Source of the DNA: Sipunculus nudus
Lineage: Eukaryota; Annelida; Sipuncula; Golfingiida; Sipunculidae
Direction of reading: 5' to 3'
NCBI GenBank assembly: GCA_026874595.1
Contig: CM049313.1
Coordinates: 75,384,659-75,448,658 of the forward strand
Length of the DNA: 64,000 nt
The notes beneath the pieces are model-generated. The model had not been told where the DNA came from. It saw nothing but the letters and a program-made list of their open reading frames with translations, and ran no database searches. The position numbers were made by a program, and so were the translations under genes. Shown piece after piece: positions 1 through 64,000 of this stretch (position 1 is its first letter; each line of letters begins with the position of its first letter).

Positions 1-87
1 GATTCATCTTGTTCTTGCATACTGAGGCTAACTTTGGGATGGGGTTCGGAGAAGGGAAAAGTGAGGGCAGCACGAAGGTGGATGTAG

Positions 88-2592
88 AAATATTCTATTG
101 TAATGTTTTTCATTTATATAAGAATATGAAAAGCTAAGAGGAAAGGGGCCCTCCTACTTGGTTATAGTAAAGTTCTAAATATATGATTGCAAACTAATAC
201 TCTGAAAAGACTGTCATGAAGAAAAACAGTAAAAGTTTTGAGATACTGTTTTGCACAGAAAATTTACAGATGGACAGGCAAGTGGACAGAATGGACTAAT
301 ACCTTTATTTCGCTTTCAAGAGAATAATGCATTTAAGTTTATATATAATCCTATTTTTTTAAGCAGATCCACTTTTTCCATTAAGAAGTTTACATCTGAA
401 TCATTTTTTTATTTACAGGTTTATAAATTTTTAATTAAAAAAACCTGAAAATATAAGTTAAAAAATTAGAATTGTTGCAAAAGTTGCAATCATTATATAT
501 ACAGAGTAAAAAACATTGGGTCATATTATGCATACACATATATTTTATTATTTTTAAATCATAAATGTTTAAACTGATTTTAAAAGAAAATAATGCTACA
601 ACATGGCATCTACAAGAATATTCCTTGAATCACTATTAAAAAGTTTTGCACATTGGAGTTTTCAGGACATGCTTAATTTTATTCACCAAAATAAAATAAA
701 AGTAAATTTGATAAAATAAAACATCTTTTCAAATAAAGTAAAGTATACACACTGTTGGTTGAATGAGGGACAAACAATATCATTGTGCTAATTACTATCC
801 CAGTTTTAATTAATTACTGGAATTAATAGTCAATTTCACACCTGGTGAAGTTTTTACTCTTCTGAAGTAAGGAATTACTTATCTCATGAACATCCACACT
901 TTCACAGCAATACACCACTTTGTGGACACAATTAAATGTACACTTTAATCATTGTAACCCTGGTGGTTCAATACAAAATCTAAAATGTAGCATGTCCAAG
1001 AATAAAATAAAATACAGAAAAATTATAACATTCATCTAGTTTATGCACCAGCTGGGGGGATGAGTGCAGGGCAGAGGGGAAGCCTGCTAGTAGTGGCCAA
1101 GCTGGGCCAAGGTAAGCTGCCTGGGGTGGGTTACATAATGCAAGTGAAGGCTGAACTACTAGGTGGGCTAGATGTAAACAACACTTGACATGGTGTATGA
1201 AAACATGAATAAAAGCTATTCATTCCAATCAATTTCTTTTGAAAGTTCAGATTTTAAAAGATTAAATCCTTATGCATATATGCTGGGAAAATTAAATCAA
1301 CAGTGCCAAAGTTGGACAAAATTTAAGGTATTGATTTTTTATTTATGCTAATAACTTGAAAAATTTGCAAAATTCAGATCTAATTTTGGGTAAACAATTG
1401 AATCTTGATTAAATAAAGTTATATTCCTGAAAAAAAGTCTCTAGGTTCAGCAATTCTCATGTTAGGTGAGTAAATATATTTCCTGATTTTTTAAAAAATT
1501 GCATTATGTTTTGGCCCATAACTTCAAAATAATACCCAATACTGACCTAATTTTTGGTATGTTCATAGAAAATGTATAAAAGAATGTGAATACTAAATAC
1601 GATCATAAACAGATCAGTGGTTTTGATATTAGGCAGCCTTGAAGTGTAACAATGGCTTTTTTTTATGGAAAACGGAGGTTTTTTCCCTTAATATCTCGAA
1701 GGAACAAAGTCCTAATGACCCAATTTTCGGTATGGTAGGAGATTTTGGGGACATCTAAAATTATGTCAACAGCCTGGGGAGCATAGAGATGTGCACTGAA
1801 TGATCTACAGTCATCAAAGTGGTCTGCTTGACAATGTAAGGGAATACAACAAGAGCCTCCAAAAAAAAATCAACAACTAGCCTAATTTTGCAGCTTTTAT
1901 TTTTAAATTTTAGATTTTAACAGATTAAATCCTTATGTATACATGGTGTGAAAGTTAAATCCACAGTACTTACAGGAAAAAAAACGTGCCATGGCCAAAG
2001 TTGGGCAAAATTTAAGGTACCAATTTTATATTTTTGCCAATATTTAAAAAAATTTAACTGATTTTGATCTAATTTTGGGTATACAATTAAATTTTGATTA
2101 ATTAAAGTTGTATAACTGGAAAAAAGTCCCTACCTTTAACACTTTTGGTCTTAAGTGACCAAATATCTTCCTGATTTTTTTACAAAGTCCATTATGTTTG
2201 GGCCCATAACTTTTTAAAATTATATAATACTGACTTAATATCTGGCATGTACATAGGAACTATATAGAGGAATATTTATGGTAAATATGAAGAAAACCAG
2301 ATGAGTAGTTTTGATATTAGGCAGTCCTGAAGTGTGAAAATAGATTTCTAATAAAAAATTGAGGTTTTTCCTTAATATCTCAAAGGAACAGAGTCCTATT
2401 GACCCAATTTTTGGCATGGTAGGAGATTATGGGGACATCTAACTGTATGCCAAATTCAGATTCGTAGGTCCAACGGTGTCGAAACGTGCCAGTCTTACGG
2501 ACGGACATCCAGACGGACAGACGGACGGACAGACGGACGACGGACAATGGACCATGACTATAGCTCAGATGACTTATAGTCAGCTGAGCTAA
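88..2592 (+). mobile_element. Family A Helentron-like element, copy A1 (5' truncated)
   Basis: It matches copies A2 and A3 from about position 88 and ends with the family 3' terminus: a GACGGACA-rich stretch (about 2499-2550), the hairpin ACTATAGCTCAGATGACTTATAGT, then CAGCTGAGCTAA. The first 50 bp or so of the intact family are missing. Unlike A2 and A3, it carries two copies of the internal module (about 1243-1767 and 1905-2440). It lies in the intron downstream of AGGF1 exon 8. No protein coding capacity is seen. Confidence 0.8.
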
Positions 2593-2964
2593 TTATGAAA
2601 ATTAATCCCTCCCAATTACTGGAAAAGTTTAAATTGTGAAATTTTAACCTCTTGAATATGAAGCCAACCACAGGAGTTTCTACATAACACAATTAATTAC
2701 ACAGTGTCTTCCCATATGCACAGAGCAGAATGATGGTGCCAGTTGGCAAATTTATTTGTTCTCTTGTTGGAGACTAAGTGTTATACTGATATTTACTGTA
2801 AATTCAATGGCAATAAAAATTTTAAGGTAAGGATGTACTGACAAGTACTGAACAAAGACAGGTGCCTTGTGTAAACCAGGTTACTAAGAGGCTGTGTATA
2901 TTATTTTTTCTGAGAACAATTATTGTATTACTGTGGTTTTGCCTGTGGTCACCCTGAGACTTAC

Positions 2965-3124
2965 CACTGAGCTTGCTGTCTTTCTGTACTTTAGCCTGGA
3001 CCTGACCTGGTTCACACTCATCACATGTGTCACTGCCTGGGTGGATATGAAACAGCATGTGAGTACCCCCGATGACGATGCGATCTCCGTGTGTCAGTGG
3101 ATACGGCTCTCCCATCACCTTGGC
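2965..3124 (-). CDS. AGGF1: AGGF1 exon 8: FHA domain end and conserved PGSDTC segment
   Basis: 160 nt, phase 0 in and phase 1 out (donor AGTG|GTAAGT). It encodes GEPYPLTHGDRIVIGGTHML followed by FHIHPGSDTCDECEPGQVQ, nearly identical to vertebrate AGGF1. The acceptor is placed at TTGTAAG|GCC, which is weak; CCAAG|GTG six bases downstream would also keep frame. The next exon, leading to the G-patch, lies outside the window. Confidence 0.94.
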
Positions 3125-6100
3125 CTTACAACAGAAAACCTCTCTCATGTTCAACAATTCATTAATTGAGGCCACACAAAAAAAATAATTATTCTATGAA
3201 TTTGCAGCTAATAGATAGAGAGACAGATGTACAATGGACAAAGGAATATTGCTATACCTTAAAATACTTATAGTCAGCTGAGTTAAAAATGGAAGACACA
3301 TTTTATACTAAAGATTCACTTCATACCCTAACATAAGAAAAGGACTGTCAATTGACACAGCCACATTAGCATATAATGAAACTATTCTCATATCCCCAAA
3401 ATATTGATGAATCATACAAGTACTTTTAGATTATAACCTGAGTGATCCGGACATCATTTACAAATGTTCCGTTCTGACTGGCATGGTCCTTGATAAAATA
3501 CTGTCTTGTCTCCTCTGTGTATGTCACTTCAGCATGCATCTGAAAACAGAGACCATTTGGTTATCTTTATACTTGTTCTCTTTGTCTTGCATGGTCAGAC
3601 TTTTGGTAATAAATGACTGTGTAATGTGCCAGGATCAAATGAATTATCTGTACTGGACTTGACAATGGGCCTCTTTATCATAAATATTTTTCATTTTTCT
3701 TTTTTTTTTAACTGAAATGACAGAGGATTTCAGTATCTAAAGCTCAGAAATTTCACTAAAGTCACCTAGTTTAATCTCTGATAGGAGAGCTGCCTGAATG
3801 TCAAATCAAAAGTTGACCGTCTAAGGTGATATGCTTTGTCCACTGGTTGCCCACCATCATTTTGAGCAAATATTTCTAGAGAAAGATCACAGAATCTATT
3901 GAGCAGATAGCCCTCACCTGGAAGTATATATAAGAATTAAGAGAAGTTATAGCCTTAATAAGAAAAATCCTCTTTCATTTCAAGATGTGAAAGATTTTAA
4001 AGGGAACATTTCCAGTACAGAGAGACAGTCTGATGTGGAAAAAGATCTAATTCAGAATTACTAGTAAGATTAAGTCTGCAACATTTATATAAAAAAGATT
4101 TTAGAGATGTTAAATGAACCAGCTGTAAACAAACAGTTTTAGGAGGGGGATTGACAGTTTTATGGTATAATATATCACATGACAGCTGCTGGTAAAAGTT
4201 GCTAATGGGCAGTTATTGGGGATGAGAGTGAGATGGTGATGGACAGCTGGATAAGGGAGTTTTGATTAGCAGAACAGATGGTATACCTTGCTTGTTTGTA
4301 GGTCTGGTATCCTGATGGTGTGGCCCATGTCCTTCTCTCTACCAATGGTGGCCCCAGTGTAAGTGATAATGAACAGGCTACCCACGTCAAGGCTGTCTGA
4401 TGATGTCACCATCACGCGGATACAGGAAGGCCACTGACGACTGGACAAGTCTGTAAACAATTGGTAAAAGAAGAATGATCATGTTGACATCAGACAGTTA
4501 TTTAATTCAAACTTTTTAATACTAATATGCTTTAACATTACAATAGTATCTTGTTAATCAAAATTTTTACCATAAAGAGACATATTCTCCAGATTTTCAT
4601 CCAAAAGAACTTTGCTATAAGCATATACATACAAAATTATCTTTTATATAGGATCCTTACAGTTAACTACTTTACTTAATGTTTAAATTTTGTTTCAGTT
4701 GTACAGAAAACATACAGGTGATATAGTTGATAGTTGTTCATTTTTACCAACGATTATGCTTTTATAGGTACTGATACTTAGGTATATTTGTTTGTTAGTT
4801 TCTGATTATTTTTAACAAACATTTAATTTCATATTTAAACATATATCATACAGAATGATATATATATATATATATACAAGGCCTACAGGCCTAATGCGAA
4901 CCTGTGCAAAGTTTGGGAGTATGAATGGAGGTTTATTTTTAAAATATAATATTGATCCTCTTACCTCCTGCTTATCTACCATAGTCATTATGTTTCAGCA
5001 AAATGGTCGTTTCAGACCTGCAACTTTTAGACTAGGACATTTTAAAACTAGAATATGGGTAGAAGACAAGCGACTATGTGTATCCACAGAAATCAAGAGT
5101 ATGACAGGTGAAGTGAGGCATGGATTAAGTGGCAAGGGAATTAGAGTGAGGTGTGTTGCATATTAGCATGGATGTCTGCAGAGTAAACGTGAATGTAGGT
5201 GGCGCCACCTGTCATAAAATCGAGAAAGCTGTCCAGGATGTATAAACCTGCAAAATTTCAGGTGGATAAGTCAAATCACTGCCTAGATATGAGTGCTTTT
5301 ATCCCAAGGCAGATGAATAGATGGAACCTGTGCATAAATGGTTGCAGGTGGTGCCACCAGTTTTGCCTATGATGAATAGCTATGTGAGATCTATTCACAT
5401 GCAAAATTTTGGCCCAATCAGTCAAACGGTTCCCGAGATATGAGCTTGGATGTCTGCAGAGTAAACGTGAATGTAGGTGGCGCCACCTGTCATAAAATCG
5501 AGAAAGTTGTCCAGGATGTATAAATCTGCAAAATTTTAGGTGGATATGTCAAACCAAAGGCAGATGAACAGATGGACGCTGTGCAAAAATGGTTGCAGGT
5601 GGCGCCACCATTTTTAGTGTATGTTATAAAGCTATCCAAGTGCTACATTTGTGCACAATTTTTAGCCTGATTGGTCAAACAGTTCCTGAGATATATGGGT
5701 TGATGTGTGGAACAAATGCACAAATGGACGCTGGGCAGCAAGGAAAGGTCAGAGGTCAACCAAAAATGAGGGCGCAGCAGTTCACGTGTGACCTGATGGT
5801 AAACCCTATTCGCTTAAAATGCAACCAAGTTTTTTCAAACAGTTGAAAGATACAGTTCCAATAATCTGGGAATTCTGCAGCTAGACATTGTGTCTAGACG
5901 TCTAGACGCTGTGTCTAGACGTCTAGACATTGTCTAGACACCAGACAGAGCCAGGTCAGTTGCCATGGTGATGTCTGGACCCCACCTGGTTGTACTGAGT
6001 GACCTCTTGAATTGGCTGCTTAAACTCAGCATGTTGTCAAATCTGTTTTCAAACACAGAAAGCCTTTTTCAATTGGCTACACTGCTTTTTTAAAACTGCA

Positions 6101-9100
6101 TTTACCCAATCTATTCTTATAAAACTGACAGAACCCTATCATAAAATAATTCTTGTAAAGTTTTAACTAATCAGCTTGACAGTTTCATCATAAAACAGTG
6201 TATAAGCTAGAAGCATCTTAAATTCAATTTTCACTTGTAAAAAAAACCAATGAAAGTGGTGCCACCAATACCTCAATTTCAGATATGACATATGTGACAA
6301 ACATTGGTATAAAATTTGCTAATGATAGCTCTAGCTGTTTCTGAGATTTTAATTTTAGTGTGCTTTTTTGGACAGATGACTCAGTTCAACCTCCTGTAAC
6401 TTGGCCAAAAATCTCCGAACTGGAACCATTCGAATGACCTTGAGAAAGATTGTTCCAGGGATCATTTCTGTGAAATATTGGAAAATTTGGCTGGACAGTT
6501 TCGGAGATGAAGATTTTTAAAGCTTTTTAAGCTTTTTCCGTATAAAAACTCAGAAAATGCAGTTAAAAAAAAAATAAACAAAATCCAATAGTATTTTAGG
6601 ATGACTGTTTATTTGCAAAAAAATTGGTGATGCTAGCTCCTGCCGTTTTTGAGATAGCTATGGTTAACGTACAGATGATGGACGACGCTGCACCATCGCA
6701 TAAGCTCACAGGTTCGATAATAACACTTTCAATGTGGGATAAAACAGCATTTATGATATCCCTGCCTTGAAGTGATAAAACATGTCATTATTTTTAAAAT
6801 CATCCAGTTTTGCTGACTTAGCAGATCTTTTCCACTCAATAACACACCTTGCTCCTCTGACACCTCCATTTCAGACTCGCTCTCATCATCACTGGAGTCT
6901 GAGCATTCCCCATCTTCCAAATCACTCTCACTTGTATCTGTATCCGTGGATTCAGCATCTGATTTCTGACCAGCCTCCTCTGCATCATCATCTTCTTTAT
7001 CCTCAACATCAACTGACCCCTCTCCTCTGCTGATATCATCCCCCTTCTGCTCGTTCTTCCCCACATCCTCTTCCATTGTGACACCATTCTTTTCACCAGA
7101 CTTTGATTGTAACATAAGTTTCCTTCGTTGCTTACGATTTAGTTTTGTGGCAGATGGTATGACTTGCACATCTGACTCCTGACCTTTGACCTCGCCTACA
7201 TGGTCCATCTGTTGCTGGGTATAATAATCTTCTCCTGTCTTCTGTTCCACCTCATTATCAACCTCACCCTTCTTATCATCTTTCACAGTTAGCTTCTTTA
7301 CTTCCTTTTCTTTTCTTTCTATTTTTCGTTTCTTGCTTTTCTTTTTCTTTTGCAGCGAGGCCTCCGCCACCTGATGTCAAATATAACTTCAGCTCAAAAT
7401 TCCAAATATATTTTTATTCTGAACATCTAATGATTTTGTTATAAAAAACAAGGGACCCATGGGTCACGTCGCTCAGCTGAAGTTTAAAATTTTTGCAAAT
7501 GTAAAATATGCAAAATATTCTATTGTAATGTTTTTCATTTATATAAGAATATGAGAAGCTAAGAGGAAAGGGGCCCTCCTACTTGGTTATAGAAAAGTTC
7601 TACATATATGATTGCAAACTAATACTCTGCAAGACTGTCATGAAGAAAAACAGTAAAAGTTTTGAGATACTGTGATGCATATGAAATTTACAGATGGACA
7701 GGCAAGTGGACAGAATGGACTAATACCTTTATTTCACTTTCAAGGGAATAATGCATTTAAGTTTATATATAAGCCTATTTTTTTAGCATATCCACTTTTT
7801 CCATTAAAAGTTTTTATCTGAATCTTTTTTTTTATTTACAAGTTTATAAATTTTTAATAAAAAAACTGAAAATATAAGTTAAAATATTAGAATTGTTGCA
7901 AAAGTTGCAATTATTATATAACCAGAGTTAAAAAACTGAAAATATAAGTTAAAATATTAGAATTGTTGCAAAAGTTGCAATCATTATATATCCAGAGTGT
8001 AGCTCATATTGGGTCATATTATGCATACACATATATTTTATTATTTTTAAATCACAAATGTTTAATCTGAATTTAAAAGAAAATAATGCCATAACATAGC
8101 ATCTACAAGATTATTCCTTGAATCACTATTAAAAAGTTTTGCACATTGGAGATTTCAGTACATGCTTAATTTTATTCACCGAGATAAAATAAAAGATTAA
8201 GTAAAATTGATCAAGTAAAACATCTTTTCAAATAAAGTATACACACTGTTGGTTGAATGAGGGACAAACAATATCATTGTGCTAATTACTATCTCAGCTT
8301 TAATTTATTACTGGAATTAATAGTCAATTTCACACTTGGTGAAGTTTTTACTCTTCTAAAGTATGGAATTACTTATCTGATGAACATCAACACTTTAACA
8401 GCAATACACACTTTTGTGGACACAATTAAATGTGCACTTTAATCATTGTAACCCTGGTGGTACAATACAAAATCTAAATTGAAGCATAGCCTAGAATAAG
8501 AATGAATCAAATACAGAAAATAATAACATTCATCTAGTTAATGCACCATCGGGAGGGGGGGGGGGGGAGTGCAGGGCAGAGGGGAAGCCTGCTGGTAGTG
8601 GCCAAGCTGAGCCAATGCAAGCTGCCTGGTGTGGGTTACATAATGCAAGTGAAGGCTGTACTACTAGATGGGCTAGATGTAAACAACACTTGACAGGGTG
8701 TATGAAAACTTGAATAAAAGCTACTCTTTTCAATCAATTTCTTTGAAATTTCAGATTTTAAAAGATTAAATCCTTATGTATATATGCTGTGAAAATTAAA
8801 TCAACAGTGCTTACAGGGAAAAAACCTGCCATTGCCAAAGTTGGACAAATCTTCAGGTATTAAATTTTTATTTATGCTAATAACTTGAAAAATTTGCAAA
8901 ATTCAGATCTAATTTTGGGTAAACAATTGAATTTTGATTAAATAAAGTTATGTTCCTGAAAAAAAGTCTCTAGCGTCAGCAATTCTCATGTTAGGTGAGT
9001 AAAAATATTTCCTGATTTTTTAAAAATTGCATTTTATTTTGGCCCATAACTTCAAAATAATACCCAACACTGATCTAATTTTTTGTATGTTCATAAAAAA

Positions 9101-12100
9101 TGTATGGGAGAATATGAATACTAAATATGATCAAAAACAGATCAATGGTTTTGATATTAGGCAGCTTCGAAGTGTACTAATGGCTTTTTTATGGAAAACG
9201 AAGGTTTTTCCTTAATATCTCGAAGGAACAAAGTCCTAATGACCCAATTTTCGGTATGGTAGGAGATTTTGGGGACATCTAATGGTATGCAAAAGTTTGG
9301 AATTGTAGGTCCAATGGTTTCAAAACGTGCCATGTTAATGTCCGGACGGCCGACGGACAATGGACCACCACTATAGCTCAGATGACTTATAGTCAGCTGA
9401 GCTAAAAACCTAACTTGCAGGTATGAAATTGAAGAAACGGCCATGTTTCATGAACTCTGTTCCTTTTCCCCAAATAAATCTGATTGTTTAAGTAATTTGC
9501 CAAGAACAAGCTTGGAGCAGAAAGATAAACCCTGAGGGACTTCAAGCCATGGTTTACTTCCTGATTCTTGGCTTGATTTAAAGCAACAACACATCCCTTA
9601 ATATGTTCAGTGATCATATTATTGTGCAGATAAATACCAATTGCTGCTGTTATCAAGCTTGGTAATGGTTTCAGAGGTTGTGATACAAACAGAATTTTTT
9701 CCTGTTTGTTATCCTTGATATCTAACCTGGACAAGAATGGTTATGTTTTTTCCCAACATACTATTATTCTTTTTCCCCCTGGCCAATTAGTGAAGAAATT
9801 GTGAAATGATTAAAACAAAACCTGGGATGCAATTATCTTTTTAAGTGATTCCAGAACAACAATCCTATTTTTATTCTTGACATTTTATTTCTTACCATTT
9901 CCCTGCTTCCCTAATTTTCATGCTAATACAACACAGGAATACTTGCAATTGAAATCAACCTTTTTTTCCAAGGGATCCGTCAAGTGGCTGGTCAACAGTT
10001 TAACTTGCTGTTAGGATTCTAATTCAAGTGCAAGCATCAAAGTTAGAACACTTTTTAATAAATTTCTTTTGCACGAGCCTAAATAAAACCTGATAAATGG
10101 TTTCTGTTTCACTGAATGCCTTCCAGCTAGGGCTGATGCTGCAGTTTTAGATCTGATAATGAATAACTGCCTCAAGGAAATTCCAGCTACTCACACAGCT
10201 TTGACAAATACTTCCAGTGTCCGACCATGAAATTATCAGGTGACCAGGATCTGAAGTCCTTTGGGGGCGTGGGGGAGGGGGGGGGGAATGAATGCTAAAT
10301 TGCTGAAGCAGATTAAAATTACCTTGAGCTTGACTTCTTAGTCTTTCTATGGACAGACTGGAGAAACTGTGAATCATGTCCTCCATTTCCCTGGGCTCTC
10401 CCTACAACATGACCCATACACTGCTAACTATAGTCTATTCCACAGCAGGTTGCTCATTGAAATTTAGAAATATTTTATAAATTGACAGATCATTTAACAA
10501 AAGTAAGTTGCTTTGAAGGAATGAGGAATAGGGCTAATTAACTAGAATGAAAACAAAACCATACTCAACAATATATTTTAGTAATTCAGTATTATCAGTT
10601 TTTGAAAAGTCAATTTTTTACAACATCTCAACCCTGTTCATAAAGGTGACCAAAGGTCAAGGTAACTGGTCACATGATCAAACACCCTGTTGATTGGTTG
10701 TTTAGTTTCATAAATATAGGGTTGCCTGCAGCCAACTCTGAAAAAATTGTGTATTTGGTGTTTATGAAAATCAAAGGGTCTCAGGTCTTTATCCCCTCAT
10801 TAGCTTTAATGTCAAATGCAGCAATAAAATTTCAGTTAAAAAGAGAATTAATCGCCAAATTTCAATGAATACTTAAGTCACTGCAGGGTTTGTATTATTT
10901 GGATTTCTTCAACTGTCATAGAAACTTCATTTCAGACTCTTTCATAAAACAAGCAACACCTGTGAATCACAAACTCATGAAACATGGCCTTCCTTTTTTC
11001 ATACAAATGTATTTAAATTTTCTTACAGATTCCTAAGAATGCCTGAAATTCATTTTGTAAGATTCAATAAAGTTACTACTCATATAAAACTACTACTTGA
11101 GTGTTTCAACCCAAGACAATTTCGTTACAGGATGCCACATTTTAAACAAGGGACCCATGGGTCACAGCGCTCAGCTGAAGTTTGAAATTTTTGCAAATGT
11201 AAAATATGCAAAATATTCTATTGTAATGTTTTTCATTTATACAAGCATATGAGAAGCTAAGAGGAAAGGGGCCCTTGTACTTGGTTATAACAAAGTTTTA
11301 TATACATGATTACAAAACTAATACTTTGACAAGACAGTCATGAAGAAAAACAGTAAACGTTTTGAGATACTGTGATGCATACAAAAAATTTACAGATGGA
11401 CAGGCAAGTGGACAGAATGGACTAATACCTTTATTTCACTTTCAAGGGAATAATGCATTTAAGTTTATATTTAAGCCTATTTTTTTTAAGCATATCCACG
11501 TTTTCAATTAACAGTTTTTATCAGATTAATTTTTTATTTATTTACAAGTTTAATAAATTTGTAATTAAAAAATCTGAAAATATAAGTTAAAATATCAGAA
11601 TTCAAAGTTGCAATCATTATTTATTTATCCAGAGTGTAGCTCATATCGGATCATATTATGCACAACATATATTTTATTATTTTTAAATCACAAATGTTTA
11701 AAGTGAATTAAAAAGAAAATAATGCTACAACATGGAAACTTCAAGATTATTCCTTGAATCACTATTGAAAAGTTTTGTACATTGGAGCTTTCAGTACATG
11801 CTTAATTTTATTCACCGAAATAAAAGATTCAGTAAAACTGATAAAATAAAACCATCTTTTCAAATAAAGTATACACACTGTTAGTTAAATGAGGGACAAA
11901 CATCATCATTGTGCAAATTATTATCTAAGCTATAATTTTTTACTGGAATTAATAGTCAATTTCACACCTGGTGAAGTTTCCACTCTTCTGAAGTAAACCA
12001 TTACTTATCTGACTTATTTGTGGACACAATTAAATATGCACTTTAATCATTGTAACCTTGGTGGTACAATAGAAAATCTAAAATGTAGCACAGCCTAGAA

Positions 12101-15100
12101 TAAGAATAACAAGTGACCCATGGGTCATGATGCTCAGCTGAATGGGAAGAGATTCACAAAAGGAAATTTTATCATCTGAATGGTCGTATATACCCATTCA
12201 ACTGAAGCATCAAACAGATTAACCAACAGGCCAAGATTGTGTCTGTATTTATATATCTCAAAAATAGAGAAAAAAAATGCGTAAAAAAAAACAGGTGGCT
12301 CCACCAGTCTGCAGAAACTAATAAAAAGACTTAATGGTCAATATGCATGCAAAGAATCATGGTGATCTCTGCATTAGTTGTTCAGATACTTCAGCTTTTG
12401 TATCAAATTTTCCATTATTCTGAGGGATACTTCGGAGTCCTATAGCTTAAAAGATACAGGTAACAGAGACCTAAATTCATGGGCCTCCTTGCATGACAAG
12501 AATGAAGATTCTAGGTCCAGTTGTTACAATTTGTGCCACTTTAACAGATGGCAGCATCCTTAAAGGTCTCAAAAATAGAGGAAAAAATTCGTAAAAATTT
12601 GAAAAAATATAGAGGTGGCACACCCAGTCTGCAGAAACTGATGGAACACCTCATGATCAATATGTATGCCAAAAATCATGACCATCAGTGTTGTAGTTAT
12701 TGAGATACTGCAGTTTTTGTATCAAATTTTTCATTATTATGGGGGGTAATTTGGAGCCATACAGCTTAAAGGATATGGGTAATAGAGACCTAATTTCAGG
12801 TTTTCATGGAGGCTTTTCATGGGTCTCCCTGTGTGTCAAGAATGAAGATTCTAGGTCAAGTTGTTATGATTTGGGCCCTGTTAACAGATGTTCATATCTT
12901 TAAAGGACTCAAAAATAGAGAAAAAAATTCGTAAAAAAGCTGAACAAATACAGGTGGTGCCACCAGTCTGCAGAAACTGATGAAACACTACATGATCATT
13001 ATCCATGCAAACAATTATGGTGATCTCTGCATTAGTTGTTCAGATACTTCAGTTTTGTATCAAATTTTCCATTATTCTGAGCTGTACTTTGGAGTGCCAT
13101 ACCTCAAAGGATATCGGTAGAAGAGACTTAATTTCAGGTTTCCGTGGAGACTTTTCATAGGTGTCTCACTGTGTCAAGAATGAAAATTCTAGGTCCAATC
13201 TTTACGATTTGTGCCCTGTTAACAGATGTTCACATTTTAAAGGTCTCAAAAATAGAGAAAACTGTTCGTAAGTAAACGAAAAATACTCATGGCGCCACCA
13301 GTCTGCAGGAACTGATGAATCACCTCTTGATCAATATGTATGCCAAAAATCATGACCATCAGTATTGTAGTTATTGAGATGTTGCAGTTTGTTTTTATCA
13401 AATTTTTCATTATTCTGAGGGGGGGGGGGAATTGGGAGCCCCACAGCTCAAAGGATATGGGAAACAGAAACCTTATTTCAGGTTTCCATGGAGACTTATC
13501 ATAGGTCTCTCAATGTGTCACAAATGAAGATTCTAGGTCCAGTCTTAACAATTTGTGCCCTGTTAACAGATGTTCACATTTTTAAAGACCTCAAAAACAG
13601 AGAAAACAATTCATAAAGAATGGAAAAATACAGGTGGCGCCACCAGTCTGCAGGAACTGATGGAACATCTCATGATCAATATGTATGCCAAAAATCATGA
13701 CCATCAGTGATGTAGTTAATGAGATATTGAAGTTTTTGTATGAAATTTTTACTATTCTGGGGGGTACTTTGGGGCCCCATAGCTCAAAGGATATGGGTAA
13801 CAGAGACCTAATTTCTGGTTTCCATGGAGACTTTTCATAGGTCTCTCACTGTGTCAAGAATGAAGATTCTAGGTCCAGTTCATAGGATTTGTGCCCTGTT
13901 AACAGATGTTCATATTTTTAAAGGTCTCAAAATTAGAGAAAAATATTCGTAAAAAAATAAAAAAATACATGTGGCGCCACCAGTCTGCAGGAACTGATGG
14001 AACATCTCATGATCAGTATGTATGCCGCAAATCAAGACCATCAGTGTTGTAGTCATTGAGATGTTACAGTTTATTTTTATCAAATTTTTCATTATTCTGG
14101 GGGGTAATTGGGAGCCCCACAGTTCGAAAAATATGGGTAACAGAGACCTATTTTCAGGTTTCAATGGAGACATTTCATAGGTCTCTCAATGTGTCAAGAA
14201 TGAAGATTAAAGGTCCAGTCTTTATGATTTGTGCCCTGTTAACAGATGTTCACATTTTTAAAGGTCTCAAAAATAGAGAAAACAATTCGTAAAGAATTGA
14301 AAAATACACGTGGCACCACTAGTCTGCAGAAACTGATGAAACACTCCATGATCAATATGTATGCCAAAAATCATGACAATCAGTGAAGTAGTTAATGAGA
14401 TATTGAAGTTTTTGTATGAAATTTTTGTCTATTTTCAGGGGTATTTTGGGGCCCCATAGCTCAAAAGATATGGGTAACAGGGACCTAATTTCAAGTTTCC
14501 ATGGAGACTTTTCATAAGTCTCTCCCTGTGTCAAGAATGAAGATTCTAGGTCCAGTCTATAAGATTTGTGCCCTGTTAACAGATGTTCACATTTTTAAAG
14601 GTCTCAAAAATAGAGAAAACTATTCGTAAAAAAATCGAAAAATACAGGTGGCGCCACCAGTCTGCAGGAACTGATGGAACATCTCATGATCAATATGTGT
14701 GCAAAAAATCATGACCATCAGGGATGTAGTTAATGAGATATTGAAGTTTTTGTATGAATTGTTTGACTATTCTGGGGGGTACTTTTGGGCCCTATAGCTC
14801 GAAGAATATGGGAAACAGACCTAATTTCTGGTTTCCAAGGAGATTTTTTATGGACCTCTCAGAATCTCAAGTTACAAGATTCTAGGTCCAGTGGTAACGA
14901 TTTGTGCCTGGTTAACGGACAGGCAGACGGCACGACAGACAGATGGCAACGGACAAAGAGTGATCGCTATTGCTCAGATGACTTACAGTCAGCTGAGCTA
15001 AAAATCAATAAAGAAAATTATAACATTCATCTAGTTAATGCACCAGCTGGGGGAGGGGGGGGGGGGGATTGCAGGGCATAGGGGAAGCCTGCTAGTAGTG

Positions 15101-18100
15101 GCCAAGCTGAGCCAAGGTAAGCTGCATGGAGAGGGTTACATAATACAAGTGAAGGCTGTACTACTAGGTGGGCCTGATGTAAACAACACTTGACATGGTG
15201 TTTGTAAACTTGAATAAAAGCTTCACTTTTCAATCAATTCCTTTGAAATTTCAGATTTTAAAAGATTTAATCCTCATGTATATATGCTGTGAAAATTAAA
15301 TCAACTGAGCTTACAGGGGAAAAAAGTGCCATAGCCAAAGTTGGTAAAAATTTAATGTATTGATTTTTTATTTATGCTAATAACTTAAAAAATTTGCAAA
15401 ATTCAGATCTAATTTTGGGTTAACAATTGAATCTTGAGTTAATAAAGTTATATCCCTGAAAAAAGTCTCCAGCTTCAGCAATTCTCATGTTAAGTGAGTA
15501 AAAATATTTCCTGATTTTTTAAAAATTGCATTATATTTGGACCTATAACTTCAAAACAATATTCAATACTGACCTTATTTTTGGTATGTTATCAGAAAAT
15601 GTATGGAAGAATATGAATACTAAATATAATCAAAAACAGACCAATGGTTTCGATAATAGGCAGCCTTAAAGTGTAACAATGGCTTTTTTATGAACAATGG
15701 AGGTTTTTCCTAAATATTTTGAAGGAATGAAGTCCTAGGGACCCAATTTTCGGAGTGGTAAGAGATTTTGGGGACAACTAACTGTATGTTAAATTTTGGA
15801 TTCATAGGTCCAACGGTTTCAAAACGTGCCCTGTTAACGGACGGACGGCTGGACAGCCGGACAGACAAAGGACCACGACTATAGCTCAGATGACTTGTAG
15901 TCAGCTGAGCTAATAATTGGTGGTACATGTTGATAAAATGATCAATTAATAAATAACAATTACAATTAATAAATAATAAATAACAATTCACCTTTGCCTG
16001 TCTTTATTACACTAAGAACTCAATAACTGATGATTGTTCTGTTGAATGATTTCAAGTGATGACAAGAACATATATAAACAGTATATTATATTTATAGTCT
16101 ATAAAGCATAAATAATAAACAGAGTGCAGCAAAATAAACAATTTTTTAAAAGGCTGTTTTTAAACAAAAATCCAGTGAACTGGTTTTATTCTTGTTTCTG
16201 GCTTTACAGTTACATCATCACCACGTGCATGTATAACCTTACCATACTTTGCAAATATGAAAACCAGCTCAATGGCTTGAAGACAGGTGTTACAATGTGA
16301 CAGGTTTATAAATGGCTTAAAAAAAGATACCTAAGTTTACCTGGGTAGAAGGCAAAGTTTGTCTAGCAGAATATCAAACATCCTATAATTACTGAGCAAG
16401 TGAGAGTTTTTTTTATCTAATATCACTGGATGGGGTCAGCAGGATTGAATCATGTCCTGTTTGTAAGTCAAATTTTACACCAACAATATCAGATGCAAAC
16501 AAATTAAAGGACAAAATACAAGCCTCATAAAAATATAAGAAAACTGAATTGTATAAATGACAGTCTTATTAAGTTTCTTCTTCACAATATTACTGGAAAT
16601 TTCCCTCCTTAAATACTCACCTCACCAGATCTTGCAACAGTCTTTCCACTTTTCAGTTTTTGTTGTTGAGCTCTGTAGGTTTCCATGTCAACCTGAGAGT
16701 GAAACTTATACTCTTGCTGCTCTGCATCATAGTAGAAGTATGTACCAGTCTGATAGTCAAAGTACAAACCCTGCTCCTGGAACAGAAGAAAAAAGAGTAA
16801 GTCAATTGCAAATAATCAATGAAAAAGCCTGGAATCTTGAAAACAAAGATCAAACTGGTGATATTTTATTAGGAGGAATATTTGTAGTCGAATGTAGGGC
16901 AGATGATCACCTGTTTATATGTGTAAAACTGAAGGTGACAGATTTAGTGTGTATTAAAAAATATGTACTTCCATATGCACACTGACAATATAACAGGTGT
17001 TTGCATATATCATAATTTTTAATGCAATATGACTCACTGATTCTAGTTTTAGGATAAACGCTCTCGACGTTTTCTCAAAATATTTTCTAAATAATCATGA
17101 TTATATATCATGATTGAGCATTTATATGTTAAGTGCTTTATTAATGACTTAATGTTTTTGAATTATTAAAAAATTTTACACACAACTTCACTACAAGTAG
17201 AATGTAAAACTGGTAATAGCTAAATATTCATTTGTTCAAACTTCAAATATTAAGCAGAATATCAAATGTCACAGATATTAAACAAACTTGATTCTAGTCC
17301 ATTTAGAATATGACCATTACACTTCCAATCTATCAAGAATATAAAAACAAGAAAAAACAGACAACTTACAGCATCATAATAGTAGCCAGAACTATAGTCG
17401 TAATAAAGGCCTGTACGTTCATCAAACACAAAACCAGTCTGTCCCAAAGCTTCCTCAGCTGCTGATCTCAAACCATCTACCAGGGACTCAGAGCACTGTA
17501 ATAAAAGAACACTCACTTTCATTGCAAGGTATAGCTATAACTTTTCCCAAAACTTCAGATCTATGTAAGACTTTCAGAGTGAAAAGTTGAAATGTTTTGC
17601 CTGTTTACTTAATACCAGATTTATGTCCGCTTTAGTTAAAATGTATGTAAAACCTGTGAAAATATCTTAAATTATTTTTAAAAAATCTTGATTTGTTTTT
17701 TAAAACAAATTCAGAATTTATTTTGAGAACAAATTATGTGACCCTGAAAAAATTAAGAGAACCCCTAACCACACATGGTGAGGTAGAAGTGTTGAATAAT
17801 AAGCTTTACAAATCAAGTTAATGACCTGTGTAGCCAGCACACAAATATGAGACAGTAGCAATAATTATTTTATAATAAGAAATGGTATTGGTATTATAAG
17901 TATTATTCGTTGAATCAGATAAGGTGATAATGTTATTGACAGGGAATACAATAAAGTGGCTACATAACAAATAGATGGTTTTTGTTACGAAGACAAATTG
18001 TTCAGGGGAAAATACTGGGCTGATCTGGGATTCGAACCCATGTGGGTGGCGCACAAGTCCGGCGTACCAACCGCTTCGCTAGCAAAGCAAGCTTCACTAG

Positions 18101-21100
18101 CGAGACAGTTCCGTCCGCTTTTATGTCACCCCGTAACATTTGTGATATGAAACAAATTTAAATTGTTACAGGAATTGCATTTCGTTGCTGGACAATGTGA
18201 ACTGATTGTGAGGTTCCGTCACAATAAAATTAAATATTTTACTGTAATCACTTTCACTTGTTAGGTTAATAAGTTTGTAGTTGGCTCTGTTAATTAAGTC
18301 AGGATAGAGATAACAATATGATGATAAATGAATTTTAAGCCTGCTGCATTTAAAATTTTCATACATATGCATTTGAAAATAAACAAGGCCTACAGGCCTA
18401 ATGCGAACCGGTGCATTGGGAAATACACCAGGTATAATGCTTCAGTGCTGGATCATTACTTTTCATGTATATGAACGATGCAAGAACTAAACATTTTGAT
18501 TATGAAACAATTACACAAATATCAATGCTGAAATTCTGGCATGGGTGCACACAACACAAAAATGATTGTAGCTTGCACCACCAGTCTTGTATACAACAAA
18601 GCTATCAGATATATATACATATGCCCAATTTCAGACTGATATATCAAACCCCTCCTGAGAAATAAGCAGGGACACACACTGTGCAAAAATTATTGTACGT
18701 GGCACCACCAGTCTTGTATATGACAAAGATATTCGATATGTATAAAAATGCCCAATTTCAGGCTGATATATCAAATTCCTCTGTAGAAATAAGCAGGCAC
18801 ATACACTGTGCAAAAGTCATTGTAGGTGGCGACACCTGTCTTGTGAACGAGAAAGCCATCAAAGTTACATAGACAGGTCAAAACATCAGGCCAACACATC
18901 AAACTTACCTTGAGTCTGATGCATGGGGCTGACCAGGCTTAGGTGAGAAAGGCAGTTGCACTGAGTGAACTCATGACCTGCACCTGGCTAAACAGAGTAA
19001 ACTTTTGACCTGTACCTGGCTGCACTGAAAAATCACTGAACAAAACCATTTGAACAAAATTGAATTATCAAAATCTAAGGATAATTAATGTGTGCGATTT
19101 AAGAATTTGGCCCAGTGGTTTTTGAGAAGAAGATCTCTGTAGCTGCTGAGCTAAAACGGGCTGTTATGGCATATGACTAAATTTAAGCTTCCCATAACTC
19201 TGCCAAAAGTCACTGAACTGCATAAAATTGTGTGATGCTAACTCTTGCCATTTTCAAGATAGTATGGGTTAACGTACAGACGATGGACAATGCCACACCA
19301 TCACATAAGCTCACAGGTTCGCTAAAAATTCTGAGTATCTTCACAAATGCTGAAGATTTTTGACAGTTTCATGATTTACTGAAACCACTCCACCAAGGAG
19401 GGGTTTGAATTGGGTACCTGACACTGACCATGAGAAGTAATCCTATGGTTCTCACCTGTTCTTCTTTTCTGTGATTTGAATCAAGAAATTCTGTAGAAGC
19501 AGGATCATCTTTTGTTGCTGAGCTTTCAGGAAAATGTGTAGCTTCAGTTGTTTTGTCATCATCCTCACAACAAACAGGATCTGAAAAGTCAAAAACTGTT
19601 GTGTACCTTCCGTGAGGTCCAGCTGTTTTACGACCATCAGACTTCCAACCTCAACACTAGACAAAGCCTCTACCAAACCATGTTATGATGAACAAACAGG
19701 ACTTCATGGATATATTGATATTTCTTTAACTATACACAGCTTTTGGCTCTAAGGGCGTGAAAGATACATAAAACATTGCTTTAATAATTATAATATTAAT
19801 AATAACTAGAATACGGGTAGTCGACAAATTCAGAGTGGAACGGGTGAAGTGAGGCATGGATTGAGTGGCAAGGGGAAAAGGAGTGAAGTGTTGCATATTA
19901 CAATGGATGTCTGCAGCCGAAATGTTACGCTCCCGAGGCAGCGGAAATCTTGCGCTTCTACAGAAGCAACTGATTTTCAGGTTTATACATCGGAGAAGAA
20001 GATTTTTAAAGGTTTTTAAGCTTTTACCCGATTAAAATCTAAGTAAATGCAGATAGCTAAAAAAATAAACAAAATCCGATAGAATTTTTAGATGACTGAT
20101 ATTTTGCATAAAGTTTGGTGATGCTAGCTCTTGCCGTTTTGAAATAGTATGGATTAACGTACAGACGACACACGCCGCCACACCATCGCATAAGCAGGTC
20201 GAGGACGACCGCAGATTGTAGTACGTCCTTCGTTTGAGGTACGTACCTCGTTTGAGGTACGCCTGTACTTAGATGGAAGTACGACGTGACTGACAGGGTA
20301 AATTCATGTAAAACATCCAAATAATTGGCAATGTAAGCCTCGGAATCCCCAAAAGAAGAAGAAAAAAGGATGGCAAAAGGTTGCACCCCCTGGGACACCT
20401 GGTCAGTGGTTAGTATATGGAAGGGAAGAATCCCACTACCATGCATGGTGATATTGTTTTATATTTTTTTTCTGGGCAATAAAGAGCAAATTCAGAGCAC
20501 CTTTACATAGAATATTAATACATGGGCAATTAATAAATAACACTGCATGGAGCATACCACGTCCGCAATTATGTTACATTTATAAAAAGCATGCAGTGCT
20601 GTAAACAGATATAAGTGCAGTGACTGATGTCTCTTTATATATTGGCTGGTCTAGTAAAAAATGTGGAGAGATGCAGTGAGCAATATTAATTTTAATGCAT
20701 GAGAAAAAAAGAATAAAGTGCATGTTAAGCACTGATAACAACACATGAAAAGGAATGGAGATAAATGGGTACAATAATGGGCCCAAGTTGAAAAAAAAAG
20801 ACTTGCGTTCTATCCACGCATGGGATTAATTATTAATGAAAATCTGACACAGCTGTAAAATGAACAAAACTATAATATTAACAACCAATAACTTCTGGTC
20901 AAACCACCGAGCTGTTTCTTCAATGCTTCTGTTCTGAAATAAAAATAAAAAATAAAAATGGTTAAACCTCATTCATTGTTGTTCAATGCCTCGTGAAATG
21001 GCAAATATTAAAATACCTCTGTTGACAATAAAAGTAATTGTCATAATTTAAGTGCAATGCATGTTAACTGAAAAGCAACTTCAATTTTAATACGGTTTTC

Positions 21101-21951
21101 CTAGCTATTATCAGATTATATAGGTACAAGTCCGTGAACAACAAAGTGCCGTACTGCGATCAAAGTACAGCGGCGTACTTCGGTGCAAGTACGGTCGTAC
21201 ATGGGTGACTTTAGAAGTCAATTAAGACAAAATATGCCATTGAATTTCTTGCTAACCCACATCAGAAAGTTGTTGAATATGTAGGTTTTTATATGATGCG
21301 TCGTTTCAATCCTCCGTGTCACTGGTGTTTGATAAAACGGGAGATATAACACGACATGCCTCGGATGTGGATCTGAAAATGCTGTTATCTTGACAGGAAA
21401 CCCCCTAACAACATATTCGCGGATGTCAACTGGAAGAACTATGTATTGTCTTGTATGATTGGCCAACACTAGGGGATTCCGAGGCTTACATTACCAATTA
21501 TTTGATGTTTTAAATGAATTTGCCCTGTCAGTCACGTCGTACTTCCATCGAAGTACAGGCGTACCTCAAACGAGGTACGTACCTCAAACGAAGGACGTAC
21601 TACAATCCGCGGTCGTCCTCGACCTGATAAGCTCACAGGTTCACTAAAAATATTAAAATGACTGAAAAATCCAACGGTCATGAAAACGTCACCTGTTTGC
21701 ACCCCGACGTCTACTCTGGACAGTTCAGCCTGTTTGTAGCCATGCAGCCTCTGACTGACCCTCTCGTAGTCTTTGGTGAGTCCTTCATAGTGAGAGTTCA
21801 GCCTGTTGTACAGTCGCTGGAGCCGGGACAGTTCGTTCTGCGTGTTGGTCAGTTCGTTCTGCGTGTTGGTCAGGGACGCTTGTGTAAGCGCTAGTTCTGA
21901 TTCCAAGGCCTCTACCTGCACCCTCAGCTGTTTAACAGAATCTTCCTCCAT
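2965..21951 (-). CDS. AGGF1: AGGF1 orthologue, partial gene (exons 1-8; 3' end left of window)
   Basis: Spliced minus-strand gene; exons in transcript order are 21693-21951, 19456-19580, 17370-17495, 16621-16776, 6848-7370, 4287-4450, 3438-3539 and 2965-3124. All introns are GT-AG and the phases join without a break, giving 1,615 nt or 538 codons plus one base. The domain order (coiled coil, tandem aromatic OCRE repeats, lysine-rich then acidic linker, FHA domain with GREKDM, SQNGTFVND and FHIHPGSDTC motifs) matches animal AGGF1, a protein linked to angiogenic signalling and RNA processing. Human AGGF1 is about 714 residues and ends in a G-patch; none is found here, so those exons should lie beyond position 1. 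A phase-0 exon could be missed in the 9.2-kb intron 4. Identification is by recalled family sequence, not a search. Confidence 0.93.
3210..3286 (+). repeat. Possible solo 3' end of a family A element
   Basis: ACTTATAGTCAGCTGAGTTAA at 3266-3286 is a degraded family A 3' terminus, preceded by GACAGATG...ACAATGGACAAAGGA that recalls the GACGGACAATGGACCA of intact copies. It lies in AGGF1 intron 7. It is short, so the call is tentative. Confidence 0.4.
3438..3539 (-). CDS. AGGF1: AGGF1 exon 7: FHA domain, middle
   Basis: 34 codons, phase 0 at both ends (acceptor CTGTTTTCAG|ATG, donor CAG|GTTATA). Across the exon 6-7 junction the FHA motif reads SK|MHAEV, equivalent to the usual S-x-x-H. It continues TRQYFIKDHASQNGTFVND, the FHA Asn-Gly signature. 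The internal ATG is not a start codon. Confidence 0.97.
3540..4286 (-). other. AGGF1 intron 6
   Basis: Plain AT-rich intron between the two FHA exons. No element recognised. Confidence 0.55.
4287..4450 (-). CDS. AGGF1: AGGF1 exon 6: FHA domain, first half
   Basis: Acceptor TTGTTTACAG|AC completes an Asp codon from exon 5. The frame runs LSSRQWPSCIRVMVTSS, then VGSLFIITYTGATIGREKDM and GHTIRIPDLQTSK, ending at phase-0 donor AAG|GTATAC. GREKDM with HTIRIPD is the FHA Gly-Arg phosphothreonine-binding loop and its following strand, as in AGGF1. This is one of the best conserved parts of the gene. Confidence 0.97.
4876..6720 (+). mobile_element. Family B Helentron-like element, copy B1
   Basis: It starts ACAAGGCCTACAGGCCTAAT then GCGAACCTGTG and ends CACAGGTTCGATAA; the sequences are inverted with respect to each other. 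The design is the same as family A (ACAAGG start, 5' palindrome, subterminal inverted repeat, TAA end) with unrelated sequence. Internal repeats of about 140 bp with GTGGCGCCACC lie near 5195, 5343, 5475 and 5596. A short TCTAGAC palindromic cluster is at 5881-5945. It occupies most of AGGF1 intron 5. Confidence 0.78.
6848..7370 (-). CDS. AGGF1: AGGF1 exon 5: basic/acidic linker before the FHA domain
   Basis: 523 nt, entering at phase 0 (acceptor TTGACATCAG|GTG) and leaving at phase 1 (donor GCAAG|GTGTGT). It opens with a lysine-rich, nuclear-localisation-like stretch (KKKKSKKRKIERKEKE). It then becomes strongly acidic, with runs such as DKEDDDAEEAGQK, TDTDTSESDLEDGECSDS and SDDESESEMEVSEEQ. 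The LEDGECSDS block corresponds to the PEEGEITDS block preceding the FHA domain in vertebrate AGGF1. The acidic coding DNA makes shadow ORFs on the plus strand that are not real. Confidence 0.93.
7448..9405 (+). mobile_element. Family A Helentron-like element, copy A2 (complete)
   Basis: It starts ACAAGGGACCCATGGGTCA and ends TCAGCTGAGCTAA. GCTCAGCTGA near the 5' end is the exact reverse complement of TCAGCTGAGC at the 3' end, leaving asymmetric subterminal inverted repeats. A 12-bp palindrome (GACCCATGGGTC) lies at the 5' end and a hairpin (ACTATA/TATAGT) just before the 3' end; the last four bases CTAA fit the Helitron CTRR rule. A poly-G tract lies at 8556-8567. It sits in AGGF1 intron 4. 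Classification is inference. Confidence 0.8.
9406..11145 (-). other. AGGF1 intron 4, unique segment
   Basis: Between elements A2 and A3. I see no exon, TIR or repeat match here apart from a G tract near 10268-10287. Confidence 0.5.
12109..15001 (+). mobile_element. Element C: Helentron-like element with a tandem-repeat core
   Basis: The termini are family-A-like: start ACAAGTGACCCATGGGTCA followed by GCTCAGCTGA, end GCTCAGATGACTTACAGTCA then GCTGAGCTAA. Between them is an array of about 338-bp units instead of the A core. The layout (short 5' end, tandem core, 3' hairpin and CTAA) resembles bivalve 'pearl' or HINE elements, known non-autonomous relatives of Helentrons. No coding capacity is seen. 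It inserted within A3 after AGAATAAGAATA. Confidence 0.82.
12255..14920 (+). repeat. Eight tandem units of about 338 bp inside element C
   Basis: The anchor CCACCAGTCTGCAG occurs near 12301, 12622, 12960, 13295, 13640, 13977, 14315 and 14654, a spacing of about 321 to 345. Each unit also carries TTCTAGGTCCAGT, GTGCCCTGTTAACAGATGTT and CTCAAAAATAGAGAAAA. Most have GGTGGCGCCACC or a close variant. Unit ends resemble the element's own 3' flank (GGTCCAG...GTGCC...GTTAACGGAC), suggesting amplification of a subterminal segment. Confidence 0.9.
15914..16620 (-). other. AGGF1 intron 4, exon-4-proximal segment
   Basis: AT-rich intron with short repeats of AATAAATAACAATTA near 15944-15990. Nothing else is recognised. 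Confidence 0.5.
16621..16776 (-). CDS. AGGF1: AGGF1 exon 4: remainder of OCRE region
   Basis: 52 codons, phase 0 at both ends. Acceptor CTTCTGTTCCAG|GAG; donor GGTGAG|GTGAGT is preferred over the overlapping CTG|GTGAGG because it matches consensus and keeps phase 0. It encodes EQGLYFDYQTGTYFYYDAEQ, then YKFHSQVDMETYRAQQQ and a basic turn KLKSGKTVARSGE. The FHSQVD motif is nearly identical to vertebrate AGGF1. Confidence 0.96.
17370..17495 (-). CDS. AGGF1: AGGF1 exon 3: start of OCRE region
   Basis: 42 codons, phase 0 at both ends (acceptor TTTTATTACAG|TGC, donor GCT|GTAAGT). The frame reads ESLVDGLRSAAEEALGQTGF and then aromatic octapeptide-type repeats TGLYYDYSSGYYYDA. This is the characteristic OCRE onset of AGGF1, where the equivalent vertebrate segment is ESLRAAAEAAVSQTGF. 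OCRE domains bind proline-rich splicing partners. Confidence 0.96.
17983..18138 (-). mobile_element. tRNA-like short element with inverted ends, copy S1
   Basis: On the minus strand it carries a Pol III type B box (GGGTTCGAATCC, 18028-18039) and an A-box-like TAGCGAAGCGGTTGGTACGC about 25 bp upstream of it. The outer ends are TGTTACG and CGTAACA. There is no poly-A or simple-repeat tail. It lies in AGGF1 intron 2. It may be a tRNA-derived SINE or a MITE that captured a tRNA-like sequence. Confidence 0.75.
18383..19325 (+). mobile_element. Family B Helentron-like element, copy B2
   Basis: It starts ACAAGGCCTACAGGCCTAAT then GCGAACCGGTG and ends CACAGGTTCGCTAA. Three internal units of about 120 to 130 bp carry variants of GTGGCACCACCAGTCTTG near 18572, 18693 and 18822. 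It lies in AGGF1 intron 2 and ends about 130 bp from exon 2. Confidence 0.76.
19456..19580 (-). CDS. AGGF1: AGGF1 exon 2: Asp/Glu/Ser-rich linker
   Basis: Acceptor TTTTGACTTTTCAG|ATCC completes the codon split after exon 1. The frame reads DPVCCEDDDKTTEATHFPES and continues to RKEEQ at donor CAG|GTGAGA, phase 0. The segment is low complexity and acidic, with no conserved domain expected between the coiled coil and OCRE. The call rests on matching phases and strong splice sites. Confidence 0.82.
19804..21646 (+). mobile_element. Family B element, copy B3 (5' truncated, split by a TIR transposon)
   Basis: The left part (19804-20194) matches B1 from its ACTAGAATATGGGTAG region onward, with internal deletions; the end is TAAGCTCACAGGTTCACTAA at 21627-21646. 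The intervening 1,432 bp is a separate DNA transposon. B3 ends only 45 bp inside the donor of AGGF1 exon 1, so it fills nearly all of intron 1. Confidence 0.72.
20195..21626. mobile_element. 1,432-bp DNA transposon with about 155-bp TIRs, nested in B3
   Basis: The left end 20195-20350 and right end 21472-21626 are near-identical inverted repeats, both starting CAGGTCGAGGACGACCGC. The inserted B3 sequence is duplicated as ATAAG on both sides (20190-20194 and 21627-21631). The TIRs and interior are rich in GTAC words (GTACGTACCTC, AAGTACGG). No transposase is visible, so the element is non-autonomous. The CAGG end with a 5-bp duplication did not let me name the superfamily. Confidence 0.85.
21693..21951 (-). 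CDS. AGGF1: AGGF1 exon 1: start codon and N-terminal coiled coil
   Basis: The exon starts at MEEDSVKQLRVQ with a good Kozak context (aacATGG) and ends at donor CAG|GTGACG, phase 1 after 86 codons. Leu/Glu/Gln-rich heptads with a duplicated TNTQNEL block form the coiled coil. It ends in VGVQTG, which matches the segment after the coiled coil of vertebrate AGGF1 (VEVQTE). The same frame stays open upstream to an in-frame ATG at 22152, so the annotated start is the conservative choice. Confidence 0.92.
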
Positions 21952-22143
21952 GTTGAACACACGACAGTTGTGTCGTGGAGAAACCGTAAAAGTTAAAGAA
22001 AACTTTGAGAGGTTCTTCTGGTTTGCACGTCCACTAGAATGTTGCCCCTTAGGTTTGTCTTGGGCGATAATAAGGGTCTTATGGTCAATATTAGGTAACG
22101 GTAAAGTCTGCCAAGGAATGCCAGACGGTTTGCCACAGCAAAT

Positions 22144-22155
22144 GCCCGCCATCTC
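22144..22155 (-). promoter_or_regulatory. YY1-like ATGGCGGGC motif at probable AGGF1 5' end
   Basis: The minus strand reads GAGATGGCGGGC 192 bases upstream of the MEEDS start. It resembles the YY1 element (AAGATGGCGGC) that commonly sits just inside transcripts of housekeeping genes. It also contains the first in-frame ATG (22152) after an in-frame TGA. Placement of the transcription start here is inference. Confidence 0.35.
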
Positions 22156-22199
22156 CACGGGGTGGCGCCTTCAGACTTTTCATAGTGACATGCTTTTAA

Positions 22200-22260
22200 A
22201 TAATAATAATAATGATAATTATAATTATCATTATAATTATCATTATAATTATATATCGAT
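22200..22260. repeat. AT-rich simple repeat (AATAAT, then TTATAATTATCA units)
   Basis: A run of AAT followed by about four imperfect copies of ATTATAATTATC, some 50 bp upstream of the likely AGGF1 5' end. Confidence 0.8.
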
Positions 22261-22269
22261 AATATATTT

Positions 22270-23510
22270 GATTAAGTAAAACTGCTCCTTGATAAAAATG
22301 AAATATTAAAAACGACAATAATAATAATCATGATAACAAGAAAAAGCTACTTTTCAGGGTATTAATTAAATGTGATATAAATGGTCAAGAGGTCAGCATA
22401 TTTTTTTATTATTAGTTCTGACATTGTTACTCATGCATTTTTCTGATGAGTATTGTGAAACGCCAAAGAAGTTTAAGTGCGACTAGCGTCTTACGTGAAC
22501 TGAACATTTGAACTAAAAATCCTATATTTTCTATTGTCTTAACATATTTATTTAAGTCAACATGTAGTGTTGGCACATTTCTAGGGTCTGAAGGAACAGG
22601 TTCGGTTCTGGATTTATTCAGAGGAAAGTCATACATGCTTGGTCGCCAAATAAATCTTCTTCTTTCAGTTACCTATTCAGCTGATTTCTCATTGCAAGTG
22701 TACATGAGACCTGCAGAAAACAGTATAAATTTCTATGCATGTTCAGTCCAGTTTCTGCTCATCGAATTTTCATGCTTATTGTATTTTATGTCTAACTCAA
22801 TTAAGTTAATTATTTTCACAGAGTCATGCGCTACATTGGACATCACGTATAGGCCTAAGGGTTGCTAACAGTGAACCTCAGTCATTTTACGATATGTATG
22901 ACACTATAAGTAACCCATTTTAAGAAGAAAAAAATCATTGTGCACTAGTTATATGATTCTGCATGAACATCATCAGTCATTATAATGTTGTGAAAAATAG
23001 ACTGTTTTTTATATAAATTGATTACAATAAAAAATAATAGATTACAAGGTAAGTTTTTTTGTTTCATTCTGGTAATTTAAGTTTATAAATACCTCATTCC
23101 CTCATTGCATATTACACCAATATTTTGCATGTATATGCCAATGTATTACGAAATTGCAAAATTCAGGTGGATAGAACACGAGGGGAAAGGGAGGGGGGTC
23201 CAGGATTCAGGAAAAAATAGGGGTCCAAGCGAGGAAGATATATGAAAAACTTTAAAGTCCTCAGGTCGGCATTATTGATCTTATTATTGGCATTTAAAAA
23301 ACAAATAATAATCCAATATATTTGAAACTACATAAAAATCATGAAACAGGGCTATATAATTATATGGCTCATAACGTTACACCGAATGTGACGACCACTG
23401 GTAGTACAGCTTGTGCCCACCAGGTGTCTCTCCGCTACTGTACATTCTTTGTCGTCAAATCATTTATTAGCCTTAATCAAAGTTAAATGGTGGTGAGAAA
23501 TAGCCCCCCT
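22270..23510. other. No gene recognised, upstream of AGGF1
   Basis: AT-rich sequence. No exon, divergent gene or dispersed repeat could be supported. Confidence 0.5.
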
Positions 23511-23511
23511 T

Positions 23512-23584
<73 letters not shown>
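23511..23584. repeat. Compound microsatellite (GT)n-(GA)n
   Basis: An uninterrupted TG run passes directly into a GA run with one AA interruption. Confidence 0.97.
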
Positions 23585-26500
23585 TAATTTCCAAATTGTG
23601 TCACAGCTTGAGTAGCCTACCTTATTTAACGAACATGGCCTGCAAGTATATCTGTGCTAAGAATAAAAATAAAGTGGCATTTTATTTCCAAAGTAAAGCT
23701 CTCAAGCGTTTTCAAATGAATGGCCAATCTGATCTGTAAAAAAAATTATTCTCATAATCAACCATTCATTCATAATAATGTGGATAATAAATACGCAGAA
23801 ACAAATGCATAATCTTAGTACAGTAAAATAGGTGTCACCACCTGTTCCGACTCCTGGTAGACAATCCATTGATAGGGCCGATTCCGATATATGGCATCCA
23901 TTAAATAAACATAATCCCTTGACCCTTCGTGAAAAAAAATAAAAATAGGGGAAAAAAAACGCCGATCCCATCACACACAGACTGTTCGTGTCGTTTATGT
24001 CCACACGTCGCATTCCATGAGTTTTGCAAAAGTCTGTTTCCAACTAGTCGCCTTTCAGCTTCCGCACATATACAACCAACTACCTTAGGTTACCTGGCTT
24101 AGTTTGTAAACATTGGCTCATGTACCCCCGAAATACAAGCTCATACATCGGTCACATAGTTTTGTTAGGACATTTCAACGGGAATTACCTACTGTTTATT
24201 TATATATTCTCAGAGTAAGCTTAAAATCACCAAAAAATATACAAAAAAGCACATGCATGTCAAATTTCATGATTATTCATGCTGCCGACTGTTGCTGAGT
24301 AAAAATATGTATACACATGTGCATGTGCTTATTGTTTCTTCTCCATGGGGGATGAATTAAATTTTTCATTTTCAAGAAATGAAGAATCGACAGATGGGCT
24401 GATTTATTTTATACTGTTTCACTTTTTCCAGAGTATTCCCGAGTTTTAGTGGAGCCTTATGTCCACTTTTTCTTTAGTGAGAGAAAAAGGAACTGACGCA
24501 CATCCGCAAACTAATGCGATCTTGGAAGTAAAGGGGAACTTGTTTTTTTATGTGATAATTACAATGCTTTATTTCTCAATAAGGTCAAGAAAATTGTTTT
24601 AAGAAGTTTCTGAGTTGTCATTAAGCTGTATAAAGAAATGTTAAAATAAGAAGAAAACGTGGTGTGCGCGTTATAAATATGCATGATTTATCTTTTTTTT
24701 ATATATGTTCTTCAAATGCCGTAGTCTTTGAACTGCCTTTGGAAATTTGGTTGTTTTGCAATTTGGTTGTCCTTATAACATTCTGGAGGAAATTCTCATA
24801 TATTTCAATAAAAAAATCAATGCCGTTTGTATCTTCACAATGTACAGTCCCTATCTGAAACCTGAGTCGGTTACAAGAGGAATGTATAATGCACCACAGC
24901 CAGCGATATCATATTCAAGGACATTCGATGTATATCCGAATATTTAAATAAACACAAGAAAATAATGCTAGCATATTCCTGCTACTAATATGAAGCCGAA
25001 ATCTATGATATTACATGAAACTAGGCAAACCTCGATAGGTCATCGTCCTGAATTCATCTGGGCGATTATACATTTCCGATAAACGTACTTTTGAAAATGC
25101 CGGGTTGGTTTATTTTAGAATTTTATAGCATATAGCACTGGATCTGTCAATTGCGAGAAGCCTTAGAATCCATTCGATAATCGATTCTTATACCTTCGAT
25201 TTAATTATTTCCTTTGTAGTAAAGTTTCATCTCCTTTTTAGCTAAAAGCATACATTTTATCACCTAGTACGTCAGTTAATTTAAGCAAGTAAAGGAAAAA
25301 TGTAATTCTCCCTCAGTTTATCGCCACATTTTTTTCTATGCGACTGAAATGGAACAATATAACGATAAATTTTGAGACTAGACCTCGAAGCGGATCCAAG
25401 GGATGGGTCCAGGGGGTCGGGACCCCCCCCCCCCCAATTCAGACCAATCTTTGCGCACCCCCCTCCTCCCTTTGTGTTTTGTCATAGGCCCTCGAGGCCT
25501 TCGAGGGGTTGCAATTATTCGATGCATTTTACACCACTAAATAGCATTAGGAATTGTCCACAAATTACATGGACAAACTTGAACAAACATGAGAAGAACC
25601 AGAGTGACACTTCTGATAGAAAGTTGCACAGCGCGAGGGTTCCGATATCCCTTAAGTAAAGTTCCGCTCGAGTTGTATGTTCAGTTTCGTGCATGCCACC
25701 ACGTGCGGGTGTTTTGACTTTATCATAAAGAGCGCTAAGATGCTCTGTGTATCAGTAATTCTCCTTCATCACTATAAGTGGCATGCAGTGGTTCATGATC
25801 AGAGGATATTCCTACAGTCTTTTTCCCTTGATCATAGCCCCTTGAATCAATAGGTGGGGAAAAGCTAACTTGTAGTGCTCCCTTGCAAGAGGGAACCCAT
25901 ACTGATAAAATAAAAAAAATTCTGCGTTCATCAGATATCTTTTTTTACACATTCTGTTTTTTCTTTATCAGAAACATGTCTGAGCGCTTTCAGATGGAAG
26001 CCACTTTAGGTGCCATGGGCTGGGAGACTTTTGGAGGGCCAAATCTTAAGCCATCTGTTCATGAGAAACGGTTCCCTTCTTCAACTTCTCTATGAAAAAA
26101 TAACATTACATAGACTTGATATTAGTTTAACAATTGTTTTGAAATTATTCAACGCCTAATAAACGTAAAAAGGAAGAAATTTATGAAGACCACATTTAAA
26201 TATTGGATTTGTGCTTACATATTATTTCAACCTAGTTAAACCCATGAAATTAAGTATTTTTTATTAATTCATTTGGTACGAGACCGGGAACCTTTCACAT
26301 GAGGCCCCAGGCTGCGCCCAAGGCAGCCCATATCTAAATCTTGCACTTGGCTTCCAACATATGCAGTTGGTATAAGGAGTTCCACCAAAAAAAATTAAAA
26401 AGTAGTCAGAAACCACAACATTTGACAGATTCTTAATACAAAACAGAGAATGTGATATGTGTGATAATACCAGTGTATGATCTTCGGCAGGGCAAAGAAA

Positions 26501-26734
26501 TCACACAAAGTTTATAGAAACCTTAAAAATGCATTGCGGAGAAGTTGATGACCTCAAAAAATTTAATGGTATGGGCATTACCATTACCCTCTATAAAATG
26601 TCGCAAACTCCATTCATAACTAATTTTTGTAAGATCTCTAACAGGCAAACCGAATACCAGCCATTCAAGGTAAAATATGTCGCTTGATCAGGTCAGATCG
26701 TGTAAGGTGGCAAGGTAATAGCTACAGACATTGC
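23585..26734. other. No gene recognised; C-tract region
   Basis: Contains a C13 run near 25422-25434 flanked by GGGTCCAGGGGGTCGGGACC. A short exon-like piece (acceptor TTTCTTTATCAG then ATG at 25976 and a 39-codon frame ending TGA at 26094) resembles no family I know. It is not called as a gene. Confidence 0.45.
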
Positions 26735-27697
26735 TTGAGGCCGTGTCATACTGTCACCAGTTAAGGCTACGTGTAATAACTCGCCAAGGATTACACGAGT
26801 TTTCCGTGTGTTTTTTTTTTATGATGACGATATCAGTATAACACCTGCTCGAGTTCTGTTCCACGATGGTACGGTATTAGAACGAATATTTAGCACGAGT
26901 TTAATCGACATCTGTACGGTCTTTGCACGACACATTTTCGCAAACTGAAGACTTTTAATTCTAAGGCAACATACGGAAATATATATAGGCGAGTCTAGAC
27001 GAGTTAAGGCAACATATGCACGAGTGTGTGAGGAGCTATGACGATTGAAATACGAGTAATGTACGAGTGAGACCGACATATGGCGGTTTCGAAATAAATT
27101 ATGATGGTTCCGTACTTTTGGACAAGTCTCAAGATTTGGTTGTAGGTGAAAACATCATGCTCATAGCTCATCTTCCTGTCAAGAGGCTTAGACATGTTGG
27201 AATCTTCTAGAGGAATGTCAAAATCGACCTTTAAAGAGTCGCCTATAATCGTAACAATGTGGAGGACATGTCGAATAGAAAAGTCCAAACTGGTACGGAT
27301 GTTGAAAATTAGTCGTACAAACTCGCTGCATGTCGAGCAGAGATCGTGTTCATGTCTCTTAAACTCGCGGCTAAACTTGTAGTGTACCCGGCTATTTTTT
27401 CCACGGCGGGAATCGAAATCGACAAGCAACGTACGACATGTCTACCACACGTGTTCGAGTTTGGGTGACGCGCCCTCAACATGTGTTCGACATATGTACG
27501 AGACGAAAACTCACATGATAATTTTAAACCGTTTAAATTTCCTGCCGCCACATGGCGTGTATAATGCTGACATGAAGAGACATCAGTTCGTCATTGAAAG
27601 ACATGAGTTTGAGTTTTACACGACACCTGACAAGTTGGTGCGAGTTGCAACTCGCCATAATCATAAGCCAAACTCGCGACAGTGAGACAGGCCTTAA
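26735..27697. mobile_element. TTAA-type DNA transposon, non-autonomous
   Basis: The left end (TTGAGGCCGTGTCATACTGT) and the reverse complement of the right end (TTAAGGCCTGTCTCACTGTC) are imperfect inverted repeats that continue for roughly 38 bp. TTAA, or TTGA by one mutation, lies at both outer edges, as expected for piggyBac- or Kolobok-type targets. The interior is unusually rich in CGAGTT/AACTCG and CATGT words. The 141-codon minus-strand frame inside matches nothing I recognise and is not called as a gene. Confidence 0.6.
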
Positions 27698-30020
27698 AGG
27701 CTGGACCACAATCTGTTCTGCATTAAGTCCCATGACGTGATCAAGTGATGCGTTGACATTGATCTGGGTACTGCAAGTGTCCTTGGGATATAATAACACT
27801 CAAATTTGGAATGGTATTTTTAGCGATCAATCCTGCCATGTTATCGACCAAGAGGTCTTGGTATAAGCATGTTAAAGCACGATCTGTCAATATTTCCTGC
27901 GTTATGCAACACTTGATTCCGCGAGTCTATTACGGTCACTGAGGCCATGACCAACTGGCCGTACGTTTATGAATCTGTCAATGGAAATCCTTTGATGAAT
28001 CTGATTTTTAACCTGATGTGTTGTAATGTGGCTTTTCTTTTATCCTTCTTCTTCCTTGTTCATTGTAAAAAGTGATACTGTGTGCCCTGGGAATGAAATC
28101 GTACCATTTGGTTCTCAAGACAGCAATTTGGTCGGTTTCTGCGACTTAATTTTGATGTCCGTGTACTCATCTGTGATACCCCGGGGAATTTTTAAAGTAA
28201 ATTGTTCAACTGCACAAATAAGTAATAAAGCGTGCATCGGTTCACATTAAATAAAGTCACTGTCACCAGAAACTTTGATTTTGTAAAGAAAGTCCTAACT
28301 GAATGTGTTTAACGATAACTATGTTACAACGTATAGCAGTGTGTACAAATGTAAAAGGGTATAGTCTGTCAGTAAAAGCTAAAGTAAAGTCTATGTTCTC
28401 TCATATTAAAATGGAAAACACTAATATCATATAAATATTATCAGTGAATTATGAATGAGAACATTACAAATTATATATAATTATAACATAAATATAACAA
28501 TGTTAAAAATTTATACCAGAGCCAATGGATCGATAAAATTACTTACTCACAGAGGAAATAAAACTTGTTTCAGTCTGTGAAAACTGCACACACGCAAATT
28601 TAAAAATGCACATTACCATTTACAACTGCAAAAAGAAGGTCAACTGCACGTTAAAATAACCTATATTAACCCCCTGTTGAATCGGGCAGATCAGATAGCA
28701 GCCATCTACGTATATCCACGCTGCTGTGACGAGTATTGACAGTTTATTTAAATACAAGACAAATATATAATAATCATTAAATATTAGAACATTCAACATG
28801 AAATAAGATTTGGAAACACCATGATGTTGTTTTCGTCTTTAATGAAGCGATATTAAATATTTATGACAGATCAAGAAATTTCGAGTTCGACCCTGGCTAG
28901 AGTGTCATCTTTTAAATACCAGTATGTTTTTTTGAAAAAATAGGACATCCCGAGGTGGTGCCATTCAGAGAAGAATAATTTTCTACCTATGTAAATCCTT
29001 TTAAGACACCATAACATGATTTGTCTCGCCATACATTGTGGAACCTTTGTGTTTAAGATTTAGATTGTGAATCACAAAGTCCTGTTCTGGACATACAATG
29101 CCAGGACATTTAAAAAAGTGTGTTTGGCCTTGGAACCTTGGTTTAAGACAAGGACGTCACCAGAGGGACCTCTCTTTGTGGCCAAGAAGAGTCCCCTCAG
29201 TGATATTTGTAAACTTCTGGTTACACTTTAATATGACGACAGAACTAACGTAGTCGCAGAATCAATGCCCCGTACATCACCTGCCCTCAAGCACAAGCGT
29301 TACAATTCTCGCTTTTCTAGAAGGCGGGCGGAAGCCATTGTATCTGTAGCCAAAATTACTGTTCGATCGAAGCGACCAGACGTGACAGAAGATGGTGGTG
29401 TTAAGACGCCATCAAGTTAAATCTAGTAATCCGAGATCAATAGGGCAACTGTTATACCGAATTACCATAATCATTGATTAAGCAAGAGCGTGGTGCAGGC
29501 GCCATTAAATTTATTGTTGTGTCGAGACCAATCGCTAAACGTGGTGGGGGCCAGTACCTAAGGGGATAGTCCGACTCCCGTGTTTATGAAGCAGGGCTGT
29601 TTAGGTCTGCGTTCTCAACAATTTCACAACGGTTCACTTGACTTTTACGTTGATATATCATGTGACTTCTCTGAGGAAAAGTCTCCAACACCGTGAGGAT
29701 GTCACCGTAGAAAGACCATTCGTCTATCGTTGCCCGTTTTAAGACTTGTGCCTGCTTATAAAAATGCAATGTGCCACGCATCTTATCGTGTTTTTATGAT
29801 TTATTACCCTAGAAGTCAGCGCGGATGTCGTAATAAGGAACACCTCAAGGTTTTATACAGATTTAATTTATGTGTGCCCTATGGTGGCGTTCAGGACGTC
29901 ACTGCTCCTCTTATTAGAGGACAGCGCCTCGTGTACACCTTGAGGGGTCTGTTTCTTCTGTAAGGGCTTTCCACCGAGTACTTGCTGGATTAAGTAGTTG
30001 CGCGTTATGTTCGTTTACTA
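27698..30020. other. No gene recognised
   Basis: Unique-looking sequence with moderate GC around 29250-30000. No exon with paired splice sites or known domain could be supported. Confidence 0.45.
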
Positions 30021-30366
30021 TTGCCTCCGCCAGGAGGGTATGCGTTCATCCTCGTTCGATCGTGTGTGTGTGTTTGTGTGTGTTTGTTCACAACATAATA
30101 TCACAAATCATGAACGAAATCCCATGAAATTTTCAGGACTTCTCGGGAATGGGCCATTAGAGAATCGATTAGATTTTCCAGGACTTCAAGGAATATTAAA
30201 TGAAAATACACGATTGAACATGGGAATAAGAGGCGAATAGGTGAATGCAAACACTAGTTGGGAAAACTTGTGTGTCAATGAACCTGGGAATATTGGCCCA
30301 ATCAATGAATGAAAACACGGGTTGCGGATTATCCCAAATTAAGGATCGCAAACATGGCGGAGGCCT
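30021..30366. mobile_element. Short dispersed element with GCCTCCGCCA inverted ends
   Basis: GCCTCCGCCA (30023-30032) and TGGCGGAGGC (30355-30364) are a perfect 10-bp inverted pair. The body contains a GT microsatellite and the phrase CATGAAATTTTCAGGACTTC. That phrase recalls a repeat widespread in aquatic animal genomes (recollection, not searched). Confidence 0.55.
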
Positions 30367-31073
30367 GCATTCCCACGAATGTTCTTGTTTAATATTCTAG
30401 TATTCATATTTCTAGTTTTTCATGATTTTAATACTTAAGCTTTGGCCTATACTTTGTTTGCACAAGGCAAAAGTGCTCTTTCGCACAATTATGCCATATT
30501 TAGGAATAATTTGTCCATGTAATTAATTTTCGTCTATCTGCAACATAAAAATGAAATAGGCAGGTGCGTTAGGGGATATTAGCGCAAATATCGTATAAAA
30601 GAAGCAATACATACAGTCCCTACTGTTTAGTATAAATAATATACCATGCCAAGAATTTATTTTTGAAAAGGTTAGATATACCTAGTAGAGGCCATTGTAA
30701 CAACATGCTGTCTCCTGCTTCCAAAACAGAGCATTAATTGTGTTAACATTAAAAATGTCGCTTATTCATTTAACCTTGGGAGTTACAGAGAAGGACATTG
30801 GCTGCGGTTCGAGGTATGGATATAAAAGCGGCGAAAATACCTCTATAAAGGATAAAGACAAAATCAAAGTGAGTATTTATCGATGGCGGAGGAATGTTCG
30901 TGGTACACAAGTACTAAACAGACAGCAGTTTCAAATAAAAGGCTCTTAAAACAGTGCATGTGTCCAACAGCCAGATCTCTGGGTCGGATCCAAAGCCGAG
31001 CGTCCAAATTCGATTTCAGAGCGACATATACGCTTCCCCCTGCATGCAGTCTTGACAGCCATACGACATGACT
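30367..31073. other. No gene recognised
   Basis: AT-rich sequence with short ORFs on both strands that look like chance frames. Confidence 0.45.
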
Positions 31074-31076
31074 AAC

Positions 31077-31123
31077 CCCCCCCCCCACACACACACACAC
31101 ACACTCACACACACACGCACACA
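31077..31123. repeat. C-tract and (AC)n microsatellite
   Basis: C13 followed by an interrupted CA run. Confidence 0.95.
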
Positions 31124-32269
31124 AAGAGTATATACATGCTATAATCCGAAACAAGTGACTGTGTCTGAAGGTGGAGTAGCTGTGTTGATCTGAGTCTGCG
31201 TTTATTAAAACAATAAACACGAATTTTAATTTGCTGTTGTGCAGAATAATCCAGCCGATCATGCAGAGCCGAGCCAAGTTTATCAGAAGGCGCCGCCGAT
31301 AATTCATTAAACGAAAGGAGCCGATTTTGTGCAGCTCAGTTCGGCCTGAAAAAAAACTGATAAATAATATAAAAATATGAAAATAAACAATCACAGCTTT
31401 TACAATTAAAAATGCTCGAAACAAATGTTCAGGTTTTGTTTTTTTTCTTGTCGCTGATAGGAAACGGTGTGATTGTTTAAGTATGAAAGTGTTGGCTTAT
31501 GATACAACCAGAATAAACTATATTAAATATTTAATCACAAACTATTTTAATTATATGCAATATATCACATTTTATATTGATAACTTGTTTAAATAAAACG
31601 AATGCTTTGTAACATCGTGAAATGAATAGACTTTCAGGTTAGTAAAGCAAGCCGACATTTTCAGAGCCGAGTCGATCCACAAAACTCGGCTTACTACTAA
31701 AGTCAGCCGTATATTCGTCCAAGCCAGCCGCATTTGTGTGGCTAACTTGGCTCTGGTTTGCTTCATATCTGCGTGTCTAACTGCATAAACACCTCAACCT
31801 GAGATGAGCACCACTGACATTAAAGTAAAGAAAAAAGGTAAAAAATTTTAACCGTGTTCGTCAATAATTAGCTCATGCTCTTTATCAGCGGTTCATTCTA
31901 ATCCGAATTATTAACCTGCTTAGGGCCACGTCAGGACTAATATTATTTTAAGGGTAATCAGAGCATAATCGTGCAGGAGTTGGCGCCAGTTTCCTTCACT
32001 GTATAATGGGCACCATTACTAAAAGGCTACGGGGTGCACTTTTCTAATAAAAGCGCTTGAATACAAGTAAAAGTGCAGATGGTTCTAATTAAGATAGAAA
32101 TGGAAATAAATCATGAGAACGTTGTTTAAAGCCTTTGACTTTTGTTAAAATATCTTTTTGTCATTAAAACCATGATGTATTTGTAATTTATAACAAATAA
32201 ATGATTATAAAATTAAAATTTATCCAAAGTATTGTTATTGTAAGCATTGTTATTACATTACTTAGGGTA
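31124..32269. other. No gene recognised
   Basis: Several GAGCCGA/TCGGCTC words in both orientations between 31262 and 31760 hint at a degraded inverted structure. I could not define its ends. Confidence 0.4.
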
Positions 32270-33035
32270 GTCAGAGTAGCATCAGCGGTAGCAACAGTAT
32301 CAACAGTAGTGGCAGTAGCAGGTCGCAATAGTAGCAGTTCCAGTAGCAGAATTAACAGCAGCGACAGTAGCATTAGTAGTTGTTGTTGTAGCAGTAGCAG
32401 TAGCAGCAGAAGCAGCAGCAACAGTAGTAGCAGCAATAGTGTTGGAAGTAGTAGGCAGCAGCAGTAGCAGAAGTAGTGGCAGTAGCGGCATTAACAGTAG
32501 CATCATCAGTAGCAGTAGTTTCAGCAGTAGCGGCATTAACAGTAGCGGCATTAACAGTAGCGGCATTAACAGTAGCGGCATTAACAGTAGCGGCATTAAC
32601 AGTAGCATCATCAGGAGCAGTAGTTTTAGTAGTAGCAGCAATAACAATAGCAGCAGTAGCAGTAGTTACGGTAGTAGCTGTGTCAACTGTATAAGTAGCA
32701 TCTTCAGCAGCAGTAGTAGCAGTAGTAATAGTAGATGAAGTAGTAGAAGTAGAAGTAGTTGTAGTAGCAGTAACAATAGCAACTGTACCAGAAGCAGTTG
32801 TAGTGGCAGTAGCAATCGAAGTAGCAGCAGTAGTGGCAGTAGCGACATTAACAGTAGCGGCAGTAGCATCAGCAGTACCAGTAGTAGTGACATTAGCGGA
32901 TGTGACACTAGCACCAGTAGCAGGTTGAAATAGTAGCAGTAGCAGCAGTAAAAGTAGCAGCAATAACAAGGGCAGCAGAACCAGAAGCAGTAGATGTATT
33001 AGCATTAGCAGCGGCGTGACTACAACAGCAGTAGC
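32270..33035. repeat. Interrupted (AGC/AGT)n trinucleotide array, about 0.76 kb
   Basis: The plus strand is built almost entirely of AGY triplets (AGTAGC, AGCAGT) with ATT, GGC and AAC interruptions that keep the 3-bp register. Near 32523-32605 it becomes a higher-order repeat of a 15-bp unit (AGTAGCGGCATTAAC), about five copies. Because period 3 is kept, frames stay open on both strands for up to 249 codons, but these are poly-Ser, poly-Leu or Thr/Ala tracts without other protein features. Confidence 0.93.
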
Positions 33036-33272
33036 AGCATCGGCAGGAACCCATTTTTTACGCTTATGGAACACACTAAACCCAATACGAAGAAGATGGG
33101 GAAGCATCACATTTAAATTCAATTTCAGTCTTTAAACTGAATGTAAGGCATTTACAAGTCACAAATTGGTTAAATATATGTTTGCAAGTTAAGAAGTGAA
33201 TTTACGACTGATGTTTACTAAATATCAGTGTATTGTGGTCGCCTTATATTCAGGTCATGTGCAGTGATATTG

Positions 33273-33654
33273 GAGCTGGGCGATATTCAAATATAATTCC
33301 ATATATAATTTCGATACATATAATTTCATGATATTTATCTAAATGAGTAACCAAGTACCGGTACAGTGGTGATGTACGTTGGCTAGAGTTTCATTAATCA
33401 GTCCCTCTAGGATGTGATTGCTCATACATGCAAGGATTCACCATTTGATAACTGTGATATAATTTAGAATGCCAGGTAATTACGCTAAAAGAAACTTGAT
33501 ACATGAATTACATGTTGCATAAATATAAATTTCATATTTCACATATATATTTTTGGGCAATATAAATAGCAATATACATTATTCAAGTATATTGACTATC
33601 ATCTGGATCTTGGGTTATATGGCGAGATTTATGTTGAGGCATATTGTTCAACTC
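33273..33654. mobile_element. Possible MITE with GAGCTGGGCGATAT ends
   Basis: The left end GAGCTGGGCGATATTC and the reverse complement of the right end (GAGTTGAACAATATGC) agree at 12 of 16 positions. The interior is AT-rich. The motif resembles ends of short hAT-like elements remembered from other animals. A target duplication is not clear. Confidence 0.4.
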
Positions 33655-34358
33655 TAATTAATGTTACCTACTGTCCCGTTACAGGGATAAATATGACGAG
33701 AGATAGAGAGTAATTTAACTAAAAAAATAAAATGTTTAAAATGCACTGATTCCTAATATTAAATCAGATCATGCTTGGTTGCAAGATTTTAACATTGCGT
33801 TCGACAATAGAGTTCTGCTTGAAGATTTAACTTTGATCGTATTTCTAATAAATTATGGTTTTCAAATCCACGATATTCTTGTTAATCAAGTCAACACGAA
33901 TATTTCTGTTCAGGCAGAAATTCCATAATCTCTACAATGTTGTATAACAAGCCCCACACGACCCCTGACAATCAGCCGGCATTCCCTCATCTTTCAGCAG
34001 TTGCCCGCCCTTTTCCCTTAGGGATCCACAAATTGGACACTGATCACAATCAAGTGATTTATAAGCGTTATCTGGCGTACGAAGCATTGTTAGTTATGCC
34101 CTGCTGAGGTAACGGTAAATCTTGTCCAATCCGCGGAGGAGGTAAAAGTCTTGTTTGTTTATCCTCGGGTACGGTGCATGGAAGGCTCAGAGCGTGTGGT
34201 GGAGTTCCCGCGCCGTTTGAACTTTAATTCACCAAACAGTCCGCTCCCACGGTGCCCTTCTCATGTCTAAAAAATCAGCAAAACACATCGAACGGCAAGC
34301 ATTTCTACACACACACACCCCTCGTCTGACAGCCTGGCTACCTGGCCACATCTCTAGG
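33655..34358. other. Upstream region of the signal-peptide gene
   Basis: From about 33950 the sequence becomes more GC-rich than its surroundings, consistent with a promoter-proximal region of the plus-strand gene. No binding site is called. Confidence 0.4.
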
Positions 34359-34365
34359 TATATAT
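34359..34365 (+). promoter_or_regulatory. TATA box of the signal-peptide gene
   Basis: TATATAT, 238 bases upstream of the ATG at 34597, would place transcription start near 34390 and give a 5' UTR of about 200 nt. The link to this gene is inference from position. Confidence 0.45.
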
Positions 34366-34596
34366 GCGGAGGAACAGTTGGCAAGGTTAGAAATTAAAGA
34401 GAGACCAGGTGTAAAGAAACTCGATCCTGACGCATCCCCGCTACTAGCTCGGCCCTACTGACGGATGCTGAACTACTGCTGCCAGCTTCCCGCTCTCTGC
34501 TCACTCAGCCTCTGCAGTGGCTTTTCTTGCAGTCCGGGCAGACGAGTCAGTAGCATGTGAGAGCGGGGCGAGGGACACTCGCTATAACAGCCAGTC

Positions 34597-34681
34597 ATGG
34601 ATAGAACTCGCTATTTTACGTTATTGTGTTTCCTCCTATTTGGAATGTTATGTGATTATACTGAGGGTGATGGACTTATCG
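34597..34681 (+). CDS. First coding exon of a secreted or membrane protein (signal peptide)
   Basis: The ATG lies in CAGTCATGG, four codons after an in-frame TAA at 34585, so the start is well bounded. The frame encodes MDRTRYFTLLCFLLFGMLCD and then YTEGDGLI: a basic N-terminus, a 13-residue hydrophobic core and a small polar stretch, typical of a cleaved signal peptide. After 28 codons plus one base it stops at a near-perfect donor, ATCG|GTAAGTACC (phase 1). The mature protein begins in the next exon, which I could not find in the following 29 kb. The signal peptide does not reveal the family. Protein synthesis into the secretory pathway is inferred; everything else about its function is unknown. 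Confidence 0.7.
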
Positions 34682-35957
34682 GTAAGTACCCATGTTATTG
34701 CTTTTATCTATAAATTATCTACTTTAGTGTAACGTCTCAAGCTCGTACCATCTCTCATCAGTACCTCATATAACCACTAACTCCCGATAAACATTCACCT
34801 ATATTTCGAGACGATTTCTAAATATGAAAGGTTTAGGTATAGGCTCGGTTCGAATATAGTCCACTGATATGTAAAATGCGCATCTTCATCATATGATGTG
34901 GTTTATCTCCGAACTTTCGATAACTTTCCAGAACTACATACCTACTAAGTTGTTTATTTATGAAAGGTCACGTGATAGACATGAACAGGTATGAGGAAAT
35001 GTACCCGTAGGGTACAAGAATAAATATTTAGCGCTTTGTGTCATCCTGTGTAATAAAGTACAAACTCTCTGTCGTAGTACAAGAAGATTCGAAGTGGGGC
35101 GGGGGCGGGAGTGGGTGAGGGGTAATTACTATATCGATTTATATTTAGGCGGGAGGCTCGAGTATCCCAGCTAGTTTCGCGTGTGTGGATATTTCCTTGC
35201 GAATAAAAAGAAAATCTGACATACGCAGTCGGGCAGGCGAACAGACTAGTAATAAATCCGGAACGGGTTGTGTACGATTCATGCAAACGATATCTGGATG
35301 TGACCAGCGGAGTTACGTATTATTATGACATATGGCCAGGACACCCCATCAAAACGAATAAAATACAGCCGACTTACCCAGTAGCGGTTCCCTACTCGAT
35401 ACGACTTGTTTCCAAAGCTGATTTCCCGGAGTTCTACGTGAAAAAAAAATTAAATCAATACTCAGCAAAAATACTGCGCTCATGGAGCGCACACCAAACT
35501 CATGAGATTTATATTAATCAATAAGTTATAAATTTGACTTTGGTCTAATATCTCTCTGGACGGGGGTTTCCTTTGTCTGTAACTCTTTGATAAATCTACC
35601 TATCACATGTGTCTGCTTACTAATTGGGTGTGATTGACTGGCGATTCCGAAACCATAGATTATCTGTCATAAAATACCTTTCATAACAATGCTCAAACAG
35701 AATTCTATTCTCTTGAGTTCTGTAGCAGGAATAATAGGGCTACATATCAAATTCCATGCGGGTACCATGACCGAGTCCAGGAAATAATAACCTGTAATAA
35801 GGCTGTTCCTTGCACAATATTGCAGTTTGGTTTATAACTATACCAGGCAGCAAATGTATTTTAGCCACATTTACTAAGACGATGAGCACTATCTTATTTA
35901 CCACACATGCTGGTTAAAAATAATTTTATTTACAAAAAAAATTCCTTGTTTTTCATT
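34682..35957 (+). other. Intron of the signal-peptide gene, proximal part (inferred)
   Basis: No exon recognised. Contains GGGCGGGGGCGGG near 35097-35109. Confidence 0.4.
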
Positions 35958-37545
35958 CTTGGTCCTTTAGTTTTTAATGTTCCAATAACTCAACTTCATT
36001 CATAATTAAGCCTTGTGGTTCTTAATTAAGTTATTTTGTTCTATTACGGATCCTAATGACAACAGATCACGTAATCGTGACGAGCACAAATTTTGATACG
36101 AAGACAGAAAAATCAGATTCCGCAACACTAGGCAACCTGAAATGTCTAGGGGAATGAATAGGGAAATCAGTGGTTTTTTTTTAACAAATTATTATAATTT
36201 ATTCTTAGAACAATCCTAACATTACAATATACTAAATCAATACATTTACACAGTATATAACAATAATAAAAATGTACATCACTAGAGTGTCCGGGTCCCA
36301 GGCTTTGATTTCTGGATACCACCACTGTCACAGCTCAACAAGAGTCGACTCTTTTACACAAATATTCAAGATGAACACTTTATCTTAATCTGATCAGAGA
36401 ATAGGCCGATTTAATCTCTAAAACAATATGTTGCAAAAAGTGAAGTTCTGGTAATAATCCCAAAGGCAAACTGAAGACATTTCGTAAAGTCCGTAGAAGA
36501 TCTGTAAATTATGCAGTTATCGGAAAAGTCCCAAAACACACTGACGAGAGCATCACTCTCTTCCGTGTCCGCTGGTATTTTTTCTCTCCGCCGGCTCAAA
36601 ACACTATTTGAAGCTTTTTCACCCGAAGCCCAAAAAATTCCATATTCACGAACAGTCCAAAGAACACAACAATACACGCGCGCCCATAGCGCATGAACAG
36701 ACCCGAAAGTTCTTGACTACAACTAGCGCTGTGTCTCTACACTCCAGAGTTGGACCAGTACGGTTCCCATAGCAACGCCAAGGGTTTAAACCCACGAATC
36801 AGAACGACAGGCGCATAATAAACATATACATGTATCAGTTTCCAAAAAGCGATTCTGGGCATTGTGGTCCTTTATTTTTTAATGTTTAACGAATGATATT
36901 CGCTGAATATAATTATTGTCCTTTTTTAAATTTCCACGAACCTGACATTATTCACTGATTTAACGGTATGGCCCTTTAGTTGATATTAATCTAATAATTC
37001 TACATTGTTCACTGATGATTGTGGCCCTGTATTAATTTTACTTTATTGCTGTGAAGAACTCCATATTATTTACTGATTTGGCATTGTGGTCCATTTCTCA
37101 TAATGTTCCAATAACTCGACATTATTCACTGATTTAGAACTATGGTTCTTTATTTTATAACGTTCTAATCACTCATTTTTATTTACTAAGGTCCTTTACT
37201 TTATAATGTTCCAATTGCTCGACATTATTCACTGATTTAGCATTGTGGTACTTTATCATAATGTACCAAGAACTCGACATTATTAACTGATTTAGCATTG
37301 TGGTACTTTATCATAATGTACCAAGAACTCGACATTATTAACGGATTTAGCATTGTGGTACTTTACCATAATGTACCAAGAACTCGACATTATTAACTGA
37401 TTTAGCATTGTGGTACTTTATCATAATGTACCAAGGAACCGACATTATTAACTGATTTAGCATTGTTAACCTTTATAATTATGTTCCAAGAACTTGACAT
37501 TACGTACGATTTATCTTTGTGGTTCTTTATTTTATAATATGCCAC
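35958..37545. repeat. 55-bp satellite array, interrupted once
   Basis: The clean part (37218-37545) repeats the start word CTCGACATTA at 37218, 37273, 37328, 37383, 37438 and 37493, exactly 55 bp apart. The consensus is CTCGACATTATTAACTGATT, then TAGCATTGTGGTACTTTATC, then ATAATGTACCAAGAA. Older, diverged units extend left to about 36860. A lone unit at about 35958-36040 shows the array once continued there. Confidence 0.88.
36174..36790 (-). mobile_element. Retroposon-like or LTR-like unit with poly-A signal and A tract
   Basis: Read on the minus strand it ends AATAAA (36198-36203) followed 15 nt later by A9. Its 5' part holds GGCGTTGCTATGGGAACC (36762-36779), close to an RFX X-box. An 88-codon frame (36411-36677) has no recognised homologue. 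The unit separates parts of a 55-bp satellite, so it looks inserted. It could be a solo LTR, a retroposed transcript or a small native transcription unit. Target duplications were not found. Confidence 0.4.
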
Positions 37546-39835
37546 TTTCCTAATTGAAATTCGGCAAAGTAAATGTGAAACAATTCATGAAGTGATCAGT
37601 TTTCTCGTGTTTTCACGCGTGAATCTTTATATGGGAGACAAATAATGAAATTATATATATGGCAGACAAATAGTGATTACTAAATTGGTACAGAGGAACT
37701 GTGGGTAGCATCATATCGACCCTCTCGCATTACGACCAGATTACTGGCGCCAGAGTGTCATTACATCTAAGTCTGAGGAACGCGTTATAAGGCCCTATGA
37801 AGATGCAAATATTTTCGTCATTTCTGATAACGCTTCATGGCCTTCAAGTTCACATTCAATCAATATAAACCAGACCAATCGTTAGCATTTTTGTGTATTT
37901 ACTAATTATACAAAACATGAGCGAGAAAAGTTCCCTTTTAACCCAGCACATTGGTAAACGCCTCGGCATGTTTGTTGAATTTATGACCGCATGAACACAA
38001 GCATGGCTCGCACGCAGGCAGCTTGCAGGCAATACAGGAAATGACCCGTGTCCATTAAGACGGTGTTTCAGTTTGGGTTGTGAGCCCACTTGTATACTGT
38101 TGTGTTAATTTATCATTCTTAACATAATATTGAGATTATGGGCCGTTTTCCACAAAATTAATGCAACCTGATGCAAGAACATTGCGATACATTCCTCGAC
38201 ATTACCTGAATCACGACTCGAGTAGGCTTATACCAGCCCAATTATCCGATTGCCTACTGAGTGGGTTTGTCAAAGCTAAACTGTGAAATGCCCACGAGAT
38301 TAAACATTGTTTTCAGTCCTTTTGGCGATATTAATAAATCTAAGGCTCATTTTTATATTAAAATCCCCTCAAAGCGGAAATGACGTATGGCAGTTTTTGT
38401 ATCTAACGGAGCTGAATGAGAAATAGCCGGGGTTTTGCAATATTCTTAGTCATTGTCCGGGCTGACATTTCTGCTTTTTTTTATTTTATAATGGATTTTA
38501 AGAAATAGGATTTTTTCCTTTCGACCGAATGCAGCTGACCCCATTTAAGAAAAAGATTCCCTTTTCCTGTGTGCAAAAGGTAGGGAGTGTTTTATTCTAT
38601 TGACTTCTGCGAGTATATGTCTGATTTTACGAGGCTTTGTCATTTCTCGCGGCTCCTTTCAGTTTCCCGCCCACACGATGAAGCAGACGACGGTTTGTTC
38701 TCACCAAATGGCCATGTATTAATTCTACCAATACAGTAATGCATTTTATATGCCACATATACCACATATCAAAAGTCTGTTACATCAAAAGAGCTACGAG
38801 TCGTACTGGGAGCCCGGGCTCTTCGAACTGCATGAGTGGTGGGGCAGGCAATCTCCCGAACAAAAAATAGGTGTTATTAATCTGTAGAACATGAAAAGCC
38901 GTCATGTAAAAATAATTATAAATTTTGATGGCGCCATATTTGTAGTCTACTGATCGTATGAAGAAGTACTGTCATGCTCACCGCGGTAGGGTATGTGGGT
39001 TGGAATACAATCCAGCACATGTTGCATTATTAGTGATCCTTCGTCCACGAAACTGCATAGCTACCATTTAACAGAGTGGGGTTAGCCATCGATTTAAATT
39101 TAAGCACTGATAATTGGTCTTGGTTTTCGATCGATTACGAAAAATTATCGTCTTTGGTTCACGTTTTTGGTAAATTTCAATCATCTGGGGAGCATTCTCC
39201 ATTTATAGCACATGGTCGAAATAGTTTTTTTAACGATTCAGTGTTCTTATGAATATAAACTATATGGACTTTACATGGATTGTACAAACAATCATCATAA
39301 CTAATCAAGGAAGTCGCCATGGCTCAGTTTGTGGCGTTCGGTAGTGTCTAGAGGAAAAGGAAACCAGAGGACATGTAGAAAATGGCTACGTTTTAGATAA
39401 AAAGACTAAGTATCGATATCTGTTAATATCAATTATTGGCAATACGGTATCCATAAAAATAGACGAGAGTTAATTTGTTAAAGAGAGAGGAGTCTGTAAC
39501 ACGTTTAAAAAACATACCTGGCACCGACGTAGCCGTGGTTCAGCAACAACAAGAGATGTACAGCATTTTCATGATGGAGCCAGCGATGAGGCTGTATGTG
39601 TTTAAAAGGTACTTAATCTACCCACAAATATCTTGCCAGACTCTCACAATGTTTGTTACATTAACTGTTGCATGATACACATTAAGAAATATCTAACTGT
39701 TGTTTGGTGTATTGTGTACACCAGTTTATGAAAACTGTTCAGTTTCGAAATCGATACTTGTCAGATCATCGATGGTCGCATTGATCTTGTCAGAACCATA
39801 TATAATCTTATCGGTTCTCATGCATCGATCATTAT

Positions 39836-39838
<3 letters not shown>
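37546..39838 (+). other. No gene recognised
   Basis: Mixed AT-rich sequence without exons or dispersed repeats that I can support. Confidence 0.45.

Positions 39839-39902
<64 letters not shown>
39839..39902. repeat. (GA)n microsatellite
   Basis: An uninterrupted run of 32 GA dinucleotides. Confidence 0.98.
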
Positions 39903-39906
<4 letters not shown>

Positions 39907-40851
39907 GTATGTTTCCCTTCTATTCCCAATTTGATCGGATTAAAAGTGCAAATACAACACAAATCATGAAAACAGTGGCGGGAGGAATCATCCAGAAAAG
40001 GCCATAGCTTGTCTGATCTCCTTAACTTCTCTGCGCATTGTGTCCATAAAGATACACGCATGGTGGCTCACGAAAAAAACTTTACTTTTTAAATGGGGTA
40101 CAGCAGTTTGTCGTCCTAAATGGGGTACTGTTTATACGGCACCATCAGGGACTTTCTATTGAGATTTATTTCGGGTATAGCGTCATACAGGCACAGTGGT
40201 TAATGACATAGTTAAGGCGTCAGTAAAGGTTGAAGGAGGCACGTGACATGATCTAAGTGTCTCCACTCTCGTGTATTATTTGATCGTTGTGAGTTGGTTA
40301 CCAGAGCTGAATTACGATGGCCGCACCACACAATTAACCCACCGACTCAAATTGGCCATTATCTACAGCAGGGGGCTCCCACCTCAATTCAGATGACTTA
40401 TAGATGCAAATGTAATCAGCATACTTCTCTCGAGGGCGGCCCCCGCCGGCAGGGTAATGTGCAAGCAAAGTTGTCACAGATTTTGCTTTACAAATAATTA
40501 TTTAATAAATACTATATTGTCTGATCAATAAGTTTCTGACTTTATGCCACCTAACTAGTAGAAATCCTAAATATTTACATGGGTTTTGCCGGTCACGTGG
40601 TCCTAGCTTAGTATGAGCATGTATATCATATTAGGATAGTTGAGCAGGGCACTGGCTGGTAGAATCTAATGTTATTATGCGTTCATATATTTATTATGTG
40701 TAAGATGTATAAATCTTGAAACAAGCCTGTCATGATGGAATATCTAACGTTGGTCTTTAAGTGTTAATATTTTTTGGCATAAGAAAGTGTCGAACGTGAC
40801 GGATTGGTCCGTAAATGTCTTTATTAGCTCTGTGCAATATATAACTTCATG

Positions 40852-40852
<1 letters not shown>
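39903..40852 (+). other. No gene recognised
   Basis: Nothing supportable. Confidence 0.45.

Positions 40853-40892
<40 letters not shown>
40853..40892. repeat. (TA)n microsatellite
   Basis: About 20 perfect TA units. Confidence 0.98.
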
Positions 40893-40895
<3 letters not shown>

Positions 40896-43800
40896 TTACA
40901 ATTTGTGTTGCCTAAACCATAAATTATGGTAACGGCACCGTTGTACATTGAGTTCCCTTTGGATTATAACCCATTTAAGAAATACGAGGTAACACCGGTC
41001 CTGTGAAGCAATCATATTGATGGCCTTAAACAGAAAATAAATCATGATACTTCTACAGCGCGCCTATATAACAGCAGTGTACTGTCAGTCGCTGCAGGGG
41101 AATGTAACTCAGGGGTCTGCTTTGGTTTGGACATAAAATGGTGCGGGATGTTATGGCTATGCCCATGCACCACCTCAACTGGCGAAGCGGAGAAAAAACG
41201 GGTCATGTGCATGTGCCCTGAGTGCAGTAATATCACTAGAACTGTGCGCAGAACATCTGCCAAGAAAAAACATCGTCATTTGGGCCAGCCTTCCTTTTTG
41301 TTTGATGACCTGGAAGAAGAACCAAGTTATTATGTATGTTCTAGGAAATGACTGTTTCCGGTGTAATGATCCTTGACCCGGGCCTTCTTTTCCGGTTCCG
41401 CTCTGAGCTTTCTGCGAGGACGCCTGATGAACTTTTCATTTCAGTTCATCCGCAGACGGACCTTGTTAAGATTTTCTGGAAATTAAGCAGTTAATCATTT
41501 GTAATTTCGTGGTAATTACTACTGCAAGCGTGGAGGGCCCTGTCCAGGGGCTTTCCCATACTTTTCAGCTCTGCGCTTTTTAAATACAATTATCTGCGAG
41601 GTAACTTAGTAGATCATTCTCGTAATTCCTGTGCATCACCATGAAGTAAAAGAGTTACAGGAAATGGATTGATTATGGTGTGATGGACCACGGCCGGAGG
41701 CTTCACATCCGGTTCCGGTGATTAACTTTAATGCGATTATACGGAAGTCACTTGAAGGTTATCAACGGAAGGTCATCCACTGAAACAAACGAACTGACAG
41801 AACAACAGACTAAAAGAAAGAGTGGCCATGAAATTCCCAAATTTTATGCGTAATATAGGTATAGGGGAAATCAGAGACACATTGCAGGAAAACTGATTTT
41901 TAAATTACTTCAAGGTAATATTTTCTTAATATCGTTTGATCTGGGACTGCATGCGGTGCATGAGGTGGGTAACCGATGCTCTCCGGAACATGATAAATAC
42001 TTGGAAAACTCGGCCCTCCGTTGGGCGATACAGTCGAAACCGAGCACAAAATACCTATTCAAATTATCAGGCGGAGGTCAGCAAAAAATAATCCCTAGTC
42101 CGCTGGGATTTGTGTACCAATCTTTCAAACGATATCTAATACGAAGGTTATCAAACGATAGACCCTGAGACTCTTCCATGTAGAACCAATTATTGTTGTT
42201 TTATAAAAGAAACCCGCGGGGCCCGATTGTCCCTCTAGCTGTCCGCGTGATCGACTTTACTCAATCTGACGCGCTCGGGCGGCATGTTGGCTCCATTGAT
42301 GCAGGCTCGTGGCATCCAAGGATATAGCGATAACTTTCTTTTTCTTTCACGCCTTCTTATCAGTATTTGTGTTAAGCGAATAATGAATACATGTGTGCAT
42401 ATACTGTATTATCCCAAGAGGCCTGTTTGACACCAAAGTCAAACTACAGAGAGCGAAAAATATGTGGAATTGGTCAGCAAAAGTGGAATATGTGAGCCGT
42501 TCCCATCTCAGGGGCACCCTGGGCCTACTCGGCTAAAATCAATCAAAAATGATTAAAATGAAATGGCTGATATGTGTCTCCTACTCGATCTTCAATGTTG
42601 CGCTTTATAGTACCAGTGTTAATAAAATCTGAAGAAATAATTTATCTCAACGATAATAATTTATTTAGAACAATTTATATATAATTGATATTAAACCTAT
42701 TTTTAGGGAATTGTTTGGAAGGCTAAAGTATGAGATTTTTACTTTCTCTATAAGTTGTAAATGCTAAATTGAATAAGCCACAAATTTCGGCTATTTTACT
42801 GAATGACATTATTGTTTTTAAAAAAAATTTTTAAAGACTAATATATTTATAAATAATCCAATTTATTCAAACCTTGTATATCAACAAAAATTCAAGAATT
42901 TCCATTTATATTTTTCACAGATAAAATAATGTTTTACATTTGTACTTTTATCATCACCTAGTTCGATAAACCAAACAGATTTTACCGTGTGGTTCATTTA
43001 AAAGACACCAGTACATGAATGTTTAAAATTTACAAGGGGCAACATATGATGACCCTTAATTAGCAAAGGGGACAAAGCATGCCTCCTCCGCTTCTTGCGT
43101 TATCTCAATTTTGTTTGCCATCAAACCGCTCCTTTTCTTTGACAAATAAACGTGGGGAATACCACTAAAACCTCCCCATAGAGCGCGTTGGTTGGTTTTA
43201 TATATAAAAGTGATGTGACAGTTAACTCCGAGACAGATGAAGCAAGAATAAACGGAGATGCCCCTGGCTGAGGCGGCAGACCTCGAGAACTATCACAAAA
43301 CAAGATCAGGGAAGCGAGACGTTTTCCTTTTAAACGCCTATATCTTATTAACCCGACCCGTTATAAATCGTCGCTTCAGTGTCACCTTTCGGGTGATGCA
43401 TAACCTTATATAACTAAATAGATCTATATTTTCAGCATAACGAGCGACTGTAGCCTTGGATTATAGAGCAGGGTCCTCGTTTACTGTAGGGCATCCCCGT
43501 TAGAAGGACCAGGATTGTACTCATTCAAATCTGTATCCTTCAACAACGTGGTCTAAGGCGAATAACTGCGATACATTGTTCCCCCAGTGGTAATATTTAA
43601 TGGTGCACCAGCAGAAATGAACTCATTCTGTTTCTTTTATTTTGCTACAATGCACACCATAAAGTAACCAAAAACCTGCGGGTGCGTCAGTGGTAAACCT
43701 GTAACCTATGGGAGTAAATAAAGATTAATTTAAACATTCTGCTTTGAGATTATGACAATATTACGAAGAAGAGCATCGGTTGTGCTGAATGGTATCCTGG

Positions 43801-44864
43801 TATATTTTTACAGTTTGTTTAAAGCATTCATTAGGCATGGATATGGTTTAAACCGAAAGTTAGCGGAACGATATACAAAATTCAGCTTATTCTGGAAGAC
43901 AGGTCGGTCGCTTTATGATGGACGCTTATCTGTGAAATTCGCTGTAACGAGGTTTCTGTAGGGAGTTTATTTACACAATTCTAGCCAGATAAGAGTTAAA
44001 TATTATTGTATTTTTATAAACTTACCGTCTTTTTAATTTTAGGTATAAGAGATATTTTAGCGGTCCTAATCTTCTTAGCCTTAACGGTAACCTGTATGGC
44101 CTAGTGTAGATCACTTATGTTTCGATCTGGAATGATGAAAATCACTTGCTCACGGTCGAGGTTGATGGTCACGTGACATCTGGACTTGAAGGTCTCTTGT
44201 GCGTGAAATCTGTCTGGTTTTGATGCCTTGCTGGAAAAAAAAAACAACTCCTGATCCGTGACAAGCTTCTTGGTCACTCAAAGGGCAGTTTCGTCAGAGT
44301 TTCTCAGATCCTCCTGACCATCCTGAATCGAATAGTAAATTAGCCGATGTATATCTCAATTTACCTAATATTTAAAATCTCTCTAGTCACGTTAAAGCTT
44401 TATTTGCCACTGGGACTCTACTAGTTTTGTATGACCATGATATCTTCGTGACATTATCATTTTGCCTAATATGAACATGAGAGCGTTTTCAAACTTCAGT
44501 GTCCTTTCATAACGGTCTTACCTAAAAATCCACTGTGGTATATTTCGGCCTTGATATGTTCAGTAGCATGCTAATTTAGCATGTTAATCTTTTGATATTT
44601 TGTAATGAATTAATCTTCTTCAAACGCCTGACGCCTGATATTTGTTAGGCCAGCGAATGAGGAATAGTCCGATACGCGGCCTCAAGGGACGGTCTGTTTG
44701 ACAATCCGTAAAGACACAGACCCACGAGCCTCCTCCTGTTGCTTTATGATTTCCTGATAATCCACCCTCATCCCGGCCGTCCCTCATCACACACCAGTCT
44801 CCAGCTATTACCTACGAGTGCACCAATATTTTATTTTATATATGATACAGTAAGTTTTTCTGTG

Positions 44865-44868
<4 letters not shown>
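40893..44868 (+). other. No gene recognised; one candidate small ORF
   Basis: A 74-codon plus-strand frame at 41127-41351 follows a TATATAA word (41065-41071) and has a Lys/Arg-rich middle and an acidic LFDDLEEEP end. No family is recognised and there is no supporting splice or poly-A evidence, so it is left as a candidate only. Confidence 0.4.
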
Positions 44869-44921
<53 letters not shown>

Positions 44922-44935
44922 TGTATATATATATA
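44869..44935. repeat. (TA)n microsatellite
   Basis: A TA run interrupted once by CTG. Confidence 0.97.
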
Positions 44936-47900
44936 AAACCACGGAATGTGAGGCGATGGTAGGCAGTTAATCAAAATATGATATGAATTCATTTCTAGAA
45001 GAGGAACGGGTAAAGCATAACGGGCAGAAATTTAGATTCAAGCTGGATTATACAAATGTGACAGATTGAGATTTGGATATATACAACGAGACTAACAAAA
45101 CAGAAAGAGGTTATGCTAGGACATAAGAGATTGACAAACACGGAACGGAACGGAACATGGAACGCGTGACAGGGGCATAATTTACGCAACGGAACAGAAC
45201 AAAGATATAAAAATTGTGTTAATATTTTAATTGGATAAATGTTTCATGACATAAACGAATTTCAACATATGCGATTTGTTAAATTTTTATTTTAGCCCCT
45301 GTTCCGCGTTCCGTGTTTTAGGGCATCTCCGGAAGACCCCCCAGGAGGTGTGAGTGAGGCCTTTTGTTTTGACTTTGCCGAACTGATTTCAAAAGTCCGA
45401 AGCGCAGTGAATGGTTCAATATATGGAGCTGTAGGGGACACCAGATTTGTCCTTGCTAGGACAGCTTGAACTTAAGAGCTGGACTCCTCTCTCTACCAAA
45501 TTAGTCTGGTCACTCTTGTATAACGGTGTCGTCACTGTTTTATTTTGCCGCACATGAAGAGTCCTTACACCAACGTCATCCACGTGCCCCCTGCCGCCCT
45601 TAACAATAACAAACACGTAAACATATTTATCAACCTCTTCATTGTTATATGTATTTGACAGTTGGTACTTAATCAAGACCTCCCCTAAGACCAAGTTTCT
45701 ATCCTGCTGGTACTAGGCATAGTTCTTAAGTTTAGATTTACGGCTCTCTATTTCATCAATGAGTCACTCATTTGGCGATTTTTTTACAGCAGTAACGTGC
45801 TGTTATTTAAGGTTTCATCAATTATTAATTATTACTTTAAAAGACAAAAGATTAATGGTTGACTTCTATTTAGTGATTTTAGGGCAATAAATTGGCACTT
45901 TGAGTTCTTTATGTTGATATTTGGGTATTATTTTAGTTAACTGGCAACATTATGCGAGCTCCTTTATCGTCTCAGTTAAATAAAGTAAAATCTCAGTAGC
46001 GATGATGAACGTATAGTGCATGTATGTTTGCTGATCTGTCGTTTTGACATTTGTATTTTCCAAACTCACTGGACCAATGTACATGGTCTTGGCAAATTCC
46101 GTGAGTTAAAGAATCAATATTGTGATAGGGAAATAAGGATTAAGGTTGCTTGACAGAGATAAGGCCTTTCGATATGCTTTTCTTCACTGATCGGAACGCA
46201 CTGTTGGGCTGCCCCACGGCAATTTGCTGAGTCATGCTCTTAGAGATCATTAATTGCCATATGATTGTTCGCCAGCCTAATGCAGCCCAGCGGAATTAAG
46301 GTTTTAGTGCTACAAAGTCAAGTTCGATCATCCGGACCTTTAGTCGCCGAGAGAAGCAATGATATGATAACCAAACCATTTGTCTGAAGGTCGAAGTAAA
46401 TCGTCGGAAGTGGCCGCGCTGAAGGCACTATACATCCCATCACGTGAACTAAACGACGCTACAGTATTCTGGTGGCATCATCATTAAATAACGACATCAA
46501 GTTATTTTGTTTCACGCTCGGCTTTTTCTTGAGATGGTATTGCCACTTTCAAGGAAGCTCAACCCTACTCGGCTTTTCGATTCACTGAACATGATAGTAT
46601 TCCCCGACAGGTCCTCTTTCCAGCTTAGATGACACATTGCTAATAACAGGAATTTTTAATGCAAAATCTAATACTGGGGTCCGACTCTGTTGTTGTGAAT
46701 TGATGCCATTTTATTTACGGACAGTTTAATGTACATTACGTCAGGTGGTTACTGTACCATATCTGATTATTTGTCTTTGTGAGAGGCGTCTTAAATGAAC
46801 GAAATAATTAGGGAGTGAAAGTGAATTAATTAAATAGTTAGATCTAATCATTAAAATACGCCCTGGGCCTACAGATCAATACTGCATTGTAATACTCGAT
46901 TACAGTCAACTTTATGTAATAAAATTACATTGATTAAGGTCACATACTGCCGTAACTAAATAACTGTATAAGATTAAATCGAACTCGCTTAATGACTTTA
47001 AATGGTTATAATAAAATTGGATATAATTTCTTTACACATTATACATCGTTTGCGATCCTTTTTTCTGTATTCACATGTACGGACGGATTATCTTATGTGT
47101 AACCCACAATATGAGTTCGTGTGCCATTTGGTACGAATTTTAATCCTTTCACTGCGTCTTGACACTTGTATAAATTGTACGAAAACGCTGCATCCGCCTT
47201 GAATGGTCCTCTGTCACCTGTGTTGCACGATCTCGGCTCACACCTCGTTTTAATGGTTAGGACATGTCATTTCGATTGCACTGTCACCTCGCCATGATGG
47301 AATACTGTCATGGGATGTGCACATGGGCCATTTTTTTTTAATTTAAAGGCCAGAGATGAAAACGGAGACATTAGATCATTCTCCATAGGAGCACGAATGC
47401 CACAATACATGGTCTTTCTGTATGCGTGTCTTTTGTTAACTTAAGCCATGGCATATTTTAACCCTTACTGATATATGTTTGCAATAGGTTACGCTGTTTT
47501 TTTTGTGGTCCCGCACCAGACCCAATAGCAAAAATGCGCCTTCTGTAGTATTTATGTCGCATAAAATATCCGAATCCGTAGGTTTATTCACAACGTAAAG
47601 CATACGAGTGGGAAGAGTCAATATATCAATTATGCTGTACATGACATGACTAAAACCTCAAATAGGTTTCGTATTCTTTTCAAATGGTTTATTGCTCCAA
47701 ACAGTATGTTTCACACATCACCATGGAGCTGCCTTAAAAATGAAAGGTCTTTATAGGACATAGTTAAATTAGTTACTCTATTAATAACACTGCCCATATA
47801 ACGTAAGCTGTAGGGGCGGACCCAGAGGGGTTGTAGGATTTTTTTATCAACCGGCTTCCGAATTATGCCATTACAATTTGGACATATACCATCAATCACT

Positions 47901-48138
47901 CTATATTTACCCTACCATTCCACACTATTTGATACTACAGGTGTTAGGAAATCTAGCAGCTGACCTCCGGCTACTGCTTTTGAAGTGACCCGTGACTCCC
48001 TCGCCTACCTGTTATTGTTAAATGTAGTTAATCTATCATACTATACTAAGAACATGACTGGGTATCTCTGAAAATCAGAAGTTACAATTTTTTTCTTCAT
48101 CAAAGCATAAAACTTTAAAGAAGCTTTAAAATTTGTTT
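44936..48138 (+). other. No gene recognised
   Basis: A small GGAAC repeat (CGGAACGGAACGGAACATGG, 45140-45159) and otherwise unremarkable sequence. Confidence 0.45.
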
Positions 48139-48287
48139 TGTTACATATATATATATTGATTTTCCCGGGCCGATCCGGAAGTCGAACCCAGGTCGGTGGC
48201 GTACAAGTCCGGCGAACCAACCGCTTCGCTAGAAAAGCAAGCTTCACTAGCGAGACAGTTTGGTCCGCTTTTATGTCACCCACGAAA
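48139..48287 (-). mobile_element. tRNA-like short element, copy S2 (degraded ends)
   Basis: The internal sequence matches S1 (GGTGGCGTACAAGTCCGGCG, AACCAACCGCTTCGCTAG, GCAAGCTTCACTAGCGAGAC). The 5' arm is replaced by a TA microsatellite and the 3' end (CACCCACGAAATG) no longer shows CGTAACA. The B box is altered to GGGTTCGACTTCC. Confidence 0.7.
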
Positions 48288-48577
48288 TGTATAGCTGCCA
48301 ATGTTAAAAAGTTAGGCCCAGAAAAATATATTCCAACGTATCAAATTTTTGGTTTAAGTACTGTTAATTGTCATGGAATAGGCAGGTCTGATGCAAAATT
48401 GACAACTTCCCCAGATTAAAAGAAAGCAGGTTGATCTGTTTCGATGAAGGCATTTAGCAAAGATAACACTTCAGCCTTGGTTCCTTGCATTGTCATTCAG
48501 CAAATTAATGCAAAATGTAATATACAGATTTTGCTGAAATTCTGTAGAGTGGTATGTTCTGCATCCGTAATCCATTA

Positions 48578-49955
48578 CATTTTTGGAGGTAATCGGAATC
48601 ACCATATATTTTTTTTTGCCATAATCACAAATCCACAAATACTTAATTATAATGGCCTATTCCTTTGTCCCGAGTATGCAATTCGTATGCAATTGTTCTG
48701 CCACTCGCCTGGTAAACCCGTGTTTCTGAACCACGACAAAGTTTGGCGGGGGTTTCAAGGTCCCCAAAAGACTGAAGACCCCTAGAAGTGTGTGCAATAC
48801 CCCCCGGGCTTCCTTTTGAAAAAAAAACTTTTTTCAAACATCCCATTAATCTGCCGAACTATTATAACCATGTATAAAAATCAACATACCTTAAAAACCT
48901 ATAAAACGGTGATCGTGTGAAGGGTCTCAGCTCTTTGTGTCCACTCAACGGAAAAGTGCCCTCTATTTAAAGATTAATGTGGACATGTATTCATGTTTGC
49001 TTGAATTTAAAATCTTTACTTCCTTTTGACAGAGTAAAATTCCCTAACAGGCGATATAATGGTAATGGGGTCAATTGGGGATTACAGGTCGCCTCCTGAG
49101 AAAGCATGACAGGCGAAAAATGTTATGCTGAACATTTGTAGAGGGTTAGGGTAAAGACATATCAATAGTTCATTTCATTTTGGAGGTAATAAGAATCACC
49201 ATAATATATATATTTTCTTATAAACCATTATGACAAAGGACCATTCCTTTGTCCCCGTGTGGAAGCCACCCATTCGTATTTGTTCTGCCACTCGTAAGGT
49301 GAACTCGTGTTACTGAAGCATGACAGTGTTCACACATGAAACGCATACACGTTAACACATGACTGATATTAAAGGAGATTCTTGTGGAGGTCTGTACGCC
49401 CTGACTACAGATTCTTGTTTGTTATCAATTTAAAGGTGTACTGGTGATATTTTTTTTCATGTTTTACCGTCCCTACAGACAACGGATCTTAACAAATATA
49501 TGTGACCCCCCCCCAAGACCCCACGCCCATCCAACCCGAATGATAATTAAATTGTGGGGCTTCTTTTTGGAAAAAAAACTTCATAAAACACATGACTTGG
49601 TCGAACTTTTGAAACCATGGTTATCATGGAAAGATATTTGTGAATGTATATAATCATCATACTTGTAATCCATAAAAAAATTGTCAAACGGTGGTCACAA
49701 CACTGGACTCGGTGCTCAGTGTTGACCAAAACTGAAAGCGGAGTCATGTGGTCTTTGGATTAAAAACCTTACTTCCTTTTGAGTGAGAAAATACCTTTAG
49801 AGGCGTTACAATTGATATGGGGGATCAATGGGGATTATAGTGGACCCGCGTGACCGCGTACTGCACGGAAATGCCTTTTGGGCAGGACATGCGTTCTGGC
49901 CACGGTCTTAACAGACCAGTGAAAATCCCCTCCTGAAAAAGCGTCACAGGCGTGG
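48578..49955. repeat. Degenerate tandem duplication
   Basis: Two collinear blocks share TTTTGGAGGTAAT (48581 and 49177), CATTCCTTTGTCCC or TATTCCTTTGTCCC, TGTTCTGCCACTCG, ACTTCCTTTTGA and CCTCCTGA[G/A]AAAGC followed by ACAGGCG (49091 and 49929). The first block is about 0.54 kb and the second about 0.78 kb, so both have gained or lost sequence since duplication. No coding content is seen. Confidence 0.65.
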
Positions 49956-51131
49956 AGGACCTTGCAGCACAAAGGAAATAGGGGCACCTAATGGGGAAAT
50001 ATTAAAATTATTAATTATTAAGCTCAATAGGGTATAATCCCGCAAAATAAAACAAACTTGTCCAAGAAGAGCACACCACCGATACGTCTGCCGAACTTGG
50101 AGAGTCAAATCAGAACGGAAGCAGGTAAACCGTGGTCTAGAAAAAAAACAACTCCGTATTCATTATATAGATATAATGCATTCTTAGACGCGTTTTTACA
50201 ATCTAAGGGAAAAAATCATAACTCGGCTGTAGAATTGCATTCACTGACAAAAATATCTTACCCAAGCTTGGAGAATGCTTCTAGCATGACAAAACCAACG
50301 ACTGTCGTAGGAAGCTGAGACTGTGATAGTGCCAGACAAAATGCTAAAAATTACCTTTCAATCTTCGTTCTAGTCTGTAAGCCCATTAACAGACAGGGAC
50401 GTCTAATATTGAGTGAAGTCTAATTCGGGCACGTGGTTGTAACATATACCAATTTGTCAACGGACCTCGGACGGCATTTGTCTGCTGGCGTGTGACATGG
50501 GGGCGTGTTCCGGCATATAGTGCTATTTCTTTCAACTTTTTTATCTTGTTTCCTATGAAACAGGGCACAGACAAGATTTAACAATTTAATACAAATAATC
50601 AAAAGGAAGCGAGCGTATTTCAACAGGAAGTTCAGTGACAAGAAAATAAGGAAAGGCTAAATTTAGAGTCAAAGTTGAACGGTAGTCCGCTAAAGAGTAT
50701 ATATGAGTCACTTTTTTAACTAAGTTGACGGTATTCTCCACCAAGAGATGTCAACTGTTACTGTATATCTTTATAGTTGATTTAATGTTTCGTGAACTCT
50801 CTCTGTGTTTTCCCGGTGTCAGTCTACAGCACCATTGGATATACAAGTACAGGGGCGTCAATAAAAGGGGTTGGGGGTATATATGCCCAATTTTTTAGCA
50901 AATGGGGACGGTCAATGTAATTACACCCCCCCCCCCCCCGATATTCAGAGAATAATATCTATATATTTGAAAAGAAATTTACTAATAATAAGAGTTATAG
51001 ACTTTGGTTGACTATATTTCTCAAACTGGTTTAGAATTACCATATAATCTTAACATACTAACTTTTTAAGACCGTAAACTTAATTGTTTTTTTTTAAATA
51101 TGTCACACAATACAATTAAAGGTGTATATAT
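49956..51131 (+). other. No gene recognised
   Basis: Contains a C-tract near 50926-50939; no exon supported. Confidence 0.45.
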
Positions 51132-51269
51132 TGTTACGAAGACAAATTCTTCAGAGGAACATACTGGGCCGATCTCGGTTTCGAACCTATGTCGGTGGCG
51201 CACAAATCCAGCGTACCAACCGCTTCGCTAGCGAGACAGTTCGGTCCGCCTATATGTCACCCCGTAACA
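51132..51269 (-). mobile_element. tRNA-like short element, copy S3 (internal deletion)
   Basis: Same family as S1, with TGTTACG...CGTAACA ends and ATAT on both flanks. It lacks the segment of about 18 bp between the two CTAGC words (CTAGCAAAGCAAGCTTCACTAGCG in other copies), consistent with deletion between direct repeats. It abuts a TA/TG microsatellite on the right. Confidence 0.75.

Positions 51270-51321
<52 letters not shown>
51268..51321. repeat. (TA)n-(TG)n microsatellite beside S3
   Basis: A TA run followed by TG units, directly at the right end of tRNA-like copy S3. Confidence 0.95.
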
Positions 51322-51323
<2 letters not shown>

Positions 51324-54300
51324 TTTTAAAAAGGTCCCAATTTCGGATAACCCCACTCCACGCCTGCGGGTCTTCCCCCCTCCCTTCCACCCTTGAAGAT
51401 AAATTGACGCCACTGTTTATGTATTATACTATTATATTATCATATAATATTATGATATATATAATATATTATATATATTATCATATTATTATGGGTTCAA
51501 ATACTTTTAAAGTAATTACTTTTTCAAACAATCGATTACATTACCTCTTAAGCTAATAGCAATTACTTTTTTGCTTAAAGGCTATTTACATTATGATAGT
51601 AACAAAAGCTGGGTCAGATATAAGTGTGAGCTCTTATTTATTGTGACAGTCGTAACAATGATTAAATAAATTTAATTTAATTTTAATTTAGTGAATTTAG
51701 CTGGAAAGCTTCCCGAGACTGTATATAAATATATATACCTAACCTCCATGAATATTTTCGATCACCAGATCTTGAATATTACCAGTATCCTGGATAGTGT
51801 TTTAGGATACGTGTTTCGTAAACACTGGAGGTATATTGATCCATGCCGAGAGAAATATGTGTTACAATTCCAACTCAATGGCTGCATCACAGGTCAAGTG
51901 TGGCCCCTAGAAATAAGAAGGGGCTCCAACCAGGCGATATTTATGCTTATGATCCATACAGTGTCAACTTGCATCCCATTTGGAAACTGACGCTAAACTG
52001 ACGCTGAAACTAACATGTCGTCAGATGCAAAAAAAAAAAAAAATGAACTGATGGTATTCTCATGAAGTCCTAAATAGGTCCGTACGACGATGCTTTAGAA
52101 GTATCCAAAACTAAACATGGCTACCGTTTAAAGGTCTGCTTGTAACTTTTTCTCTGATGAAATCGTAACATATGTTACTCCTATTCTTTATTACATTGAT
52201 TAATATCATGATATTCTGTCAATATTATAACCCTGGTTGAAAGATACATTCTTCTTGGGACAACCGTTAAATCTCAGCTGATAAATTACTCTGAGTTTTT
52301 TTTATCGGTGACTTCACTGGTTCAAAAACACACAGATTAAAAACAATCATGACTGTTACAGGTATATTACACTCGTAAAGAGTGTTATTTTTTTTCTCCG
52401 CGTCTGTTTGTTAGATGGTCTGTTAGACGATAATTAATTTATGAAAGGATTTCCACGATGAAGGACTTTGTCCCTGTGTTAAGTTTCGGAGTTTCACTTT
52501 CACGGGGCTGGTTAAAACCAACAAGCCATTGCCGTCATGAAGACAATTGGTATATGGTCGAATAGTTAGGTTAAACATTACATCTCTGCATGTATTCAGG
52601 TTTCACAGAACACTCAGACAAAATGAGAAGTTACATGGAATCTGTTATGGAATGATGGAATCATGGAACTTGTCCTATGTTAGAATTCTTACTTCATTCA
52701 ATGTGTTGTATATTTACGCTATTTGCAATGCATTATCGGAATCCAGATAAAATCGACACCTAAACGTCCAAAGATTAAAAAAAATCCGGTATCATCGTTA
52801 AACCCTCTTCCCTGTACTCACTCATGCAGACGATATTATCACTCAGTGTGGATCAGCCGGTTATCACTCGGTGTGGACCAGCCGGTTATCACTCAAAGAG
52901 ACCAGCTGGTAAGGCCGTCGGAATGGCTAAATTTAACAGTTATTTTAAAAACGAAAATCAAATAGGTCATAATATAAGACATACACCTCACAAGTTCTTT
53001 CAGGCAGATTCCGAATCTATAGTAATAGAGGAACACGTTCAAGGATATGGGTGAGAATATATATAGTTTTAGCTTAAAGTCCAGAACGTCCATGTTATTA
53101 CTGTCAGAATGGTCGGGCCGAATAATTTGAGCTGCACTCGGGAGGTCAATACAAAAAAGCAAAACCGCCCCAGAATCAGGCCTTGTTGTATTTTATTTGA
53201 TTTACCAAAATCATTTGATCTGTATCTCAATCAAACGATGAGGCAGACACGCCTCAAATTTTATAGATACAAGAACGCACAGAGAGTAACAGAGAGATAA
53301 CAGATAAACATGGCTAAATATGGCTAGATAAATAATACGTATCTCTAACCATGCCGCGTGATAGGATTTTGAATGGGAATTGGATTTAGAATGGAAATTC
53401 ATGATTAGATAAAAGACGAGTTCCATGTGGAAGTGAATTGAAGGAAAAATGACTGATTTACAGATGTAGCTATCTTCTAGACGAATAGTGAAGGAATAAG
53501 CGCCATAACATAATATCTAATGTTTCTCTGTTAAAAAAAAACTTAAATGTAAGATCACTAATATGTTAAGGCAAATAGAGTGTATTTTGTTATGCCCTCT
53601 CAGAGACAGTTATATATACGGGATTATAAAATATATACATTTTTCCCGGTGTCAAACACCAGTCCCATGATATAAACATGTAATAATTTAAATATTATAA
53701 ATAAAGTAATAACTGTTTAAATAGCCTCTCAGGGACAATTATATGCATTAAACAATTACAGTATTGCATATTGTCAAGATACATGGGGATATGTATGAAA
53801 ATTTATGTGCAGGTTTTTTTTGTCAGGAAATTCTGCTCAGTTAGCGATGAAAAAGTCACGAGTTTTAATGGCATGAAACATTGTGGGGAAATATGTGGCG
53901 GCAGTAAATCAATGGATAGTAACTTAAACAAGGGAATCTGACTTTAAGTATCTGCAGGTCGTAAATATATCCGTATCCGTAAATGATAATAATAATAATA
54001 ACAAGTACATTACATTCACATTTATGTAGCGCTCATTACAGTAATGAAAACTTTCAATGGCACTTTACAAAACGTTCAGGAGAGACAGTTTAACAATAAA
54101 TCAATATTAACCAAGACTAAGTTACGTTAGTTAAAACTTCTTTAAACGTATTTCAAGTCCCGTTTAAAAGCACTAACACTGCTTTAAGACCAGAGATCAT
54201 ATGGGAGATTGTTCTACAATCGGGGTGCTTTTCTTGGAAAATGGTACTTCCAATAGAAAATTTTCAACTAATTTTCTCGTGCGTTATGTTGTTTTGTTAA

Positions 54301-55884
54301 AGTTCAATTATTCACTCAAGTACTCTGGGGCCATATTATGAAGGGACTTGTAAGCAAGAAGCCTTTGTCGATTTGGCAGCCAGTGTAATTGTTTCAAGGC
54401 TTCACTTGCACTATCAAATTTCTTTTTGTTTTTATGACTTTGGCCGCATAATTCTGAATTATCTGCATAGGTAATCCTGTAAAAATTCCATAGTAAAAAT
54501 TACCAGTGTTTCTCGTAATAGAAATTGGGCCGCATTTCTATAAACTAACATACAAAGCTTATAATAGATATAGCTGATTGTTATAAATCACAAGAATGTT
54601 TCGGAAAACAAACCGTAGTCCGTATGGTTCATTCTAAGTTTTGTGTATTGAAATAGAACAGGAAAATAAATGGAAATTGAGAAAAAATAAACCTTCATTG
54701 GGCAAAAACATTCATTTTTATGATACCTACAAGCTTTTGCGACAAAACACCAGTCGAATCACCATATACATGTAATGTCCAAAGTAACAAAAGACACGTA
54801 TTTTTAACTTCGCACGGTAACACAGATTGATCCAGATATAACGCCTGTCCTCCACTACTCCTCTACCGAGACACAAAATATATTACCACCTCGGCTTTCA
54901 TCTGGTAAAAATGTGAAGAAAATCGCTAAAACTGCTGACAGAAAGCTGTTAACAAACGGAACCCAGGCTTACGCAGCGACGGGATGACGCCGGACGATGA
55001 AAGGGGGCGAAAATAATCAAAAAAATTCAGGACCAACAAAGGAACTACAGTTTAAAATTAAAATAAAGTGTTGCTTGCACCAAAAAACAGACGAATTAGA
55101 GTGATAATGACCCACTAGCATGCAGAAATGCCGGCCAGCATATCAAAGTCGTCCGTCAGAGGCATAATACTGATACGACGACATATTTTTAGTGGCAACA
55201 AACATTCATTTGTTACAAGTTCTATTGTATATGCATGATAGTGATGGAGCTTACGTTTAACCAGTGTCTCTCGTACTATCCTCCTAATATCTTTACAAAT
55301 GAGTAATGGTTTATAAAGGAAGGCAGAAAATATATTTATATGAACATCAAGAATGGGTAGTCTCCAGTCCTCCTAGATTAACGCTTGGAGGAAAAGGGAA
55401 AACCCCTAAGGTACCGTAGGTATGCGGTCCTTAAGTGTTCTTTTGTTTTTCACTTTTTACTCTGTGCCAGGAAATGAGGCCGACTTGGTTATAAGCCTGT
55501 CAAAGGGCAAGTACATAACCCAAACAAAACAAACAATGTCGTTATAAATTACCACCGTGACAGACACATATGTAAACAAAGCATACCGTGCCCAGACTAA
55601 TAACCTTGACACAGCATCTTCTGATTGGCTCAATATGTATATCATTCATGATGGCCTTAACAACAGTGAAGACCAAGGGAAAATAGCCCTTAGAAACAAA
55701 GTCAATGTAACTCTTACAGAACAGGATTCCATAAAACTAAGTTTGTAAATAGTCCCACGCCTCTGTGTCTACCAAGCACAATTATTCCAAGTAAGTTTGG
55801 GCCACTACATTTAAATGGCGCTTCCCACTGAATGATAATCAAGAATGAACGTTTGCTTGCAATATCTTGAGTGTGAGGTTATTT
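51322..55884 (+). other. No gene recognised; minor repeats
   Basis: Holds an A-tract near 52028-52042, and a 25-bp repeat of 2.5 units (ATCACTCGGTGTGGACCAGC, then CGGTT) at 52838-52910. An AAT run at 53985 is followed by TTTATGTAGCGCTCATTAC and CACTTTACAAAAC. That last stretch (about 53985-54510) recalls a dispersed repeat of marine invertebrates, but I cannot define it. Confidence 0.45.
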
Positions 55885-56042
55885 TGTTACGAAGACAAAT
55901 TGCTCAGGTGAAAACATTGGGCCGATCCCGCATTCGAACCCAGGTCGGTGGCGCACAAGTCCGGCGTACACCAACCGCGTCGCTAACAAAGCAAGCTTCA
56001 CTAGCGAGACAGTTCGGCCCGCTTTTATGTCACCCCGTAACA
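55885..56042 (-). mobile_element. tRNA-like short element, copy S4
   Basis: TGTTACG...CGTAACA ends flanked by ATTT on both sides. It contains the B box (GGGTTCGAATGC) and an A-box-like region broken by an extra CA in GTACACCAACC. Confidence 0.75.
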
Positions 56043-57449
56043 ATTTACATTAAGAACAGGGGCGTATGAGGTTTTGTTGCAATTATTTATACGTTATGAA
56101 TAGATGGAAGTCAATGCTGTGATTGCTACCAGCTATAGATAAATGCTAATTTTTAACCATGCCCTATAATTATAGGGAATAAGCCTTGTTTCAGACGAGG
56201 GGTAATTGGCAGGAAGTTGGGGCTGTCGTTCCCTTCGACAGTTCTCTTCAATTTTTAAGGGTAGGTCACAAAGAACCTTGTCTTCCTTTCACTTTTAAGT
56301 GGAATTAGAGGCTTAATTTTCAAAATAACGTTCTCAAGATAATTCCGTTGTCCCTATACCTTAGTGTGTTTTTATAATCCCTCAATATTTCGATTGTGCA
56401 GTTCATGTTAAGAAAATTTAGGACATTGTATGCGTCAGTCGCTTCATTTTATCGCAATTAGTGTGATCCTGCTTTATTGTATGTAGTTGTAATTTTTTTA
56501 TAATGATTAAATTTATATCAAATTTAAAATAATGAAAAAAACGGAGTATAAATTTCATTCGTGCATATAATACCAAAATGAATATCCCCTAATATATGGT
56601 GGTATTCTAGAAGCCTTTTCCCTTCTTTGCATTCCTTGGGGGGGGGGGGGTCTATATTCTTGTAGATTGGCTCCGTCACATTTCCTCGGCAAACAAGGTC
56701 TCTGTTGGCAAAATAATATAAAACTCAATTGGCCGTATATCTGTGAATATTTCTAAATATGGAAATCATTATCAATAGATTTTCTTCTAAAAACTCACTG
56801 CTATAAATCTTCAAGATTCACCGACAGTGTGACCGCTGACCCCTGTAAATTATCGGCACGAACTGCCTTGCCATGAGGACTTTCATGCTGGTTTTTATAA
56901 CTGTCCTTGATCACGCAATAAAAAACGATTCCATTCATATTATAAGACACTGGTGTGCTCGGTAAAGATAGCGGGAAGCCCGGCGTCGTGTTGTGTTCAA
57001 CTCAGCCTGGAAGAGAAGCGACTTGTTCCCATAAGTCGCACAGTGTTAAACATGTCGCTGCAGATGGCATATCTAAAACAGAGGGCGCCCTCTAGGTCAA
57101 AGTGGAGGCATTTATCTTCTTCGCTTCTTCTTAAAACCTCGTCTTGTGTCTAATGATCTTACTTCATTCCAGCCACAGAGGCCCGGGTGGACCATACAAG
57201 ATTAAATCATAAGAGCACAAGATGATGTGGCCCTAACTTGTATTTGCTCATGGATCGATATACAGAAAAATGCTGGTGTTTTGTTTTTTTTTATGATGTA
57301 TAAGTTCATTGCAGTGTACTATGGCTGAAATAGAAAGCAAGGTTTCCGCTTTTCATGATATATTCTCGTCAGATAGCTTGTATATAAATCCATTTATACA
57401 TATACATGTATATATAAATATATGTGTTTGTAAGTGTAATTTTATATGC

Positions 57450-57450
<1 letters not shown>
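56043..57450 (+). other. No gene recognised
   Basis: A G-tract lies near 56638-56650. No exon supported. Confidence 0.45.

Positions 57451-57495
<45 letters not shown>
57451..57495. repeat. (TA)n microsatellite
   Basis: A perfect TA run of about 22 units. Confidence 0.98.
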
Positions 57496-57496
<1 letters not shown>

Positions 57497-58227
57497 CACA
57501 AAAAATTCAGTTCTTTGATTTGATTCATAAATATATAGAAATCAAGAAATGATTTCATGAATGTTCACCAAAACACAAACTAAAAATGGCAAATAATATA
57601 AATTGGTACAACAAATTATTGCGTTAATCAATTATATTCTTCATTTGATAATCTGTTTAAATGCAGCTTTAATTAAAACGATCGTCATTTAAATGTTCTA
57701 ATTCCCCTGGCGCAATAAGTATAGCCAAAAGACATTCTTTTATGTTACACCAGACTATTCCACACAGGGTTTCCAGCACTGTCCAATTTATAAACCCCAG
57801 CAGCTCCGTTAGTTAAGACCTTTATATTAAAAAGGAATTCCTAGATCTGTTCAAATCCAGATCAGGACCGAGATACTGTACAGCTAGAAAATGTACTGGT
57901 TCTCATTTGGTGCCAGCTCAGTCTCTGGGGAACGAGGCAGACCGCATTTCAGTAGTCATTCATCAATTGGTCGTGTCATTTTGGCCACCATCACAGGCAT
58001 ATCTTTCTTTATATATTATCATCCAGCTTGAACGATCGTTTGTTTAATCCACACGGAGCATGGCGCTTAACATCTCCGGCTTATACCTATATATGAAGTA
58101 GCCTCACGGTCTCAAGATTTATATTTAATCTAAAACATTGTTTTTAAGAACGGTATTATTAATTTTATCACTTTCGTGGCGTATATGGATATACATACAA
58201 ATATCAATATATCATAAAATGCGTCCT
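57496..58227 (+). other. No gene recognised
   Basis: AT-rich sequence; nothing supportable. Confidence 0.45.
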
Positions 58228-58230
58228 TAA

Positions 58231-58565
58231 GGCCAAAATAAAAAAAAGTATGGTTCTCAGGCACTTTTTTTCAGAAATCAATGCGGGCGGGCGCTTTTTT
58301 TATTTTATTTTTTTTTGTATGTGTCGATAAAAATTTCAAATGATAAGGGAAAAGCATGAAAATAACAGTTTTATTTTACTAAATAAGTAAAAGCACTACA
58401 AAACAAAGGAAATTGTATGGTTTTATCTTCTTGAAAGAAATGTCGGAGAGGCAGCAGCTCAAAATTGGAAAGTTTTTATTGAAAATCAAAATAAAAATTT
58501 TTGATGCGGGGGTTTAAAATTGATGCGGGCGGTGCCTGAGAACCATACCTTTAATTTTTTTGGCC
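58231..58565. mobile_element. Harbinger-type MITE, 335 bp
   Basis: The left end GGCCAAAATAAAAAAAAGTA with TGGTTCTCAGGCAC is matched by the inverted right end (GGCCAAAAAAATTAAAGGTA, TGGTTCTCAGGCAC), about 31 of 34 positions. TAA is duplicated on both sides (58228-58230 and 58566-58568), the 3-bp target typical of PIF/Harbinger. Both inner flanks carry ATGCGGGCGG in the same orientation. There is no coding capacity. Confidence 0.85.
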
Positions 58566-58568
58566 TAA

Positions 58569-61500
58569 ATATGACCAGTCACTGTCAATTAATGTCAAAT
58601 ATGCAAACATATCTATCAAATAATCGGACTAAAGCAATATGTACTGCAATTTTAGTTCTTGCTTAAAATACATGTACAGCGTTCACCAATTTTATTATGC
58701 GTAAATTGAAGGTCAATGTTTTTAATCCATCTTTCACCCATCATTCACTGAATATGGTTATTTCCAATTTCTCCCCCTTTAGTTGATTTTTTTGGTTCAA
58801 TGGAAAAAAACTGAAAAATCTAAATAAGCTAAACATATATTTTCTGAACAAATATGGTAAGAATGTTAACCACTGTCAGAGACTGATGCTTCGGATACTT
58901 TTTGGTCTGCGTGAAATAAGCATTGTTAATTTTGATAAAGTGATGTTAAGTATTAATAATAACTTCTGCTGCATTGAAATTCTAAATTTTAAACCGAAAG
59001 CCACCACAGGAACGTTAATAAAATCTTCAACTAAATCGTTCCGAAGCTACTATACAGTACTAACGAATTAATTCAAAGAAGAATTAACAACCCACTCCCC
59101 GGCTAAACTTTATTCATCAATGTTTTATCCGTTAATATAGGTTTTAGGCGAAAATAGTTTTAGAATCGAAACCAGTTTCATATTTCGAGTGAGCCCTTAC
59201 ATGAGCAAAATGATTTTCACTTTGCGCACGAAGTCAGGAAGTTTAAGAATATAAATATTTATCTTAAAAGGTGTATATAAATAGCGTTTAATAAATTGAT
59301 GTTCTTTGTTGCACATTTGGCTCTCTTGCATCAAACCTCATTATATTCTTCTCGGCCTGCAGTCCAACAGAGTCGAAAAGTCTTACAATATACAGTAAAT
59401 TGCACTTGAAGTCGCAATTTAAATTTTAAGACTTTCTATTATAACGAACGAGAAAAAAAGCTACTTACGGTCCAGAGACGTGATGCGGTAGAATGTCCCA
59501 TCGTTTCTACAAAAGGTTAGATCATTATTATATTACAATGGGATATATAAATGGGCCTGGTTTACAAAAAAAATTTCTGCGATTTCCGCAAAAATTTAAT
59601 TACTTTTAGCGGCCCTTTCTGGACACATGCGGCAAGTTAAGTCAATATCCGGCAAACTGTGATTTAGTTATCTTGGTCACTTTCATATGAAAATTATAAA
59701 TCAGTATCTTGCTAGACTTGTGGATTTCCCAGTATATATTAATGGCCCAGCTTCAATGTGATGGAATAATCTGTTTAATCTATGTCGTCAACTTGTGCTC
59801 ATTGGACACTAACTATTTAAAAGAAACAGATGATCTTATACAGAGTCAGAAAAAGGCAATTAATCTCAAAACCAGACAAAGATTTTATGAGGATCATCGT
59901 GAAATATATACTGGATGTATTCACCACTATAGTAGTGATTTTCAGAGGAACATACCTGTCCTATAGGAATCTCAAACGCCAACAGTAGGGAATTGTGAGT
60001 GTAGAATCAGTCTGATTGTCCTTAAATCGTCTGTCATACGTGATACACCATGTCTAATACATTCCCGATAATGAACGAATAATTCAGGAGGCTTGAGTTC
60101 GCATTTAGCTCACCCTTTCATCTTATCATCATGTGAATGTATGAAGCCTAGATACTGCATTTCACTCGGGATGCGCTACAGAGGTAAGTGGTGTATTTCG
60201 AAATATCAGCTTAAGTCCACGATATATCCATGGCTTGGGAGGGGAGGGGATTTTAAATTAAGCTTAAAATATGACTCAGATAAGTGAAGTGACATGGACC
60301 TATTTCTCCGCATATGAAATTGCTATGGAGCATTTGTGCAAAGTTACATAATGCTATATGTACTGACTTCAAAATTGAAGGTATCCCGATCAAATATCGC
60401 AAGACTTTCAAGCACACATATTGAGAAAATTTCAAATTTTTCACTCTCATTGTAAAAGAACTGAAATGATAGAAATAATAGCGCATCTTAGGTAATCATA
60501 ATCTAGCTTCAATATATAATACTCAGAACACGCCGGATTCCTAACCTAACAAAAATGAATTGGTTCAAACAGACCCGGATTCATATGTTTAGCCTTAGAA
60601 AATCTGGCCGTAAGCTGCCTGTTGGCAGAACCTCAATAGTGCACTTTGGCCAATTTCTCAGGTTCTGTATTTGAGAACAAAGAGTAAGTGTTCAGCCAAT
60701 AAGAGATAATAAAAGGGAGGAAAAGCACGAGTGGTGCACTCAGACGCCTTCTCGCTCAACAACAGAACAGAGATCATAAAGGAGGTGTAATAAGAAACTG
60801 GTCCGAACACAATGAGTGTTATTAATAATTTGCTGAAACCATGCTGCGCTAGTTGCGGAAGAGTATATACTTGGGCAACTTGCAGCAGGGTACAGATGAT
60901 TGAGAATGTACACGTGAACTAAAAACATTTACCGACACACAAACACGGAAATATACACACGGTTATTTTTTCCTTGCAATCAAAGCTATTTTTCTCACTT
61001 TAATTTCTTCACATAATTATGTCAAACATTTATCTCAAGAAGACATCATGAGGTCATTTGTAAAAAGAATATTTTGGAAATAAATTTTAGGGCGATCAAC
61101 AAAAATATTGTGTAAATATTGAATAAATCTTGTATGAATGAGCTGTTTTTGTCCAGCAATATATAGCAGAGAACAAGACGCGTGTCATAAAAATACGTAT
61201 CATGTCGGCATGATCGGCTCTTACCCAAAATTCATTCTTCTTCAGTATCCTGTCTGAAACCGAGGCCCCAACAGCTGTCGTGTGGCAAACAGAACGCGGG
61301 CAAAGATTAGCGCCTATAATTCTTCGATAATCGTCTTGAGGTTTTCACAAGAACCTTTCTGACCCGACCGAGAATGTTTCTCTGTTCTGAGGACCAGCGC
61401 TTCAATAGAAATATTAATGAGGGTCATTAAGCGCGAGAAAATGGCGTCTGGCTACTGGACCTTTGTTTCTTGATGACGACTTACGTTGATTCATATCAAG

Positions 61501-61945
61501 GGGGAAAATGAACGAACTTTATTTGATTTTGACTTGTACTATCTTTTCTTATTATTTACTTTATAACAAATCAATAAACAAGCAATAATAATCATTCCTA
61601 TAAATTAAAATGGAAAGTTCTTCAACAAAATGCGATTTCCAAGTATTTTTATTATAATAGAACCGCAAACTAGACCTAGGCGGCTTCCTATCAGTAGCAA
61701 GGGTTCTTTTAGAACGCTGGCTATTTCGATGCTTTTTAATTGATACTATAGGCCATGGTCTGTTTGTGGCGCTGTGTATGTGTCACGATTGTTATAAGAA
61801 GGATCTAAGCGTCATGACCAGTAATCCAGACGACAGGTCGAAACTCAGGTTTCAACATGGCTTTAAATCTTTAAAAAAATGTACGTCCCACCTCTGGTTT
61901 TATGGGCACTCTGCGTACAGGGGAGCTTGGTCTGTAACGTGTTGG
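58569..61945 (+). other. No gene recognised
   Basis: AT-rich sequence with chance ORFs up to 85 codons (59709-59966) that resemble no family I know. Confidence 0.45.
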
Positions 61946-62962
61946 TTAAGCCTGCGTCACATATCCAACGGCCTCCGGTTCGAATTTTTGGATCGCCAGA
62001 AAGTCGCCGAATTCGAAGCCCGCCATGAAGTCGGGCGCATTTTACGCTTAAAATCTAACTTGTCACATATCGGACGGAGTTCGGGCTGTGCCCCTTTAAT
62101 TATGGTGATAAAAAATCGCCCGGCGGCCGTCGGTAATCGGGCGAAGGCCGCACGGCATAATGGCGGGCGCCGTCCGAGTTGCGGTCGATGTTCATTTAAT
62201 CTGTCGATGCCCGCCAGACATCCGGGCAACGCCTGGGCGGGCTCCGCCCGACGTCCTGCCTGATGTGGTCAGCATCCGCGCCTCGAGTATATATATGGCA
62301 TGTAAAATGTTTGTCACATCATGTATGTCTGAAGTCTGACAGAGTGAAGAGCGCTGCACAGCTACTAAGTGACATGGGCAAGCTAAGATGCCGTCAAAGA
62401 AGACCAAGGGAGCAACGAAACCAGTTTCTAAGAAGAAGGTGGCACGAGAGCCTGAGACCGCTTCAGCGAAGCATGAACAGGAAGCTGGGTTGACGGGGGA
62501 ACCCGGCCGGGGGCCGAATTAATCGCGCGACGGCGGCCCGACACCAGCACGGAGCGTGTTCGCAGCATGTTCGACTTTGTAAAAATCGGGCGGGATACAT
62601 GAGGGGGTCGTAGTGTATGGTAGGGAGCCCATGCGGAGGCCGCGCAGCTTTGTCGTCCTCCGTCCGAATATTAAAGCAAAATTGCGTTGGATTGCTGCTC
62701 GAACATCGATCTCATGTTGGCCGCTGCCCGAGCGATCAACGAGCGACCTGGTTACGAGCTCTGCGACCTCAAAAACCGCCATTAAAAAATCGCTGATTAA
62801 AGAACAGGATTCGGTACCCTGCGATCGTCGGCCAACCCCTAAAATTCGCGGCGGAGTCGGCAGTGATGGAACAAACACCGGCCATATTCCTACCGAAAAT
62901 GCCCTTTTCAGCTGGCAGAGACGTCGGACGGATTCCGTTTTGGATATGTGACGCAGGCTTAA
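61946..62962. mobile_element. 1,017-bp GC-rich TTAA transposon with perfect 23-bp TIRs
   Basis: It begins TTAAGCCTGCGTCACATATC and ends with the exact reverse complement, a perfect inverted pair of 23 bp including TTAA. TTAA edges suggest a piggyBac- or Kolobok-type element. The body is markedly richer in GC and CpG than the AT-rich flanks and has GC hairpins such as GGGCGGGCTCCGCCC at 62235-62249. No transposase domain is recognised, so it is probably non-autonomous. Confidence 0.85.
62388..62522 (+). CDS. Short lysine-rich ORF inside the TTAA element (candidate transposon exon)
   Basis: 44 codons starting MPSKKTKGATKPVSKKKVAR and ending with TAA. It lies about 92 bases downstream of a TATATATAT word (62288-62296), so a promoter-plus-first-exon arrangement is possible. 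The basic tail looks nucleic-acid-binding, but no family is recognised. It could be a relic of the parental transposase gene, a captured host exon or a chance ORF. Confidence 0.25.
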   Translation: MPSKKTKGATKPVSKKKVAREPETASAKHEQEAGLTGEPGRGPN

Positions 62963-63689
62963 GGCATCTTATGAGATCCTCAGCATTCGCAAGTTACGAA
63001 GTGCAACCCTTCGGCCTTTCCGCATAAATAATGTACTAGTCAAACGTCCCTACATGATTCATCCCACCGACAGCAATATTTAGGTGATGCTTATTTTCTT
63101 TAATGCTGTGTGATCGCAGCTTTAGAGCGCCCTCAAATGCTGAATAAAAGTTGTTTTCTTGATTTATTTTCAAAATATTTCTAGAAAAAAATACATTTGG
63201 TCGCTTGTAGTAAGCACTATTAGTAAACTGGTTAGGCAAATTTCGAAGTAGAACTATACATTTGTCATATATTCTTATTTGAATATTACATATTTCATTG
63301 TATAGGCCATGGACTTATCGTCCAAAAGTGATACAAGGACAGTAAAATTAGTTTTTCTTCAGAAAACACGTCTTAAATTGTCCTTCAATCTACCAATGAG
63401 AACAGACGAACACGTCACTCATCAGTTAATTGGCTCTGGCAAATATTACAAAACGCTTGTTGGTCCTTAACTCACGTAATTTAAGAAAAAAAGACATCAG
63501 CGGATCAGATTATTATAATCGATTTTAACACATGTCGTTAAGTGCAGTTTTGCCACTCAGTCAACCAATAAATCAGAGGGTTTTCAGGTTTCGACATAAC
63601 GGAAACCCTGCTTGCGCATAATGTGTTGTGGTCTGGTCTTCCGGAGCGCAGGGTTGCATGCGTAACTGTTAATTCTTGGGTTGGCGACT
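62963..63689 (+). other. No gene recognised
   Basis: AT-rich sequence with nothing supportable. Confidence 0.45.
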
Positions 63690-64000
63690 TTTTGAGATTA
63701 TTAAACTTCTGTGTTCTCTCATTCCTCTTCGCAACCTCTTCTCTTCCGCTCATTTCTCCCGTCTTTTCTACGTATTATTCTCCTCTTTTCTCTTTTCATC
63801 TTTTCTTTTTTTCTCTTTTCCCTCTCATTTTTATTTTCCTCTTTCTTTTTTTTCTCTTTTCTTCTTTATCTTGTTTCCTGATTTATGTTTTCCTCTTAAA
63901 CTGTTTTCACTTTTCTCATTCCCGCTTTAACTCTTTTCCTCTTTACTTAATTCGGCTTTACGGCTTTATGTTTCCTTTTCACTCTTTATCTCTTTTTTTC
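63690..64000. repeat. Polypyrimidine (CTTTT-rich) tract at window end
   Basis: Almost pure C/T on the plus strand, in irregular TTTTCTC and TTCCTC words, continuing to the window edge. Confidence 0.85.

Follow-up and report, generated by a model that had tools for sequence, protein, structure and literature searches.

The repeat families A, B and C of Sipunculus nudus are best explained as non-autonomous Helentron-type elements (HINEs) on the minus strand of the DNA analysed here, a reading to which we give a probability of about 0.92. This DNA, called the window, is the whole stretch of 64,000 nucleotides at C8:75384659-75448658 of a 1.43-Gb genome. In Helentron orientation, the elements carry TTA and a 5'-ATIR word (ATIR; asymmetric terminal inverted repeat) at the start, and a 3'-ATIR word, a palindrome and CTTGT at the end. 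HINE families are where A, B and C are best filed, although a 5' hairpin was not found in B. The elements in the window are as follows.

4876-6720, minus strand: B1, a HINE; 3' tip palindrome AGGCCTACAGGCCT at 4876, 3'-ATIR at 4896-4906, 5'-ATIR at 6707-6717, TAA (plus strand) to 6720.
7448-9405, minus strand: A1, a HINE; 3' palindrome at 7453-7466, 3'-ATIR at 7471-7480, 5' hairpin and 5'-ATIR at about 9375-9405.
11146-15913, minus strand: A2, a HINE of the A body type, split by C1; 86-90% identity to A1 when C1 is taken out.
12109-15001, minus strand: C1, a HINE whose ends are of A type and whose body is different; it sits inside A2 in an A-run, with no target duplication.
18383-19325, minus strand: B2, a HINE with a 127-bp central repeat in 2.3 copies.
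19808-21647, minus strand: B3, a partial element of B type with the Helentron 5' end but no 3' tip; a TIR element (20195-21626) lies inside, and the upstream limit was set by eye.
95-2592, minus strand: A-type tail with a body and a Helentron 5' end but no 3' tip.

The sequence-only reading had proposed that the three families share one terminal design while their bodies are unrelated, and the motifs were indeed found at the positions it gave. In the range that it covered, five elements have two ends (A1, A2, C1, B1 and B2), all in a single orientation. C1 turned out to lie inside A2, and the A-type tail is located beyond the range. At the far end of the range, 21646, a B-type 5' end is present (word at 21634-21644, TAA to 21647), but its 3' tip is missing and the TIR element interrupts it. 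The terminal inverted repeats of this TIR element, which sits inside the B-type 5' fragment, are about 155 bp long and 96% identical, and a short target duplication containing ATAAGC is suggested by eye at its flanks.

A1 and A2 start with ACAAGGGACCCATGGGTCA, C1 with ACAAGTGACCCATGGGTCA, and B1 and B2 with ACAAGGCCTACAGGCCTAAT. The end word is GCTCAGCTGA in A and C, where it agrees exactly with its own reverse complement at the other end in 3 of 3 copies, and GCGAACCTGTG in B, where the 11-bp words of the two complete copies have one mismatch per pair. The reverse-complement words immediately precede TAA, and if the ends were joined in Helentron orientation, CTTGT would stand beside TTAGC or TTGCTTGCC. 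A mechanical detector, which requires ACAAG, a hairpin, an exact 10-mer and then the reverse complement of the 10-mer, found 4 of the 5 window copies plus 4 rows at two places without a TAA tail; B2 was missed because of one substitution in it. No TAA-tailed hit of this detector was obtained in 20 shuffled windows. With a related detector, 70 sequences (345,417 bases) gave 15 rows that contain only three word types, while one shuffled set gave 0 rows.

Using BLAST between the A, B and C bodies, no match was found except between the ends of A and C, where it is limited to the first 34 bp and the last 53-135 bp. C1 has a central repeat of 338 bp in 7.1 copies (12497-14916), and the A-type tail contains the microsatellite GACGGACAGACA in 3.3 copies (2500-2539); no long tandem array was called in A1, which has a 70-bp duplication only. 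A GGTGGCGCCACC-like palindrome is repeated in the B and C bodies, with 12 of its 13 window places inside B1, C1 or B2. It recurs in central repeats (5197-5609, 12293-14658, 18697-18836), though the bodies of B1, B2 and C1 do not align. Exons with FHA and OCRE domain matches are also located in the window, at 3430-3560, 16600-16800 and 17350-17510 on the minus strand, and the host gene probably resembles AGGF1.

The ends were first described as Helentron-like asymmetric terminal inverted repeats, which fits the published Helitron2/Helentron anatomy, but the end then taken as the 5' tip is the 3' end. The distance from the word to the ACAAG tip is 20-23 nt, with a palindrome adjoining, and the distance from the word to the opposite tip is 2-3 nt. 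In Helitron2, according to the cited sections of PMC3627910, the 5'-ATIR forms part of a hairpin and is separated from the 5' end by 0-2 bp, and the 3'-ATIR immediately precedes a hairpin and is separated from the 3' end by 20-30 bp; for oyster HINEs, the cited sections of PMC7492417 describe a right-flank subTIR followed by a palindrome. Compared with this anatomy, the spacing of the words and the position of the palindrome indicate that the Helentron 3' end, where a palindrome follows the 3'-ATIR, is the one with the ACAAG tip, that the 5' end is on the TAA side, and therefore that the elements lie on the minus strand.

Folding of the ends differs among the families. The 5' end of A1, on the TAA side, forms a hairpin (z -4.74; 0 of 200 shuffles equally stable), and that of C1 forms a weaker one (z -1.76; 8 of 200), while no 5' hairpin involving the B ATIR was seen in B1 or B2 (z 0.50 and 0.48; 136 and 141 of 200 shuffles equally stable). 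The 3' palindromes are perfect by sequence. As single strands, those of A1, C1 and B1 fold no better than shuffles (z 0.32, -0.47 and -0.63), and that of B2 is weakly better (z -1.79). The results for the B 5' ends and the 3' palindromes argue against B fitting the HINE type description in full. An ungapped count over 14 A-type 5' ends, in which indels score as breaks, gave 134 conserved hairpin pairs out of 168 and no pair with a two-sided change.

The exact tip pattern occurs 20,011 times for A/C and 6,638 times for B in the 1.43-Gb genome, and the reversed-pattern controls for both tips gave 0 hits. For three insertions, a paralogous copy without the insert serves as the empty site, and the comparison shows that the elements went precisely into A-runs, which are T-runs in Helentron orientation, with no target duplication; the junctions are ambiguous by at most about one A. 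The first is C1 within A2, with A1 as reference; the second is a B element within an A-type copy at L061, with L051 and L068 as references; the third is an A-type element with the tip ACTAG within B at L062 and L069, with the window B2 as reference. The junction of the nested element is identical in L062 and L069, which suggests that a B with its A-type insert was itself copied, or was otherwise duplicated. A composite element was considered for the two A tips found 44 bp from B tips and was rejected, since at L061 a B has gone into the A-run of an A-type copy. At both L054 (contig C1:203414) and L061 (contig C1:997709), B lies 44 bp inside an A-type tip, with an identical left junction and different B subfamilies; the right flanks of the two loci differ, so the explanation for L061 does not cover L054.

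The empty sites bear on another explanation, in which a cut-and-paste TIR transposon carrying subterminal repeats gave rise to the families as MITE-like derivatives. Such derivatives would account for the inverted words at both ends, the high copy number and the lack of coding capacity. However, the ends are asymmetric, the three empty sites are without target duplication, and the combination of symmetric TIRs and target site duplication that marks cut-and-paste elements and MITEs was not found there. Joined head-to-tail ends, same-strand runs and D ends carried by a Rep-helicase element (see below) also speak against such derivatives, and a MITE origin is very improbable.

The matched words at the two ends had been read as co-evolving recognition pairs, of which the pairing by type stands (17 of 18 adjacent pairs) but co-evolution within copies is not supported. 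The sample consists of 25 sources, namely the window and 24 loci, in which 45 tips and 32 5' ends of types A/B were recognised. Twenty stretches were drawn from the first 100 places listed on contig C1, each anchored on an exact tip, and their choice was thus not random. The 45 tips gave 18 adjacent tip-to-end pairs (AA 10, BB 7, AB 1, BA 0; Fisher p 0.00025), the other tips having no recognised 5' end nearby in the sampled stretch; a between-element control with 6 pairs only gave p 1. Between palindrome and word, the 45 tips divide into A with the A word (26), B with the B word (16) and A with neither (3).

The tip pattern for this count was relaxed after the ACTAG-tipped nested A-type element had been found in L062 and L069; under the stricter earlier pattern, both loci read as a B tip followed by an A end, which makes two further discordant pairs. 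L056, with an A tip and then a B end, is kept as the discordant pair, and it is probably a 3'-truncated B beside an A tip, with similarity to B spanning about 3070-3917. Rows from L050 and L057, in which the A word itself had been called a 5' end, were left out. For substitutions, 20 pairs were compared, including three nested pairs assigned by hand (11146-15901, L061 61-3782 and L062 61-2478) and omitting L056. The words match perfectly in 7 of the 20, and mirrored substitutions number 0 of 17 (13 in 3' words, 4 in 5' words), in a count where 5' words were detected at ≤1 mismatch and larger divergence is hidden. The pairing thus belongs to the type, and co-evolution at the level of copies is not supported.

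Such matched end words do not point to an incompletely described mobile system, as had been suggested, for they are already reported for ATIR/subTIR families (PMC3627910, PMC4067079). According to the cited sections of these papers, Bao and Jurka (2013) defined ATIRs and described compensatory changes between related families (PMC3627910), and Thomas et al. (2014) found subTIRs nearly identical in Helentron families that are <70% identical (PMC4067079).

An autonomous Rep/helicase element with the same ends had been named as a target for searching. One with the same end design was found, which we call type D, but none with the A/C or B words among the Rep matches examined. Type D is a fourth end type with a different word and with the palindrome stem TGACC/GGTCA, as in C. 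The D-like tip pattern has 1,108 hits against 8 reversed-control hits, and the D tips among the 100 places listed all start with ACAAGATGACC (by eye). Its 5' end folds stably (z -5.47; 0 of 200 shuffles equally stable). With the Helitron_like_N profile, 143 genome matches were obtained (150 of 195 candidates scored), and 23 of the 30 fetched Rep loci are one family. Two long copies of the type-D Helentron were delimited.

C7:31563967-31589513: type-D Helentron copy, unit of 25,547 bp.
C11, about 50374843-50400605: type-D Helentron copy, 98-99% identity to the C7 copy.

Homology between these copies begins with ACAAGATGACCAGAGGTCACGCGCTTGCCGGAA at the D tip and ends with TTTCCGGCAAGCAA at the D 5' end. 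The C11 copy contains a 2235-codon open frame with OTU, Helitron_like_N, PIF1 and Exo_endo_phos domains (searched as three pieces of one frame), and Rep, helicase and C-terminal endonuclease of the type-D Helentron are within one protein. An HUH-like SPHAH motif and YIAAYMTK were recognised by eye, and among solved structures the closest to the Rep piece is Helraiser (E 5.6e-8). This protein is encoded on the strand where ACAAG leads, that is, antisense in Helentron orientation, as the cited part of PMC3627910 describes for a few other elements. In the upstream part of the frame at the C11 H11 locus (L039), there are N-terminal in-frame tandem units of 69 bp with copy-variable length, and matches to STPRs and DUF6570. 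The right flank of the C7 copy, after 31589513, contains retroelement-like coding sequence with a DTGAD-like motif (by eye).

In both 25.5-kb copies, the 5' word occurs once more internally, at a distance of 2.1 kb from the tip (at L049:8635 and the matching place in L072), and this word together with the 3' tip delimits a short D element; two 5' words are located near the far end of the D unit. No hairpin folding was found at the internal 5' end (z 0.92). This could reflect a short element nested at the 3' end, or the birth of short elements through use of an internal 5' end.

Type D also occurs in same-strand runs, for example eight hits at contig C1:64761021-64777637, and in C11 a D 5' end directly abuts the tip of the next D copy, the preceding unit ending in an A-run. 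Head-to-tail copies and same-strand runs are expected signs of rolling-circle concatemers and fit them, and other routes to tandem copies are possible. Together with the central tandem repeats of C1 and B2, the clustering of type D might alternatively be taken for satellite-like arrays that arose via recombination or segmental duplication and share their ends by coincidence. This is hardly credible where identical exact ends recur thousands of times on both strands and insertions are precise.

The search for a partner of A, B and C covered 30 of the 143 Rep matches, four of which (C11:50385293, C4:36174940, C7:31578448 and C7:71189229) were extended beyond 1.5-kb flanks, and none of these yielded a Rep-coding element that carries the A/C or B words. 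Exact A, B or C words occur in none of the four extended matches, and they are absent from 28-kb and 27-kb stretches around the D Helentron. C7:71189229 was rejected as a partner, its six word pairs looking like chance and being without a CTTGT tip. A homology break between L036 and L038 was likewise rejected as an element end, since it falls inside coding sequence.

One might suppose that the words are separate recognition codes, each pair co-evolving with its own Rep, and that A/C, B and D are orthogonal systems in one genome. The strict matching of words to types in the sample agrees with this, as does a D Helentron of its own whose surroundings lack the exact words of the others. However, no Rep partner of A or B is in hand, ATIR complementarity alone accounts for word pairing within types, and the absence of mirrored substitutions tells against co-evolving pairs. 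The stem common to C and D despite their different words also means that a single Rep could read the tip. We therefore consider separate codes unlikely.

In the HINE reading that we prefer, the steps can be sketched from the literature. A trans-acting Rep-helicase would nick the 5' end in a T-run, and one strand would be peeled off by rolling-circle synthesis. The 3'-ATIR would then pair with the 5'-ATIR and open the 5' hairpin, this pairing together with the 3' palindrome would set the end point, and the product would be inserted in a T-run with no target duplication. Family specificity probably resides in the word pair, with the body as a passenger. A more speculative extension, in which we place little confidence, is that the ends are exchangeable modules: the palindrome could be a general 3' signal (as the stem of C and D), the ATIR word could be the family key, and short elements might arise via an internal 5' end. 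With the word as a family-specific key, there would be several parallel mobilisation lines (W1-W3) in one genome.

From the above, very abundant anonymous repeats are assigned to a known transposon group and their polarity is corrected. The D ends are tied to a Rep-helicase-endonuclease element, a kind of link that the oyster HINE authors call unresolved in the cited part of their paper (PMC7492417). With D copies that have intact boundaries and with the contrast between word and palindrome, what Rep reads at each end becomes testable. A literature search on the literal end and repeat motifs gave no match, and the families may already be catalogued in a database such as Repbase.

Compared with known systems, A, B and C resemble HINE/DINE-1 elements as described in the cited sections of PMC4067079: subTIRs near both ends, a 3' palindrome, central repeats, T-run insertion without target modification, and conserved ends with divergent bodies. 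The mite HINEs of the same source differ in that their subTIRs are palindromic and 38-60 bp from the 3' terminus, whereas the 3' word here is at 20-23 nt. B also departs from HINE/DINE-1 in having no 5' inverted repeat by folding. Cg_HINE of the Pacific oyster, in the cited part of PMC7492417, has an 11-12 bp subTIR, which on the right flank is followed by a palindrome, as well as satellite-like central repeats, no target duplication and GTCY-kind microsatellites, to which GACGGACAGACA of the A-type tail corresponds; this likeness is judged from the description. It is not linked to an autonomous Helentron in that account, whereas here the sister type D is linked to one by exact ends. The likeness to Helitron2, judged from the cited parts of PMC3627910 and PMC5148889, includes ATIRs at the published spacing, a 5' hairpin in A and D and a weaker one in C, a palindrome at the place of the 3' hairpin, compensatory word changes between families, and a RepHel that is sometimes antisense, as in type D. 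In contrast to Helitron2, the D Rep protein has a C-terminal endonuclease domain, which is the mark of a Helentron.
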